Assembly: GCF_000196655.1 (NCBI RefSeq)
Contig: NC_014253.1
Location: 992,001-1,056,000 of the forward strand
Direction of reading: 5' to 3'
Source of the DNA: Methanohalobium evestigatum Z-7303
Lineage (GTDB): Archaea > Halobacteriota > Methanosarcinia > Methanosarcinales > Methanosarcinaceae
DNA length: 64,000 nucleotides
Made by a program: the position numbers and the translations under genes. Under the pieces are notes generated by a model. The model saw only the letters and a list, made by a program, of their open reading frames with translations. It searched no databases and had not been told where the DNA came from. Positions 1 to 64,000 of the stretch are shown one piece after another (the stretch's first letter is position 1; each line of letters begins with the position of its first letter).

Positions 1-922
1 CAATATTGATATGTTCATGGATTTTTTCAGCATAGTTTTGGATGGCTTTGTCCTTCATTTTCAATTTGATGAAATTCATGACCTTCTGGTCAAAAATTTC
101 CAGTGCAGTACCCAGGTTTTCATCAACTCTGCCTGTACCTCTGATAATTGCATCAGGTATTGCACCTGCATAACCACATAGGTTACCGATTGTGTTGGCA
201 TAAGGTTCGTCTGGGCTGATTATACGTCCGGCAAGAGTAGTTCCAAAATCTATGGATATACAGGGGTTTCTATAATCAATATCTGCCCATTTAGCCCCTT
301 CTTTAATACCTGCTGTTACCAGTTCACCTTCCATTTCATTTGCTACGACTTCAACACCTGTCGCACCTGTTGGGGGGTTAACACTTGCTACAGCACCGTC
401 AAAAATGACCTGATTCAATTTGCTGTATTTGCGGTATTCTTTAGGAATATTGTCAAGCGACATAGGTGGTGTCATTTTATTGGGAGGAATATCTGCCATA
501 AGACAGCCATCAGCCATTGCTTTGATAAACTCTCCTACATCATCCGGAACATCAAACCCGGCTACAACACCAGTTGAGCGTACTACAAAATTTAGGTCGG
601 TTTTAACATCAAGTTTTGCCTTTTTCACAGCATCAAGTAATGTGTCCCGTACAAGTTCTGCAACTGATTCTCTTGTAAATTCCACACCGCTTAATGTTTT
701 TCCAAATACAGTTTCTCCTGATTTAGGTTTTCTTACATCTCTTGTCATTCTGACATTTTTTGTAATATGTCTGGTTTTACCATCTTCAAGGTTTGTCGCC
801 ATCAGAATACATTTGGTGGTGGTATTTCCGACCTCGACCGATGCTACGACAAAATAGGGTTTGGTTCTAATATCAAGTACACTGACACTGGGGCTATCAG
901 CAATTTTTGGTTTGTATCCCAT
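1..922 (-). CDS. Methanogenesis marker protein 14, partial (C-terminus outside window)
   Basis: The reading frame starts at ATG 920-922 on the minus strand and runs off the left edge, giving about 307 residues. The N-terminus contains VLDIRTKPYFVVASVEVGN followed by TTTKCIL, an acetate/sugar-kinase/Hsp70-type phosphate-binding signature. ISIDFGTTLAGR further along looks like a second nucleotide-binding strand. This matches my memory of the methanogenesis marker 14 family, which occurs only in methanogens and has no established biochemical role. The thioredoxin gene lies 10 bp upstream on the same strand, so the two are probably co-transcribed. The family call is strong; function is not inferred. 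Confidence 0.8.
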   Translation of the reverse strand, partial: MGYKPKIADSPSVSVLDIRTKPYFVVASVEVGNTTTKCILMATNLEDGKTRHITKNVRMTRDVRKPKSGETVFGKTLSGVEFTRESVAELVRDTLLDAVKKAKLDVKTDLNFVVRSTGVVAGFDVPDDVGEFIKAMADGCLMADIPPNKMTPPMSLDNIPKEYRKYSKLNQVIFDGAVASVNPPTGATGVEVVANEMEGELVTAGIKEGAKWADIDYRNPCISIDFGTTLAGRIISPDEPYANTIGNLCGYAGAIPDAIIRGTGRVDENLGTALEIFDQKVMNFIKLKMKDKAIQNYAEKIHEHINI

Positions 923-932
923 TTAACTCAAC

Positions 933-1334
933 TCACATATGAGGTTGCAATCTCTTTATAATATCCTGTTTTGATACTGCACCTATTATATAATCTATAA
1001 GAACTTTGTTTTTGAAAATAAGTAATGTTGGTATACTGGATATTCCAAATTTTTTGGCTGATTCCTGGTTATTATCAACATCAAGTTTTGCAAAAACCGC
1101 TTTACCCTGATATTCAGAAGCAAGTTCCTCTATTGCTGGGGCTATTTTTTTACATGGTCCACACCATTCAGCCCAGCAATCGATTACTACTAATGGATAT
1201 TTTGAAACCGTTTCGTCCACGTTAGAGTCTGTAACATCAAATGGTTTTGACGGGTAAGAACGCCTTTCCATTGATTTTTGTATTTCTTTAATCTTTTTTT
1301 TCCTTATTTCTTCCAGTTCCTCTAAATCTTCCAT
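933..1334 (-). CDS. Thioredoxin-family protein
   Basis: This 133-residue protein has a charged coiled N-terminal extension (residues 1-30, rich in E and K) followed by a thioredoxin fold. The redox motif WCGPC is at about residues 57-61, and the cis-proline motif ISSIPTLLIFKN follows. It should act in the cytosol as a dithiol-disulfide reductant, since no signal peptide is visible. It is the first gene of a short minus-strand unit whose second gene encodes marker 14. The approximately 30-residue leader is longer than in a minimal thioredoxin. The downstream partner is not established. Confidence 0.92.
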   Translation of the reverse strand: MEDLEELEEIRKKKIKEIQKSMERRSYPSKPFDVTDSNVDETVSKYPLVVIDCWAEWCGPCKKIAPAIEELASEYQGKAVFAKLDVDNNQESAKKFGISSIPTLLIFKNKVLIDYIIGAVSKQDIIKRLQPHM

Positions 1335-1534
1335 AATACCATCCGGTTTGTTTTTTAAAGGTAATGTGTAATATAAGGTAGTTATTTATATAAATTATAT
1401 TATTGAGTTGTCAACTATATGGATAGGTAACTGAAATCACTTAAAGTTTTGCATGGTTTTTAAACATTCTTGCAAAACCGTTAAATATTAAATTAGAAAA
1501 CAAAATAATTTATAAAAAACAGAAATTGATTATT

Positions 1535-2557
1535 ATGTCTCAATGGTCGATAGAACATCTTCTTCAAATGGACCCGTATGATTTTGAAAAACTTGTAGCT
1601 TACCTTTTCACTAATATGGGTTATAAGGCAGAGGTAACAAATCAGTCAAGAGATGATGGTGTTGATGTTGTACTAAAACTGGAAAAGTTTGGATTGTCTC
1701 ATAAATGGCTTGTTCAGGCTAAACGTTATTCCAAAACGGTAGGTGTTAAAGAAATACGGGAATACAGCAGTTTACGCTACCAAGATGATGTGGAAGGTAT
1801 TATTGTTGTGACCACCGATGAGTTTACAGATGATGCAAAAACTGAAGCGAAAAAGCATAATTTAAAACTTATCGAAGGTGGATTGCTGGTTGAGATGCTA
1901 AACTACTACTGTCCCGATGGACAGGAAGAACCAGAGGACATTATATCTGAAAATTCTGAAAATTTATCCATTGCAGATGACGTCATCTTAAAAAATGATG
2001 AATCCGTAATGGCGAATGAACCTGCTGTGGTCAAAGGACAAAAATTAATGGTTGCAGTAACTAACAAAAATATCTATCTGATAAAAAAAACATTGGGTAT
2101 ATTTTCAAGAAAAACCGATATCTATCGACAGATAAATGTTAATAATATAGTGGGTATACACACTAATAACAGAGAAATTTACCTTTTGACCGGACAAAAT
2201 GGTGATATTGAAATTTTTAATATCCATCCAAAAAAACCAGAAAAACTTTTTGAAACATTTTCCAATCTAAAAGCTGAATATACAAAAGGAGAATATCTTT
2301 TAAAATTTGAAATTAAAAAAGAGGGTTATCTAATTCTTACCAGTAAAAGGCTAATGGACCTAAATTCTGATAATGAAGTTGAAGGAGAATTTAATTTGAA
2401 AAATATAGTGGGTACAGGGGTGACAAATACAGGATTATTTAAAAAACAGAAACTTGTTGTGTGGTTTTCATCAGATAAAGTAAATAAATATGAGATAGAT
2501 GTTGATAATGTACAGGAGTGGCAGAATTCAATTAACGGTGCAGTGAAAACAGTATAA
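1535..2557 (+). CDS. Mrr-type restriction endonuclease domain fused to PH-like domains
   Basis: I prefer ATG 1535 over the in-frame TTG 1526. Residues 8-115 form an Mrr/PD-(D/E)xK nuclease domain: the F-E-x-L-V and GY-x-A-E motifs lead into DDGVDVV (catalytic Asp region) and VQAKRY (Q-x-K motif), then a segment GIIVVTTDEFTDDA typical of Mrr proteins. Residues about 160-340 hold two repeats resembling PH/GRAM-like domains (VAVTNKNIYLI and LILTSKRLMDL each begin a strand set). The nuclease half suggests type IV-like cleavage of modified or foreign DNA. The C-terminal half may bind membrane or partner proteins. It stands alone, with no methylase next to it. Confidence 0.75.
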   Translation: MSQWSIEHLLQMDPYDFEKLVAYLFTNMGYKAEVTNQSRDDGVDVVLKLEKFGLSHKWLVQAKRYSKTVGVKEIREYSSLRYQDDVEGIIVVTTDEFTDDAKTEAKKHNLKLIEGGLLVEMLNYYCPDGQEEPEDIISENSENLSIADDVILKNDESVMANEPAVVKGQKLMVAVTNKNIYLIKKTLGIFSRKTDIYRQINVNNIVGIHTNNREIYLLTGQNGDIEIFNIHPKKPEKLFETFSNLKAEYTKGEYLLKFEIKKEGYLILTSKRLMDLNSDNEVEGEFNLKNIVGTGVTNTGLFKKQKLVVWFSSDKVNKYEIDVDNVQEWQNSINGAVKTV

Positions 2558-2564
2558 TTTATAT

Positions 2565-2666
2565 ATGCATTCACACCGTGAAATAAATATATGTCGTCAT
2601 TGTAATTATAAAGGTGAAAAGCAAAATTCTGATTTTACAAAGGTGATGGTGTCTGATGGTAATTAA
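2565..2666 (+). CDS. Possible small CxxC protein overlapping the copA start
   Basis: ATG 2565 to TAA 2664-2666 gives 33 codons encoding a peptide that contains CRHC and ends in MVSDGN. It overlaps the start of the copper ATPase gene in another frame. The CxxC could bind a metal, and the overlap would allow translational coupling. No good ribosome-binding site precedes it, so it may be a chance open frame. Presented as tentative. Confidence 0.25.
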
Positions 2667-5460
2667 AACCACTATTAAAGTCTATGGAATGTCGTGCAAA
2701 CACTGTGTGAAAAGTGTAACAGATGCCATCTCAGAACTTGAAGGTGTGGAATCAGTTGATGTTGACCTTGAAAATGAATGGGCTATTGTTACCTTTGATT
2801 CTGAAACCGTAAATCTTGATGATATCAGACAGGCTGTAACAGATGCCGGTTATCAACCGGGTGAAGAAGTAGATGAAACAGGAAACACACAGACCTGTCC
2901 TGTAGAAGGAGAGGAAAGTCAAGAATCAGGTACCTGTCCGATTGTTACTGAGGAAGAAGAAACAGAAGAACCCGGACATTATGCAACATCAACGCTTGAC
3001 ATCAATTTTAAAGTTACAGGGATGACCTGTGCATCTTGTGCTAAAAATGTAGAAAAAGTACTCAAAAAGCAATCCGGTGTAGTGTCAGCAACAGTAAATA
3101 TAGCACTTGAAAAAGCATCTGTGACCTATGACCCTTCTGTTGTGTCTTCAAAAGAATTGAAAGATGCTGTTGTATCAATCGGTTATGGTGTAGAGCGGGA
3201 TACAATAGACTTGAATATTGGTGGTATGACCTGTGCATCCTGTGCCAAAAATGTAGAAAAGGTACTCAAAAAACTGGAAGGTGTGGAATCGGTCAGTGTA
3301 AACCTCCCTCTTGAAAAGGCACATTTAGTCTATGATTCATCCCTTGTATCAGTAACTGATATGAAATCAGCAGTTGAGGATATAGGATATTCTGCAACAT
3401 CTGAAAAAAAGGAATTAGAATCCGACCGTGAACGTGAAGCCAGAGAAACCGAGATGAAACAACAGCGTACTAATCTTATTATTGCTGCAGCACTGGTTCT
3501 CCCAATATCTCTTGGAGATATGAGCACTGCTTTTCCGAATATCCTCTGGTTCGTACCTCCGTTCCTTGCTAATGAGATTCTTCTGTTTTTACTGACAACT
3601 ATTGTAATGATATTTCCGGGTAGGCAGTTTTTTACCGGTACTTTTGAGGATTTCAAACACGGTGTAACCGATATGGATCTTCTCATAGCAACAGGTACAG
3701 GGGCTGCATATGCAGTAAGCGTTGCTGCTACATTCTTTAATCTTGGTCCGGGTTATGATGAGACCTATTATCATACGGCTGCAATGCTAATAACATTTAT
3801 TGTATTTGGCAGATACATGGAATCCAAAACCAAGGGCAAGACTTCTGAAGCTATCAGAAAACTGATGGGTCTGAAAGCCAAAACTGCAAGAGTTATTGTA
3901 GATGGTGAGGAGAAAGAAATACCTGTAGAGGATGTGGAAATCGGTAATATTGTTGTTGTCCGACCCGGTGAAAAAATACCTGTGGATGGAGAAGTGACAG
4001 ATGGTTCATCTGCTGTTGATGAATCCATGATAACAGGAGAAAGTATACCTGTTGATAAAGATCCAGGTGATACTGTAATAGGAGCTACCATCAACAAATC
4101 AGGTACATTGAAATTCAGAGCCAGTAAGGTAGGTTCTGAAACTGCACTTGCCCAGATTATCCAGCTTGTGGAGAATGCTCAGAGCTCAAAACCACCGTTA
4201 CAAAGGATAGCCGATGTTGTAGCCGGTAATTTCATACTGGCGGTACATATAATCGCCCTTGTCACATTTATGGTCTGGTTTTTGATAGGGTATGAAGCAT
4301 TTGATGTATCCCTGTTCAGCAATATAACAAGTCCATTTCTGTTTTCCCTTCTTATAGCTATAACCGTGCTTGTAATATCCTGCCCCTGTGCAGTAGGGCT
4401 TGCGACACCCGCTGCTATTATGGTAGGCACTGGTAAAGGTGCTGAAAACGGTATATTGATAAAAACAGGAGAAGCACTGGAAAGAGCCCAGAAACTTGAT
4501 ACAATTGTTTTTGATAAAACCGGGACCCTTACAGTAGGTGAACCGGAATTGACAGATGTTGTAGGTACGGATGATTATTCAGACGATGAGGTCTTAAGAA
4601 TTGCTGCTACTGTAGAAAAGGGTTCTGAACATCCTCTTGGCGAGGCAATTGTAAAAGGCGCTCAGGCACGTGACATTAATCTCAAGACAGCAGAAAACTT
4701 CAAAAATATACCCGGTCACGGGGTTGAAGCTTCACTTGAAGGTAAACGGATACTTCTTGGTACACGAAAACTGATGGATGATAACGATATTGATATCTCT
4801 GGTCTTGATAAAAAAATGGAAGAATTTGAAAATGATGGCAAGACTGCAATGCTAATAGCATCGGATAATACAGCAATCGGAGTAGTTGCAGTTGCAGATA
4901 CTCTGAAGGAAAACTCAAAACATGCTGTTGACAAAGTTCATAAAATGGGTATTGAAGCCATAATGATAACAGGTGATAATAAAAGAACCGCTGAAGCTAT
5001 TGGAAGACAGGTAGGTATGGATAGAGTACTTTCAGAAGTCCTTCCAGAACAGAAAGCTTCAGAAATTAAAAACCTTCAGAACGAGGGCAGAGTTGTTGCA
5101 ATGGTAGGTGACGGTATTAATGATGCACCTGCACTGACACAATCTGATATCGGGATTGCAATGGGTGCAGGGACAGATGTGGCAATGGAATCTGCAAAAA
5201 TCGTCCTTATCAAAAACGACCTTATTGATGTGATTGCTTCCATACGTTTAAGCAAACTCACCATGAGGAAGATAAAACAGAACCTTTTCTGGGCATTTGG
5301 TTATAACAGTGTCGGAATACCCATTGCTGCAGGGATATTGTATCCTTTTGTTCATCAAATATTGATAAGCCCTGCTTTTGCAGCAGCGTTAATGGCTATG
5401 AGTTCAGTTTCTGTAACTACAAACTCGCTTTTGATGAAAAGAGGCAGTATTAAAGAATAA
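2656..5460 (+). CDS. copA: Copper-translocating P1B-type ATPase with three HMA domains
   Basis: This 934-residue protein begins with three heavy-metal-associated domains: GMSCKHC near residue 11, then GMTCASC near 120 and again near 190. Between the first and second is an acidic linker with extra cysteines ([13 protein letters not shown]). The ATPase core shows eight predicted membrane helices, the TGES actuator motif, the transport motif CPC at residues 576-578, the phosphorylation site DKTGT at about 620, the HP motif (EHPLGEA) and GDGIND. It exports Cu(I) from the cytosol using ATP. ATG 2656 is preceded by AAAGGTGATGG. The first HMA differs from the near-identical second and third, suggesting a duplication of the latter two. 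Confidence 0.96.
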
Positions 5461-5478
5461 TTGTGCAGGGGTTATATT

Positions 5479-5706
5479 GTGAAGGATAACTTAAAAGGAA
5501 AATACAGTCTGGTTGCAAGCATTATAACATCGGTTGTAATCACTGTTTTATTTATGTTTCTTGCTATTATCAAAAACAATACAGATATATCACCAATGTA
5601 TACACAGGTTGATATTATAGGTGGAGCACTTTTTGTATTCCTGCTTACAATGATAGTTTCTGCCTCTATATGGCCCAGTATAATAGAAAAATACGTATCA
5701 AAATGA
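5479..5706 (+). CDS. Small two-helix membrane protein downstream of copA
   Basis: I choose GTG 5479, preceded by CAGGGGTTAT, giving about 75 residues. TTG at 5461 directly after the copA stop is possible but lacks a ribosome site. Two hydrophobic segments (SLVASIITSVVITVLFMFLA and GGALFVFLLTMIVSASIW) suggest two membrane helices with a short outside loop. It is probably co-transcribed with copA, 18 bp after it. I do not recognise the family. A role alongside copper export is only a positional guess. Confidence 0.6.
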   Translation: MKDNLKGKYSLVASIITSVVITVLFMFLAIIKNNTDISPMYTQVDIIGGALFVFLLTMIVSASIWPSIIEKYVSK

Positions 5707-5707
5707 T

Positions 5708-6697
5708 TCAGTAATCAAGGTCTATATGAGGATTGAGGTCACATCCGGTACATGGAAGACACATTGTCCGCGATTCATCTGCTCTTAAACCATTTCTATC
5801 AAGTTCTCTGCGAAGTATATGGGTGAGTTTAAGCAATCTTTTTGCTGATGGTCTTTCAATTTTAATCTCACCTTTTCTCAGGGATGGCATGGCACCTGCT
5901 CTAAGTATAGGGATAACTCCTATTGATGTGAGTTCCTTAATTCCTTTTTCAACGGTTTCATCAGATTCACCAAGACCAATTATAAAATTGGAAAAGACTT
6001 TATTTTTTCCAAATATTTTAACTGCTTCACTCAGATGTTTTAGTATTACGTCAAGTTCCTGTCCACCACAAGCTTTCTGATAGACGTCACGGTCCATTGT
6101 TTCAACGTTGTATTTAATCTCGTAAGCTCCTGCTTCTTTTAAACGTTTTGATGAATCGTTTGTCGGATAAATTGAAACACCAATGGGAACATTATATTTT
6201 TTTACTTCTTTGACTATCTCAACTGTTCTATCTACTTCTTTTTCAGGTGTGTCTGCTACACCTGATGTAATAGATATAGCTTTCATACCTCCTGTTGAGT
6301 GGGCTTCATGTATATATTGAAGTACTTCATCAAATGTTTTGATTTTCCCGTTAAGTTTGGGGACAGGACAGAATTTACAGTCATATACACATTTTTCACT
6401 GATTGTTATGTATGCCTGTTCAGGGCAGTGAATTAGTTCCTGTTCAAATTCACCTCTGACAAACTCTTTCCCGTTTTTATAAATAACCATTTTACTGTCT
6501 TTTATTGTAGCTTTAAGTGGTGACTTTTCATCAATCGTAAGGCGAACTCTTTTGTTTCCTGATTTAAAGAACAATGCAGTTTTACCAGCACCAGGACCAG
6601 CAGTAGGAACAGTTATTTTTTCAAATAAAGAAGAATCTGCATCAACCGTACCAATGGATATTAACTCAGCTTTTGTTTCTGGTTTCATTTTACTCAC
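5708..6697 (-). CDS. Radical SAM enzyme, biotin-synthase-like
   Basis: The 329-residue protein carries the radical SAM cluster motif CVYDCKFC (CxxxCxxC) at about residues 103-110, after an N-terminal domain of about 95 residues that is not standard for the family. The barrel continues with ITSGVAD, IKYNVETMDRDVY and FIIGLGE, in the manner of BioB/ThiH-type enzymes. The C-terminus holds extra cysteines (MCLPCTGCDLNPH) that could ligate a second cluster. The substrate is unknown. It converges on the copA unit (stop 2 bp away) and is divergent from the FrhB-like gene, with a promoter region of about 140 bp between. Confidence 0.75.
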   Translation of the reverse strand: MSKMKPETKAELISIGTVDADSSLFEKITVPTAGPGAGKTALFFKSGNKRVRLTIDEKSPLKATIKDSKMVIYKNGKEFVRGEFEQELIHCPEQAYITISEKCVYDCKFCPVPKLNGKIKTFDEVLQYIHEAHSTGGMKAISITSGVADTPEKEVDRTVEIVKEVKKYNVPIGVSIYPTNDSSKRLKEAGAYEIKYNVETMDRDVYQKACGGQELDVILKHLSEAVKIFGKNKVFSNFIIGLGESDETVEKGIKELTSIGVIPILRAGAMPSLRKGEIKIERPSAKRLLKLTHILRRELDRNGLRADESRTMCLPCTGCDLNPHIDLDY

Positions 6698-6826
6698 CAG
6701 ATATAAATGGAATAAATTCTATCATAATAATAGGTCAATAGTAGTATAAGGTGGTATTTATTTTATACCCCATAACCACAAATCCAGTATTTTGTATTGT
6801 AAAACTATCATTTTAACCAATTAACC

Positions 6827-6832
6827 GGAGGT
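6827..6832 (+). promoter_or_regulatory. Consensus Shine-Dalgarno that sets an ATA start
   Basis: GGAGGT lies six bases before ATA 6839. The stop TAA at 6800-6802 is in the same frame, and there is no ATG, GTG or TTG in that frame until 7118. This strong ribosome site is the main reason for placing the next gene's start at the ATA. Confidence 0.65.
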
Positions 6833-6838
6833 ATCCAA

Positions 6839-7999
6839 ATACCTATCGACCCCATATGTAAAAAAGAAGTTTCTGAATCATCAGAATATGTTTCTGAATC
6901 CGGTGGTAAAAACCAATATTTTTGTTGTCCTGAATGCAAGAAGAAATTCGATGAACTTGAAAACAGTGTAATACGTCTCAGACGTACACTTGAGGATAAG
7001 GAAAAAATATCATTTGGTAAACTAAACAAGGAAATAATTAAACCTGGAATATGTACTCTTTGTGGTGCATGTGCGGCAACCTGTGAATCTATTGTTATTG
7101 AAGGTGAACAGCCAAAATTGAGAGGTAAATGCACTGCATGTGGAGTTTGTTATAATCAATGTCCAAGGACAATTACCACAGAAGAAGGTCTTATAGGTGA
7201 TATACGTTATCCATATTCTGCTCAAACTGCTATTAAAGGTTTGGAAGGTCAGGATGGTGCAGTTGTTACCTCTATGCTGGCATATGCACTTGATGAAGGA
7301 TTAATTGATTGTGCTATTGTTACCACCACCTCAAATGAAGAACCATGGAAGCCTATACCAATTGTTGCAACAAGTTACGAAGAACTTGTAAAAGCCAGAG
7401 GTAGTAAATATATACACAGCATGACTATGGAAGCTCTTATGGGGGCAATACAGGAAGGAATGCGTAGTATTGCTTTTGTGGGTACAAGCTGTAATATAGA
7501 TGCTGTTACCAAGATGCAAAAAAGTCCTTACGGGTTTTTGCATATGTTTATGCGTGCCAACATATTAAAACTTGGACTTTTCTGTATGGATACATTCTAC
7601 TATGACGGTATAAAAGAATTTGTTGAAAACCATGGTATGAAACTTGAAGCTATCGATTCAATGAAAATCCGCAAAGGTAGATTCGAATTTTATATGGGGG
7701 ATGAAGTCAGAAGTTACAATCTTAGTGATTTTGACAGTTACAGAAGCAGTTCATGTCGGTTCTGTACAGACCTTGCATCAGAAAATGCAGATATATCATT
7801 TGGAGGTATAGGTTCTCCTGATGGCTGTACTACAGTTATTGCCCGTTCAGGTATGGGTTATGAAATATTCAATGAAGCTGTTGATAGGGGTTACATCAAA
7901 GCCAGACAATTAACCCAGAAGGAGATGCAGCCGGTTTTGAATCTTGCAAAACTTAAAAAGGTACAGATGTATTCTCTTATACGCCGTCAGAATGCCTGA
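6839..7999 (+). CDS. FrhB-like flavin/iron-sulfur protein with N-terminal YHS-like domain; ATA start
   Basis: From ATA 6839 the protein has 386 residues. An N-terminal YHS/TRASH-like zinc segment has PIDPICKKEV at the start and CCPECKKKF at about residues 27-35. Two 4Fe-4S motifs follow at about 67-110 (CTLCGACAATC and CTACGVCYNQCP). The rest is an F420-hydrogenase/dehydrogenase beta-subunit (FrhB/FdhB) domain, including GSKYIHS, GTSCNIDA and CRFCTDLASENADISFGG. It probably moves electrons between F420 or flavin and iron-sulfur carriers in the cytosol. If translation began at TTG 7118, the YHS segment and the first cluster would be lost although their coding sequence is intact. I infer either a non-canonical ATA start or a recent ATG-to-ATA change. 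Confidence 0.8.
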   Translation: MPIDPICKKEVSESSEYVSESGGKNQYFCCPECKKKFDELENSVIRLRRTLEDKEKISFGKLNKEIIKPGICTLCGACAATCESIVIEGEQPKLRGKCTACGVCYNQCPRTITTEEGLIGDIRYPYSAQTAIKGLEGQDGAVVTSMLAYALDEGLIDCAIVTTTSNEEPWKPIPIVATSYEELVKARGSKYIHSMTMEALMGAIQEGMRSIAFVGTSCNIDAVTKMQKSPYGFLHMFMRANILKLGLFCMDTFYYDGIKEFVENHGMKLEAIDSMKIRKGRFEFYMGDEVRSYNLSDFDSYRSSSCRFCTDLASENADISFGGIGSPDGCTTVIARSGMGYEIFNEAVDRGYIKARQLTQKEMQPVLNLAKLKKVQMYSLIRRQNA

Positions 8000-8145
8000 T
8001 TTTTTATTTTTTGATTTGCTTATGCCCGATATTCGTTTAAAAATCCATAAGTAATTAATATAAGGTACTTGTTTTTATTAATCCACATTTAAATGAATCA
8101 AGTAAGAAATATTTGGTTATTTCATTCAGTTTTCGAGGAATTATA

Positions 8146-8427
8146 ATGATAACAAAAGAAGATGTAGAACATGTGGGATGGCTTGCACGCATCGAAATCG
8201 ATGAAAAAGATGCTGATGAATATGCTTCCCAGCTCAATGATGTTTTAAACCATTTTGAACAGCTTGATGAAGTTGATACTGAAAACGTCCCTCCAACCTA
8301 TCATGTAATAGACCTGGTTAATGTATTCAGGGAAGATGTTGCCAGAGAATCACTGACACAGGATAAAGCACTTGAAAACACTTCCAGTTCAAAAGAGGGT
8401 TACTTCAAATCCTACAGGATAATCTAA
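8146..8427 (+). CDS. gatC: Asp/Glu-tRNA amidotransferase subunit C
   Basis: ATG 8146 is preceded by CGAGGAAT; an upstream TTG frame (8113) lacks a ribosome site. The 93-residue protein has the GatC pattern: VEHVGWLARIEI, then ADEYASQLNDVLNHFEQLDEV and the C-terminal GYFKSYRII. GatC stabilises the GatA-GatB complex. In archaea, where GatDE handles Gln-tRNA, the GatCAB enzyme mainly converts Asp-tRNA(Asn) to Asn-tRNA(Asn). It is first in the gatC-gatA-gatB operon, 15 bp before gatA. Confidence 0.93.
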   Translation: MITKEDVEHVGWLARIEIDEKDADEYASQLNDVLNHFEQLDEVDTENVPPTYHVIDLVNVFREDVARESLTQDKALENTSSSKEGYFKSYRII

Positions 8428-8442
8428 TGCGAGGTACTCAGA

Positions 8443-9870
8443 ATGGGCGAGCCGATGAGTATATCAAAAATCAAGAATGAAATTGCTAAAACTTCTTCTG
8501 AAGAGGTTTTGAACTCCTATCTTGAAAAAATCAATAAAAGCAAAATGAACGGATACTCAACCGTTTATGATGAAGCGGTGGAGGAAGCAAGAGATATTGA
8601 TAAAAATGGGCATAATGGCATCCTTGCTGGAGTACCTGTTGCTGTTAAAGATAATATCTCCACTGACGGAATACCAACAACTTGCTGTTCAAGGATTTTA
8701 GAAGGCTACACTCCACCTTATGATGCACATGTTGTTGAGCGTTTAAAAAGTGAAGGTGCTATTGTAATTGGAAAAACAAACATGGATGAATTTGCAATGG
8801 GTACTTCAACTGAAACCAGTTGCTACGGACCCACATTAAACCCCTGGGATACTGGAAAAGTGCCAGGAGGTTCATCAGGTGGGAGTGCTGCTGTAATAGC
8901 TGCTGATGAAGCACCTGTTTCTCTGGGTTCTGACACCGGAGGTTCAGTAAGATGTCCTGCTTCCTATTGTGGAGTTGTCGGACTGAAACCCACCTATGGT
9001 ACAGTGTCAAGGTATGGACTGATATCATACGCCAATTCCCTTGAACAAATAGGACCACTGGCAAACAATGTCAGTGATGTTGCAATAATGATGGATGTCA
9101 TCGGAGGACATGACACCCGTGACAGTACCTCTGTAAGCCAAAAAACAAATTATCAGAATGCATTGAAAGATGATGTAAATGGTTTGAAAATCGGTATCCC
9201 TGAGGAATATTTTGGTGAAGGTATATACCCTGAAGTTGAAGAATCGGTCTGGAACGCCATACATAAATTCGAAGATATGGGTGCTACATGGGAAAAGGTA
9301 TCAATGCCCAATACCAGCTACGCACTTTCAGCTTACTATATTATAGCAATGAGTGAAGCATCATCCAACCTTGCAAGATTTGACGGTACTCGATATGGAT
9401 ATCGTGCGGATGGCGATAACTGGCATGTGATGGCGTCCAGAACCCGTGCACAAGGATTTGGAACAGAAGTCCAGCGCAGGATTCTGCTCGGTACCTATGC
9501 ACTCTCTGCAGGATACTATGACAAATATTATCTCAAAGCTCTCAAAGTTCGCACGCTTGTAAAACAGGATTTTGAAAATGCATTATCCAATGTAGATGTT
9601 CTTATGACACCAACCATGCCCACAACAGCCTTTAAACTGGGTGAGAAGATAAAAGACCCCTTATCTTTATATCTTGCAGATGTTAATACAGTTCCTGTAA
9701 ATCTTGCAGGTGTACCATCGATTTCAGTCCCATGCGGATTTTCAGATGGATTACCAATTGGACTTCAAATAATAGGTAAACATTTCAATGAATCTACAAT
9801 TTTGCAAGCGGCGTATAGTTTCGAACAGAATACTGATTATAATGCCGGACGACCCGGGGAGGTGGAATAA
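8443..9870 (+). CDS. gatA: Asp/Glu-tRNA amidotransferase subunit A (amidase)
   Basis: This 475-residue amidase-signature protein shows the Ser-cisSer-Lys triad: VAVKDNI (Lys, about residue 70), [11 protein letters not shown] (cis-Ser) and [11 protein letters not shown] (nucleophile Ser). The oxyanion segment [13 protein letters not shown] is also present. It hydrolyses glutamine and passes ammonia to GatB. ATG 8443 follows GCGAGGTACTCAGA; ATG 8455 is an alternative start. Its TAA stop shares one base with the gatB start codon, so translation is probably coupled. Length and motifs are normal. Confidence 0.97.
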
Positions 9871-11291
9871 TGGCTGAGGAAAATCCTGACGGAGTTGTAA
9901 TAGGTCTGGAAATCCATGTCCAGTTGAATAAACTAAACAGCAAAATGTTTTGTGCCTGCTCAACAGATTATCACAATTCTGAACCCAACAGCAATACATG
10001 TCCTGTCTGTCTCGGGCTTCCAGGTTCTCTTCCCGTAATCAATGAAAAAGCAGTGGAATCAGCCATGAAAGTGGGGTTAGCTTTAAACTGTGATATTGTT
10101 GAGCAGACCCAGTTCCACAGGAAGAACTATTTTTATCCCGACCTGCCGAAAGGATTCCAGATAACCCAATATGATTACCCGATAGCAAACGACGGTAAAA
10201 TCGCCATAGAAAGTGATGAAGGCGAACATGTAGTCAGAATAAAACGTGCACACATGGAAGAAGATCCGGGTCGGATGATGCATATCGGCAATATTGAGAA
10301 ATCAAAGGGCACACTTATTGATTACAATCGTTCAGGAATGGCACTTCTTGAAATTGTTACCGAGCCGGATATACGAAACCCAAAAGAAGCACGCAGGTTT
10401 CTGGACAAACTGAGAAATATTATCGAATATCTGGAAGTTTTTGACAGCAATCTTGAGGGTGCAATGAGAGTGGACGCAAATATCTCCCTTCAGGGTGGCT
10501 CACGGACAGAGGTAAAAAACATCTCGTCTCATAAAGGTGCAGAAAGAGCATTATTGTATGAAATAATGCGCCAGAAGAACATCATGCGTCGCGGCGGGGA
10601 AGTTATAATGGAAACCCGCCATTTTGATGAAGAAAAAGGATGTACAGTTGGACTTCGTTCAAAAGAAGCGGAACATGATTATCGGTATTTCCCTGAGCCT
10701 GATTTAACACCTATTAGGGTAGCAGATAGAGTACCTAAGGTTACCAAGACACTGCCCGAACTTCCTGATGCAAAAAGAGAGCGCTTCTTATCCCAATATG
10801 GAATGACAGAAATGCATGCAAAAGCACTGACATCTGATATACGGGTTTCTGAGTTCTTTGAAGAGATTGCAAAAGAAGTAGACCCAAAAACCTCCGCTTC
10901 TTGGGTTGCTGACGTTTTAAAAGGTGAATTGAACTACCGCGAACTTACAGTGGATGCCTTCAAAGTAGAGGACATGATAAGTATTATACAGATGGTAACC
11001 CAGGATAAAATAACAGAAAAAAGTGCAGTAGAGGTAATCAGGCAAATACTGGACTATGGCGGAAAACCTGACGAGATTGTCAGAGAAAATGGACTTCTTA
11101 AAGTAGAAGAAGATGTTGTCAGCAAAGCAGTTACTGAAACTATACAGGAAAATGAACAGGCAGTAAATGACTATTTTGCCGGTAAAGAAAAATCTCTGAA
11201 CTATCTTGTAGGTCAGGTCATGAAAAAGACCCGTGGACGTGCAGATGCCAAAGAGGTCAGAGAGCTATTAGTGGATGAATTGAACAATTAA
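9870..11291 (+). CDS. gatB: Asp/Glu-tRNA amidotransferase subunit B
   Basis: The 473-residue protein starts at ATG 9870, overlapping the gatA stop by one base. GLEIHVQLN at residues 11-19, a zinc site (CACS and CPVCLG), RKNYFYPDLPKGFQI and a C-terminal YqeY-like helical tail (KTRGRADAKEVRELL) are all typical of GatB. It phosphorylates and then amidates the misacylated tRNA with ammonia tunnelled from GatA. It ends the operon and is followed by a hairpin with a T-run. Confidence 0.97.
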   Translation: MAEENPDGVVIGLEIHVQLNKLNSKMFCACSTDYHNSEPNSNTCPVCLGLPGSLPVINEKAVESAMKVGLALNCDIVEQTQFHRKNYFYPDLPKGFQITQYDYPIANDGKIAIESDEGEHVVRIKRAHMEEDPGRMMHIGNIEKSKGTLIDYNRSGMALLEIVTEPDIRNPKEARRFLDKLRNIIEYLEVFDSNLEGAMRVDANISLQGGSRTEVKNISSHKGAERALLYEIMRQKNIMRRGGEVIMETRHFDEEKGCTVGLRSKEAEHDYRYFPEPDLTPIRVADRVPKVTKTLPELPDAKRERFLSQYGMTEMHAKALTSDIRVSEFFEEIAKEVDPKTSASWVADVLKGELNYRELTVDAFKVEDMISIIQMVTQDKITEKSAVEVIRQILDYGGKPDEIVRENGLLKVEEDVVSKAVTETIQENEQAVNDYFAGKEKSLNYLVGQVMKKTRGRADAKEVRELLVDELNN

Positions 11292-11338
11292 AGGTCAAAA
11301 AATGGGCTGTTTTTTCAGTCCAGAGACCTTTAATTTTT
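11288..11338 (+). terminator. Hairpin and T-run after gatB
   Basis: TTAAAGGTC (11288-11296) pairs perfectly with GACCTTTAA (11325-11333). An inner GGGCTG/CAGTCC stem extends it, and AATTTTTAA follows. The arm includes the gatB stop codon. It is a plausible transcription end for gatCAB; archaeal termination may rely on the T-rich tract more than on the hairpin. Confidence 0.55.
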
Positions 11339-11799
11339 AATATCAAATATTAGTGGATTATACTTTGATATATATCATTTATAACTGTTATTTGTATTGC
11401 TTTATCAAGTAAAAGGGTAATAAATTTGGATTGTTGTTATTCGTTTGTAGCAAAGGTCAATTCTGGTTTTGAGGATGTATCAGCACAGGAAATAGAAACC
11501 CTGATAGGTAGAGAAGTGAATTAGGGTCGTGAAAAGATATTCTTTGATGGAAATTCTTCTGACGTTTATAAAATCAATCTGTTATCAAGGAGTATCCTCA
11601 AACTTTTGATATTTTGTGTAAGAGGTAGAATTCATAATTTTGACGACATTTATAACATATCAAAAGAAATAGATTATTCACAGTATATACCTGCTGGTAA
11701 AACTTTTGGTGTTACGGGTGCAAGGCACGGTGACCATGAATTTACAAGTATGGATGTTGCTGGTGAGATAGGTCAGGCTGTTATAGACAGTGTCAGCTA

Positions 11800-11819
11800 C
11801 TAACCACTGAAGTGGTTAG
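11800..11819. repeat. Perfect hairpin at the 3' end of tnpB element 1
   Basis: CTAACCACT and AGTGGTTAG form a 9-bp stem with a two-base loop. On the element strand it is followed by TAGCTGAC, similar to TAGTTCAC after the end hairpins of elements 2 and 5. This is the position where IS605-type right ends and TnpB guide RNAs lie. Confidence 0.65.
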
Positions 11820-11835
11820 CTTGTCCTTCCATCTC

Positions 11836-12952
11836 TTAACTTCGACAAGCAGAAGCTAAGCAGAGGACATCAGGAAGGCTGACAGCTCCCCTGTGCGCAA
11901 TGTTCTTCGAAGCATTGTAGTCAGCGTTCTCTCTATGACCGCATCTCTTACACTTGAGGTTAGCCTGTTTCTGACGGTTATTTTTATCGATGTACCCGCA
12001 TTCAGAACACTGCTGCGAGGTATACATCGGGTTAATGATTATAACAGGTACTCCTTCCAGTTTTGCTTTGTATAATATAAAATCGGTCAATTCAGAGAAC
12101 GCCCATTTACCCAACCTACCTCTCTGCGCTTTAGTAACCGTAGCCTCCGGAAGAAAACCGTTGAGGTTTTCCAGTGCAATAGCCCGGGACGTGTCTTTAG
12201 CGCTTCTGACCAACTGTTTTGCAACCCGGTGGTTCAAGTCACGTTTGAACCGGCGTTCCTTTTTGGATAATTTTTTGAGGTGTTTCTTGGCGGACCACAT
12301 TCCAGCTGACTGCAATCTCGATTTTAGACTGGTATATCGCTCTCGTATCTCATCTGCTTTTGTGCCTTTGTAAACTTCATTATCAGAAGTGGTTGCTATA
12401 TTGACTACACCAAGGTCTACACCTAGGACATCATCGTTGTACCTAACTTCGTTTTCACCCACTTCCATCACAAGCATCAAGTAAAAGTTACCATCTTCAT
12501 AAATCAGGTCTGCCTGACCTCGAATTTTATTTATGTCAAATAGTCGAAAATCACCGTAAGAAATACTAATCTTCTCACGACCATCCAGAGTAAGAATGGA
12601 CACATTATTGTTATTTTTGAACGACAGTACCCCTCTGGTCGTAGACCACAGCACCTCTTCTATCGAATTTGTATATGGTTTTTCTGTCTTTGCTGTAGCT
12701 TTCAGCTACTTTACCGATTGCCCTGACAGTCAATTGAGCAGATAGACCGAATTCCTGCCTGATGTCATAATAAGTCAATTTCTGAATCCCGGTTTTACCG
12801 AATTTTTTGTTGTGCCATGCAGCTTCAGAAGCATAGTTGCAGGCCTCGTTGAACTTTTTCATGGTTGTCAATAGTTTAGCGCGTTGTTCTCTATCGGGAT
12901 TCAGTTTGACTTTCAGAGTCAGGAGCATGATATCTATAAATTTGTAATACAC
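11836..12952 (-). pseudogene. tnpB: Frameshifted TnpB (OrfB) of element 1
   Basis: The N-terminal third (12952 to about 12625) and the remainder (about 12650 to 11836) are in different frames, joined at ...KFDRRGAVVYDQRG / RGVLSFK.... The C-terminal part keeps all nuclease features: GVDLGVVN (RuvC Asp), LENLNG (Glu), a zinc ribbon CSECG...CKRCG, and ENADYNASKNIA (last Asp). TnpB is an RNA-guided nuclease of IS200/IS605 elements. A single frameshift near 12640 is enough to inactivate it. Because the rest is well kept, the lesion looks recent, or is a sequencing error. Confidence 0.8.
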
Positions 12953-13644
12953 ATATAAACTAATTATGAAACAGAGATGTTACTGCTGGTCATTAATGGT
13001 TTATTTAATAGTTAGACGCATTCCTCACTCTTTAAACGAAGTTTAAACTGTTGGCTTCCTGCTTCATTTTTTCGTGAATCTTTGTTAGACCCTATGTGCG
13101 GTACAGGAACAATTCTGATAGAAGCAGCACTTTTGCACAATAATATATCACCGGCAAAACACAGAGATGATTTTGCTTTTAAAAACCTGAGTTTTTTTAA
13201 TCGTCATGAATACCTTTCAGTTAAAAACGAATGCCTTGAAAATGAACAAAATAAATCTCTCATGTTGATGGGTTTTGATAATTCTCCTAATTCAATAGCA
13301 GAAGCAAAACAAAATTCCAGAAAAGCTGGAATATCCCACTTAACAACATTTGGTCTTTCAGATGTAGGAGATATTGAACCAGAAGAAAAACCCGAGTTTA
13401 TTATATCCAATCCTCCATTTGGTTTAAGGTTAAAAGACCCTGATTCGGTCAGTAATATAGCTGTCAAATTCTGGAATAGAATATCAGAATTAGGTAATGT
13501 TTCTGTTATAATTATATCTGGCAACAAAGAATTTGAAAACAAAGCGCCCTGCAGTCCTCTATGGTACAGGGAAGTCTATATTGGAGGGCTGGTATGCAGA
13601 GTTCTTAAATATAGATTATGATTAATATTTTACTCTGGGGTTTT

Positions 13645-14013
13645 ATGAAAATCGATGGAACTGAGTTTGGAAGCATAACAATTGATGGTAAAAAATACGG
13701 GCATGATGTAGTAATCTATCCTCAAAAAATTGAAAAAAGGATGAAAGAAATATCCAAAAATAAATATGGTTCAGGACATAAACTCTGTAAAGAAGAAATG
13801 CAGGAATATTTAAAAAATCTTGATAACATTGATACAGTAGTGGTTGGTAACGGTCAGAATGGTGTACTCCAGCTTCTTGATGAAACAGAGAAAATGCTTG
13901 AAGATAAAGGAGTAGAGGTCATAAACAGGAAAACACCTGAAGCGATAAATGATTTCAATCAAAAGATACAAACAAAAAATAAAGTACTTGGAATTTTTCA
14001 TGTTACATGTTAA
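13645..14013 (+). CDS. DUF498/Mth938-type protein
   Basis: I choose ATG 13645 (after TCTGGGGTTTT) over the upstream ATG 13618, which overlaps the preceding pseudogene. The 122-residue product has FGSITIDGKKYGHDVVI at the start, TVVVGNGQNGVLQLLDE in the middle and GIFHVTC at the end, the pattern of the MTH938/NDUFAF3 superfamily. The biochemical role of archaeal members is not known. It is followed, 27 bp on, by the DJ-1/PfpI gene. Confidence 0.75.
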   Translation: MKIDGTEFGSITIDGKKYGHDVVIYPQKIEKRMKEISKNKYGSGHKLCKEEMQEYLKNLDNIDTVVVGNGQNGVLQLLDETEKMLEDKGVEVINRKTPEAINDFNQKIQTKNKVLGIFHVTC

Positions 14014-14040
14014 TAGGAATAACTGATTGAGGTGATAATA

Positions 14041-14562
14041 ATGGCTGGGAAAAAAGTACTGATGGTTATAGCACAGGAAAATTTTAGAGATGAGGAATTT
14101 TTTGAACCTAAAAAGGTTTTTGAAAACAACGGGGTAGATGTTACAGTTGCAAGTACTGATACAAAAACTGCGACTGGAATGCTGGGTGGAACTGCAAAAC
14201 CCGATATAAAAATATCAGATGCAGACATGGATGATTATGATGCTATTGTTATTTCCGGAGGGTCGGGATCAAAAGAATATCTGTGGGACAATGAACAACT
14301 TCATGAGCTTGTAAACAAAGCCTATAAAGATGACAAAATCGTATCTGCAATCTGTGTATCTCCAGTAGTACTTGCAAAATCCGGAATACTGGAGGGCAAA
14401 AATGTAACAGTATTCGATGATCCCAACAGTATAAACGAGGTCAAAGAATGCGGAGCATGTTATGAAAACGAGGGAGTAGTTAATTGTGAAAACATCATTA
14501 CCGGTAAAGGACCGGATTATGCAGAACAATTTGGAGAAGCGGTCTTGGATGCTTTGAGCTAA
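14041..14562 (+). CDS. DJ-1/PfpI family protein
   Basis: ATG 14041 is preceded by GAGGTGATAATA. The 173-residue protein has the class I glutamine-amidotransferase-like fold of DJ-1/PfpI: VLMVIAQENFRDEEFFEP with the conserved acidic residue, YDAIVISGGSGS, and the nucleophile elbow AICVSPVVLA with Cys at about residue 103. Family members act as chaperones, glyoxalase/deglycase-like enzymes or proteases; which applies is not evident here. AICVSP instead of the common AICHGP removes the usual His after Cys, so peptidase activity is doubtful. Confidence 0.85.
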   Translation: MAGKKVLMVIAQENFRDEEFFEPKKVFENNGVDVTVASTDTKTATGMLGGTAKPDIKISDADMDDYDAIVISGGSGSKEYLWDNEQLHELVNKAYKDDKIVSAICVSPVVLAKSGILEGKNVTVFDDPNSINEVKECGACYENEGVVNCENIITGKGPDYAEQFGEAVLDALS

Positions 14563-14595
14563 AAATGTAAATTTAAACTGTTCTATTTTCCTTTT

Positions 14596-15183
14596 TTACA
14601 GATATTGGATGATTACTTTATCTTTTGTAATGCTTTTTAACTTCTGAACAAAATCATCTGTTAAATCCTCGTTTATATCAGTAATAAATTCTACTACATC
14701 AAAATAATGTTCTTCATCTATTTTTCCGTACTGTTCAATCAAGGTTTTTGCGTCTTTTATGCATGAATAATCAAAACGAATTTTTAATCGAGTTCTGTTG
14801 CATATATTAGTAATTCCAGCATTCTCTATAGCTTCAATTGCAGTCTCTCTATAAGCCCGTGTAAGACCGCCAAATCCGAGCTTAATCCCTCCAAAATAAC
14901 GTGAAACAACTACTACAGCATTCTGGATATTTTTAAGGTCCATAACTTTATAAACAGGTTTTCCTGAACTTCCAGCAGGTTCTCCGTCATCGTCATATTT
15001 AACAGTGAGTTCGTTACTGTTTTTTATTATATAAGCTGAAACATTATGGGCTGCGTCTTTATGACGGTTTTTAATTTTTTCAATAAATTTTCTGGCTTCT
15101 GTTTCTCCATTTACCGGTTCAGCATATCCCAGAAAGACAGAATTTTTTATAAAGAAAAAGAAAAACCCTGATGTATTTAGCAT
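14596..15183 (-). CDS. YigZ/IMPACT family protein (UPF0029)
   Basis: The protein of about 195 residues carries the UPF0029 signature: KDAAHNVSAYII, DDGEPAGSSGKPVYKVM, VVVVSRYFGGIKLGFGGL and TRAYRETA. The C-terminus is the ferredoxin-like YigZ tail. The family is linked to translation stress (IMPACT) but has no assigned enzymatic reaction. ATG 15183 is a better start codon than TTG 15204, though neither has a good ribosome site. The N-terminus has an unusual run of phenylalanines. It is convergent with the DJ-1 gene. Confidence 0.85.
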   Translation of the reverse strand: MLNTSGFFFFFIKNSVFLGYAEPVNGETEARKFIEKIKNRHKDAAHNVSAYIIKNSNELTVKYDDDGEPAGSSGKPVYKVMDLKNIQNAVVVVSRYFGGIKLGFGGLTRAYRETAIEAIENAGITNICNRTRLKIRFDYSCIKDAKTLIEQYGKIDEEHYFDVVEFITDINEDLTDDFVQKLKSITKDKVIIQYL

Positions 15184-15241
15184 CGGGGTATGATAAATAG
15201 TCAAAAAAAGATAAGTATTTTGCTAAATGATTGTATAATGC

Positions 15242-16474
15242 ATGTATCTAACCCAGAAGAATCATCTCCGTGCTGATAAGCAGACCTATGAAACTTTGAA
15301 GAGGTTGACCAAACTGTCCAAGAACCTGTACAATTTTACATTGTACAATATCAGGCAGTACTTCTTCAACTATGGCAAATATCTCAATAAGAATACCGCT
15401 TATCACACGGTCAAAGAGAACGAGAATTACAGATTACTACCATCACAGGTCGCCCAGAATACTGTGGAAACTGTGGATAGGAGTATGAAATCGTTCTTCA
15501 AACTTCTGGATAAGAAGAGAAAAGGAGAATATGAAAAACCCGTTTCTCTCCCGAACTATCTGGCTAAAGATGGTAACTTCATATGTACTTTCAAGAAGGA
15601 TCAACTGAAGGTTATCGACGACAAAATCAGGCTATCATTGGGTACTGATTATTATAGAACTTATGGAACTAGATTTCTGTATTTCAAGATTCCTGACAAT
15701 ATAATAGGTCAATACATCAGTATGGTCAGGATTGTCCCGAAATACAAGGGTAGATGGTTCGAGATAGAGTATGTCTACCATGAAGACGGGGAGATTGCTG
15801 AACTGGATTATAACAGTCATCTATCGATAGACCTTGGTGTGGACAACTTTGCAACCTGCGTGACGACCAACGGGACTGCCTTCATATTAGACGGCAGGGG
15901 TATCAAATCTTATAACCGCTGGTGGAACAAGGAGAAGAGTAGGTTACAATCAGTCTATGATAAACAGGGTCTTGATGATGGACTAAAGATTAATCAATTC
16001 TCAAGGAAAAGATTCTGGAAAATCAATGATTTCATGAACCAGTGCGTTAATTATATCGTGAAACACTGTCTGGAAAATCGGATTGGCAATATAGTTATAG
16101 GAGAACTGAAAGAAATCAAACAGGAACAGAACACCGGGAAGCAGAATAATCAGAATTTCCAGACTATACCGTTTGCCAGATTTAAACAGAAACTGGCTTC
16201 TAAGTGTGAGTATCACGGTATAAAATACCATGAAGTAGATGAGGCTTATACCAGCAAAGTTGATGCACTGGCATTAGAACCCATCAGAAAACATAAGAAA
16301 TATCTTGGTAGGAGATCGAAACGAGGCATCTTCCAGTCATCAACAGGTAGGCTGATCAATGCCGATATCAACGGAGCATTGAACATCTTAAGAAAGGTAT
16401 TCGGTGATTCCCTTGCAGGGATAGCTGATAGTGGGGATGTGAACTCCCCTGGAAGAATAAAACTTTCCTGGTAA
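15242..16474 (+). CDS. tnpB: TnpB of IS605-type element 2 (zinc-finger-less variant)
   Basis: This intact 410-residue TnpB-like protein has the RuvC residues in LSIDLGVDNFATC (Asp), IVIGELKEIKQEQ (Glu) and INADINGALNIL (Asp). The zinc-ribbon cysteines usual between the last two are absent: the segment reads EAYTSKVDALALEP. The N-terminal region carries the helix-rich nucleic-acid-binding part. It probably acts as an RNA-guided nuclease tied to its element. No tnpA is adjacent. It is followed by an end hairpin. Confidence 0.88.
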   Translation: MYLTQKNHLRADKQTYETLKRLTKLSKNLYNFTLYNIRQYFFNYGKYLNKNTAYHTVKENENYRLLPSQVAQNTVETVDRSMKSFFKLLDKKRKGEYEKPVSLPNYLAKDGNFICTFKKDQLKVIDDKIRLSLGTDYYRTYGTRFLYFKIPDNIIGQYISMVRIVPKYKGRWFEIEYVYHEDGEIAELDYNSHLSIDLGVDNFATCVTTNGTAFILDGRGIKSYNRWWNKEKSRLQSVYDKQGLDDGLKINQFSRKRFWKINDFMNQCVNYIVKHCLENRIGNIVIGELKEIKQEQNTGKQNNQNFQTIPFARFKQKLASKCEYHGIKYHEVDEAYTSKVDALALEPIRKHKKYLGRRSKRGIFQSSTGRLINADINGALNILRKVFGDSLAGIADSGDVNSPGRIKLSW

Positions 16475-16487
16475 CCTTCTTCCGAAG

Positions 16488-16518
16488 CCGCTGAGTCTTT
16501 AGCTCAGCGGTAGTTCAC
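16488..16518 (+). repeat. Right-end hairpin of tnpB element 2
   Basis: CCGCTGAG (16488-16495) pairs with CTCAGCGG (16503-16510), and TAGTTCAC (16511-16518) follows. The same arrangement (hairpin then TAGTTCAC) ends element 5, so this marks the right end and probably the cleavage site of the element. A TnpB guide RNA would be expected to run through the tnpB 3' end into this hairpin. Confidence 0.7.
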
Positions 16519-16628
16519 ATCTTTACGGGATTCACCTGTATTTTTAAGTTTTTTACATTCAGCCAACGGTATCCCTTCTACCAAGTAATTTATTAATAAT
16601 TATATTAATCTGTTGTCGGGTAGATAAT

Positions 16629-17114
16629 TTGCCGATTATAAAAAGTTCAGAGATATTGATATATCAACTACAAAAATTGTACTGGATGGAAGCAGAATTT
16701 GAACAGCTTGCAATATGTGATGCCAGACTGGAGCTCATGGGTGAATATAAGGATGAACTGGACATACTTGAAAACAACTCCCAGCAAAACAGAAACCTGA
16801 TTAAAAACTGGCTTAATATAACAAATACAGACCTTTCTCAATGCAAATTGTTCAATATTGATAAAAAATACGATTTCATAGGAATGGATGCTCCTCATGT
16901 TTTCAGAGTACTGTATAAATATGCAATTTACATAAAAACTGTTTATGATGACATAAACAACGTAAACAAGGATATAATATTAGCCATGCTGCCGAATGAA
17001 ACCTATATTGATGATTTTTCATTTGATATTGATTCTATGCTCACCGGTCAAAAAGAATCAGTCGAGACATGTATGAACATCTGCGGCGGAGCTTCAACTG
17101 TATTTGGAATTTGA
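16629..17114 (+). CDS. Hypothetical helical protein
   Basis: The open frame runs from TTG 16629 to TGA 17114 (161 residues); the start is uncertain, with only GGGTAGATAA nearby. The sequence looks mostly alpha-helical (LYWMEAEFEQLAICDARLEL, then HVFRVLYKYAIYIKTVYDDI) and ends with CMNICGGASTVFGI. No membrane segment or known motif is evident, and I do not recognise a family. It lies between tnpB element 2 and a MITE-like repeat, in an accessory patch. Confidence 0.5.
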   Translation: MPIIKSSEILIYQLQKLYWMEAEFEQLAICDARLELMGEYKDELDILENNSQQNRNLIKNWLNITNTDLSQCKLFNIDKKYDFIGMDAPHVFRVLYKYAIYIKTVYDDINNVNKDIILAMLPNETYIDDFSFDIDSMLTGQKESVETCMNICGGASTVFGI

Positions 17115-17133
17115 CTATTTTATCACAGTATTA

Positions 17134-17249
17134 ACGGCACTGTTCAGTTAAGACAATTTTTCACCTGATTTACAGTTCTAAATCGTTATTCTAAGAAATA
17201 ATAAAAATCTAAAGTAGATTAATATGTTCCATTAACTGAACAGTACCGT
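17134..17249. mobile_element. 116-bp MITE-like element with 18-bp inverted ends
   Basis: ACGGCACTGTTCAGTTAA (17134-17151) and TTAACTGAACAGTACCGT (17232-17249) are inverted repeats with one mismatch. Both sides are flanked by ATTA (17130-17133 and 17250-17253), a candidate 4-bp target duplication. The interior has no gene. This is the structure of a miniature transposable element mobilised by a transposase in trans. Confidence 0.7.
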
Positions 17250-17360
17250 ATTAACAACAAAATAATATTTATATGATGAAAACTAAAACATTTATAACTT
17301 TAATTACCGTGTTTAAAAAAAATTAAACCACGGTAAAAAGCAATATAGTAAGGGATATTT

Positions 17361-17762
17361 ATGAAAATTCGAGTAGTTAGTGCAAAAGATGAAATAGAAA
17401 ATCTGGATGAAAGTGAGGAAATAGTGCATCTTGCGTTCAGACCATCCAACACCGACATATTTACTATTGTATCAAAATGTCCGAACCTTAAAGTATTGCA
17501 CCTTCCAAGTTCCTATAAAAAAACATTATCTGAATCTGCAAAAATGTTTCTGGAAATGCAGGGTGTTGACCTTCTTGAAGGAGATGTCTGGGGACACAGA
17601 AAAGATATTAATGAATATTCTGAAGTTTCCAGAAACGTTTACAAAAAGATTGATGAATTAAAAGAAAAAGGAATAGATGAAGAGAAAATTGTGGAAAAGA
17701 TGGAAAAAGAAACGAATTTGAGTTCGGATTTTGTAAAGTTCCTCGTCGGGCAAAAAGCCTGA
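17361..17762 (+). CDS. DUF1699 family protein
   Basis: The 133-residue protein starts MKIRVVSAKDEI and contains EIVHLAFRPSN, PNLKVLHLPSSYKKT, LLEGDVWGHRKDINEY and a C-terminal helical segment that may be DNA- or RNA-binding. This matches my memory of DUF1699, which is found in Methanosarcinales and has no known function. ATG 17361 follows AGTAAGGGATATTT. The AT-rich upstream region (17254-17360) contains TTTATATG-like promoter sequences. The end of the gene overlaps a weak GGGC-AAAAA-GCCT hairpin followed by a T-run. Confidence 0.75.
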   Translation: MKIRVVSAKDEIENLDESEEIVHLAFRPSNTDIFTIVSKCPNLKVLHLPSSYKKTLSESAKMFLEMQGVDLLEGDVWGHRKDINEYSEVSRNVYKKIDELKEKGIDEEKIVEKMEKETNLSSDFVKFLVGQKA

Positions 17763-17870
17763 TTTTTCTTTTTTTTATCATATACTTATCTAATCTGTAT
17801 TTTCATGGGTTTTTATTGATATCAATTGCGTTTATTATTTATACACTCTAACTTCAATAAACCACTTTAT

Positions 17871-18929
17871 ATGGAACCCATGATTTTAAATCTGATAATA
17901 CTTATTACTGCTTTATTATCTCTTGTTAAAGGTTCAGATTATTTTGTTGAATATGCTTCCACAATAGCAAAACTACTTGGAGTATCAGAATTTGTTATAG
18001 GGTTGACTCTTGTATCTATAGGAACGTCCATACCAGAACTTGCTTCATCCATGGCAGCTGTGTTCCAGCAAGCAGAGGAAATAGTTATCGGTAATATAAT
18101 CGGGTCAAATATTGCAAATATTGCACTTGTTGTAGGATTTGCAGTATTGTTTGCAAATATAAAAACCGACAGAAAAATACTGAAAAAAGACGGCTACATT
18201 ATGCTTTTTGCAGTGATACTGTTTTTTGTATTTTCTTTGGATTACTATATCTCCCGGTTTGAAGCGATTATATTCCTTTTTTTATACCTATCGTATATAT
18301 TCTATTCATGGGACCCTTACAGGTCTAATGATTCAGACAAAAAATCGTATATTGAAGAATTTCTACGATATTCTATCAAGTTCAAATATCTTAAAACCAT
18401 CAAAAAGCGAATGAAACCTACAACATCAACTGATATAAATGATAGAAATAACAAAAAACTATTAAAACCTTTTGTGATACTATCTATCAGTGGTTTTGCA
18501 GTAATACTTGGAGCAAGATATTTTATCCAGCAGGCTGTTTATTTTGCCAATATTTTTAATATTTCTGACACAATTATAGGGATAAGTCTGGTAGCTCTGG
18601 GAACATCTCTACCGGAACTTATGGTCACAGCAACATCGGCTAAAAAAGGTTATGGATACCTGATACTTGGAAATGTTATTGGTTCTAACATTACAAACAC
18701 TTTTCTAATACTGGGTTTATCTGGTCTGGTGGTACCACTTGGTATTGTAGGAACTGATTTATTTTTCATTATGCCTTTTATGATATTTCTCAGCGCAATC
18801 CTTTTGTTGTTTGTCTGGACTCAATGGGAATTAAAGCGGCCTGAAGGAGTATTTTTATTGTTGGTTTATATTTTGTTTATAACAACCTTGTTAACCCAGT
18901 ATAATCCATCAGAGGTTATATACACATAA
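17871..18929 (+). CDS. Na+/Ca2+ exchanger family (CaCA) antiporter
   Basis: I choose ATG 17871 (MEPMILNLI); an upstream TTG would add a poor leader. The 352-residue membrane protein has two inverted alpha-repeats that form the ion sites: GLTLVSIGTSIPELASS with GNIIGSNIANIALVVG, and GISLVALGTSLPELMVT with GNVIGSNITNTFLILG. About ten membrane helices are separated by a central charged loop (about residues 170-215). It exchanges Na+ (or H+) for Ca2+ across the membrane. The DUF2117 gene follows on the same strand after 19 bp. Confidence 0.93.
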   Translation: MEPMILNLIILITALLSLVKGSDYFVEYASTIAKLLGVSEFVIGLTLVSIGTSIPELASSMAAVFQQAEEIVIGNIIGSNIANIALVVGFAVLFANIKTDRKILKKDGYIMLFAVILFFVFSLDYYISRFEAIIFLFLYLSYIFYSWDPYRSNDSDKKSYIEEFLRYSIKFKYLKTIKKRMKPTTSTDINDRNNKKLLKPFVILSISGFAVILGARYFIQQAVYFANIFNISDTIIGISLVALGTSLPELMVTATSAKKGYGYLILGNVIGSNITNTFLILGLSGLVVPLGIVGTDLFFIMPFMIFLSAILLLFVWTQWELKRPEGVFLLLVYILFITTLLTQYNPSEVIYT

Positions 18930-18948
18930 ATGCACCAAATGGTTAGTT

Positions 18949-20067
18949 ATGAAAATAGGAGTAGTTGTTCATGGTCCAGAGGTTGTAGATTCGGGGCAGT
19001 CTAAATTAATACTGGATATATTATCATCATTGTATGATAGTTTGAACGCTCAACTTGGAGGGTCAATGGGTAAAACAGCAGTCATTGATGCAGGTCTTGA
19101 AAATCTGATTGATATAACCGGGTGTTTGAAACCAAGCCAAAGTATTAGATATCTGGAAAAAATCGAAAATTGTGATATAGTATGTCTATTAACTCAATCT
19201 AAATCTGTTGATAATGGTCACATATTTGGAAACATGGTGATAGAAAAATTGGATAATCCCAAATTACCGGTTTTACAGATTGAAACACAGGGAAGCGGGG
19301 TAATAATTCCATGGACAAAAAATTCTACAAACCATGCAAAATCCCTATCTGATTTGTTGGGTTTAAAAATTTCAACTCCGATGAATATTGTTTCTGGTAT
19401 TTATAAATGTGGTTCAACTATAAAAAGAGAGATTTCCGGTGTGTCGCCCGGAGAGTGTGTATTTTTAAACGGAATCATAATAGGCAGAGCTGAATCAAAT
19501 AAAGTAACCATCGTTGCAGACAATGGTTTCATAAAATCAATTGAAGGCGGAACTATAAAGCAACATGGGGTCGAAAAACTTCATAAGTATGATAAAAGAG
19601 TGCCTGTAGATATAGAAAATGCATGGATAAAAACAGGTTTGTTAAGACGTAGCTGTAATTATTCTCCACAGGTTAAATATAATAGTACTGGAAGTAATAA
19701 TGGTTTTAGAGTGGTTTTAATTGATCATGACGCTGATAACTGTTTTGACTTAGATTTTAAGGTAGATATGGCGGTTACAATAGGTGATGATACAACAATA
19801 GTAGCAGCAGATATATTTTATAGATTTGCAGTTCCTGTAATAGGTATTGTAGATGGTGACAGGGATGAGGAATATCAAAATATGTGTATTTATCCCGGCA
19901 CATGTATATTAAAGTTAAAACCCGGATATGACGATATATTGGGTAAACGAATAGAAAATGAAATCTTTAGGGGGGATAAAATAGTTGATTTTGATACAAT
20001 GGAATCTTTTAAAAGGGAAATAATATATTTAGGTAAAGAGATTATTGAATCTGTTATTCAATACTAA
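18949..20067 (+). CDS. DUF2117 family protein
   Basis: The 372-residue protein starts MKIGVVVHGPEVVDSGQSK and contains LGGSMGKTAVIDAGLEN, SGVSPGECVFLNGIIIGRAE, VTIGDDTTIVAADIFYRFAVP and IGIVDGDRDE. I recall this layout as DUF2117, which is widespread in methanogens. VTIGDDTT...IVDGD suggests nucleotide or metal binding in the C-terminal half. No function is established. It probably shares a transcript with the exchanger gene upstream. Confidence 0.65.
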   Translation: MKIGVVVHGPEVVDSGQSKLILDILSSLYDSLNAQLGGSMGKTAVIDAGLENLIDITGCLKPSQSIRYLEKIENCDIVCLLTQSKSVDNGHIFGNMVIEKLDNPKLPVLQIETQGSGVIIPWTKNSTNHAKSLSDLLGLKISTPMNIVSGIYKCGSTIKREISGVSPGECVFLNGIIIGRAESNKVTIVADNGFIKSIEGGTIKQHGVEKLHKYDKRVPVDIENAWIKTGLLRRSCNYSPQVKYNSTGSNNGFRVVLIDHDADNCFDLDFKVDMAVTIGDDTTIVAADIFYRFAVPVIGIVDGDRDEEYQNMCIYPGTCILKLKPGYDDILGKRIENEIFRGDKIVDFDTMESFKREIIYLGKEIIESVIQY

Positions 20068-20202
20068 CTCTGCAAATTTTAAGACAGATAAAAATCTAAA
20101 AGTTTAAATATAATAATGATCAACATAAATATTGTAGACGGGGGTTTACTAAAACTCTTAAATAAATATATTTGTACCTATACAATGGGGGTTTATTTAT
20201 AA

Positions 20203-20583
20203 ATGAAAGATTTTGAAGTGAATATATTAGATGAGAACGACTATAAGTTTATAGATACTTTGAAAAGCCTTGGAATGTCACGCAATGTAGCAACTGCACT
20301 GACATATTTGTCCAATGTTAAACGCGCATCATCACAGGAAATTGAAATGTGCACCGGTTTAAGGCAGCCGGAAGTAAGTATTGCCATGCGGACAATGCGT
20401 GATAACAACTGGATAAATATCTATAATAAAAAGACAGCAGGTAAGGGTAGACCAACCAAAATATATGAACTGACTACCCCTCTTGAGGACATTATCAAAT
20501 ATTACGAACAAAAAATACTGAAAAAGAATCAGGAGGCTTTGTCAGCAACTAATAAACTAAAAAGTATGTGTTCAAAGATGTAA
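20203..20583 (+). CDS. Winged-helix transcriptional regulator (ArsR/TrmB-like)
   Basis: This 126-residue protein has a winged helix at about residues 15-90: VATALTYLSNVKRASSQEIE as the first helices, RQPEVSIAMRTMRD as the recognition helix, and the wing NKKTAGKGRPTKIYEL. A C-terminal coiled tail (IIKYYEQKILKKNQEALS) probably mediates dimerisation. No metal-binding cysteine pair is visible. It is transcribed from its own promoter; TTATAAATG lies near the start and GGGGGTTTA upstream could be the ribosome site. Targets are unknown. Confidence 0.8.
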   Translation: MKDFEVNILDENDYKFIDTLKSLGMSRNVATALTYLSNVKRASSQEIEMCTGLRQPEVSIAMRTMRDNNWINIYNKKTAGKGRPTKIYELTTPLEDIIKYYEQKILKKNQEALSATNKLKSMCSKM

Positions 20584-20609
20584 AACATCTTCACATACCA
20601 TTTTTTGGT

Positions 20610-20846
20610 TTACCCACCTGATGTTATTTTTAAAACTTGGATTTTTCCGGATTCGATCACTCCATCAATTGGAGTGGCGTTTCCATCATTTAAAACAATA
20701 ACTGATTCTTCATTAATGTCAAGTTTTTTGAGTAAATCTTCATATGTCGCTCCTTTTTCAATATTTACAGATTGTTCTGAATTATCATCAGGAACGATTT
20801 TAACATCAACTGTGATATCATTCTTCCTGTTCATGTCCATACTCAT
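20610..20846 (-). CDS. SAMP/MoaD-like ubiquitin-fold protein ending in Gly-Gly
   Basis: The product ends ...LKITSGG, and the preceding beta-grasp pattern (ITVDVKIVPDD, SVNIEKGATYEDLLKKL, ESVIVLNDG, GVIESGKIQVLKI) is that of the MoaD/ThiS/SAMP superfamily. A free terminal GG is what an E1-like enzyme adenylates, so it is a likely protein modifier or sulfur carrier. Candidate ATGs at 20846, 20840 and 20834 lie inside the upstream small gene. ATG 20834 would give the shortest, most family-like N-terminus. It is probably translationally coupled to the gene at 20818-20994. Confidence 0.8.
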   Translation of the reverse strand: MSMDMNRKNDITVDVKIVPDDNSEQSVNIEKGATYEDLLKKLDINEESVIVLNDGNATPIDGVIESGKIQVLKITSGG

Positions 20847-20994
20847 ACTCGTATTCAGATTCGGTAAGTGGCTCACCACCCTCTTCTTCTACCTTTTCAA
20901 AGGAATCAATATTTTCATTAATTAGTTTCTCTTCCAACTCTTCTTCCTTTTTTGAACCTTTACGCTCATAATGTCTTTTGTTATATTTTGACAT
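20818..20994 (-). CDS. Small acidic 58-residue protein overlapping the SAMP gene
   Basis: ATG 20992-20994 to TGA 20818-20820 encodes 58 residues: a basic N-terminus (MSKYNKRHYERKGSKKE) and a very acidic remainder ending YEYEYGHEQEE. Upstream, on the coding strand, AATTGAGGTGGCTTTGA provides a good ribosome site. It overlaps the first codons of the SAMP-like gene in another frame, an arrangement typical of coupled genes. I do not recognise the family. It looks disordered and could be an adaptor or substrate for the modifier. Confidence 0.6.
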   Translation of the reverse strand: MSKYNKRHYERKGSKKEEELEEKLINENIDSFEKVEEEGGEPLTESEYEYEYGHEQEE

Positions 20995-21183
20995 TCAAAG
21001 CCACCTCAATTTATACTTTGTTTGTGATGGTTATTAATCTTTTGTAATTTTGACTATATATTATCAGCAGAATTTTAGATTTAAGATTGGTATACATACA
21101 AGTTAAAATTAAGATTTAAGTTATATACCAATTTATAGAAACATTTTTATATACTTTTTCAATGACAGCATAAACTAAATGCA

Positions 21184-21906
21184 TCAGCCTTTTGTAATAC
21201 AGTCGTAGTCTATATTTGCATGTATCATTTCTGGAACTTCACCCCAGAAACCCATATGTTCTCCCTGAATGACAACTGCACCTTTTATACCGGGAATATT
21301 TTCAACCACACCGAATGAATTTTCGACAAATTCCCTCCCCACATCAGTAACAGCGTTGCCCAGTTCAGTAGCAGCAGAATCTGCAAGAGATACATTGTCA
21401 GAAAATACAATTGCTGCATCAGCCATTCCAAAACTTATAGATGGACCAACTGTCCCAGAGGAAGTACATACACCGGTAATTGTATTTCTGGGTTCCATTT
21501 TGAATGCAAGGTTCTTGAAGGCAGATGAACCAGCATATATTCCTATGGTTGCAGGTCTATTGTTAATAAGTGCAATATCCCCTCCATTATCTACAATTGC
21601 AAAATTTTCTCCTGCATCTTTCATGGCTTCAACGGCAAGGGATGCAATAGTACCGGCAACTGCACTCATGGGACCAATACCCATTGTTTTACTGGCACTG
21701 ATAAGTCTCTGGACAATTTCAGGAGTTTTTTCTTTATGATCATAAGATTCAAGGGTTGTGTTAAAATATGGGTCTGATTCGATATATCGCTCCAGTTTGG
21801 AACGGTGTAGTTTTATAGTATCTTTTGCGATTTCTATACTTGAAGAATAATCCGCAATAATGGTTACAATGGTTTCTTTTAGTTGAAACTTCTCTCGATA
21901 CGGCAT
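21184..21906 (-). CDS. UPF0280 (ApbE-like) protein of the homocysteine cluster
   Basis: The 240-residue protein belongs to UPF0280: [53 protein letters not shown] and [14 protein letters not shown] are all present. They resemble the flavin-transferase ApbE core (the T-S-G and A-D-A segments). It is third in a unit with NIL-ferredoxin (2 bp upstream) and DUF39-CBS. As I recall, Methanosarcina acetivorans has the same order (MA1822-MA1820 region). A role in cofactor attachment or sulfur insertion is an inference. Confidence 0.82.
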
Positions 21907-21908
21907 TT

Positions 21909-22307
21909 TTATTGTTCCATTAAATTTTGAATACTTAAAGCACCATGTGGACAGGTTTTAATACATGTACCACACTGGATGCAGTTTTCAGGTTCCATGT
22001 TCACATTCCAATTTTCATCAATCTTGAATACGTTTTTGGGACATATAGACACACAGGCACCGCAGTCAACACATTCATCGTCATCTCGGTTTACAGGAGA
22101 ATCCAGCTGTATAACTTTTGCACCTTTGGATATTAAGGAGTCTCTAAAATTTTCAAAATCGTTTTGTGGGACATCTGCCACGATTTCTCCGTGACTTGAA
22201 TCAAAATGTGCCTGAGAGATATTTAATAAAGTTCCAGTTTCAAGTATAGATTCTGCAACAATTGGTTTATCGATTCTGTCGGTTGAAACATTGATTTTTA
22301 TTTTCAT
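21909..22307 (-). CDS. NIL-domain ferredoxin for homocysteine biosynthesis (MA1822 type)
   Basis: The 132-residue protein joins an N-terminal NIL domain (residues 1-75, as in methionine ABC transporters) to two 4Fe-4S motifs, [12 protein letters not shown] at about 79-90 and [12 protein letters not shown] at about 109-120. In M. acetivorans the MA1821-MA1822 pair is known to support homocysteine formation from aspartate semialdehyde and sulfide without O-acetylhomoserine. It lies 11 bp after the DUF39 gene and 2 bp before UPF0280, so the three are an operon. Confidence 0.9.
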
Positions 22308-22318
22308 TTAATACCTCT

Positions 22319-23818
22319 TTACTCACTTGCAAGTAATTTGCTTATATCATTGCTTGTAATAATGCCCACAACACGTCTTTCATTATCTACTACAGGTAAA
22401 GCGGATACCTCTTTTTGGTCAATATGGTGAGCGGCAATATCTATGGTTTCCTCTGTTGTAGCTGTAACCACATCCCTTGTCATGAAATCCTTTACAATAT
22501 GATATTTTTCCTGTGCAACCGCTTTTGATATATCCCATGCAGTAACAATACCAACCAGTTTGGAATCTTCTGATACCACAGGAAGATGGTCGAAAGTACT
22601 CTCCATTATCTTTTTTGCAGCCTCATGGAAAGAACTGTCCTGCTGGATGGTAACAACATTTCGAGCCATTATTTCTCTAACAAGTGGTTTTTTCATGGTC
22701 TGTTTCATTGGTTTGAATACACCCTTGTTGGGCAGTCTATGTACAGGTTCGGTAACAAAGAACTCACCGTTTTTAATCTGGTCTTTACAATCTTCAGCAA
22801 TCAGCCTTGCAGTTTTAAAACTTGAAAGCGGTGATGTAGGAACTTCTCTACCGTTTAGGTCTACATAACCGGATTTTAGTTCTGCATAGGTCACTTCTCT
22901 CAGTTTGGGACGGTCTCTACTCTGTACTCCATAATCCAGTATATTTGTAACGATATCTTCGTCTCTGACGGCTGTATTTTCAGCAATTCTTTCGTTCAGA
23001 ACCGGTATAGGCACTCCTATACCCATGTACAATGAAGTTCCATAACCGTAAAAACTTGCACCGCGAACATAATCAGGGTTCATATCCTTAAGATTGCCCT
23101 GTACCATCAGAGTGCCGAAGTTAACTTCCGGGTTGTGCTGGGACCCTTCTCCAACAACATAACCCTGTGCACCGCCTATAAAAATCCGTGTACCGGTTCC
23201 AATTGTTTCATAGTTCGGGTCATTCGATAACGGAGAAAGGACACCAGAACCTGAATAGGTAATATTTCCATGGTTTGGAAGTAATGTACTCATATAGGTA
23301 TGTAATGTGCGGTTTGTGCTGTTTGTAGCTACATTGTATTTCTGGAACCCATTTCGGGGGTTGACCATAGTGGTCTGATTTAGATCGTTGATATTTAATG
23401 TAGTATCCAGTATTTTTAAAGGATAACAATCGGTACCATAGGATTTTGCATGCACATCTATTGATTTTCCACTTATGAGGTCTTCAATAACATGGGCCCC
23501 CCCATATTCCATGCCGGCAGTTTCAGACAATTGAGTGGAGCCTATATACGCATCAACAGCTGCAAGCCCTGCATAAGCCTCTACATCGTTTAGCCAGATT
23601 TTCTGGAATTTGATGGGTGGTTCTGCATGACCAAAATTTAAAAACGCACCAGACGAGCACATGGCTCCAAATGTTCCAGTAGTAACAACATCCACCTCTT
23701 GTGCAGCACCTTCTGTACCGAGTTCTGATACGATATCTACCATTTCTTCGGCAGTAACAACATTAACACTGCCGTCTTTGATTTTATTGTTGATTTCTTC
23801 AATTGACTTTTCAACCAT
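22319..23818 (-). CDS. Homocysteine biosynthesis protein, DUF39 plus tandem CBS domains (MA1821 type)
   Basis: This 499-residue protein has DUF39 at residues about 1-370: TTGTFGAMCSSGAFLNFGH with a conserved Cys, KSYGTDCYPLK with another Cys, and IFIGGAQGYVVGEG. Two CBS domains follow at about 385-499 (MARNVVTIQQDSS and MTRDVVTATTEET). The DUF39 cysteines are implicated in sulfur transfer to aspartate semialdehyde; the CBS pair probably senses an adenosyl ligand such as SAM or AMP. It heads the homocysteine operon. Confidence 0.92.
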   Translation of the reverse strand: MVEKSIEEINNKIKDGSVNVVTAEEMVDIVSELGTEGAAQEVDVVTTGTFGAMCSSGAFLNFGHAEPPIKFQKIWLNDVEAYAGLAAVDAYIGSTQLSETAGMEYGGAHVIEDLISGKSIDVHAKSYGTDCYPLKILDTTLNINDLNQTTMVNPRNGFQKYNVATNSTNRTLHTYMSTLLPNHGNITYSGSGVLSPLSNDPNYETIGTGTRIFIGGAQGYVVGEGSQHNPEVNFGTLMVQGNLKDMNPDYVRGASFYGYGTSLYMGIGVPIPVLNERIAENTAVRDEDIVTNILDYGVQSRDRPKLREVTYAELKSGYVDLNGREVPTSPLSSFKTARLIAEDCKDQIKNGEFFVTEPVHRLPNKGVFKPMKQTMKKPLVREIMARNVVTIQQDSSFHEAAKKIMESTFDHLPVVSEDSKLVGIVTAWDISKAVAQEKYHIVKDFMTRDVVTATTEETIDIAAHHIDQKEVSALPVVDNERRVVGIITSNDISKLLASE

Positions 23819-23959
23819 GAAGCTACCTCTGTTATAATACGATAATTCGTGACACTGTGTTTTTAGAATAACTGATATGGTTAATTATATAGAACTACTT
23901 ATAAAAACAAAGTCAAACCAATTAAAAGTTATGTATTTTAATTAACTCAAGCGAGGGTT

Positions 23960-24598
23960 TTATAATTTTTTATTATTATATTTAATCCACACCCAACCGA
24001 CAACAGGTGGGACCCAGCAAAGATTTGCAGCGATAGTTTCAAGCGCAGTATAGATTTGGTTGGTAGGGCTGAATCCAATGATACGTGCTAATAGCAATCC
24101 TAACGGAACGATTATTATAACAATAAGGCTTGATACCATAACTGGATGATGTATGTATCTTTTTATGCCTTTAAGCCATGAATATTCAGACCTTTTCAGA
24201 TAATATAATCCGGAAATGTTTGCACCTATCTGATCGCTTAAAGCGTAAAAATAGGGTATATAAAAACCTTCTACGCCATAGATATTAACACCTGCAAGGT
24301 GACTAAAAAGGTCGATTATCCATGGAATACTCATTCCTGAAAGTTTACCCCATCCATACGCTTCTGAAATAGAACCCAAAGCCCCGCTTAACCTCTGTTT
24401 AATTGAATATATACCTTCAAAGATGCTTTCTCCTTCACCGGAAAATGTACGAACCAGCCAATGACCCAGTGGATTTTGTTGGTAACCATAATAATCCAGT
24501 AAACTTGCCATTACAATGCCTATAAGATAACCGGGTATTGTGTATTTGATTAATTCTGAAAATTCATTTTCGTAACCTTTCTCAGGTCTATTCTCCAT
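23960..24598 (-). CDS. Conserved membrane protein of unknown function
   Basis: The 212-residue protein shows about four to five membrane segments: [19 protein letters not shown] near residue 22, [18 protein letters not shown] near 90, [20 protein letters not shown] near 150 and [19 protein letters not shown] near 185. Residues between them are rich in G, S and Y. I do not recognise the family, though the pattern suggests a methanogen-restricted protein. It is transcribed alone, divergent from ribL. Confidence 0.7.
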
Positions 24599-24711
24599 AT
24601 TTAACTGATTTTAATAACATCTTGATTAAATTTTTTACTGTGGTAGTTTTGTTAATCCATAAATTTATTAATTCTTGAATGTCTTTATTGAAACTCTGTA
24701 AAGGTGATCTT

Positions 24712-25131
24712 TTGACAAGGGTACTGGCAACTGGAACATTTGACCTTCTTCATCCGGGACATCTGCACTATTTAAGTGAAGCCCGTAAACTCGGTAATGA
24801 ATTATATGTAATCGTTGCAAGAGAATCCATGATAAAACATAAACCTAAACCTGTTATTCCTGAAAATCAGCGTGTAACAATGGTAAATTCGTTAGATGTA
24901 GTGGATAAAGCAGTGCTTGGAAGTGAAACCAATATATATGAACCGATAAAGAATATAAAACCAGATGTCATAACAATCGGCTATGACCAGAAATTCAGCA
25001 GTGATTCAATCGAGAAAAATCTGGAAGAACTGGGAATTAATGCGAAGGTGGTTCGCATTAATAAATTAAGTGATTGTTCGCTGTGTAGCAGCGGAAAAAT
25101 TATCGATAGAATACTTGAACGTTATTGCTAA
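24712..25131 (+). CDS. ribL: Archaeal FAD synthetase (cytidylyltransferase-like)
   Basis: I choose TTG 24712, because AAGGTGAT lies just before it; ATG 24679 has no ribosome site and would add 11 residues. The 139-residue protein begins TRVLATGTFDLLHPGHLHYL, with the nucleotidyltransferase HPGH motif. It ends with a cysteine-bearing tail (SDCSLCSSGKIIDRIL), where the usual ISSS-like motif is seen as CSSGKI. Archaeal RibL makes FAD from FMN and ATP or CTP. RibH and RibC genes lie close by on the other strand, so flavin genes are grouped here. Confidence 0.85.
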   Translation: MTRVLATGTFDLLHPGHLHYLSEARKLGNELYVIVARESMIKHKPKPVIPENQRVTMVNSLDVVDKAVLGSETNIYEPIKNIKPDVITIGYDQKFSSDSIEKNLEELGINAKVVRINKLSDCSLCSSGKIIDRILERYC

Positions 25132-26274
25132 TTATTCAAGCACAGATTTTATACGCTCAAGACCTTCCTGTATTCTATCCTGAGATGTTGCATAGGATAT
25201 TCTTATAAAGTTTTTACCACTTGGACCAAATGCTGATCCAGGTGTTACTGCAACATGAGCTTCTTTTAATAATTCTTCAGCCACTTCATCTCCGGTACCA
25301 AATTCACTGACATCAGCGAACGCGTAAAAAGCTCCTTGTGGTCGATTACATTTAATTCCCAGTGAATTCAGGCCATCAACCAGTACATCTCTTCGTGCTC
25401 TAAATTCGTTTACCATCTCATAAACAGGCTCCTGTGGTCCATTAAGGGCGGCATAGCCCCCGTGCTGTACAAAAGTTGTTGCACTACTTACAGAATGGGA
25501 TTGGATTTTGAGCAAATTATTGAATATATCAGGATGTGCGCAGGCATATCCAAGCCTCCAGCCAGTCATGGCATATGATTTGGAAAAACCATTTACTGTT
25601 ATGGTACGATCCTGCATGCCGTCCATCGAACCGATGCTGATATGTTCTCTGTCATAGATGATTTTTTCATAGATTTCATCTGAAAGTACAAACAAATCAT
25701 GGTCGATTGCAATGTCTGCAATATTTTCAAGCACATCCTTTTCATATACGCTTCCTGTCGGATTACATGGGCTGTTTACAACAATCATTTTGGTTTTGTC
25801 GGTTACGTATTCAGAAATGTCATAGGGTTTGAAATCATTGTCTGGATTAGTTGGAGCCCATACAGGATGTGCTCCTGCCATTTTTATACAGGGTTCATAT
25901 GAAACCCATGCAGGGTCAAACAAAATAGCCTCATCGTCTTGGTCGAGGACAGACATCATTATTTCAAAAATAGCCTGTTTGGCTCCGGGAGTAACCAAAA
26001 TATTGGATTCATCTGCATTCAGTTTATTCTCATTTTGTAATTTTTCAGCAATAGCAGATTTTAACTGGGGGATTCCTGCAGACGGTGCATAATGAGTTTC
26101 ACCATTATACATAGCATTTGCTGCAGAATCGCAGATGTGTCTGGGAGTATCAAAATCAGGTTCTCCCAGACTAAAACTTATAACATCGATATTTTTTTTG
26201 CGTAACTGATTTGCAAGGTTTGCGATTCTTATCGTTTCAGACTCTTTTACACGTTCTACCCTTGAAGATGCCAT
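25132..26274 (-). CDS. Class I aminotransferase (aspartate aminotransferase type)
   Basis: This PLP enzyme of about 380 residues starts at ATG 26274. It shows SLGEPDFDTP, TPGAKQAIFE, NSPCNPTGSVY, SDEIYEKIIYD, the PLP lysine in NGFSKSYAMTGWRLGYA, and the substrate arginine in NFIRISYA. It transfers amino groups between amino acids and 2-oxoglutarate; aspartate is the likely main substrate. NPTG, the spacing and the length fit subgroup I-gamma. Its stop touches the end of ribL (convergent). Confidence 0.92.
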   Translation of the reverse strand: MASSRVERVKESETIRIANLANQLRKKNIDVISFSLGEPDFDTPRHICDSAANAMYNGETHYAPSAGIPQLKSAIAEKLQNENKLNADESNILVTPGAKQAIFEIMMSVLDQDDEAILFDPAWVSYEPCIKMAGAHPVWAPTNPDNDFKPYDISEYVTDKTKMIVVNSPCNPTGSVYEKDVLENIADIAIDHDLFVLSDEIYEKIIYDREHISIGSMDGMQDRTITVNGFSKSYAMTGWRLGYACAHPDIFNNLLKIQSHSVSSATTFVQHGGYAALNGPQEPVYEMVNEFRARRDVLVDGLNSLGIKCNRPQGAFYAFADVSEFGTGDEVAEELLKEAHVAVTPGSAFGPSGKNFIRISYATSQDRIQEGLERIKSVLE

Positions 26275-26315
26275 CAAAAACTCAAAACGCAGTCTTATAT
26301 TTAACTTTAATTATT

Positions 26316-26720
26316 TTATAGGCGCTGTACAAGTTTTACTGCAGACTCTACAGCTCTTTTAGAATAATCCAACCTTTCGTGTGCTTCCATACGGGTCATA
26401 CCTGGACCCGCTATCCCGAGAGTTACCGGTTTATTGTATTCCAGGGACAAATCGGTTATTTTTCTTGAAGCATGCTGTACAACGATTTCGTCATGTTCAG
26501 TAGACCCTTCTATAACTGCACCGATTGTTACTACAGCATCGATATCATCCTGTTCACAGAATTTTTTAATTGCAAGGGGCATATCATAAACCCCGGGAAC
26601 AAGGATTTTATTTTTAACCTCTGCCCCGAGAAATTCTGCGTGTTCTTTTCCCAAAAGTTCCATCTGATAGGTAAGGTCTCTGTTGAATTCAGCAATAACA
26701 AATCCCAGATTAATACTCAT
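26316..26720 (-). CDS. ribH: 6,7-Dimethyl-8-ribityllumazine synthase
   Basis: The 134-residue protein has the RibH motifs: [14 protein letters not shown] at the N-terminus, [30 protein letters not shown] with the catalytic histidine, and [12 protein letters not shown]. It condenses the pyrimidinedione with dihydroxybutanone phosphate in riboflavin synthesis. It directly follows ribC (23 bp apart) on the same strand, so they are probably an operon. Confidence 0.95.
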
Positions 26721-26743
26721 ATATAATCTCCATTTTTATTTTA

Positions 26744-27214
<471 letters not shown>

Positions 27215-27217
27215 TTA

Positions 27218-28369
27218 TTATAAAGAGTCCAAAATATCGTTTGCAGCATTAATACCTGCACCTACCTCAGATATTATACCTCTTTTGTGGAGTATGGTTT
27301 CAAGTTCCTGAATTGTAATAAGTATATCTCTATGTGTCAGATTGCCCATATTACCGATTCTGAATATTTTGTCCTTAAGTCTTTCCTGTCCGCCAACAAT
27401 AACAATACCTCTCTTCAGCATATCTTTTTTAATGTCTTCACCACTGACACCTTCAGGAGCGCTCATAGCAGAGACAGTATTTGAATACTGAGTATTTTCA
27501 TCCAGTGTTGGATACATTTCCAGACCTATTGCATCCATAGCGTTGCGAACTGCTTTTGAGTACGTTCTATGACGGTTGATTCTATTATCTATGCCTTCCT
27601 CATTCACAATATGCAGAGATTCCTGTAGTCCATAGAACAGCGGTACTGCAGGTGTGTAAGGTGTCTGTGTTTTATCTTTATCAAGGCTTTCTTTATAGGC
27701 TTCAAGGTCGAGATAATACGGTTTATTATCTACATTCTCCATTGCTTCATATGCTCTATCGCTTATGGAAACCATGGACATACCTGGAGGAGCACCTATA
27801 CATTTCTGAGAACCGGCAATTGCAATGTCAACTCCCCAGTCATCAACTTTGACCTCGTCTCCTCCGATGGACGTTATGCCATCCATTATAAATAGAGCAT
27901 CATATTTTTTGGCAAGTTTGCCGACTTCTTTAGCCGGATTCAATACACCTGCAGAAGTTTCGTTATGTACCATTGCAACAGAATTTGCACCTTCAGCAAG
28001 TAAATTTTCTACTTTATCCAAATCTATGGGTTCTCCCCATTCGGATTCAACAGGTAATGCGTTCCCATACCTATCTGCTATTAATTTGAACCTTTCACCG
28101 AACTTACCATTCTCGATTGTAATGACATTATCATTGTTGTTGGTTGTGCATCCGATGGCGGCTTCCATTCCCGCACTGCCAGAGCCGCTTATAACAGAAA
28201 TATCATTTTGAGTATTGAATACATCTTTTAGAATATTACAGCAATCATCATAAATTTCTGCGAATTCGTCACCTCTGTGATTTATCATTGGTTTTGACAT
28301 AGCTCTTAATATTCTTGGTGCAACTGGTACTGGACCAGGCATCATTATTAACTTGTCTTCAAAATTCAT
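27218..28369 (-). CDS. Class V aminotransferase (alanine-glyoxylate type)
   Basis: The 383-residue PLP enzyme begins with MMPGPVPVAPRILRAMSKP and contains ISGSGSAGMEAAI, VHNETSAGVLNP, FIMDGITSIGGDEV and the PLP lysine in AGSQKCIGAPPG. These features match archaeal MJ0959-like alanine/serine-glyoxylate aminotransferases. The exact amino donor cannot be read from the sequence. It is upstream of ribC with a 9-bp gap, so it heads a three-gene minus-strand unit. Confidence 0.88.
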   Translation of the reverse strand: MNFEDKLIMMPGPVPVAPRILRAMSKPMINHRGDEFAEIYDDCCNILKDVFNTQNDISVISGSGSAGMEAAIGCTTNNNDNVITIENGKFGERFKLIADRYGNALPVESEWGEPIDLDKVENLLAEGANSVAMVHNETSAGVLNPAKEVGKLAKKYDALFIMDGITSIGGDEVKVDDWGVDIAIAGSQKCIGAPPGMSMVSISDRAYEAMENVDNKPYYLDLEAYKESLDKDKTQTPYTPAVPLFYGLQESLHIVNEEGIDNRINRHRTYSKAVRNAMDAIGLEMYPTLDENTQYSNTVSAMSAPEGVSGEDIKKDMLKRGIVIVGGQERLKDKIFRIGNMGNLTHRDILITIQELETILHKRGIISEVGAGINAANDILDSL

Positions 28370-28463
28370 GTTATTCTCCTTTTAATTTCTGTTATGTATT
28401 GGCTCTATAATGGATTTACCTAATATATAATTGTAGCCAAATTTATCGGTTTTAATAAAAAAT

Positions 28464-29021
28464 TTAACTATGTAATAATTTCATCAGGTCATGTTTTGTG
28501 ATCATTCCAGTATATTTACCGTTATCCATTATCAAAACAGCCGAGAATTGTTCAAACATGTTAAAAACAGCGTTTATAAAAGTTTCAGGAGATATTACTG
28601 GAAGTGGACTCATCATAACATCACGGATTCTCATATCTGGAACAGCGTTTATCTTGTTATCAGTCATAACTTTTAAAATCATGTCTTCAGATACGCTTCC
28701 AACACAAGACCAATCCTCTAAAACAGGAACCTGTGAATAACCATGTTTTTCCATGATATTAACTGCATCATTAATTGTTTTGTCAGGTGAAATATACACT
28801 ACATCAGTATGCATTATATTTTTAGCTAACAGATCTTTGTTTTCAGCTTTTTGGAAAGCATCATAGATTTTTTTGACTGTGGACAAACGAGGGTCAACAT
28901 CATTTGCCTCAATACGTGCAATTAGTGGTTGACTTACACCTGTCATTTTAGCCAGTTCATTCTGAGTAAATCCAAGCTCATTTCTTTTTCTTTTAAGATT
29001 CTCTGCTGTGGGGAATATCAT
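28464..29021 (-). CDS. XRE-type HTH regulator with two CBS domains
   Basis: The 185-residue protein has an N-terminal helix-turn-helix (about residues 8-60, ELGFTQNELAKMTGVSQPLIARIEA). A CBS pair follows at about 70-125 (MHTDVVYISPDKT) and 130-185 (MMSPLPVISPETF). Archaeal proteins of this layout are thought to couple DNA binding to adenosine-nucleotide sensing. It sits between the class V aminotransferase and cdc48 genes on the same strand but has its own leader. Confidence 0.9.
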   Translation of the reverse strand: MIFPTAENLKRKRNELGFTQNELAKMTGVSQPLIARIEANDVDPRLSTVKKIYDAFQKAENKDLLAKNIMHTDVVYISPDKTINDAVNIMEKHGYSQVPVLEDWSCVGSVSEDMILKVMTDNKINAVPDMRIRDVMMSPLPVISPETFINAVFNMFEQFSAVLIMDNGKYTGMITKHDLMKLLHS

Positions 29022-29086
29022 ATGGATTACATTTGGTAATAGCCGTATTTAAGTAATTGGTTTTTGGAATCAGATAAAAGGAAATG

Positions 29087-29112
29087 AAACATCCTTTTTA
29101 ATGAGGATGTTT
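29087..29112 (-). terminator. Hairpin downstream of cdc48
   Basis: AAACATCCT (29087-29095) and AGGATGTTT (29104-29112) form a perfect 9-bp stem starting 10 bp after the cdc48 stop. On the minus strand the following bases are TCATTTCCTTTTATC, moderately T-rich. It is a candidate transcription end for cdc48. Confidence 0.5.
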
Positions 29113-29122
29113 AAATTGTTGT

Positions 29123-31399
29123 TTAGACATATACATTTTCTATTTCTTCTGCTTTTTTAGTTCTCAGTTTGCCCTTTATACGTTCATAGTATTTTACAAC
29201 TTCAGATGTTACAGAAGGTCCTATTTCCTCTATGGCTTTCAGGAAGTGACTCTGTTTAACGTTTTCTGCCATTATATTTTCTCTTAATGCAAACCTTCCT
29301 GCTTTTTTACATATTGCGGCAATATCCGCTCCAGTGTATCCTTCGGTCCGTGCAACCAATTCATCAATACTGACATCATCTGCCAGTTCCATTTCACTTG
29401 TATGTACTTCAAGAATTTTTAGACGTGCTTCTTTATCTGGTACAGGTACCATTATAAGTTCATCAAATCTTCCTGGTCGCAATAGAGCAGGGTCTACAAT
29501 ATCCGGTCTATTGGTTGCACCTATAACCACAACACCTCTTAATTCCTCAAGCCCATCAAGTTCTGAAAGGAGCTGGTTTACAACACGTTCTGTTACCTGT
29601 GGTTCACCTACTGTAGACCCGCGTACAGGTGCAATAGCATCCAGTTCATCAAGGAATATTACAGTAGGTGCTACCTGTCTTGCACGTGAAAAAACTTCTG
29701 CGATACGTTTTTCTGATTCACCATACCATTTGGACAATAAATCACTACCTTTAGCAGCGATAAAGTTTGCATCGGATTCATTGGCAACAGCTTTGGCAAG
29801 CATGGTTTTACCGGTACCGGGTGGTCCATACAGCATAACACCTTTTGGCGCTTCAACGCCTAGGCGTCTGAAGGCTTCTGCATTTTTCAGAGGCCATTCT
29901 ACCGCTTCACTAAGTAATTCTTTAACTTCCTCAAGTCCGCCAACATCATCCCATGTAACATTTGGTATTTCAATCATGATTTCACGCATGGCGGATGGAC
30001 TGACATCTTTCAGTGCGTTATCAAAATCCATTTTGGTGACCTGAAGCTGGTCAAGTACGTCTTTTGGAATTACCGGTTCATCAAGGTCTATTTCAGGCAA
30101 TATCCTTCGAAGAACACCCATTGCAGCTTCACGAGCCAATGAAGCAATATCAGCACCGACAAATCCATATGTGATTTCTGCCAGTTTATTAAGGTCAACA
30201 TCTTCTGCAAGTGGCATTCCTCTTGTGTGAATCTGCAGAATTTCCATCCTTCCTTCAGTATCAGGAACGTGAAGTTCTATTTCTCTATCAAATCGTCCAG
30301 GTCTTCTCAAAGCGATGTCGAGAGCTTCAGGTCTGTTAGTAGCTCCGATTAGTATCACATTTTTGCGTTCTTTCAGCCCATCCATTAATGAGAGTAACTG
30401 TGCAACTACCCGGCGTTCCACTTCACCGGTTACTTCTGCTCGTTTTGGAGCAATTGAATCAAGTTCGTCAAGGAATATGATAGCCGGGGTGTTTTTCTCG
30501 GCTTCATCAAAAACTTCACGTATACGTTGTTCTGATTCACCATAGAATTTTGACATTATTTCTGGTCCATTTATAGATATAAAATAGGCATCGGATTCAT
30601 TAGCAACAGCTCTTGCAAGCAGTGTTTTCCCGGTTCCTGGAGGTCCTTGAAGCAGTACACCTTTAGGAGCTTCAATACCCAGACTATCAAATAGTTCGGG
30701 GTGTTTGAGTGGAAGTTCTATCATTTCTCTGATTTTCACAATAGCTGGTTTGATACCACCTAGGTCTTCATACATGACACTTGGTATGTCTTTCTCAGGA
30801 AGTACTTCTACTGATTCTGGTAGTAATTCAACTTCTGTTGAATCAGTGATTTTTACAATTCCAGAAGGAGAGGTGGATACAATCTGTATTTTAACTTCAC
30901 CAAGACCAAAAGATGATGAAAACATATCCTGGAAGAAATCTTCATACATCATACCCTTGCCATAGGTATCTTTTGGTTTCCTAACGTTAGTTGTTGATAT
31001 GAAATCTCCTTTTGAAACAGTTCGGTTTTTAAAAATAGACCGTAGTATTTCTGCAGGGGCGTGGATACGGACGCCCTTTGTAACAGGGGCAAGTGTTACA
31101 TGTTTTGCTTCTTTCCACTCTGCTTTTTTTACTGTTATGTTGTCGCTTATACTTGTTTTGGAATTTGTGCGTATAAGCCCATCCATACGGATTATATCCT
31201 TGCTACTATCAGCTGGAAATTCACGTCGAACTATTGCAGAGGTAGTACGTCTTCCTCTAAGTTCTACAACGTCATATTCTCTAACACCTATTTTATCTCT
31301 TGAAGCCTTGTCAATGCGAACCACTCCTTTACCCACATCATTCTGGTTAGCTTCAGCAACTTTTAATTTGATAGATTTTACATTAGAGCTTTTATCCAT
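29123..31399 (-). CDS. CDC48/p97-type AAA+ ATPase
   Basis: This 758-residue protein has the full CDC48 layout: a double-psi-barrel N domain (residues 1-190), then D1 and D2 AAA+ modules. Each module has a Walker A GPPGTGKT (about 228 and 501) and a Walker B ([10 protein letters not shown] and [10 protein letters not shown]). Sensor and arginine-finger motifs ([12 protein letters not shown] and [13 protein letters not shown]) are also present. It unfolds proteins for degradation and, in archaea, may work with the proteasome and SAMP tagging. The C-terminus ends ENVYV, a hydrophobic-Tyr-X ending able to dock on the proteasome ring. Confidence 0.97.
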
Positions 31400-31725
31400 T
31401 GAATCTCCCCTTCTTTAAATATATACGGTTGAAACATTAAAAATGCAATAACCTTGATATATAGCAGAGTAATAATACAATAATTATTTACTCATTGATT
31501 TTTAAACCTTTGGTTTAAGGTTAGCACTAATACAATTAGTTAAACATGGACAAGCTGTAATATAGATGGTATATCACAAAAAATGATAATTAATGGGGCT
31601 TTGCAGGAATAAGTAATGTATGACAGTAATGATACTTTGGTAAATGTTTTTTAATTTTCTGCTTTTGTTTTGCAGCAAATATTATTGTAAAAAAGAGAAA
31701 GTGGTATAATAACCACTGGATAAAT
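31400..31725. other. Intergenic region between cdc48 and mtmB
   Basis: These 326 bp contain the minus-strand cdc48 leader near 31400-31425 (GGGGAGATTC ribosome site) and the downstream side of mtmB. AT-rich tracts occur near 31440-31500. I see no gene, tRNA or strong hairpin in it. Confidence 0.5.
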
Positions 31726-33102
31726 TTAGAATACCAGTCCCAGGTCTTCCAGTTTCTTCTTAGCACCATCGTAGACATTTACGTATTCATCAATAGGTGT
31801 GATGGTGGAAATGTCATAGCACTCCTGGAAGGTCTTGTCTTCTGGCAGGTTACCGAAATCGTTCTCGTACATACCAACAAGCTTGTCAAGTATCTTGTTG
31901 ACCTCGTTGATATCCATACCAGCAGTAGCTCTTGCAGTTTCACCCATCATTCGAGCTTCCATACCGGTAGTCTTGTCCTGACCGACACCCTTTGCAGAAG
32001 CGACACCGGACAGTATTTCACGGCCTGATGCGGTATCAGTCATGGATTGAGCAGCAGCTTCCAGCAGACACATCTCAGTGCATGGGCCTGCACATGGATA
32101 GTACTGGTTACCAAGTATCATGTCGGTGTGCTCTTTAATAGTAGCAGAAGTCCATCCTGCAATCTTGAGGGCTTCCCTTGTGTTAGTTGAACCCCATCTG
32201 ATGTGTACAGGACCATCAAGATGCCATGTAGCATTGTTCATCAGGAAAGCATTGATTGTAGTAGCAACATCTACGATGGCAGTTTCTTCGATACCGCCAG
32301 CATATCCACCGAAAATAGGCATCTGTTCATCCATTATGACATCGCTGTTTGCCTGGTAGTGTGCAACAACAGCGATAGCATCCAGATCGATTTTCAGTTC
32401 ATTAAGCTGTGAGACCTCATGGCTGTCTGCAGGGTTAAGTCCGCCGACAGCATCAGCAGAGATGTTACCTGGAGCAGACAGTGAGGTCTCGGGTCCCTAC
32501 AGACCCATACCGGGTCTACCGCACATGGCGCATGCTTCTTTAATCAACCTGGATTCACTTTTGGCTGCCAGTACTTCGTATGGGCTTCCTGGTACCGGTG
32601 ATTTGCCACGGATAGATGTCATGACACCGTTTACGATAAGGTCACATTCTCTTTCCATCGCATAGCTCATGTGCACGGGAACAAAAACATCTTCGGATAC
32701 AGGTGCACCGGTAGGACCGCCCTGAATAAGTGGTTTTCTTTTGTCTCCAACTTCCCTTTTACGTACAGTAACAGCATCTCTGCCTGTACCGAGAGTGAAT
32801 TCTTTATCAACGTTGTTGATAGCGTCCCATATCTCGTCTTCAGTGTATTTTACAATTCTTTTAGTGTCGGTACAGTAAATACCACACTCAAGCAGCATCT
32901 CAAAACCAGCGTTGAACAGGTTTTCCATCATGTCCTTATCGGTAGGAACGAATTCGTCACCGAAATCAAGGCCATATTTTTGTTTGAGTTCACCTGCTTT
33001 CATCGGTATGGTCATCAGGTCCCAGTCGTCCTGTGTGGTTTTTTCACCTGTTTTTGCTCTGTCGTAGAAATCGTATACAGTAAATGATTTTTTGAATGCC
33101 AT
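31726..33102 (-). CDS. mtmB: Monomethylamine methyltransferase MtmB with in-frame pyrrolysine codon
   Basis: Two open stretches separated by one TAG (minus strand, 32497-32499) form a 458-residue protein that follows MtmB as I remember it from Methanosarcina: FTVYDFYDRAKTGEKTTQDD near the start, QGGPTGAPVSEDVF, CAMCGRPGMGL-[Pyl]-GPETSLSA, MDEQMPIFGGYAGGIEET and YYPCAGPCTEMCLLEA. The amber codon is codon 202, the known pyrrolysine site. The enzyme transfers the methyl group of monomethylamine to the Co(I) corrinoid of MtmC. It follows mtmC by 23 bp. Annotators often split this gene in two at the TAG. Confidence 0.97.
32497..32499 (-). other. Amber codon read as pyrrolysine in mtmB
   Basis: On the minus strand the codon is TAG within GGTATGGGTCTG-TAG-GGACCC. 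The reading frame continues for 256 residues of conserved MtmB sequence, and TAG falls exactly at residue 202. No pyl genes are in this window, so decoding depends on pylT and pylS elsewhere in the genome. Confidence 0.95.
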
Positions 33103-33125
33103 GTTTTACTTACCTCCTATAGTTT

Positions 33126-33779
33126 TTATTTTTTCATTAAATCGAGCCCTACTCTTGCAGCTTCAGCGGCGTTTTCTGCAGTTGCATCGGCACCGATCTC
33201 ATCAATCCATTTCTGAGTTACAGGAGCTCCTCCGAGCATGACCTTAACCTTGTCTCTGAGACCAGCTTCTCCAATCAGATTCATGAGCTCTTTTTGGCCG
33301 AGCATAGAAGTGGTCATGAGTGCTGAGCCTACGAGTAAAATCTGGTCATCTTTCTGTTTTTCGATTTCTTCCAGAACGTTGTCATCAGGCACGTCTACAC
33401 CAAGGTCAACGATGTCAAATCCATTAGCCTGCAGCATAGTAGTTACCAGACGGTGTCCGATATCATGAATGTCTCCTTCTTGGACGAATGTAACAGCAGT
33501 TCCTATTCTTTCTTCGCCTTCTCCTTTTTGCAATTCAGGTTCAATGTATTCCATTGCACCCTGCATTGCTTTGGCAGCCATCATAATCTGTGGGAGGAAA
33601 GCTTCACCGCTTTCGAATTTGTCACCGACAACCTTCATACCAGGTGTCAGACCCTTGTTGACAATTTCTACGGCTGATAAACCTGCATCAAGTGCTTCTT
33701 TTGTCAGGTTTTTACATCCTTCTATGTCCTGGTTTATTATAGCATTTTTAAGTTTTTCAAATTGTTCTTCTTTGTCCAT
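33126..33779 (-). CDS. mtmC: Monomethylamine corrinoid protein MtmC
   Basis: The 217-residue protein has the methyltransferase cobalamin cap domain (residues about 1-90, helical). The B12-binding domain follows with DIHDIGHRL (D-x-H-x-x-G, lower axial His at about residue 113) and VGSALMTTSM, ending in ADATAENAAEAARVGLDLM. It carries the methyl group from MtmB to the CoM methyltransferase MtbA. It precedes mtmB in the same unit, the usual mtmCB order. Upstream, the minus-strand sequence near 33865-33890 (AATATAAAAATGCTTATATAGC) is a plausible TATA region, implying a 5' leader of about 80-100 nt. Confidence 0.95.
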   Translation of the reverse strand: MDKEEQFEKLKNAIINQDIEGCKNLTKEALDAGLSAVEIVNKGLTPGMKVVGDKFESGEAFLPQIMMAAKAMQGAMEYIEPELQKGEGEERIGTAVTFVQEGDIHDIGHRLVTTMLQANGFDIVDLGVDVPDDNVLEEIEKQKDDQILLVGSALMTTSMLGQKELMNLIGEAGLRDKVKVMLGGAPVTQKWIDEIGADATAENAAEAARVGLDLMKK

Positions 33780-34071
33780 TATCTCACCTTTATTTATTCA
33801 TTGTTAATAATAGGTATATAACCCCATGTAATTACAATGCAGTAGAATTAATTGAATTATTATGCTATATAAGCATTTTTATATTTATTCGTTATTTTGT
33901 AACTATTTTGATTACATTATGGAGTTGTTATAAATAAACATTTCGCTATCAACATACCAGTTTTAAAAATAAAATGAAAAACGCAATTTTTATTTTCACA
34001 GTTTTTTATTTAAAAATTATACAAACAATTATAAATATCTGTATTACCGGAACTCTAATCTTATCAGGGAT

Positions 34072-35202
34072 TCAAATTCGCATAAAAACTGATATGCCGA
34101 TTATGATTCCGTCAAGTAGGAAAATCCATTCAAAACTGAGATACGGTGTAAGTACTCCTGCAAACAGTGGCATAAGTCCAAGACCTGCATAAGTACAAGT
34201 GTTTAAAAGCCCCATGGAAAGTCCGCGGTTGACATTTAAATGTGATACTGCAATAGGCAATCCTACCATGCCTGATCCTCCACCTATGCCCATTATAATA
34301 AACCCTGATATGGGATAATTAATAGCAATGATGGCACCAGCAGATATTATTATTAATCCTGCTTTTATCATGGTATTATATTTAAATCCTGATCTTCCGA
34401 TAAGGAATGATGTAATCATAGCACTAACATATAAACTGGCTATCGTGATACCAAGCATTGTTTTTGATAAAAAATCTTCACTATAATCTGGATATAGAGC
34501 TACAAAGACGGTAGGAGCTCCAAAAACAAAGAAAGTAAGTATCCATATATTGATATAATTACCATTAAACAGTGTATAGAAGGTATCTTTAAGTTGTGTA
34601 TATATTTTTATCCATGTATTCTCAATTTTATCATTTATGCCCAGTCCTGGATTATTGATTTCTGTTTTGGATTTGTTCCACACTGGAATTGCTACGATGA
34701 ATAATATACCTGATATTGCTGTAAATAATAGGATACCATTTTTAAGTCCTGTTGATGTCAGAACACCAGATATTGCTACTCCTACAGCAAGTCCAGCATT
34801 TAATAAAAAACTAAATTCTCCAAAATACTGGTTCCTTTTTGTATATCTGGAAAGCATTGAAAATGCTGCTGGAAAGAATGCTCCACATGCTGAACCTTCA
34901 ATTATGCGAGCAAACAGTAGTATCCACAGGTTGTTTGTTATCAATATAAGGTATCCTGAAACAAAAGTCATCAGGATACCAAGCATTATGAAACGTACAT
35001 TTCCATATATATCTGTTAGAATTCCAAAAGGTATCATTGTGATAAGGGCTGCTATGAAATATGTGGAGAAAAGTAAACTTGAAATCATGGGGTTATTGCT
35101 GTGATTTGCGGCTGCAAGTTCGGGAAGTATTGGTACTACTGCATCAGAGAGTCCCATCATAACAAAAATTGTTGTATATATTAATATTCTATATTTGTCC
35201 AT
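34072..35202 (-). CDS. Major facilitator superfamily transporter
   Basis: This 376-residue protein has twelve predicted membrane helices and MFS patterns such as GILTDIYGNVRFIMLGI (loop 2-3 motif), ARIIEGSACGAFFPAAFS and a central loop near residues 180-205. The substrate is unknown. It lies upstream of mtmC on the same strand with a 290-bp gap. The known methylamine permeases of Methanosarcina are APC-type rather than MFS, so a methylamine role is only positional. It is preceded by a very AT-rich 1.07-kb region. Confidence 0.88.
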   Translation of the reverse strand: MDKYRILIYTTIFVMMGLSDAVVPILPELAAANHSNNPMISSLLFSTYFIAALITMIPFGILTDIYGNVRFIMLGILMTFVSGYLILITNNLWILLFARIIEGSACGAFFPAAFSMLSRYTKRNQYFGEFSFLLNAGLAVGVAISGVLTSTGLKNGILLFTAISGILFIVAIPVWNKSKTEINNPGLGINDKIENTWIKIYTQLKDTFYTLFNGNYINIWILTFFVFGAPTVFVALYPDYSEDFLSKTMLGITIASLYVSAMITSFLIGRSGFKYNTMIKAGLIIISAGAIIAINYPISGFIIMGIGGGSGMVGLPIAVSHLNVNRGLSMGLLNTCTYAGLGLMPLFAGVLTPYLSFEWIFLLDGIIIGISVFMRI

Positions 35203-36275
35203 AGTTAATCATTCAGCCTATGCAGGATATTTACCAATTTTAACTATCAATAGGTAACACAATTTATAAGAGTTCCGACCAGTAAGGTTTTTATTACTTA
35301 TATTGTTATTTACTCTCATTAATAAACATTTATTTAATCGTAATTTTTATAATATTACTTTTATTAAAATAATAACATCAATCAAAAATATATTATATAA
35401 TAGTTATTTTTTAGTAAAATTGTTATTAAATAATTATTATAATATATTTTTTTCAATAAATACTTTATAATGTATATAGCAAAAAAATAAAAGCACTGTT
35501 AAGAAGTGATAATTATAAATGTTTTTTTAATTAAATATGATAAAAATTTAGATTTTATATTTTTATATGTCTATTTTTATATTATACTTTAGGTATTGTA
35601 CAGTGTAGGGGTATTAAACTAAAAAATGCATAAAAAACATAGGGGTGAATTAATAATATGAGGTAAACATTGTCTATATTCATTCATAATGTAGTTAAGA
35701 ATGAGATTAGGACATAGTATTAAATGTGCATTTTCGGGCATTTTTTGCTGTTTAATGGTGGGGTTGTCGGCATCAAATCCTATATTCATATAGTCTTTGT
35801 AATTAATGAGTGAACTAAAATACATGCGTTTGTATTAATCATTTTTTAATCTTATAGTGTATAGGAACAGATGGTGATAATAACTCTGTCATGGAGCATT
35901 TATAACTTAAAGTAATTAAAAATGGTTATTTATATTATATATATTGGCTATTGGTCGGAAATTTGTAATCCTCAGTTTTTATCCGAACTAAAAATGAACT
36001 AATTAGTATTAAAAACAAATTAATATTATATGTTTTTAACATATAAAAATAGTTATCATTTTTTGACTTGATGAATATGATTTAAATGTAATAATTAATT
36101 GTTACATTATAATTTTTATTTATTTGTAACTTTTAATTGTTACAGTTAAAAATTTATTATTTATTATAATAATAAATTATATATAAAATTTAATTAATAA
36201 AAATAAATGTTATAAAAAAGATGTTAACAGAACATAATTCAAAGTGAGACTTGATAGGTATAAATAAAAATAAGT
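35203..36275. other. AT-rich gene-free region of about 1.07 kb
   Basis: The region is extremely AT-rich, with long A/T runs and many short palindromes (for example around 36160-36200). I find no credible coding sequence. One 68-codon open frame at 35619-35825 has no ribosome site or recognisable motif. It separates the mtm/MFS unit from a group of small regulators. I see no replication-initiator gene or origin-recognition boxes nearby. Confidence 0.55.
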
Positions 36276-36779
36276 TTATATAGTCAACCTTATACCAAAA
36301 ACATCCTCAAAATCTTGATATTTCTTCCTTGCACGGTATAGATATTGACGGGTATATTCTTCCCCACGTGCTTTTGCAAACATTGCTTCGATTTCAGTAG
36401 GTGAAAAGATGGTTCTCATTTGTTTAACAGGTATATTGTTTAACATTTCCAGTTCATTATATCCATCAATATCGTTTGTATTATTTTTTTGAGATTTAAC
36501 ATCTTCTGATTGTTTTAAGGATTTACTATTTAGCATTTTCAATGGAATTTCATTCTGCCAGTCCCATTTATTGTTAAAAATATTAAGATACAACTTCTTA
36601 CATGATACACATTCGGTAACAACCAGATAGCAGTTTTTGTATATGTGGTAGCTTATACTTACCATTTCAAAATTACAGGTACTACATGTACCGATTTCAT
36701 TTTTTTCGAACTTGTAGGCAGGTGTAATATATCCATTTATGTAGAGTGTCCCAGTCTCAATGTGATATTTGCTCTCCAT
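36276..36779 (-). CDS. Zinc-ribbon protein with C-terminal helical domain
   Basis: I choose ATG 36779, which has GGTGA just upstream; GTG 36788 is possible. Two CxxC pairs, CSTCNF at about residue 32 and CVSCKK at about 58, form a treble-clef/zinc-ribbon. A hydrophilic linker (DVKSQKNNTNDIDGYNE) leads to a helical C-terminus (FSPTEIEAMFAKARGEEYTRQYLYRARKKYQDF) that could contact DNA or RNA. I do not recognise a named family. It is divergent from the DUF2551 gene. Confidence 0.65.
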   Translation of the reverse strand: MESKYHIETGTLYINGYITPAYKFEKNEIGTCSTCNFEMVSISYHIYKNCYLVVTECVSCKKLYLNIFNNKWDWQNEIPLKMLNSKSLKQSEDVKSQKNNTNDIDGYNELEMLNNIPVKQMRTIFSPTEIEAMFAKARGEEYTRQYLYRARKKYQDFEDVFGIRLTI

Positions 36780-36920
36780 ATATTTCACCAAATTTAAATA
36801 ATATTTTACACTTATAATATATTAATTAGTAATGTGTAATTATAACAACATTTACTTACTAATAAATCAATAAATCAATAAATCTATAATAAACCAGTGC
36901 AATTGCAGGAGGGGATTATA

Positions 36921-37250
36921 GTGGATTCCATACGCTCTAAAATAAAACAGCGATTGCAAAAATTTGTTGAGCTCGATACAAGTGGTCTCAGGAGTAGCGT
37001 ATTGTCATTTTTTTTGAAAGAAAAAAATGTTACAGTCGATGATCTCTATGAGGCTATTAAAACAAAGTTTAATATATCCAGAAGTTCAGTCGCTTCAATG
37101 GTGGGATATATACATTCTAAACTGGGTATACTCAGAGCTTACAAAGAATCATATAAAACACATATGGTATATACATTAAAAGATGAATATGTCGATTTGA
37201 TAAAGTCAATATTGTATTCAAAATATCGTTCAGCTAACTTGGATACGTAA
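36921..37250 (+). CDS. DUF2551 family winged-helix-like protein
   Basis: GTG 36921 is preceded by GGAGGGGATTATA, so I set the start there and not at GTG 36897. The 109-residue product (VDSIRSKIKQRLQKFVELDT..., FFLKEKNVTVDDLYEAIKTK, ISRSSVASMVGYIHSKLGIL) fits DUF2551, a methanogen family with a winged-helix look. SRSSVASMVGYIHS would be the recognition helix. It is followed 26 bp later by another small DNA-binding-like gene. Confidence 0.72.
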   Translation: MDSIRSKIKQRLQKFVELDTSGLRSSVLSFFLKEKNVTVDDLYEAIKTKFNISRSSVASMVGYIHSKLGILRAYKESYKTHMVYTLKDEYVDLIKSILYSKYRSANLDT

Positions 37251-37276
37251 TTTTAAATTGTAAAGTGTAACTAAAT

Positions 37277-37684
37277 ATGTCGTACGTAAAAGATGCACCA
37301 AAGACTTCAACAACTATCGTTGTTCGTTCAGATTCACACGGCCGTATAACGCAGACAAGGGACCCATTTTATAGCTTAATGCGTAGACTGTTCCAGGAAG
37401 ATGCTACAGCAGAACGCGGTAAAGAGTTTATTTTAATGATTGAAGAACGCCAGAGAAATGGGAACCCATTAAAAACCAGTGAATGGAAAGATATTATTAA
37501 AGAACTGGATATAGGGCGAGCATCATTCTATTCAATGAGAAACAAACTTCTTGGAGCAGGTCTTATAACAACAAGGAATCAAGAATACCGTTTATCAGGT
37601 CAGTTTAGTAAAGAATTAATGGATATGGCTAAATGGTGGTGGACAGCCGTTTTGGGTGATAATCCTGAGAATATGGATAAATAA
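37277..37684 (+). CDS. Small winged-helix-like protein
   Basis: The 135-residue protein has a disordered N-terminus (residues 1-30) and a helix-turn-helix-like core: NPLKTSEWKDIIKELDIGRA then SFYSMRNKLLGAGLITTRNQ and EYRLSGQFSKEL. This reads as a winged helix, with SFYSMRNKLLGAGLI as the recognition helix and wing start. WWWTAVLGDNPENMDK ends it. I recognise no named family. It follows the DUF2551 gene and precedes tRNA-Gln. Confidence 0.68.
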   Translation: MSYVKDAPKTSTTIVVRSDSHGRITQTRDPFYSLMRRLFQEDATAERGKEFILMIEERQRNGNPLKTSEWKDIIKELDIGRASFYSMRNKLLGAGLITTRNQEYRLSGQFSKELMDMAKWWWTAVLGDNPENMDK

Positions 37685-37736
37685 ACCAAAAAATTTATAA
37701 TTAACATTTACAATCTATGTGAGCAATAGCGAATGC

Positions 37737-37812
37737 AGCCCGGTAGTGTAGTGGTCAATCATACGAGGCCCTGGACCTCGTGACCTCGGTTCGAATCCGT
37801 GCCGGGCTACCA
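37737..37812 (+). tRNA. tRNA-Gln (CTG anticodon), CCA encoded
   Basis: Acceptor AGCCCGG pairs fully with CCGGGCT, followed by A73 and an encoded CCA. The anticodon stem is CGAGG/CCTCG with loop CCCTGGA, giving anticodon CTG (37771-37773), Gln. The A1-U72 pair is typical of archaeal tRNA-Gln. Two oddities: position 33 is C (normally an almost invariant U), and the T-stem has a T-T mismatch (CTCGG/CCGTG). The T-loop TTCGAAT is normal. Confidence 0.85.
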
Positions 37813-37899
37813 TTTTAATTACTAATTTTTTATTTTTACAACCAAGTAAATAACCTTATATTGCCAAACTTTAAGAATTTATATTTCAATTAATCAACT

Positions 37900-38616
37900 A
37901 TGGAAAGGTTATCTACTGGGATTGATGAACTGGATGGAAAAATATCAGGTGGTTTTCCCAAAGGTAAAGGTATAGTTATCACAGGTTCATCGGGAACTGG
38001 GAAAACTATTTTTGGATTGCAATTTTTGAACAAAGCATGTCATGACGGTAAAAAATGTACTATAGTAGCAACAGAGGAAACTCCTGAAGATATACTTACC
38101 CATGCAGATGTATTGAATTTAAGTTTAAGGGATTTCTACAACAATGGATATCTGGAAATCGTGGATACATACAGGAAACGTGCTTTTGAGACAGAAGAAT
38201 CAGATATTAGAGGTGCAGGTTTAACAATCGAACGTATAGACCTTGAAGAACTCCCCAACCTTGTATCAAACGATTCCGAAGTAGTTGTTATTGATAATAT
38301 AGGTGTATATTCCATCGGTTTAAGTACCTACGAATTTAGAAATAATTTTGATACATTAACTTATGAACTTTCTGAAAATGGATATTCCGCGCTCTATGTG
38401 ATGGATGAAACTGCGCATAACCTTACCTATAATCTTGCTGAATACTCAACATTTGGTTCTATAAAACTTATGATTAAAGAAAATCCTTATACTGAAAAAA
38501 TGGAACGTTATATGTATATACCAAAAATGCGTGATACCGAAATATCACTCGAACTTATGCTGTACGATATCACTTCAGGTGGTATTACCCTATTGGAATC
38601 CAATATGGATTTATAA
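37900..38616 (+). CDS. KaiC/RadA-like ATPase
   Basis: The 238-residue protein is a single RecA-like domain of the KaiC family: LSTGIDELDGKISGGFPKG at the start, Walker A GSSGTGKT at about residues 28-35, CTIVATEETPEDI with the catalytic glutamate region, and Walker B VVVIDNIG. Single-domain archaeal KaiC homologues are linked to signalling and motility (ArlH-like), but no archaellum genes are seen here. Function is open. It stands alone after tRNA-Gln. Confidence 0.85.
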   Translation: MERLSTGIDELDGKISGGFPKGKGIVITGSSGTGKTIFGLQFLNKACHDGKKCTIVATEETPEDILTHADVLNLSLRDFYNNGYLEIVDTYRKRAFETEESDIRGAGLTIERIDLEELPNLVSNDSEVVVIDNIGVYSIGLSTYEFRNNFDTLTYELSENGYSALYVMDETAHNLTYNLAEYSTFGSIKLMIKENPYTEKMERYMYIPKMRDTEISLELMLYDITSGGITLLESNMDL

Positions 38617-38816
38617 CCTGTATTAAAACTGATATTATAAAGATAATTTATATGGCTGTGTACTAATTTTGGACTTTAGATTAAATATAATTCTCTTTTT
38701 TGTTAAGCAATTATATTTCTAATAATAATTAATTAATTGTTTTTCTTAACTTTTTAAATATCATAACTCTCTATAATTTATTGCTACGTTGAAAGTAATA
38801 TTGTGGGGGGTTAATT

Positions 38817-39746
38817 TTGGTTAATACACCAATTATGGATAGTTTATATAATATGGTTAGTCAGATGATAGAGTTTATACCACTTTTAGTTGCGATAATT
38901 GTCCTGTTAATAGTGGGGAGATTTGTTGGTAAAGGTCTTGGAAAACTTGGTTCCAGGATACTGGAAAAAATAGGGTTGGATATTTTACTTGACAAGACCG
39001 CCATTGGCAAAATGATTAGTAAATCTAATATAACAACGACTGGATTTTTTGATACCATCATACGCTGGTTTGTCTATCTGGTATTTGCTGTAATCATTAT
39101 CGATTTATTGCAGATCCAGATTGTTAGTGATTTCCTGACAGATGTTATAGCCTTCATACCACTAATAGCATCAGCAGCTATTATATTGGTAGTTGGATTC
39201 CTTGTTGTTGACTTTCTGGCTGACCTTGTTAAGAAAGTGCTTGAGACGACAGAATTGAATGATAAGGTTGCAGAAAGTCCTATAGGAAATGCAATAAAGG
39301 CAAGTGGGACAAGTGTTTCCGGAATAATATCTGGGCTTATAAAGCTGTTTGGTTACCTGTTATTTGTAACAGCGGCACTAAACGTCCTTCAGCTGAGTAT
39401 AATTGCAGACCTTGTCGGAAGAATTGTTGAATACCTACCAAACCTTGCAGCAGGTATATTAATACTAATTGGTGGACTTCTTGCCATCGGTGTATTTGAA
39501 AAATATCTCGATAATTTCATGAAAGGAATGAGTATTGAAAGTGCAAATGTTCTTCTTCCGATGCTAAGAGGGGTTTTACTCCTTCTGGTGATTTTCATAG
39601 CATTGGACACAATGCTTGTCAATATCGGGGTATTCTATGTTATACTCCAGCCACTTGCCTGGGGTGTTGCAGTTATAATTGCGTTCAAATATGGTATAAA
39701 AGATGCCATCGTTGCATATGCAAAAGAGAGAAAACAGGAGGGATAA
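38817..39746 (+). CDS. Membrane protein with repeated TM helices (mechanosensitive-channel-like)
   Basis: TTG 38817 follows GTGGGGGGTTAATT. The 309-residue protein has two similar halves, each with a hydrophobic helix, a short amphipathic repeat (ILEKIGLDILLDKTAIGKMI and VLETTELNDKVAESPIGNAI) and further helices. This is the conserved TM-helix repeat of CmpX/MscS-like proteins, without the cytoplasmic MscS beta domain. It probably forms or regulates a small-conductance channel. A hairpin with a T-run overlaps its stop codon. Confidence 0.8.
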   Translation: MVNTPIMDSLYNMVSQMIEFIPLLVAIIVLLIVGRFVGKGLGKLGSRILEKIGLDILLDKTAIGKMISKSNITTTGFFDTIIRWFVYLVFAVIIIDLLQIQIVSDFLTDVIAFIPLIASAAIILVVGFLVVDFLADLVKKVLETTELNDKVAESPIGNAIKASGTSVSGIISGLIKLFGYLLFVTAALNVLQLSIIADLVGRIVEYLPNLAAGILILIGGLLAIGVFEKYLDNFMKGMSIESANVLLPMLRGVLLLLVIFIALDTMLVNIGVFYVILQPLAWGVAVIIAFKYGIKDAIVAYAKERKQEG

Positions 39747-39770
39747 ACTAATATCCCTTTCTTTTTTTTA
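39740..39770 (+). terminator. Hairpin and T-run overlapping the channel gene stop
   Basis: GGGATA (39740-39745) pairs with TATCCC (39752-39757) and is followed by TTTCTTTTTTTT. The stem includes the stop codon of the channel-like gene. Good candidate for transcription termination. Confidence 0.6.
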
Positions 39771-39868
39771 CCAGCCAAAATATAGTTTAATTTTAAGAAT
39801 TAGAAATCATATAATTTTATACTATATTGCACTTTGTTGCAAATATTTTGTCTGACAAATCCAATTAA

Positions 39869-40081
39869 TCATAAGTTTCTAGTTTGGTAATAATAACTTA
39901 TAAGCTTTGTAATGGCAACAGCCAGTAAACCAACGGCTGATGCAGTCAGTATTACCATGATTAGATTTTGTTCTTCTGCAAACCACATCATACCATAAAA
40001 AAGCCCAGCACTTAATGCTATACCTATCGCAACAAGCAATATAATCGGATTTTTATTTGGTTTGTCTGTTATATCGCTCAT
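39869..40081 (-). CDS. Small two-helix membrane protein
   Basis: The 70-residue product has a short polar start (MSDITDKPNKNP) and two helices (IILLVAIGIALSAGLFYGMM and IMVILTASAVGLLAVAITKL). A tail YYYQTRNL follows. The start ATG 40081 is preceded on the minus strand by GTTGATAGGAC. I do not recognise the family. It stands alone, convergent with the channel gene. Confidence 0.6.
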   Translation of the reverse strand: MSDITDKPNKNPIILLVAIGIALSAGLFYGMMWFAEEQNLIMVILTASAVGLLAVAITKLISYYYQTRNL

Positions 40082-40147
40082 GTCCTATCAACTTGAACTG
40101 ATTTTATATATAAATTACGAAGATGGGGTAACAGGGGTACGTGAAAG

Positions 40148-40168
40148 CCAACGGTTTCTAACCGTTGG
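40148..40168. repeat. Hairpin upstream of tnpB element 3 (candidate left end)
   Basis: CCAACGGTT (40148-40156) and AACCGTTGG (40160-40168) form a perfect 9-bp stem with a TCT loop, 85 bp before the tnpB start. CCAACGG recurs in the right-end hairpin region (41277-41295). IS200/IS605 ends are recognised as such subterminal hairpins. Confidence 0.6.
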
Positions 40169-40252
40169 ATGAAACAACCCCGTTGGTTATTGATTTTTCA
40201 TCATAATTATTTTATTATATCAGCCCGTATCTTTTAATAGAGGCGATGATAT

Positions 40253-41257
40253 TTGATACTGACTTATAAAATCAAACATAATCGGGATTTCTCTGAAGAA
40301 CTTGCAAAAGCTAAGCAAGTAGCTGAATATGGTATCAAATATCGTACTCGTTCGTCTAAAGATGTCAAGCATATCGGATTGAATTCGGCTATTTCTAATC
40401 AGATTCTCAAGAAATATGCTAAAGACAAATCCGCTAAAAAGGTAACCAGTGTTAAACTGACAATACCTAACCAAAAAATCGAACTTAGAAGAAATGAAAG
40501 AAAGATAAGGATAACTCCTTTAAATTTAACTCTGAAATACCATTTCCCTGATAATTTTGAAAAAATCAACCAGATTGAAGTCGGTGAAAAATACGTTTAT
40601 GTATCGGTGACCGTACCTGAAAGAGAGCAAATCGAACCAGAGAATTATCTGGGTGTCGATTTGAATACAACCGGACATATAGCTGTGATGTCGAACCCGA
40701 AGACCGGTAAAATCTGGAAACTGGGTAAAAAAGCACAGCATATACATCTGAAATATAAAAACGACCGTAGGAAACTACAGGTCAAAGGAAAATACAAGAA
40801 GGTTAAACAGGTCAAAGATCGAGAATCAAGGATTGTCAGGGATCTGAACCATAAAATCAGTTCCAAGATTGTGGAAACCGCTGCTGCCAATAACTGTGGT
40901 ATCAGGATGGAGAACCTGAAAGGTATAAGGGATTCTGCGAAATGTAAAAAATCGTTCAAATACTCCCTGCACAGCTGGTCGTTCTATCAACTACAATTTA
41001 TGTTGGAATACAAAGCCAGGCTGCTTGGAGTCAAAATTGAATTTGTAGAACCCGAATATACATCACAGGATTGCAGTAGATGTGGTTATCTGGGTATTAG
41101 GTACGGTGAAGCGTTCAAGTGTCCTCATTGCGGGCACGTTGATCATGTGGACGCAAACGCGGCGTTCAATATAGCTATGCGCTCCGGTGATCAATGCGGT
41201 GCAGACAGAGATGCATCGTACGGGAGTACTGGCGCCCCGCAAGTGGCAACGGTGTGA
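40253..41257 (+). CDS. tnpB: TnpB of IS605-type element 3
   Basis: This 334-residue TnpB appears intact, with a short N-terminal part. RuvC residues are in LGVDLNTTGHIAV (Asp), IRMENLKGI (Glu) and HVDANAAFNIAM (Asp). The zinc ribbon is CSRCG...CPHCG. It should be an RNA-guided nuclease. There is no tnpA. The right end probably includes CCAACGGATTTATCCGTGGG at 41277-41296, which forms a 6-bp hairpin; the next gene's stop is at 41303. Confidence 0.88.
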   Translation: MILTYKIKHNRDFSEELAKAKQVAEYGIKYRTRSSKDVKHIGLNSAISNQILKKYAKDKSAKKVTSVKLTIPNQKIELRRNERKIRITPLNLTLKYHFPDNFEKINQIEVGEKYVYVSVTVPEREQIEPENYLGVDLNTTGHIAVMSNPKTGKIWKLGKKAQHIHLKYKNDRRKLQVKGKYKKVKQVKDRESRIVRDLNHKISSKIVETAAANNCGIRMENLKGIRDSAKCKKSFKYSLHSWSFYQLQFMLEYKARLLGVKIEFVEPEYTSQDCSRCGYLGIRYGEAFKCPHCGHVDHVDANAAFNIAMRSGDQCGADRDASYGSTGAPQVATV

Positions 41258-41302
41258 CGCCCACCGACCACAGAACCCAACGGATTTATCCGTGGGAGTA
41301 CG

Positions 41303-42328
41303 TCAGTGCACACGTATTACAATACCTCTCAACAGCCTGCCAAGAATATCCTTGCCGGTAATTATTCGCTTCTCCTCTGTCTCTTTATTCCAGTAGATTA
41401 CAAGGTCTTTATCTATAACATCATCTTCGGCATGTTCGGGGAATACTATTAACTGGTTGATTACTTTATCAAGTTTTGTATCAGGATTTCTTACTACAAT
41501 GGGTCTGTGTGCATATTTGAAAGGATTAAAAGACCCGGTTTTGTATATGACATCCCTCAAAAATGCATCAGAGTCAAGTACCATAACTGGCTCATCATCA
41601 GAATCGGTAATTATAACCCATTTTTTATCCGACTTTTGCAGTTTCTGCAGAAATGGATCTGATGGGTCTCTGGTGATATCAGGAAATACCGGACGATGAT
41701 TTTTAAAGGGTAACGTGATAACACTATCAGGATCAATAATTGAACCTTCTTGGGATATAGATATATCATCAATCTGCAGGAAATTAAGCGCTCCAAGACC
41801 CTCCATCTTACTAATCTCTGTTCTTGAGGATTCAATATGTTTTTCAAGCATTATCCTGAGATACTCTTCTTTGAAAAACTGCATCCTTTCTTTACCAAGC
41901 CACTTGTCCAGCAAAATTGCAGATGGTTTGGCTACCGGATAGAAGATTACCTGATAGATTTTGACAATTGGAACAAGGTGTCCGCCTACCTTTAAAGCAT
42001 ATCGTGTAAAATATGCCTGAGGTGCTATCTCTCCAAACAATGTTATACTAAATGTGGAAAACAGGAATGCTGTGGCTCCCGCCATTATAGAATTTGTAAG
42101 TAGCGTAAGCAGAACATTAACAGACATATTTCCCCAGAGAAGGGTTGTCAGTAGAAAGTTAGCATCCCGTCTCAATTGTAGGATTTTGATAGCGTTTTTG
42201 TGTCTTGTTTCAGCTTCAATTTCCAGCCCCAACCGGCTTAATCCAAAAAGTCCTATGGTAAGACCAGAAAATATCGCCGATTGGGATAAACAGAAAATGA
42301 TAAGTATCCATATGATTATAGGGTCCAT
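41303..42328 (-). CDS. CNNM-type (DUF21) membrane protein with CBS-like region
   Basis: The 341-residue protein has a DUF21/CNNM membrane domain at residues 1-170, with GLTIGLFGLSRLGLEIEAET and GEIAPQAYFTRYAL. A CBS-like cytoplasmic part (residues about 195-330) follows. Relatives take part in Mg2+/Co2+ or Na+-linked efflux. A helix-loop with REMQFFKEEYLRIMLEKHIE-like charge precedes the CBS region. It is transcribed on the minus strand downstream of ppsA, and its end abuts tnpB element 3. Confidence 0.86.
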   Translation of the reverse strand: MDPIIIWILIIFCLSQSAIFSGLTIGLFGLSRLGLEIEAETRHKNAIKILQLRRDANFLLTTLLWGNMSVNVLLTLLTNSIMAGATAFLFSTFSITLFGEIAPQAYFTRYALKVGGHLVPIVKIYQVIFYPVAKPSAILLDKWLGKERMQFFKEEYLRIMLEKHIESSRTEISKMEGLGALNFLQIDDISISQEGSIIDPDSVITLPFKNHRPVFPDITRDPSDPFLQKLQKSDKKWVIITDSDDEPVMVLDSDAFLRDVIYKTGSFNPFKYAHRPIVVRNPDTKLDKVINQLIVFPEHAEDDVIDKDLVIYWNKETEEKRIITGKDILGRLLRGIVIRVH

Positions 42329-42430
42329 GTTATTTCAGTATCCTTTATTTTCTAATTCATTTATCACCAGAGCATTTAATCAGAGTGTTTCATTTTAGTT
42401 TTTAGATGGTTTACGTCATTGTAATTGATA

Positions 42431-44845
42431 TTATTTTTTTAATTTTTCCTCAGTTTCAAGGACTTTAAGCGTAGTTTTCATCAATGCATCCGGATTTAAT
42501 GATATAGAATCAATCCCTTCTTTAACCAGAAATTCTGCAAACTCGGGATAATCACTTGGTGCCTGTCCACAGAGACCACTATGGCGGTTATTTCTTTTAG
42601 CCCCCTGAATGGCTGCACATAAACTCTTCTTGACACCTGAATCTCTTTCATCGAATTCTTTAGAGAGTATATCTGAATCCCTGTCAATACCGAGTGTAAG
42701 CTGGGTCAGGTCGTTGGAACCTATTGAAAAACCATCAAAAAACTCGCTGAATTCATCGATTAAAAGGATGTTGTTTGGAATTTCACACATGACATAGACT
42801 TCAAGACCGTTTTCTCCTCTTTTTAAACCATTGTTTTCCAGTTCTTTAATAACATTTTCACCTTCTTTAATTGTTCTGCAGAAAGGAATCATTATAACAA
42901 GGTTGGTAAGTCCCATTTCATCTCTAACCCTTTTCATAGCTTTGCATTCAAGTGAAAAACCTTCCCTGTAATTATCATGGGTGTATCGAGAAGCGCCTCT
43001 AAAACCAAGCATAGGGTTATTTTCTTTAATTTCAAAATATTCGCCACCGATAAGATTTGCATACTCGTTAGATTTGAAATCACTCATCCTAACTACAACA
43101 GGGTTAGGATAGAACGCGGCTGCAAGCATACCAACACCCTGTGATAGTTTGTCCACAAAATATTCTTCTCTACTGCTATAGCCGGCTGTAAGTCCATCAA
43201 TTTTTTTCATGACATTTTCATCTTCTATTTTTTCAGGGTGTATCAGTGCCATAGGATGAACTTTGATATAGCTGGAGATAATAAATTCAAGTCTGGCAAG
43301 TCCCACACCATCGTTTGGAATTCTTGCATATGAAAAAGCTATTTCTGGATTCCCGATATTCATCATCATTTTTGTTTCGGGTCTTCCCATTTCTTTTAGG
43401 CTGGTTTTTTCGACATCATATGATAGTTCACCATCATAAACATAGCCTACGTCTCCTTCTGCACAACTAACCGTTATTTTATTTCCGGTTTGGATTTTTT
43501 CAGTTGATTCAAGGCCATTTTCATCTACTGCACCGACTACTGCGGGAACCCCTAATTCCCGGCTAACGATTGCGGCATGGGATGTCCTGCCTCCTTTATT
43601 TGTCACAATCGCACCTGCAGTTTTCATGACGGGTTCCCAGTCGGGAGTTGTGGTGTCAGCAATTAGTATTTCTCCGGGTTTAAATGAGGAAAGTTCTGAT
43701 ACATCAGATATAACACGGGCTGTACCAGAAGCTATTTTATCTCCGATACTTTTACCCTTTATAAGCGGGCTTGATTTTTCTTTTAATGTATAGGTTTCCA
43801 GAACATCGAGATCTTTCTGGGATTGAACGGTTTCGGGTCTTGCCTGTACTATAAAAATCTGTCCTGTTTCGCCATCTTTTGCCCATTCAATATCCATAGG
43901 TTGTGATTTTTTGTAATATCTGGAATAGTAATCCTCGATTTTGATGGCATAACCTGCAAGTGTTAATATTTCATCATTGTTTATACAGAACCGTTTCCTA
44001 TCAGCATCAGGAACGTTTACGTTTCGGGTCAGTGTCTTTGATTCGCCTCTACCGTAAACCATCTTGATTTCTTTGTTCCCAAGATACTTGCTGATGATGG
44101 AGCTGTATCCTTTTTTAAATGTAGGTTTAAACACATAAAACTCATCAGGATTTACCTGTCCCTGAACAACATTTTCACCCAGCCCATAAGATCCTGTTAT
44201 CAAAACCACATCTCTGAAACCGGTTTCAGTATCAAGAGTAAATATAACTCCACTTGAGGCAAGGTCTGATCGAACCATTTTCATGATGCCTATAGACAGT
44301 CCCACCTTGAAATGGTCAAAATTGTTGTTTTCTCTATAAGTGATTGCCCTGTCTGTAAACAGGGATGCAAAACATCTGATGCAAGCATCTTTTAAGGAAT
44401 GATATCCGTGAATGTTTAGGTAGGTTTCTTGCTGTCCTGCAAAAGATGCATTGGGAAGGTCTTCTGCTGTGGCTGAACTACGGACTGCAACATCGGTATT
44501 AGGTCCATATTGTTCACAGAGATAGTCATAGGCTTGTTTAATTTCATCCCACAAATCCTGTGGAATACCAGCATCAAGTATCAAATTGCGGGCTTTCTTT
44601 CCTCTTTTAGAAAGGTCTGAGACATCGGTTATATCCAGTCCATCCATAGTTTTTTTTAATTCATCCAGAACTCCGCCTGATTCAAGAACATGCCAGTAAG
44701 CATCTGCTGTGACGGCAAAGCCGTTAGGTATGTTTATACCTTCAGATACTAATTTACGATACATTTCACCAAGAGATGCATTTTTACCCCCTACAACAGG
44801 TACATCATCCATTGTTATTTCTTCAAACCATTGTATGTATTTCAT
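42431..44845 (-). CDS. ppsA: Phosphoenolpyruvate synthase
   Basis: ATG 44845 is preceded by GGGAGTGATT; TTG 44860 is less likely. The protein of about 804 residues has the ATP-grasp domain (VGGKNASLGEMYRKL at the start, AVRSSATAEDLPNASFAGQQ), the phosphohistidine domain (KGGRTSHAAIVSRELGVPAV) and the C-terminal PEP-binding barrel (NDLTQLTLGIDRD, GLCGQAPSDYPEFAEFL). It converts pyruvate and ATP to PEP, AMP and phosphate for gluconeogenesis, which methanogens need for biosynthesis. Length and motifs are normal. Confidence 0.96.
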   Translation of the reverse strand: MKYIQWFEEITMDDVPVVGGKNASLGEMYRKLVSEGINIPNGFAVTADAYWHVLESGGVLDELKKTMDGLDITDVSDLSKRGKKARNLILDAGIPQDLWDEIKQAYDYLCEQYGPNTDVAVRSSATAEDLPNASFAGQQETYLNIHGYHSLKDACIRCFASLFTDRAITYRENNNFDHFKVGLSIGIMKMVRSDLASSGVIFTLDTETGFRDVVLITGSYGLGENVVQGQVNPDEFYVFKPTFKKGYSSIISKYLGNKEIKMVYGRGESKTLTRNVNVPDADRKRFCINNDEILTLAGYAIKIEDYYSRYYKKSQPMDIEWAKDGETGQIFIVQARPETVQSQKDLDVLETYTLKEKSSPLIKGKSIGDKIASGTARVISDVSELSSFKPGEILIADTTTPDWEPVMKTAGAIVTNKGGRTSHAAIVSRELGVPAVVGAVDENGLESTEKIQTGNKITVSCAEGDVGYVYDGELSYDVEKTSLKEMGRPETKMMMNIGNPEIAFSYARIPNDGVGLARLEFIISSYIKVHPMALIHPEKIEDENVMKKIDGLTAGYSSREEYFVDKLSQGVGMLAAAFYPNPVVVRMSDFKSNEYANLIGGEYFEIKENNPMLGFRGASRYTHDNYREGFSLECKAMKRVRDEMGLTNLVIMIPFCRTIKEGENVIKELENNGLKRGENGLEVYVMCEIPNNILLIDEFSEFFDGFSIGSNDLTQLTLGIDRDSDILSKEFDERDSGVKKSLCAAIQGAKRNNRHSGLCGQAPSDYPEFAEFLVKEGIDSISLNPDALMKTTLKVLETEEKLKK

Positions 44846-44902
44846 AATCACTCCCTTCAATTAACAGTTGCAATTTATTGGTATATAGAACGATTGTTTT
44901 AT

Positions 44903-45664
44903 TTATACCTTAATTTTCATTAAATCAGTAGCGATTTCTATGCCCTGTACAATTTTTAAGTTATTTTTAAGATATTCTATACTTTCCTGTTCGTGACCCT
45001 GCATTTGTGGATAAAGATGTGTCAGATACAAACAGGAGACATTAGTATTATAATAGTTTATGTACCCATCAAGCATGTCGGGTGTTGTGTGGTACGTCAC
45101 TTCAAAACCACAGGGGAATGAGCATTCATGTATCAAAAGGTCTGCATCCTGTGATAAATCCATTATCGATTTGCAGGGTTCTGTATCTCCTGAATATACT
45201 ATTGTACTCCCTCCAGATTCAATCCGATATCCAAGCGATGGAACGCTATGTACCCCTTTTGAACATGTTATTTTACAGTTGACCCCATCAGGTGTAAAGG
45301 TATCTCCTGCAGAAACCTCTATTATATTGGTATCGGATTTGCCTTGAAGGTATCCGTAAATTTTCAGTAAACCTGTCATCCATTCATTTGTTCCTTCTGG
45401 ACCATAGATTGTAATGTTGGTTTTATCACAGAGCCAGTTGGCTTTTATAAGACATAACACATCTGCAACATGGTCAAGATGTAGATGGGAAAGAACCACT
45501 GTGTCAATGTCTGTATGATTATATCTGCTCTCAAATATCCGATTTAAAATACCACTTCCGCAGTCAAAAAGGATGGGTTTTCCTTCGATTTCTGCTATAA
45601 TCCCTGACTGTACTCTATCAGTCTGTGGGATGGCTACTCCTGTTCCAAGAAACGTTATGTTCAT
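44903..45664 (-). CDS. Metallo-beta-lactamase hydrolase (RNase Z-like)
   Basis: ATG 45664 (MNITFLGTGVAIP) is the family-like start. The 253-residue protein has the zinc motif SHLHLDH, GVHSVPSLGYRIESGG, TIVYSGDTEPC and a distal HLYP region, a pattern shared with RNase Z and related MBL phosphodiesterases. The flexible exosite arm of true RNase Z is not evident, so the substrate (tRNA 3' trailers or a small molecule) is uncertain. A tRNA-Leu gene lies just beyond its promoter. Confidence 0.82.
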   Translation of the reverse strand: MNITFLGTGVAIPQTDRVQSGIIAEIEGKPILFDCGSGILNRIFESRYNHTDIDTVVLSHLHLDHVADVLCLIKANWLCDKTNITIYGPEGTNEWMTGLLKIYGYLQGKSDTNIIEVSAGDTFTPDGVNCKITCSKGVHSVPSLGYRIESGGSTIVYSGDTEPCKSIMDLSQDADLLIHECSFPCGFEVTYHTTPDMLDGYINYYNTNVSCLYLTHLYPQMQGHEQESIEYLKNNLKIVQGIEIATDLMKIKV

Positions 45665-45834
45665 ATTACTACTATAATAAGGCTTAAGTAACTTAACTTT
45701 AATCATGGGTGATGTTCGATAAAAACTATAAAACCCCTACTGTATATCAGGCTTTATTCCGCAGGTTTTAAAAACCCCTTTGTATATTCAATGGTTGTAT
45801 TCAATGGTTGAAATCAAAAATAAAATTACAACCT

Positions 45835-45918
45835 GCGAGGGTTGCCGAGCTGGTCAAAGGCGCCAGACTTAAGATCTGGTACCGAAGGGTTGCGTGGGTT
45901 CAAATCCCACCCCTCGCA
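45835..45918 (+). tRNA. tRNA-Leu (TAA anticodon)
   Basis: The acceptor GCGAGGG pairs with CCCTCGC, with A73 at 45918 and no encoded CCA. The anticodon stem is CCAGA/TCTGG with loop CTTAAGA, giving TAA (45870-45872), and a long variable arm (TACCGAAGGGTTGC) marks a class II tRNA. The T-arm GTGGGTTCAAATCCCAC is perfect. An AT-rich promoter region precedes it. Confidence 0.95.
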
Positions 45919-46007
45919 TACTGTTTCGAATTTTATATAAGATAATGATAAACATCTAAAAATACATTTTTAGGTAATATTATATATAGAATTATAAAAT
46001 TTCAATG

Positions 46008-47111
46008 TTAGAAGTGTGATTTCATAGTGTTCCAGAGAGTATCCATTTTTTCCTGTTTTGTACCAAGTGGGATTTCGCACCCTGTGGAAAGAATAAATCC
46101 TTTATTTGGAGCTGCTTTAATGCAACTTTCTACTTCATTTTCAATATCATCTAATGAACCATTACCAAACACATTAGGGTTGATGTTGCCCATCAGACAA
46201 GTTCTGTATTTTTCAAAGTCTTTAAAACAATATCTGGGTCCACAACCAATGTTTTTATGATTGTGGTTTTTGATACATTCAACCCCATAACGGTTCCCAA
46301 GACTGCTAACATCACCAAATGCAAAGTTCATTGCATCTGGTTTCATAGATACATCCTTTTCATGGAATGCATGCTCAGCGCAGTTGTGAGAAATAACATA
46401 CCCGCCATTTTTATGAATATGATTATAGAGCTTTTTTGTATACTTCAGAGCGAATTCATCAGCCATTTGTGGGCTGAAAAGGTCAGCTGTATTTTCTCCA
46501 TTTTCAACCAAAAACCCATCCACTCCTTCTTCCAGCATACGATCAGCATATAATATAGACCCATCGGTAAGCCTTTCGAGAAGGTAATGAACATTTTCTT
46601 TTTCCATAATCATTTCCTCACAGAGCTTTACCATTTCAAGAACCTGGGTGGCAAGCATTAAAGGGGACATTATGCTTCCTGTGATGAAAACCTCGTCATT
46701 AAGTTCTTTTTTGAGTATACTAACGGATTTAGAAACGGTTTCTATTCTTTCGGATTTTTTAATATTTTGGGGTTCAATAGTATCGTATTCCTTAGAGGAT
46801 TTCAGGGCGTACTCAGCTACAGTAGGATATCTATCCTCTTTTATATTTACTATAGTTCCAAGAGCTTCTGCTTCCACAAGCAGGCAACCCCAAGGAGACA
46901 TCACGTTGTCATGATGGTACATCTCTCTTGCAAGCATCTGAGCTTTAGCGATTCCCTCTGAAGAATAATAAACATCTTTCATACTGGTATTCATACGTTT
47001 TAAAACTGCATCTCCTGCTCCAAACCACAAATAGCCATATGGAACCCTGTCCACATCTTTCATTTCAAGGGCGTTAATAAAACGCTCTTTTGACGTCATT
47101 TCTTCTCTCAT
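46008..47111 (-). CDS. Methylcobamide:CoM methyltransferase (MtaA/MtbA family)
   Basis: This protein of about 367 residues belongs to the uroporphyrinogen-decarboxylase-like barrel of MtaA/MtbA/CmuA. The zinc-ligand motif HNCAEH at about residue 245 (H-x-C) and the second Cys in LSTGCEIPLG near the end are present. It would transfer a methyl group from a methylated corrinoid protein such as MtmC to coenzyme M. ATG 47099, preceded by AGAGAAGAA, is an alternative start. Whether it is MtbA or a paralogue cannot be settled by eye. It is about 12 kb from mtmCB. Confidence 0.85.
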   Translation of the reverse strand: MREEMTSKERFINALEMKDVDRVPYGYLWFGAGDAVLKRMNTSMKDVYYSSEGIAKAQMLAREMYHHDNVMSPWGCLLVEAEALGTIVNIKEDRYPTVAEYALKSSKEYDTIEPQNIKKSERIETVSKSVSILKKELNDEVFITGSIMSPLMLATQVLEMVKLCEEMIMEKENVHYLLERLTDGSILYADRMLEEGVDGFLVENGENTADLFSPQMADEFALKYTKKLYNHIHKNGGYVISHNCAEHAFHEKDVSMKPDAMNFAFGDVSSLGNRYGVECIKNHNHKNIGCGPRYCFKDFEKYRTCLMGNINPNVFGNGSLDDIENEVESCIKAAPNKGFILSTGCEIPLGTKQEKMDTLWNTMKSHF

Positions 47112-47186
47112 TTATTCATACTCACATTGTGTATATATCTAAACAGTTGGATATTACTTTTGGCATTAAAAAAAGGAAATGGATTT

Positions 47187-48893
47187 TTAGCAATATCCTT
47201 CAGACCCAAGTTGCCAGTAATCTATTATCTGTGAAATATCTTTAAAGCTCAATTTTCCGGCATAATAATCATTAATAGCTTTTGATAGTTCACTTCTGTC
47301 TATTACATAGTCTTGGTTAGAATCATATGAATGATATTTGGATATATCAGATTCATTCTTTGAGGCTGTCCACGTCATTGTAATTGATAAACTTAGTAAC
47401 ATTAGATAACTAATTTTATTATCAGTTACATTCGTGAGATATACTCACCGGGTGTAACGCTACACCCTCTATCCCATCTAAATCAGGGATTGCTTTTTTC
47501 ATAATATTATAGGCACCATTTACATCGGCATTGATTATAGTGCCGTTAGATGATCGGAAAAGCCCTCTTTTAATTCTTTTACCAAGATAAGAAGTCCTTC
47601 TCTCAACTGGTTCACCATCGAGGAACGAACACTTCGATGTATAGGATTCTTCTTGCTCAATCACTTTCAATCCAACATCTTCGGCTTTGTATTTTAGTTG
47701 TTCAAGAAGTCTATGAAATGGAATCTGCGTGAACTTTTGGTTGTTACGCTTACCCATATCCACTTCTTGTTTCCACCCTTCGTTATATCCAATGACTAGT
47801 GTGCCGATGTTGTGTTTGACACAAAAATCAACAACCCTTTTACTTGCTTTATGGAAGAAGTCATTGATTTTCATTTTATATTTATGGTATAGTTTTTTTA
47901 GTTTTTTGCTGTTTTTGATGCCTAATTTATCATAAATGGATTTTAGTTTTCCAGATTTTTTGTTGTAGAACTGGTTTATTGATTTTGCGACTCCGCCCTT
48001 AATAACAATCGGTTTTTCACCGATGTTATTCACCATAGTGACGATATTATTAATCCCCAGGTCGATACTGGCGATGTTTTCTTCGTTTGGATCTGGTGTT
48101 TCTAAATCCTTCTCGTAAACAATTTCACACTTATAACCAACACCCATAGGAATAATTCGAACTTGATTTAGTTTAGTGTCATCTGTAAGACGAGTTTCTA
48201 CTTGCAGGTTCGTTTTCTTCGGTAACTTGAGGACTCCGTTTTTTATCTTACACTGTTGGTTCGTGAAAGTGAGAATATTTTCGCCATTTTTCTTTTTATA
48301 TTTTGGTGGGTTGGGTTTTGAATAGTAATTTTCTGGGTTCTTTTCCCAGTCTTTAATTGATTGGAAGAAAGATATCCAGTTTTTATCCATCAGTTTTAGT
48401 GTCTGTTGTGCTGTTTGTGTGGGTAAAACAGAATAATTTTCAGTACCTTTTAACTGTTTATTTAGTTCTTCGTATCTTACCCAATCACCATCATCATTTA
48501 GAGATTGTTTAACTATGAAGTTTGCCTGGTTGTATAAGTTCTTGGAAATATGACACAACCAGCTAAGGTTTTTATCATAATTTAGGTATATCGTTTCGGT
48601 TCTTTTTACCATAACAATCTCCATGATGAATATAATTGATTAATTGATTATATTTTCTGTTATCAATTCTTATATATTTTACTTATAAAGTATACTATAT
48701 CCACTCTTTTGTATCAGTATAATCACCATCAATAGTCATCGCTTTTACTCAGTATGTTTCTGGTGAGGATTTACTAACAACATAAGTTGAAGTATCTACA
48801 TTGTCAGATGTCTTTATAATTGTTCCGTCAACAAACCATTTGATTTCACATGGTTTGTTTGTATTTATATTGAGAGAATTTCATTCATGGATT
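47187..48893 (-). pseudogene. Decayed cell-surface protein gene interrupted by tnpB element 4
   Basis: The minus strand at 48701-48893 encodes NINTNKPCEIKWFVDGTIIK...DGDYTDTKEW, a PKD/Ig-like surface-domain fragment. It has an internal TGA where Trp would fit (ETY*VKAMT) and a frame break near 48880. After the element, 47402-47187 encodes WTASKNESD...YDSNQDYVIDRSELSKAIN and a dockerin-like EF-hand tail ending SEGYC. Together they resemble the end of a large methanogen S-layer-associated protein. The 5' part is missing. Multiple lesions make a working gene unlikely. Confidence 0.65.
47422..48624 (-). CDS. tnpB: TnpB of IS605-type element 4 (zinc-finger-less variant)
   Basis: The 400-residue TnpB-like protein has the RuvC residues in ASIDLGINNIVTM (Asp), LVIGYNEGWKQE (Glu) and INADVNGAYNIM (Asp). 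The usual zinc ribbon is replaced by ESYTSKCSFLDGEPVERR, as in element 2, so these two form one subfamily. ATG 48624 is preceded by a plausible leader. The C-terminal coding region contains a GGGTGTA-GCGT-TACACCC hairpin and GTGAG-TATAT-CTCAC, which may be part of the right end or guide RNA. It interrupts a surface-protein gene. Confidence 0.87.
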   Translation of the reverse strand: MEIVMVKRTETIYLNYDKNLSWLCHISKNLYNQANFIVKQSLNDDGDWVRYEELNKQLKGTENYSVLPTQTAQQTLKLMDKNWISFFQSIKDWEKNPENYYSKPNPPKYKKKNGENILTFTNQQCKIKNGVLKLPKKTNLQVETRLTDDTKLNQVRIIPMGVGYKCEIVYEKDLETPDPNEENIASIDLGINNIVTMVNNIGEKPIVIKGGVAKSINQFYNKKSGKLKSIYDKLGIKNSKKLKKLYHKYKMKINDFFHKASKRVVDFCVKHNIGTLVIGYNEGWKQEVDMGKRNNQKFTQIPFHRLLEQLKYKAEDVGLKVIEQEESYTSKCSFLDGEPVERRTSYLGKRIKRGLFRSSNGTIINADVNGAYNIMKKAIPDLDGIEGVALHPVSISHECN

Positions 48894-49154
48894 CGTCACA
48901 ATAATTTGTTTTATTTCTAACTATGTTTTTATGTGGGAAAATTATTTTTCTCATATATTAAAATAAAACCATAAGCAAACATATACATTTGACAATTTTA
49001 TCTTTTTTAATTAATTTTTCAATTAAGTTGGATCAGGGTTGTTTTTAGGGATTATTTATTAAATAGAGATTTGATATTTATTTCAAGCTTTAATTTATTT
49101 TTTATAATCAGTTTTATATTCCATAGCATATAATATATTAGTAGAGTGGATAAT

Positions 49155-49370
49155 ATGAAAATCATCAAAGGCAATAATCTGGGACTGGGGATTAAATGCG
49201 ATTATATGGCAGTGGGAAACTCCGTAGAAGAGGTCGAAGAAAAAATATTTGACCATTTAGAAAAAGAGCACAAGGAAACACTTGATAATTTGGATGAGGA
49301 TGACATCAAAGACCTCAAATACAGAATATCAACCCTTGCAGGTCGAAGTTGTGGATGTGGAGCGCTTTAA
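49155..49370 (+). CDS. DUF1059 family small protein
   Basis: I choose ATG 49155 over GTG 49146. The 71-residue protein ends with GRSCGCGAL and includes GIKCDYMAVG and VEEVEEKIFDHLEKEHK, a DUF1059-like pattern with a Cys near the start and a helix followed by a Cys-Gly-Cys tail. The cysteines could bind a metal. The function is unknown. It lies just left of tnpB element 5 (GGGAAGTCTCCC downstream is a short palindrome). Confidence 0.68.
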   Translation: MKIIKGNNLGLGIKCDYMAVGNSVEEVEEKIFDHLEKEHKETLDNLDEDDIKDLKYRISTLAGRSCGCGAL

Positions 49371-49492
49371 CCGTAGAGCGGGAAGTCTCCCTGCGAAAGC
49401 TGGAAGATGAGAGCGTCCAATAAATATGGTTTTTATTGTAAAAAAGCTAACGGATAATAACTTATAAATATTTTCAATATTCATAATAAATT

Positions 49493-50886
49493 ATGTATCA
49501 GACTTTACTGGTACGGATTATACCTACATCACAACAGGAAGAATTATTGTGGATACTGTCTGAGAAATGCAGGTTGCTGTACAATTTTGCTCTTGCTGAA
49601 CGCAAAGATGCTTATAGTAATGGTACAAAAATCAGCTACATTAAACAGCAGAACGATTTACCAAATACCAAGAAACAGTATCCTGAATATAAGTGGGTGT
49701 ATTCCAAGGTATTGCAGTCTGTACTGAAACGACTTGATGCTAACTACAAATCGTTCTTCTCATTGAAGAAAAACGGTGATGAAAACGCAAGACCACCCAA
49801 ATATCGCGGAGTGGATTATTTCTTCACCATGACCTACAATCAGTCTGGATTTGAAATTACTGATTCTAAAAGTAATAAGATAGCCTATAACAGTACCGAT
49901 ACTACTAATTATCTATACGGTGCAGATAAGCCTGAATATACTGAAGATGATGAAGTTTTTATCAGTTTTTCACACAATCATCCATCTGGATTGGAGTTGA
50001 AATTCGGTTTGCCTGCTAAAATCCTTTATGACAGGATACTGAGAGTAGCTGATGAGATTGCACAGGTCGGGATATATCAGAAGAAAGATGGAGGATATTA
50101 TCTCAGTATCACATATAATGTACCCTGTCTGGATTTCAAACACAATGACAAATACCTGGCTATGGATATTGGTGTCAGTAAACATACCATGGTTGATTCT
50201 GACGGTAACCTTAGAGAGATGATTAATAAGAGACCGGATAAATACTGGGAGCCTAAAATCCAGCAGATACAATCCAGATTGGATCACTGCAAGAGATACA
50301 GTAAGAAATGGTACAGGTTGAAGCGCAACCTGAACAGGATGAAACAGAAATCTTCCAACCAGTTGAAGGATTTCCAGCACAAGAAAACGAGGAACATCAT
50401 TGACAATACAGATGCAAATGTTATAATCATCGGTGATTTGTCAGCCAAACAGATGGCATCGAGCAAGAAAGGAGATAAGAAATCCGATAAAAGCACACAC
50501 CGCGGTACCCATAATTCAGCTCACATCTCAAGATTCGCTCAATTTCTAACACTCTAAATCAAAGATTTAGAGTTATCTTTAAATCTGCGATTTAAAGAAC
50601 CTATAAGGATGTAAAGATAGGTAAAAGAATTATAGAAATTGATGAATCATATACCTCTCAGGACTGCTGTAATTGTGGTTACCGACAGAAGATGCCTCTG
50701 TATGAAAGGAACTACAACTGTCCCTATTGTAGGCAATCAATGGATAGGGATAAAAACAGTGCTATAGTGATAATGGAGAGATATTTACGCCAGAATGCCC
50801 TGTGGACGGGCTATCAGCGGTTCGCTGATAATCTGCGACAGACAGGCCTGTTGATCGGGATGATTACTCAATCATTACCGGGATGA
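49493..50886 (+). pseudogene. tnpB: TnpB of IS605-type element 5, broken by a 50-bp insertion
   Basis: The first part (49493-50557) holds the N-terminal domain, LAMDIGVSKHTMV (RuvC Asp) and IIIGDLSAKQM (in place of the usual IGxEN Glu region). It ends early at TAA 50555-50557, inside an inserted palindrome. The zinc ribbon CCNCG...CPYC and MDRDKNSAIVIM lie after the insertion in another frame. Removing 50551-50600 restores one frame, reading ...QFLTYKDVKIGKRIIEID..., with no other lesion. The interruption separates RuvC I/II from the zinc ribbon and RuvC III. Confidence 0.85.
50551..50600. mobile_element. 50-bp twin-hairpin insertion inside tnpB element 5
   Basis: Two perfect 10-bp hairpins sit back to back: ACTCTAAATC/GATTTAGAGT (50551-50560 and 50564-50573) and TCTTTAAATC/GATTTAAAGA (50576-50585 and 50589-50598). 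The insertion is flanked by AAC (50548-50550 and 50598-50600), a candidate 3-bp duplication, though too short to be sure. Both stems share TAAATC/GATTTA. It looks like a tiny palindromic (REP-like) mobile element. Confidence 0.7.
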
Positions 50887-50905
50887 TACGGGTATTCGCA
50901 GGAAG

Positions 50906-50933
50906 CTCCGCCTGAAAAGGCGGAGTAGTTCAC
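50906..50933 (+). repeat. Right-end hairpin of tnpB element 5
   Basis: CTCCGCC (50906-50912) pairs with GGCGGAG (50919-50925), followed by TAGTTCAC (50926-50933). The end sequence matches that of element 2. The TTCAC overlaps the stop codon of the neighbouring exporter gene. Confidence 0.7.
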
Positions 50934-51439
50934 GGACAGATAATTTGATACACATTAATTCCTGAAAGCGTGAGAGCCGTAATAATTACACCTGATAACA
51001 ATATTCCAGCAACTATTGCAGGAAATGAATGTTTTTTTTGAATTCCAAATATAAAGGCTGCCACACATCCAGACCATCCACCTGTCATTGGAAGTGGTAG
51101 AGCCACAATCGGTACAAGAGCAATCGTCCCGTATTTTTCAAATTTGGCTGAATGACATCTGTGAGTTTTGGAAAACAACTTTTCGATTAATGAATCCAGA
51201 GTTTTAAACCTTCTCAATTTACGGGTTAAAACATCAAGTGATGCCAGAACAGGATATATGGGGATGATATTGCCGATAACCGCCAGACAATAACTGACCA
51301 ATGGATTCATTTTGTATACTGTTATTGCAATAGGTATAGCTCCTCTGAGTTCAGGAAACGGCATCATACTTATACCTATAACAGAAAGCCAAGATGGAAT
51401 TGTATCTTCTATCAAGCAGATAACATCGTAAAAAAACAT
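50930..51439 (-). CDS. Small multidrug-export-like membrane protein (COG2426)
   Basis: This 169-residue protein has four to five membrane helices, ISMMPFPELRGAIPIAITVY near the start, GNIIPIYPVLASLDVLTRKL, and VALPLPMTGGWSGCVAAFIFG. These match COG2426 proteins annotated as small multidrug exporters, whose substrates are not well proven. The final codons run into TAGTTCAC of tnpB element 5, so its TGA stop (50930-50932) is supplied by the element end. The C-terminus may have been altered by that insertion. Confidence 0.8.
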   Translation of the reverse strand: MFFYDVICLIEDTIPSWLSVIGISMMPFPELRGAIPIAITVYKMNPLVSYCLAVIGNIIPIYPVLASLDVLTRKLRRFKTLDSLIEKLFSKTHRCHSAKFEKYGTIALVPIVALPLPMTGGWSGCVAAFIFGIQKKHSFPAIVAGILLSGVIITALTLSGINVYQIICP

Positions 51440-51580
51440 ATCTAATCCGCCTTTATAATCTACAACATCCAGTTTATAAAATTAATTATTGGTCACTTTA
51501 TTTTATTGCTTCTGTAAATGTATTGTTTTAAAAGATAAACTAAAATATGAACAGTTTTTATTAATAATTGGGGAGTTTTA

Positions 51581-52111
51581 ATGAAATCCAGCACCATTAT
51601 TTTGATAATTATCCTTGCAATTGTTGTTGCGGGTTCAATTCCTTTATTGATATATCAACTATACCCTCCAAACATCGATGAAAACTCATATGGTCCTACA
51701 GGACCGGGAAGGTCTTATCAGGACCAAAATTTAAAAACCAGTTTTGAATCAAATGGTGAAACGATTTACTATACCGGATTTAATAAATCGGGCGATAAAA
51801 TCCAGATAAGTTCTGGACCTCATTGGGTCTATGTTCATGGTGGAAGTTGTGTTGATTGTCATGGTGCAGATGGAAAGGGAAATAGACCGATAAGGATGAA
51901 TTATAAAATACCTCCTGATATAACCTATAGTGCACTAACTTCTGATGAGCATGACGAGCATCCAGTATATACAGATGAAACTATAAAAAGAGCGATTAGA
52001 AAAGGAATAGACCCTTCTGGAAACCTGCTTGACTCTACTATGCCAAGATGGCACATGTCTGATAAAGATGTAGATGATGTAGTAGAATATTTAAAAAAGC
52101 TTGATAATTAA
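51581..52111 (+). CDS. Membrane-anchored monoheme cytochrome c
   Basis: The 176-residue protein has an N-terminal uncleaved membrane helix (residues 5-27, IILIIILAIVVAGSIPLLIY). It then has a class I cytochrome c domain with CVDCH at about residues 89-93 and a distal Met candidate in STMPRWHMSDKDVDDVVEYL. The domain should lie outside the membrane. It is divergent from the exporter and convergent with a sensor kinase. Monoheme c-type cytochromes are unusual in methanogens, where MmcA is multiheme; the electron partner is unknown. Confidence 0.87.
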   Translation: MKSSTIILIIILAIVVAGSIPLLIYQLYPPNIDENSYGPTGPGRSYQDQNLKTSFESNGETIYYTGFNKSGDKIQISSGPHWVYVHGGSCVDCHGADGKGNRPIRMNYKIPPDITYSALTSDEHDEHPVYTDETIKRAIRKGIDPSGNLLDSTMPRWHMSDKDVDDVVEYLKKLDN

Positions 52112-52120
52112 CATTTATAA

Positions 52121-54496
52121 TCAGTTGATGTAATTAGTTCTGTCATTGTCAATTTCCATAATACAGGTATCAGTAAGTGGTAACATTACATTTACTATAG
52201 TTCCAACATCTTCCTCACTTTCAACCCATATACTGCCGTTATGAAGCTCAATAATTTCTTTACATATATACATCCCGATACCTGTACCGCCATGATTTCT
52301 TGTCATTGACCCGTCAATCTGGTAAAAAAGTCCGAAAATATTTGGTATCAACTCTTTTTTGATACCTATTCCATTATCCTCTATTGTAATGTGAGCGTTG
52401 TCATCTTCTCTAAATCCGTATATTGTTATTGTTCCTTCACAGGGTGTAAATTTATTTGCGTTATCAACTAAATGAGTAAACACCTGTTTTAAATAGTCCC
52501 AATCTCCATAGATTAACAGTTCATCTTCTACGGATGTTTTAACATATTGGTTTTTTTTCTGTATTTTGGGATTGAGATTTGATACGATATTGTCTATCAG
52601 TCTTTTTATTTTAAATGAATGAAATTGATAACTGGATTTTTCAGTATGTAGGACGTTTAAATAAAGAAGTGATTCAATAAGATGTGTTAACTGGTCACAG
52701 CTTTGGACAATAACATTCATACCCTTTTTTTGTTTTTCATTAAGTTCTCCCAGTGTTTCGTTGTTTATCAAATCGCTATAGCCCTTGATATGGGTTAGTG
52801 GAGTTCTTAATTCATGGCTCAAATTCGCTATGAACTCATCTTTCATTTTATCCAGAGATTTGAGTTCTTCAGTATATTTTTCAAGGGCTTTTTTGGCGTT
52901 TTTAAGTTCGGTAACATCCAGAAGTGAGCCTATTACTCTGGACTCTCCGGGAACTATACTGACAACCATATTAATGTGATGCTGGTTACCATATCGGTCT
53001 AAAAAACGGTATTCATATTTGTTCGGTGCAGAATATGGGTCATGGAGTAATTTTTTGTAATTTTGGTGCAACCGTTCTATGTCTTCTTCTGCTACAAATT
53101 CCATCCAGTTCTTTTTTCCTTCTATCTCTTCTTTGGAGTATCCTGAAAGTCTTTCAAATTCTCTGTTTACAAGGGAAAATATATTGTTGCCATCTGCAAT
53201 TACAGTGGCTGTGCCAGTTGTCTCAAAAATAGTTCGATATTTTTCCTCATTCTCTTTTAATTGTTCTTCCGTAGCCTTGCGTTTGTTGATATTACGTGTT
53301 GAAAAGATGATTTTTGATTCATTTTTAATATCATCCTGAACAAGTATTCCGATAGTTTCCACCCATATGTAATAACCCTTTGCATGTCTACATCGGAATT
53401 CAGCAGTTGATGAGTCTACATTTTTTAAATCTTCATTGAACTTCTTTTTTATTTTCTCTACATCATCAGGATGAACAAAGTTAAAAACTGTTTCACCGAC
53501 AATTTCTTCAGGTTTGTATCCAAGTATATGTTCATGGGATGGGGTGGCATATTCGATAATTCCGTTTTTATCGGTTTTTGTAACCATGTCCTGCATGTTT
53601 TCTGTTATTTGGCGGAACGATTTTTCAATTTCTCTGTATTTGGTACGGTCATCACCTGAACTCAAAACTCCGATAATGTGTCCGTTATCATCTTTTAACA
53701 CTGTATTGTTCCAGGATATAATTCGTTCTTCACCATTTTTTGTTAATATTGGAATTTCAAGATATTCGGATTCCAGTTGCCCAGAATGTAGTTTTTTGAC
53801 AGTGTTATTAAAGGAATTATGGTATTTCTCAGGAATAAATTCGTATATGTTCCTCATCAAAATGTCATCTTTATCGTGTCCGAGTATCTCACAACCCTTT
53901 TTGTTAACAAATGTGATATTCAGGTAGGCATCGATCACCAGAATAACTACACCAGCCACATCAAGATATTTTTTGTTTAGTAATTTTTCTTTTTCAAGTT
54001 CGCTATAATATTCATGAAGTTTGGATTCCATTAATTTATAGTCGGTAATGTCCTGGGTGGCACCATACATTAGATATGGCTCTTTGTTCTCGTCCAGAAC
54101 GAATTTTCCAATGGATTTAACATATCGTAGTTGTCTGTCGTTGTTTCTCAGGATTCGATACTCTATATGATAATTATTATAGGCGTTTTCCAGTGCATCA
54201 TTTAGTGATTTTTTAATTTCTGGTAAATCATCAGGAAGTGCAACTGATAAAATGTCTTCTATTGACTCTGGATCTTCAATGAATCCTAAAATACGTTTTA
54301 ATTGATAAGATGGATTTATGTTATCGTTCTTGATGTCCCATACCCAACTCCCGATATTTGTCAGCTTTTAAGCTTCATTATGGATAGATTCTTTTCTGAT
54401 GCTTTGTTCATCCAGTTTTTTAATTTCATTGACTTCATTACGCAGTGCATTAATTTCTTGTATAAGTTCTTTTTTAGTTTTATTTTCATCCCGCAT
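52121..54496 (-). pseudogene. Multi-PAS sensor histidine kinase with an ochre codon near the N-terminus
   Basis: Starting at ATG 54494-54496, the frame encodes a coiled segment and stops at TAA 54368-54370 (codon 43, within HNEA*KLTNIGSWVWDI). The frame then continues without further stops through at least four PAS domains, the dimerisation helix (DEFIANLSHELRTPLTHIKGY, phospho-His) and the ATPase N/G boxes (LVDNANKFTP, HITIEDNGIGI, GTGIGMYIC). The first PAS after the stop has no start codon until Met 54070. It is a soluble-type kinase that senses an unknown signal. It may be a recent pseudogene or survive from the internal Met. Confidence 0.78.
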
Positions 54497-54661
54497 CTAT
54501 CACTTATCCTTAACCAGATTGTATATACAAAATAATAATATAAATTATATAAATATATTCTAAAACTTTGGGATATATTATAAAGAAGAAAAGGAAATAT
54601 TACCCCATATAGATTTTTTATCTAATATCAACCGGCTCAGTTTGATGGTTTGTTTATAATT

Positions 54662-55669
54662 TTATTTTAAACCTTTACTTGCAAGGTGGTATGATAATAT
54701 CTGTTCAAGCCCTTCCAGATATTGACTGATATCTATTGAACTGATATTTGAAGTTATATTGTTTATTTGGTTGTAATTTTCCTGCCATATTTCAAGGAAA
54801 TGTTTTTCTATATCGTGTTTTTTTAACAATTCCACCATTTCTTCTTTATTTTTCTCATCCAAGTCTTCTACATTCAGTATTTTGTTTGATATAGCATAGG
54901 CGAATATGCCAGAACTGAAATCACCTTCTTTAATTTCTCTTTCCCATGTGCTCAACCAATTACCAATTCTTGCCATTTTCTGGGCTCTCCAGATAACTTC
55001 CCTGAGATAGGGCAGGTCTTTAATATCAAAGCTGGGCGATGCCATCAAATCAATATCAGAATAGAGGTAAAAAGTCATGTTGTGGTTGGCATAGATTTCT
55101 GCTTCCTTTAAATTAATCAAATAGGGATTAACATTAATAACATATGAGTGGTGGAGGGAATTAAGCAGTTGTTTAATATCGAAAGTAAAAACATCTTTAA
55201 ATTCTTCATACCTTGGTAAACTCGTAAGTTCTAAGTTTATATTGTCCCATATTTCCTCTGCAAGTTTTATTCGTCTTATTTTGTTAATGTCATTTATGTT
55301 TCTGGTATCGATACATTCTTTTTCGAAAGGTATATCCAGACATTTCTCAAGCAGTTCTTTATCTTTGTACTTGTCTGCTATATCATCCAGAGTAGCTACA
55401 AAAATCGTAAGAATTGTTTTTAGACTTCCTATATGTTGTGTGTATTCCTCGGGTACAGTTGAAAACATGAACCCTGGATTTCGGGAAGTAGTCAGGGTCT
55501 GTACCCAGTTCCAGAGAAACCTGTCTCTGTCTCCACAAATATCTTCATATTTTTCTATATAATATAACATTTCATCCGGGATGTTCATCTCTTTTATCTG
55601 TTCCATGTTTTTGTAGAAATCTGGTGATTCTGCAAGCTCTGTTATAGTGTCTATAGGTCTATAGTTCAT
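54662..55669 (-). CDS. Class I terpene-synthase-like protein
   Basis: ATG 55669 has AAAGTGAT upstream; GTG 55678 is possible. The all-helical protein of about 335 residues shows an aspartate-rich motif LDDIADKYKD (DDxxD-like) at about residue 95 and NWLSTWERE at about 235. The latter fits NxxxTxxxE, the NSE/DTE metal triad of class I terpenoid cyclases, with the following basic and acidic residues. Overall similarity is weak by eye. It is divergent from a DUF92 protein related to polyprenyl-phosphate kinases, supporting an isoprenoid role. Product unknown. Confidence 0.62.
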   Translation of the reverse strand: MNYRPIDTITELAESPDFYKNMEQIKEMNIPDEMLYYIEKYEDICGDRDRFLWNWVQTLTTSRNPGFMFSTVPEEYTQHIGSLKTILTIFVATLDDIADKYKDKELLEKCLDIPFEKECIDTRNINDINKIRRIKLAEEIWDNINLELTSLPRYEEFKDVFTFDIKQLLNSLHHSYVINVNPYLINLKEAEIYANHNMTFYLYSDIDLMASPSFDIKDLPYLREVIWRAQKMARIGNWLSTWEREIKEGDFSSGIFAYAISNKILNVEDLDEKNKEEMVELLKKHDIEKHFLEIWQENYNQINNITSNISSIDISQYLEGLEQILSYHLASKGLK

Positions 55670-55823
55670 ATTTATCACTTTGGGCGAATATGTATTATAA
55701 GTTCATTTTATTTGTGTTTTTATAAATACATTAATATTAATGAACTTTGTAAATCAACAATGGTTATTTAAATAATTAAAAAGCAATTTTTATCCAATAT
55801 TAAACACAAAACGAAGACAAAAC

Positions 55824-57218
55824 ATGGCGGATGTATCACGTTATATCAAAGACCTTGATTATGAACACTGCAAACAGCTGATTCATATTGTATTTGGGTT
55901 TGTACTACTGTTGTTTCCTTTTGTGAGTATTTACAGTTTATTGGCGGGTTCTGTCTTTGTTCTAATCCTTTTGAGATACATTCCAGAAGAATCGGTTCTT
56001 TACTGTATTGTTCATGATAACCCCTCATATTATCCTAATCAACCCAAAAAGCCGAAAATAAGAAGTTCATATAATCTTGTAGTATCAATAACTATTCTTC
56101 TGTTAATAGGAGCTATTCTTGATTTTACTTCTTTTTCATATCCGCTGTATGTAATTTCAGGTGCATTTGCAATTTCCACTTTCGGTGTAAGTACTGCAAA
56201 TTATGTAAATCGTAAAATAGCATATAAAAAATATACATTAACATTGACATCTATCATTGTTCTGCTCGGTGTGGGCATAATCACGTCGTTTCTGTCAAGT
56301 TCATGGATTATATTCTGGCAAAATACACCCATCACCTACGGCATGGTTTTTTTTGTTTCAGTGATAGGAGCTATAACAGGGGCTTTATTTGAATCTATAC
56401 CTTCAAATATTGATACTAATTTCATTGTTCCGCTTGGATGTGGGATGGTAATGTGGATGTTTGCTGCTTTTGGCTACTTTGTACCACCGCTTCAGATGTC
56501 TTTTGCATTCGCATTTTCTCTACTTTTGGGGATTTTGGCCTATAAAGCAGGAATAGCAGACATTTCAGCACTACTCAGTGCAGCGCTTCTTGGAGTTTTG
56601 ATAATTGGTTTTGGTGATTTCTTCTGGTTTATATTGCTGTTAATGTTTTTCATACTTGGAGGAATCTTTACCAAATACAAGTACAAATACAAGGAATCCA
56701 TTGGTATTGCACAATCTGAGGGAGGTATTCGCAGTTATGAAAATGTGTTCAGCAATAGTACAGCTGCATTATGTCTTGCTATTGCCTATGGGATTTATCC
56801 TGAATACAGTTCTCTAATAATCTTTGCATATCTGGGGGCTGTAGCAACAGCCACCGGTGACACATTGGCAAGTGAAATAGGCACTACAGCAAAAGCAAAA
56901 CCAAGGATTATTACCACATTAAAACCCACAAATCCTGGAACAGATGGTGCGATATCCGTTCTTGGAGAGATAGCAGCAGTCTTAGGTTCTATATGTATAG
57001 GGTTGTTGGCCTATCTTTTTGGGATGGTTGATAACCTTTTACTTTCGTTGGTGATAGGTACTGCGGGAGGATTTATAGGGACAAATATAGATAGCCTGAT
57101 AGGGGCAACAATACAGGAAAAACATTTCCTTTCAAACAGTGGCGTTAATTTTGTTGCAACCTTTGCAGGTGCTTTAATCTCAGGAATTCTTTATATATTA
57201 ATGTATAAATTATTTTAA
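55824..57218 (+). CDS. DUF92 membrane protein (phytol/polyprenyl-phosphate kinase-like)
   Basis: The 464-residue protein has more than ten membrane helices. Its C-terminal half is DUF92: IAQSEGGIRSYENVFSNSTA, TATGDTLASEIGTTAKAKPR, LKPTNPGTDGAISVLGE and FIGTNIDSLIGATIQE. Plant VTE6 of this family phosphorylates phytyl phosphate with CTP. The N-terminal half is a further membrane region resembling the dolichol-kinase class. It probably acts on an isoprenoid alcohol or its phosphate. It shares a promoter region with the terpene-synthase-like gene. Confidence 0.78.
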   Translation: MADVSRYIKDLDYEHCKQLIHIVFGFVLLLFPFVSIYSLLAGSVFVLILLRYIPEESVLYCIVHDNPSYYPNQPKKPKIRSSYNLVVSITILLLIGAILDFTSFSYPLYVISGAFAISTFGVSTANYVNRKIAYKKYTLTLTSIIVLLGVGIITSFLSSSWIIFWQNTPITYGMVFFVSVIGAITGALFESIPSNIDTNFIVPLGCGMVMWMFAAFGYFVPPLQMSFAFAFSLLLGILAYKAGIADISALLSAALLGVLIIGFGDFFWFILLLMFFILGGIFTKYKYKYKESIGIAQSEGGIRSYENVFSNSTAALCLAIAYGIYPEYSSLIIFAYLGAVATATGDTLASEIGTTAKAKPRIITTLKPTNPGTDGAISVLGEIAAVLGSICIGLLAYLFGMVDNLLLSLVIGTAGGFIGTNIDSLIGATIQEKHFLSNSGVNFVATFAGALISGILYILMYKLF

Positions 57219-58390
57219 TTATTTACTTTCAGTTGCAATTTTTATCTGCATTGGTATTGTAAAAGTAAACCTGCTGCCTTCCCCGTATTTACTTTCAACT
57301 TCTATATACCCACCATGAATTTCGACAAGCCTTTTGACCAGTGTTAATCCAAGACCTGTACCCGCGTGCCGTCTTTTAGTACTTGAATCCAGTTGTTTAA
57401 ATGATTCAAATATTTCGTCCTGTTTATCCTCTGGTATACCTATACCTGTATCAATAACCGAAAATTGATAATTATTATCCACAAAATCCACTTCTGTGGT
57501 AATTGATCCATTATTTGTAAACTTTATAGCGTTGTATATGAGGTTGTAAAGTATTTGTCTAAGCTTTATATTATCCATACAGACATACTCTATATCAGGG
57601 TTAATTTTTGAATCAAGGGTTAATCCTTTTTCAGAAGCAAGTGGAGACAATTTTGCCATTAAATCTTCAATGATTTCGGTTAATGATATTTTTTCATAAT
57701 GAAGTTCCATTTTACCGGATTCGATTTTTGATAAATCGAGTAAATCGTTGATAAGGTCAAGCAGGTTCTGTCCGCTTTTGTGTATTTTATTCAGGTAATT
57801 TATCTGGTTGTTGTTTAATTTCCCTGCTTTTCCTTTAAGCATGATGTCTGAAAAACCTATAATTGAGGTTAGAGGTGTGCGCAACTCATGACTCACATTG
57901 GCAAGAAGTTCACTTTTTGCTTGACTGGTAGCTTCAGCTTCCAGTTTTGCAATGATTAGGTTCTCTTCAGCCTGTTTTCGTGTAGTAATGTCACGGCAGA
58001 ACCCAAGTATAACCGGTTCACTATCCAAATCAATTCGGGTTATTTTTACCTCTACAGGATAAATAGAACCGTATTTTCTTTCATGAGAAGTTTCTATACG
58101 ATAGGAATTATGTATCGATAACTTATTCCTGTACCTTTTTCTGGAATTATAATTTTCGTTATAAGGCTCAATATCCATAATGTTCATTGAAAGAAGTTCA
58201 CTTTTTGTATAACCCAGATTTTCATATGCAAGTTCATTTACATAAACAATGTCACCATCAAAATCATGGGCTATAATAGCATCAGCTGCAAGCTCTATAA
58301 CTGTTCTGAACCTTTCTTCACTTTCTTTAATTCGTTTTCAACTTTTTTACGTTCATCGTTATTTCCTCAGTGGTTTTAGATAATCTGGTT
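57219..58390 (-). pseudogene. 5'-truncated PAS-histidine kinase with frameshifts
   Basis: The intact part (from Met 58187) carries a PAS/PAC segment (PVEVKITRIDL, ILGFCRDITTRK) and a histidine kinase: LLANVSHELRTPLTSIIGF, LYNLIYNAIKFTN, SVIDTGIGIPEDK and GTGLGLTLVKRL. Upstream the frame reads back through ESEERFRTVIELAADAIIAHD to a stop. The preceding coiled segment (TEEIT...DERKKVENELK) is in other frames, implying at least one frameshift near 58330 and another near 58365. No start remains before 58187. It is probably a decayed gene. Confidence 0.7.
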
Positions 58391-58630
58391 GAAATCAAAA
58401 AACGTTTACTACTAATATAATCAATTTTTTAATTAAATTATAATTATATTAAAAAATTATTAAAAATCTATAAATAACATATGTTAACAGAGAAAAAAAT
58501 GATTGATGTAAAAATAATTCATACTCTTTTTAAAATTTTTCGGGGAGAGAAATCAGTAAAATCAAACCGTCTATAAATCCAAGGTAAAATTTAACAAGTT
58601 TCAGGATTATTTTTTTGTAGGGGAAGTTAT

Positions 58631-59056
58631 ATGGAAATTGATATCAGGACATTTGCACTTTTACATCTTATTGTACAGTTTTTAATCATTCTTACAGTTA
58701 TAATGGGTGTTTACCTTTTCAAAAAAGGAAAAATCCGCAACCATTGTAAAATCATGCCAGCAGCACTTGTGGTGCAGATTTTAACAGTTGTTTTTATAAT
58801 GACTCCTTCCATGTCAAGATATGTAGAAGGTATAATACCGAATTTATTGTTTAATATTGAGCTGTGGGTGCATCATATTGTTGGTTTAGTGGTTATCCTT
58901 CTTGGGGGTTATATATATCTTGGTTTCAGAAAAAAAATTAAATTTGTGGTAAATCGCACAAAATTGATGAAATCTACATTCTGGATGTGGATTTTAACCT
59001 TCCTGATTGGTCTGCATCTTTATCTGATGCTCTGGTTAGGAACATGGCCTCTTTAA
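58631..59056 (+). CDS. Four-helix membrane protein with membrane histidines
   Basis: ATG 58631 follows TAGGGGAAGTTAT. The 141-residue protein has four membrane helices, with histidines in or near them (ALLHLIVQF, IELWVHHIVGLVVI, LIGLHLYLML). This is the look of a small di-heme or DUF420-like quinone/haem protein. I cannot assign a family. The next gene is a broken blue-copper lipoprotein on the same strand, suggesting an electron-transfer context. Confidence 0.6.
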   Translation: MEIDIRTFALLHLIVQFLIILTVIMGVYLFKKGKIRNHCKIMPAALVVQILTVVFIMTPSMSRYVEGIIPNLLFNIELWVHHIVGLVVILLGGYIYLGFRKKIKFVVNRTKLMKSTFWMWILTFLIGLHLYLMLWLGTWPL

Positions 59057-59119
59057 CAACAATAAGAAATATAACAGTGATTAACCAGAAAGTACTATGC
59101 TAAATAATGGGGGTTTGTG

Positions 59120-59406
59120 ATGAAAGATAAATTGATAATTCTGATAGTTATAGTATCAGTATTTTTAGCTATTGGATGCGCTCAACAGCCGGATGATAAT
59201 GGTGAAACAGATACAAACATACTGTAAAATGGACTAATCTGGACATTGCAACACATAATGCAAGGCAGACAATTGATAATCCAGAATTTTATTCACCCAA
59301 CCTTCAGCAGGGTGATTCATTCAGTCATACATTTGATGAAGAGGGAACATATGATTATATATGCACTATTCATCCCTATATGGAGGGGGCGGTGACAGTT
59401 GAATAA
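59120..59406 (+). pseudogene. Broken blue-copper (plastocyanin-like) lipoprotein
   Basis: ATG 59120 (after ATGGGGGTTTG) begins a lipoprotein signal peptide with the lipobox LAIGC, then DDNGETDTNIL and TAA 59225. In another frame from about 59221 the sequence continues TVKWTNLDIATHNARQTID and ends ...YDYICTIHPYMEGAVTVE. This has the Cu ligands H, C, H and M of a plastocyanin fold. The strands between the signal and VKW are missing and the frame changes, so an internal deletion has destroyed the gene. Confidence 0.75.
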
Positions 59407-59701
59407 AGATCTCTCTATTTCTTTTTTATTTTACTATGAATAGCCATTGTTTGGAAAGGAAAATATGAGGTGTTAAAGCTCAGCATTATCCATACTTTTC
59501 CACCAGCAGGGCTTTGCCCAAAAACCCCTATATTTTTTGTGCAGATTTATGGCTTTTTGTGCAATTGCTTTAAGGAACCAAGATTCCGTTTAAGGTACTA
59601 TTTGCCAAAAAATCGTCAAATGAATAACCCTAACACATAGCCTTCAAATCTAATTTTAGACCTGATAAAAGTTTAGTCTGGTATCATTTGACTTTAAATG
59701 A
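59407..59701. other. Gene-free stretch after the blue-copper remnant
   Basis: About 295 bp with no convincing reading frame. It contains the short palindrome GGGCTTTGCCC (near 59515) and stretches such as AAAAACCCC and CTTTAAGG that look like old IS or repeat debris. I could not match them to anything. Confidence 0.4.
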
Positions 59702-60436
59702 TTATAATGATTTTATAAGGTTATCAGGAACAATCTGCTTAATATAATGATTCAAGTAATACTTCTTGTACTTTCCTGTTTGTTTAGCTATTATGATATC
59801 ATCATTTTGGAACTTAGTAATGTACCAATTAACAGTACTTTTACTTAGATAATGCATCTCAGAAAGCTCAGTATTTGTTATTCCTGGATAATTCAGAATA
59901 GATATCAACAAATCTTTGCTTGTAGTACTTTTTAAATGAGGAATAATTTTTCTATCGATTTCGTTAAACGTAGCAGAATTTTGGATTAATAAAGTGTATT
60001 TGCCAGATTTTATAGTTTCAATTTTATCATTTCTTTCAAGAGTTTTTATATGATACTTTGTACTTCCTCTGTTTATACCAACCCCATCAGAAAGATCTTT
60101 TATAGTACAACCAGGATGTTTTACTATGTAGTTGTAGACCTTGTTCCTGTTTTCATTATTATCAAATAATTCTTTAACAACGCTTAATAAAAACGGTAGA
60201 AATTTGACAATACCTACAAATGACAAAACAAATCCAGATACATAAGCAATCTGCATCCTTAGAGGCAAGTCCCAGAATGAATTGTATGTTCCATCAGCTC
60301 CACTTGTATCTACATCATCACGACCTTCGATAGATTTATCATGCGGTGATATTTCGTAACCACCATCTTCTGCGACCGTCAATGGAACAGTTACAATAAT
60401 CAAAATAATAAATAAAGAAAATTTCACAGTCCACAT
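59702..60436 (-). CDS. Membrane-tethered winged-helix transcriptional regulator
   Basis: The 244-residue protein has an N-terminal signal or anchor (residues 1-22), a short acidic outside segment (EISPHDKSIEGRDDVDTSGA) and a second membrane helix (IAYVSGFVLSFVGIVKFLPFLL, about 64-88). Two winged-helix units follow: HPGCTIKDLSDGVGINRGST then KYHIKTLERNDKIETIKSGK, and YPGITNTELSEMHYLSKSTV then NWYITKFQNDDIIIA. This is a one-component transmembrane regulator. It follows the secreted protein gene by 12 bp, so both are one operon. The shared motif in nearby promoters may be its operator. Confidence 0.82.
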   Translation of the reverse strand: MWTVKFSLFIILIIVTVPLTVAEDGGYEISPHDKSIEGRDDVDTSGADGTYNSFWDLPLRMQIAYVSGFVLSFVGIVKFLPFLLSVVKELFDNNENRNKVYNYIVKHPGCTIKDLSDGVGINRGSTKYHIKTLERNDKIETIKSGKYTLLIQNSATFNEIDRKIIPHLKSTTSKDLLISILNYPGITNTELSEMHYLSKSTVNWYITKFQNDDIIIAKQTGKYKKYYLNHYIKQIVPDNLIKSL

Positions 60437-60448
60437 TGGTTACCCACA

Positions 60449-60910
60449 TCAAATTGTATAGTCTTCAGTACCGTCTACTTGTTCACCGTAGATTTCATAT
60501 CCCCAATAACCAGTGGCAAGACCGTTTGAATTCTCAATATCAATATTTATCTGACCATCGACACTACCATCGTCTGTATCATAAAATGGTCCCAGTTCAT
60601 AACCACCTGGTGTGTGGACGGTAAGTTTCAATGAGTCACTGGTATCTCCCCAATCCAAATTTACATTTAATACATTAATTCCACTGCTCACATATTTATA
60701 GTGCCAGTCAGTCTCGCCCTGAGAGATTAAATCTGAGATTTTCATAATTCCAATGTTTGTATCTTCATCTTCCCCTGGAGTCACGATATAACCACTTTTT
60801 TCAGTAATATATTCCTCGTTTCCATCTGCGGCCGCGCCAACAAACGACATAGTCAGCAACAATACAAGAAACGCAACACCCACCTTTTTGACTACTTTAA
60901 CCACATGCAT
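60449..60910 (-). CDS. Secreted beta-sandwich protein (PPC-like)
   Basis: This 153-residue protein has a clear signal peptide (VVKKVGVAFLVLLLTMSFVGA, cleaved near AAA-DG) and a beta-rich acidic domain with WHYKYVSSGINVLNVNLDWG, DSLKLTVHTPGGYELGPFYD and GYWGYEIYGEQVDG. These resemble the pre-peptidase C-terminal (PPC) fold. It is probably exported to the cell surface. As first gene of the operon with the membrane-tethered regulator, it could act as the outer sensor or ligand-binding part. Confidence 0.72.
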   Translation of the reverse strand: MHVVKVVKKVGVAFLVLLLTMSFVGAAADGNEEYITEKSGYIVTPGEDEDTNIGIMKISDLISQGETDWHYKYVSSGINVLNVNLDWGDTSDSLKLTVHTPGGYELGPFYDTDDGSVDGQINIDIENSNGLATGYWGYEIYGEQVDGTEDYTI

Positions 60911-60959
60911 AATTTATTCACCAATCGTGTAAAAGAAAATATACCATTTAATTTTTCTG

Positions 60960-60974
60960 TCCATGACGTCGAAC
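60960..60974 (-). promoter_or_regulatory. Shared operator-like motif, copy 1
   Basis: On the minus strand it reads GTTCGACGTCATGGA, 50 bp upstream of the secreted-protein/regulator operon. GGTATATTTTC follows as a possible TATA element. It is identical to copy 3 and differs from copy 2 at two centre bases. Confidence 0.65.
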
Positions 60975-61046
60975 TTTACTACTAAAACATAATTGATTTT
61001 TTACTTTTTAGTCTTATAATTTGTTTTTCTAGTATCAATCGAAACA

Positions 61047-61061
61047 GTTCGATATCATGGA
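61047..61061 (+). promoter_or_regulatory. Shared operator-like motif, copy 2
   Basis: GTTCGATATCATGGA, directly followed by CATAATATATTTAT, a TATA-like sequence. It lies upstream of the secreted protein gene at 61187, in the divergent promoter region with copy 1. Confidence 0.65.
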
Positions 61062-61186
61062 CATAATATATTTATTTTATCAGTATTTTGAGTTAATTGA
61101 GCACATCTAATTATGGATGTTTGAAGGAGTATAGACACACTGATATGGTAAACAATCCTTGGCTCACGAATAAAGGAGTAATGAAA

Positions 61187-61972
61187 ATGAAAATCGGTAG
61201 AAAAAGACAAATAGAAGGTCTGCTAGTAGCGACAATGCTTGTTTGTATGGTCTTCGTAACAACCGTAAGCGCCGAAAATAGTATGGCGGCTAGTTCCGAA
61301 ATGAATAAAACATACACTAAAGGAAATGTGGAGATTACATTAGATAAAAATGAAAACATGAACAGTGCCAAATTAAAAGTTACATCTAATGAATCTACAT
61401 ATAACTATAGAGTAAATTTGTCAAAGTCAGAAAGTAAATATATTGCTAAAATATACAATTCTGACGGAAAACTAATAAACAAAAAGTATTATTCCTCAAA
61501 TCCACTGTTTTCTTCGGAAAATGAAGAGCCGATAATAATCCAAGATATAATTGTAGACGCAAACATTGACATATACCCTGGTAAATATTCTTACAATGTG
61601 GGTGAGTACGGGACAGTAAATGTCGTTGTTGATAATTATGCAGCCCCTGATGGAAGTACAAACTACTATCTGAGAATACCAAAAGGGATTGATTACATAA
61701 ACGTTTATGACGGAAAAGAGCCGAGCTATGTTTATAATCTACCAACAAGTAATGATTACGTTTTTATTCCCGAAAAGGGACGAGTTTACGGACCAGCAAC
61801 AGTTTTATATTGGCAAGACCTCCATACATTTGGCTACAATGAACATATAAAAGTGCAGGTAAAATATAGCAATAATGGAAGTTTTAAACTATATGCATAT
61901 GACCATGATCAAGAAATATTGTCTGGATGGCCAGCATGGGATGATGATCAATTCTACTCTTCAGCATCCTGA
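61187..61972 (+). CDS. Secreted protein of unknown function
   Basis: AAAGGAG lies 8 bases before ATG 61187 (ATG 61181 is closer than usual). The product of about 261 residues has a signal peptide (IEGLLVATMLVCMVFVTTVSA). A beta-rich region follows: TKGNVEITLDKNENMNSAKL, YSYNVGEYGTVNVVVDNYAA, and IDYINVYDGKEPSYVYNLPT. PDGSTNYYLRIPKGIDYINV resembles a CARDB/IG-like surface fold. I do not recognise the family. It is a likely surface or extracellular protein; the promoter has motif copy 2. Confidence 0.68.
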   Translation: MKIGRKRQIEGLLVATMLVCMVFVTTVSAENSMAASSEMNKTYTKGNVEITLDKNENMNSAKLKVTSNESTYNYRVNLSKSESKYIAKIYNSDGKLINKKYYSSNPLFSSENEEPIIIQDIIVDANIDIYPGKYSYNVGEYGTVNVVVDNYAAPDGSTNYYLRIPKGIDYINVYDGKEPSYVYNLPTSNDYVFIPEKGRVYGPATVLYWQDLHTFGYNEHIKVQVKYSNNGSFKLYAYDHDQEILSGWPAWDDDQFYSSAS

Positions 61973-62004
61973 CATTTTCTTGATTTTGAATGGACAGGGT
62001 TGTA

Positions 62005-62232
62005 ATGTTACAAAAACTGAACAGCAACTTAATAGCTACTTTATTACTTGTAATATTACTACTCTTAACTTTATTATATTATTTAGAGGATTTCATACAT
62101 CCCGGTGCATTATATTCTTTCTTTAGGTATATTAGTCAGTTTATTGGCGGTGTTTTTTATGCTCTTGGTATATTTGTTATAATCGGCATTGTAGGTTTCT
62201 TTTTAAGATATTTGGTTAAACGATTCAATTGA
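62005..62232 (+). CDS. Small two-helix membrane protein
   Basis: ATG 62005 gives 75 residues, with ACAGGGTTGTA just before; ATG 61990 is an alternative. Two hydrophobic helices (LIATLLLVILLLLTLLYYLE and FIGGVFYALGIFVIIGIVGF) are joined by a short loop. It follows the secreted protein gene by 32 bp on the same strand. No family is recognised. Confidence 0.55.
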   Translation: MLQKLNSNLIATLLLVILLLLTLLYYLEDFIHPGALYSFFRYISQFIGGVFYALGIFVIIGIVGFFLRYLVKRFN

Positions 62233-62284
62233 ATAATTATTAATGGCCATCTTCTTTTGATTAATAGTAAGCGAGTGTATAATT

Positions 62285-63105
62285 ATGTTCAAATCGAGAA
62301 ATAAATTACTAATTTCTGGAATTACAGTCATCATCTTATTTTCCAGTATATTTGTACATATAACGATTTTAAACCTTGACATATGGAGACCAGTTGACGA
62401 AAGGAATAGTTGTACTTACGGTGTTGAAATAACTGGTCTCTCAGGTAAAAATGTTACAGGGAATACTACAATACTTGTACCAATACCTGCAACAAAAAGT
62501 GGAGAATTTCTTCCAGCTGCAAAGCAAGAACACCCTAATTTTCTGCAAGAACAGATTTTAAGATACATCCTCCACACGCCTGAAAGTAAAATATCTGGAC
62601 CTTCTTTTAAAAATGAAATTGTATTACTCGATAAATTATCTTCTGGAGGTTATTGGGAAAACTTCATCGCAAAAAAGATGGCAAAATCATGATGGGTTTT
62701 AAAACTGATAATTCCCAGCTCCATGACATACATTTTGATAGAACCATGGTCATCAATCATACCGATGTTTTCAATCCCATATACAATAGCAGCCTTATAT
62801 TATATCCCTGTAAAAACCTGTCCAAAATATCGATGAAATCATATGGAAATAAGAAAATTTATGCTCAAAATCCTACTTATGAGAGCTGTATTTATTTGAG
62901 TGGCAATCTTAACAAAACAACTGTAGATTTAGATATCAGAATCACATGTTATAATGATCTTACCAACTGGCCTGATGAATATCAGGGTTACTATGAATGT
63001 TATGTAGAGAACAAGCACAGAACAAACCTCATAAACAGCACCGGAAAAATACCTGTTAACGTTACTCTTGAACAAACGATTGATCCACAGCCCCTTAAGC
63101 AATGA
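62285..63105 (+). pseudogene. Secreted/anchored protein gene split by an A-run frameshift
   Basis: The first frame (62285-62692) has an N-terminal membrane helix (LLISGITVIILFSSIFVHIT) and an extracellular start with N-glycosylation-like NVTGNTT. It ends at KKMAKS. The second frame continues as KKDGKIMMGFKTDNSQLHD and ends IDPQPLKQ at 63105. Adding one A to the A6 run at 62671-62676 joins both into about 273 residues. The family is unknown. Either a disabling slip, a phase-variable tract or a sequencing error explains it. Confidence 0.65.
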
Positions 63106-63184
63106 AAAATCAGTTGGTACTTAAAATTGAACAAGTTGTCCATTGTCAGTGATTTTTCAACAACCTGGTTTTTGCAAATGAATT

Positions 63185-63199
63185 GTTCGACGTCATGGA
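63185..63199 (+). promoter_or_regulatory. Shared operator-like motif, copy 3
   Basis: GTTCGACGTCATGGA, followed at once by TATAAAAATTTTATATG, a strong TATA-like stretch. It lies 90 bp upstream of the secreted protein gene at 63290. Confidence 0.65.
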
Positions 63200-63289
63200 T
63201 ATAAAAATTTTATATGATGTTCTTGTTAGATGGGTATGTGAACATCAAATAAAGATGGTCAACAAAAACCGAATTAAAAGGGGGAAAAC

Positions 63290-64000
63290 ATGAAAGCAAA
63301 GTTTAGTACATTGTTGATGGTGATGGTACTGATAAGTATGGCATTTGTATCAACTGCAAGTGCACAAAACAATATATCCAATGAAACACAATATTCTGAC
63401 AAAACGGACAACATTAGTTTAGAAAAAGCTAGGCTAGTCGCTTCTTATTATGTACAATATGTTCCAAATGTGACCGAAAAAGTTGAAAAATTCCAAGACT
63501 GGAATGATGCAACCGTAAAGAAATCAGAGATATTTTATAATCTAAAAGGTGAAAAATCTGCTTATGCATTTAATGTCACCGTAAACGGGGAATATTCAGG
63601 GTATATCCTAATTTCAGCAACAAAAGACAACTATCCTGTTCTTGAATTTTCAAAAGGTAAAATACCCAGTACTATTCCAAAAATTAAAAACAAAACTGAA
63701 TCTTTAGTAAAAGAACACGTTAACAAAGATAACCTAACTATTGGAAAAGCAAAACCACTTTATTTAGGAGCAACATTTTATTATGCTCAATATCCCTTAA
63801 AAAATAAACAGGGTAAAGTTGTCAATAATGTAACGGTAGACTTGACAACACCAGCGATTGTTAAATCTAATAAATCTAAGATTAAAAAACCTGTTATAGA
63901 AATTAATTCTTCAAGACAGCAAAAAATGAAGAAAGAAGAAGCTCACAGACAGTGGAAATCCATTGAGAAAAGAATGAGTACTGGATTAAGCTTATCAAAA
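63290..64000 (+). CDS. Secreted protein with peptidase-propeptide-like region, partial
   Basis: ATG 63290 follows AAAAGGGGGAAA. The first 237 residues are inside the window and the gene runs off the right edge. A signal peptide (FSTLLMVMVLISMAFVSTASA) is followed by a helical then beta region, with SAYAFNVTVNGEYSGYILIS and ATKDNYPVLEFSKGKIP. The latter resembles the inhibitory propeptide of streptopain/C39-like cysteine peptidases. The catalytic part, if any, would be beyond the window. The promoter carries motif copy 3, so it may be co-regulated with the two secreted genes nearby. Confidence 0.7.
   Translation, partial: MKAKFSTLLMVMVLISMAFVSTASAQNNISNETQYSDKTDNISLEKARLVASYYVQYVPNVTEKVEKFQDWNDATVKKSEIFYNLKGEKSAYAFNVTVNGEYSGYILISATKDNYPVLEFSKGKIPSTIPKIKNKTESLVKEHVNKDNLTIGKAKPLYLGATFYYAQYPLKNKQGKVVNNVTVDLTTPAIVKSNKSKIKKPVIEINSSRQQKMKKEEAHRQWKSIEKRMSTGLSLSK

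Follow-up and report, generated by a model that had tools for sequence, protein, structure and literature searches.

A terpene synthase-like gene of Methanohalobium evestigatum and its archaeal family

In canonical bacterial class I terpene synthases, the arginine that senses the substrate diphosphate lies in helix G, 46 residues before the asparagine of the NSE motif. Sat1646 and Stt4548, two class I pimarane-type diterpene synthases of actinomycetes (PDB 7e4n, 7e4m), carry this arginine in helix H; in Sat1646 it is Arg220, three residues before Asn223, and the linker Asn182 and effector Tyr183 sit at the break between helices G1 and G2 (PMC9814573). An article that mined actinomycetes by structure named the non-canonical classes ID-IF, its main text being silent on archaea (PMC11234867), and "terpene clusters" have been counted in haloarchaeal genomes in an article that appears to name no such enzyme (PMC8600319).

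Here we describe a gene of the methanogen Methanohalobium evestigatum, found in a 64,000-nucleotide stretch of DNA that we call the window (Table 1). Its predicted product shares with Sat1646 and Stt4548 the class I fold, an NSE motif with an arginine before the last acidic residue and a candidate helix-H sensor arginine; a linker asparagine at the G1/G2 break is shared with Sat1646. Identity to these two enzymes is about 10-13% in structural alignments, and the archaeal family has NWxxTW where they have NDxxSY. With the canonical bacterial enzymes of PF19086 (such as the hydropyrene, epi-isozizaene and epi-cubenol synthases), the window protein has in common the fold, the DDxxD/E and N-x3-S/T-x3-E motifs, helix positions, motif spacing and length. 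In contrast to those enzymes, the archaeal family has no conserved helix-G arginine and falls mostly below the Pfam cut-off. We think it probable that the gene encodes an active archaeal class I terpene synthase with a helix-H diphosphate sensor, and that synthesis of its product is subject to local signals. This reading builds on the predicted fold, the motifs, the spread of the family and a recurrent gene linkage, all of which were computed, and from these we infer catalysis, substrate, product and the direction of regulation. It is weakened by the sequence distance from any known synthase, by the lack of a conserved helix-G arginine and, in the Methanosarcina branch, of the candidate helix-H arginine R234 as well, and by a nonsense codon in the kinase gene beside the window synthase.

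Table 1. Features of the synthase locus, with positions in the window
Feature	Position	Strand	Basis or remark
Class I terpene synthase-like gene	54662..55669	-	335 aa; translation, AlphaFold, Foldseek, family profile
DDIAD, D95-D99, first metal-binding motif	55373..55387	-	Translation, model, alignment
NWLSTWERE, N237-E245, NSE-type second metal-binding motif	54935..54961	-	Translation, model, alignment
R234 codon, candidate helix-H diphosphate sensor (N minus 3)	54968..54970	-	Alignment; PMC9814573
N197-M198 codons, candidate linker/effector, helix G1/G2 break	55076..55081	-	Model, alignment
PAS histidine kinase gene, interrupted	52121..54496	-	Downstream of synthase, same strand, 165-nt gap
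Premature TAA codon in the kinase frame	54368..54370	-	tblastn and DNA alignment with locus L015
DUF92/TIGR00297 membrane protein gene, with N-terminal extension	55824..57218	+	Pfam/NCBIfam; judged outside the system
Second PAS histidine kinase gene, beyond the DUF92 gene	57219..58187	-	Pfam scan; relevance uncertain

Metal-binding motifs and predicted fold

The synthase frame starts with an ATG at 55669, a GTG at 55678 being a possible alternative. DDIAD (D95, D96, D99) and NWLSTWERE (N237, T241, E245) are 142 residues apart; the earlier note's claim that the motifs have class I terpene synthase order and spacing is thus borne out. A loose form of the motif pair, with a spacing of 125-160 residues, occurred in 4 of 1,136 open frames of at least 200 codons drawn from the window and 38 control stretches; the window synthase is one of these four, and the only one with a second motif of the TWERE type. 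Across the 114 rows of the family alignment, D96, N237, T241, W242, R244, E245 and D250 are near- or fully invariant, and since the motifs are conserved to this degree we conclude that they are not chance occurrences. Outside the Methanosarcina branch (102 rows), D96 is found in 101 rows, D95 in 97, and N237, R244 and E245 in 100 each; the near-invariant positions there are R48, W55, D95, D96, N237, W238, T241, W242, R244, E245, E248, D250 and D313. When the family profile was compared with the PDB, NWLSTWERE aligned with NDLASYERD of Sat1646. Scans of the locus for a sigma-70-type promoter, terminators and Rfam families gave nothing above chance.

Single-sequence searches of Pfam, NCBIfam and the PDB with the window protein gave sub-threshold matches or none, PF19086 (Terpene_syn_C_2) scoring 14.9 bits against a cut-off of 23.7; the family profile and the comparison of folds were informative where these searches were not. 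PF19086 matches 26 of 32 family members at E values up to 0.1; some members from haloarchaea and from methanogens score above its cut-off. Sat1646, Stt4548 and one other terpene synthase were the only PDB sequence matches of the family profile, the best with an E value of 0.095.

We modelled the window protein with AlphaFold2 from an alignment of 32 family sequences. The model (pLDDT 92.5, pTM 0.91) is all-helical and has the class I terpenoid alpha-helical fold. DDIAD is placed near the end of the first core helix (residues 74-101), and the NSE motif, about 140 residues downstream, within helix 216-248. In a Foldseek comparison with the PDB, which aligned the model over its whole chain, class I terpene synthases made up 48 of the 50 matches listed (best E 5.6e-5, probability 1.00). 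Hydropyrene synthase, tolypothrichol synthase, BcBOT2, Sat1646 and epi-cubenol synthase are among them, as are the plant aristolochene, isoprene and taxadiene synthases, all within the range of 5.6e-5 to 1.3e-3. TM-scores against the matches are only about 0.4-0.6, which for the predicted structure points to a shared fold that has genuinely diverged. A second model, built for the branch that diverges most (Methanosarcina-type), again matched class I terpene synthases, Sat1646 ranking first with TM-scores of 0.62/0.69. The structural check proposed for the gene hence came out in favour of a class I fold, in which the two motifs may face one cavity, and on the models the reading as a terpene synthase is well supported. 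In a library of viral structures we saw weak matches only, the best being a viral terpenoid synthase, and PADLOC gave the synthase no meaningful match.

The two remaining PDB matches among the 50 listed were a trans-prenyltransferase and DabA, an N-prenyltransferase of the same fold. They raise the possibility that the protein ionises a prenyl diphosphate and, like DabA, passes the prenyl group on to a different acceptor, an activity with which the absence of consistently linked tailoring genes at the synthase loci would also agree. However, DabA ranked 35th with a TM-score of 0.36, nearly all better matches being terpene synthases; no acceptor-making neighbour is conserved; and the second motif is of the NSE type, not a second DDxxD. 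We consider a prenyltransferase of this kind unlikely. The assignment as a trans-prenyl (isoprenyl) diphosphate synthase was rejected on the same motif, and the Pfam scan returned no PF00348.

Likely diphosphate-sensing layout and probable substrate

At the helix-G sensor position, residue 191, the window protein has a glutamate; the position is variable, and the alignment shows no conserved arginine at 188-195 outside the Methanosarcina branch. This does not exclude the family from the class I synthases, because the accepted members Sat1646 and Stt4548 also lack a helix-G arginine. R234, three residues before N237, is present in 100 of the 102 rows outside the Methanosarcina branch and N197 in 92 of 102. 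In the AlphaFold2 model, helices 187-198 and 200-209 are separated by a break at 199, and N197-M198 sit at this break. Judged by sequence position, R234 and N197 match the layout of Sat1646, suggesting that the archaeal family likely has an effector triad of the Sat1646/Stt4548 type. The Methanosarcina branch may work differently, since R234 and N197 are lost there and an arginine or lysine is found at 194.

Sat1646 and Stt4548 act on copalyl diphosphate, whereas the genome of the window has no match to a class II (squalene-hopene-type) cyclase (SQHop_cyclase_C) to supply that compound; it does encode two polyprenyl synthases. On these grounds we favour FPP or GGPP, both linear, over copalyl diphosphate as substrate of the reaction that we propose. 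In the proposed reaction, DDxxD/E on one helix and N-x3-T-x3-E on another would bind Mg2+ together with the diphosphate group of a linear prenyl substrate, farnesyl or geranylgeranyl diphosphate made by the genome's own prenyl synthases being the most likely. R234 in helix H, with the linker N197, would trigger loss of the diphosphate as in Sat1646 and Stt4548, and the resulting carbocation would cyclise or be quenched to give a terpene hydrocarbon or alcohol.

Distribution of the family and the DUF92 neighbour

A first profile, built from Methanohalobium and Methanosarcina-type proteins, picked up members across the phylum. With a second profile, 87 of the 292 haloarchaeal genomes sampled, representing 35 of 77 genera, proved to carry the family, and the synthase is present in 14 of 112 Methanosarcinaceae genomes. 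The description of such enzymes as rare in archaea, made in the earlier note, is therefore not supported. The sister Methanohalobium genome encodes a protein 95% identical to the window synthase. Members also lie on named plasmid records of Halorussus, Halobaculum, Halobellus, Natrinema and Salinigranum, all annotated as "hypothetical protein". A search of plasmid records with a haloarchaeal query, at E values up to 10, returned haloarchaea only and no bacterial plasmid; with the window protein as query, the one bacterial match was poor and partial (E 0.6). In genomes of another family, f8, members of the synthase family that are partial or split were seen at L087, L097, L100 and L101, some of them in two frames. 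By composition, the long N-terminal extensions of the haloarchaeal frames L076, L085, L156 and L181 resemble reading-frame noise in GC-rich DNA.

DUF92 is a family that includes the plant phytyl-phosphate kinase VTE6. The gene divergent from the window synthase does encode a DUF92 protein, as had been proposed: PF01940 and TIGR00297 match above their cut-offs (216 and 223 bits), the 216-bit match covering residues 231-450. The protein differs from other DUF92/TIGR00297 proteins such as VTE6 by an added N-terminal extension of about 230 residues; this extension, which has no Pfam match, is a feature of the DUF92 core protein of Methanosarcinaceae.

The divergent arrangement, seen in both Methanohalobium genomes, and the kinship with VTE6 could suggest that synthase and DUF92 kinase jointly make or recycle one isoprenoid, as the earlier note supposed. 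The distribution of the two genes argues strongly against this. DUF92 is found in 105 of 112 Methanosarcinaceae genomes, in all 14 genera and nearly always as a single copy, compared with 14 of 112 genomes for the synthase, and most of the genomes that carry it lack the synthase. The two genes are adjacent only in Methanohalobium; they are far apart in Methanosarcina-type genomes, the synthase-bearing genomes with such a separation including G006, G074, G076 and G077, and DUF92 did not recur as a neighbour at the other synthase loci that we examined. DUF92 is thus a core gene that occurs independently of the synthase, and we rejected it as a partner: a joint pathway is very improbable, and the pairing is particular to Methanohalobium.

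Signalling genes beside the synthase

The recurrent partner of the synthase is a PAS sensor kinase or PAS-type regulator, not DUF92. A PAS histidine kinase, receiver or Bat-type gene lies within 650 bp of the synthase at 35 of 114 loci, in 15 of 40 genera. Most of the other loci, those of families f22, f12 and f25 and the larger part of f17, have no such gene at this distance, a point against the proposed regulation. Such neighbours were found for 18 of 593 control genes (12 of 326 haloarchaeal and 6 of 267 methanogen), a rate of 3% that may be somewhat low because the seeds of the control profiles were themselves neighbours of the synthase. The expectation would be about 3 genera rather than 15. 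Fisher's exact test gave p = 9e-18 with loci, themselves not independent of one another, as the units, and 1e-7 for haloarchaea alone. On the family tree, a quick tree with long branches, kinase linkage changes 9 times, at least 5 of these changes being forced by well-supported branches; the counts may be slightly too high, as two fragments with a kinase or PAS gene beside them, L067 and L206, were counted as "other". Judged from this tree, the linkage to a kinase or regulator appears to have arisen several times independently.

The arrangement differs between lineages. All 12 Methanosarcina-type loci have a PAS gene directly upstream on the same strand, with recognised kinase domains at every locus except the fragmentary L206. 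At the haloarchaeal loci L092, L094 and L184, the kinase gene is downstream of the synthase. Other haloarchaea have a divergent PAS-GAF-BAT-HTH_10 regulator, with the domain order of Bat, the bacterio-opsin activator, or a FilR1-type helix-turn-helix regulator, found at L076 and with relatives at 10 other loci, which makes 11 loci in addition to the 35 above. Compared with Bat systems, the regulators here adjoin terpene synthase genes, which they may control, and the window locus has a histidine kinase instead. At L250:7025-8838 (Halorussus halophilus, NZ_CP044524.1 419024-420837), the start of a helix-turn-helix gene overlaps the synthase stop. In a single haloarchaeal genome (L090:7242-8777, plus strand), a frame with Pfam receiver and HalX domains continues in frame with the synthase, an apparent fusion.

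A cytochrome P450 gene, possibly for a tailoring enzyme, lies two or three genes from the synthase at L199:7167-8435, L187, L197 and L091. P450, FAD-oxidoreductase, GGR-like and metallo-beta-lactamase genes were considered as general partners and rejected, each being confined to some lineages.

In the window, the kinase frame is broken by the TAA codon and restarts at 54070; the sister genome encodes an intact orthologue of 794 residues (L015, 5911-8295). Adjoining the kinase gene, at 51581-52111, is a gene whose product has a cytochrome c domain and a hydrophobic stretch at its N-terminus, here in a methanogen, and an IS605 OrfB-type transposase gene lies at 49493-50557, a few kilobases from the locus.

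We also considered that the protein might be a non-catalytic sensor that binds FPP or GGPP and reports the size of the pool to the adjacent kinase or receiver, to which both the repeated linkage to PAS kinases and regulators and the receiver-HalX fusion would lend themselves. Yet a diverse family retains every metal ligand and the putative triad; some copies have P450, FAD-oxidoreductase or hydrolase genes nearby, as suits an enzyme; and many loci have no signalling neighbour. A purely sensory role is, we believe, improbable. For an active synthase, which we favour, the company of PAS histidine kinases, receivers and Bat-type regulators in several lineages would mean that local signals switch terpene synthesis.

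A class I terpene synthase is a known kind of enzyme; as far as we could find, neither the archaeal subfamily nor its triad of Sat1646 type nor its linkage to sensors appears to have been described. Our literature search, in which subscription journals were largely uncovered, returned no paper on an archaeal class I terpene synthase and no description of any of these three features. Tentatively, and with more doubt than we attach to the enzyme itself, we suggest that archaea may own a large class I terpene synthase subfamily whose expression or activity cytosolic PAS sensors drive, with one physical fusion to a receiver domain, and whose terpenes could be environmentally triggered signals or protectants in haloarchaea and methanogens. 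With the family present in about a third of the haloarchaeal genomes sampled, and in methanogens, it can be tested directly whether archaea produce cyclic terpenes. That sensor kinases and Bat-type regulators recur beside the gene offers a lead to what the products are for, and archaea may make regulated terpenes that have so far not been looked for.
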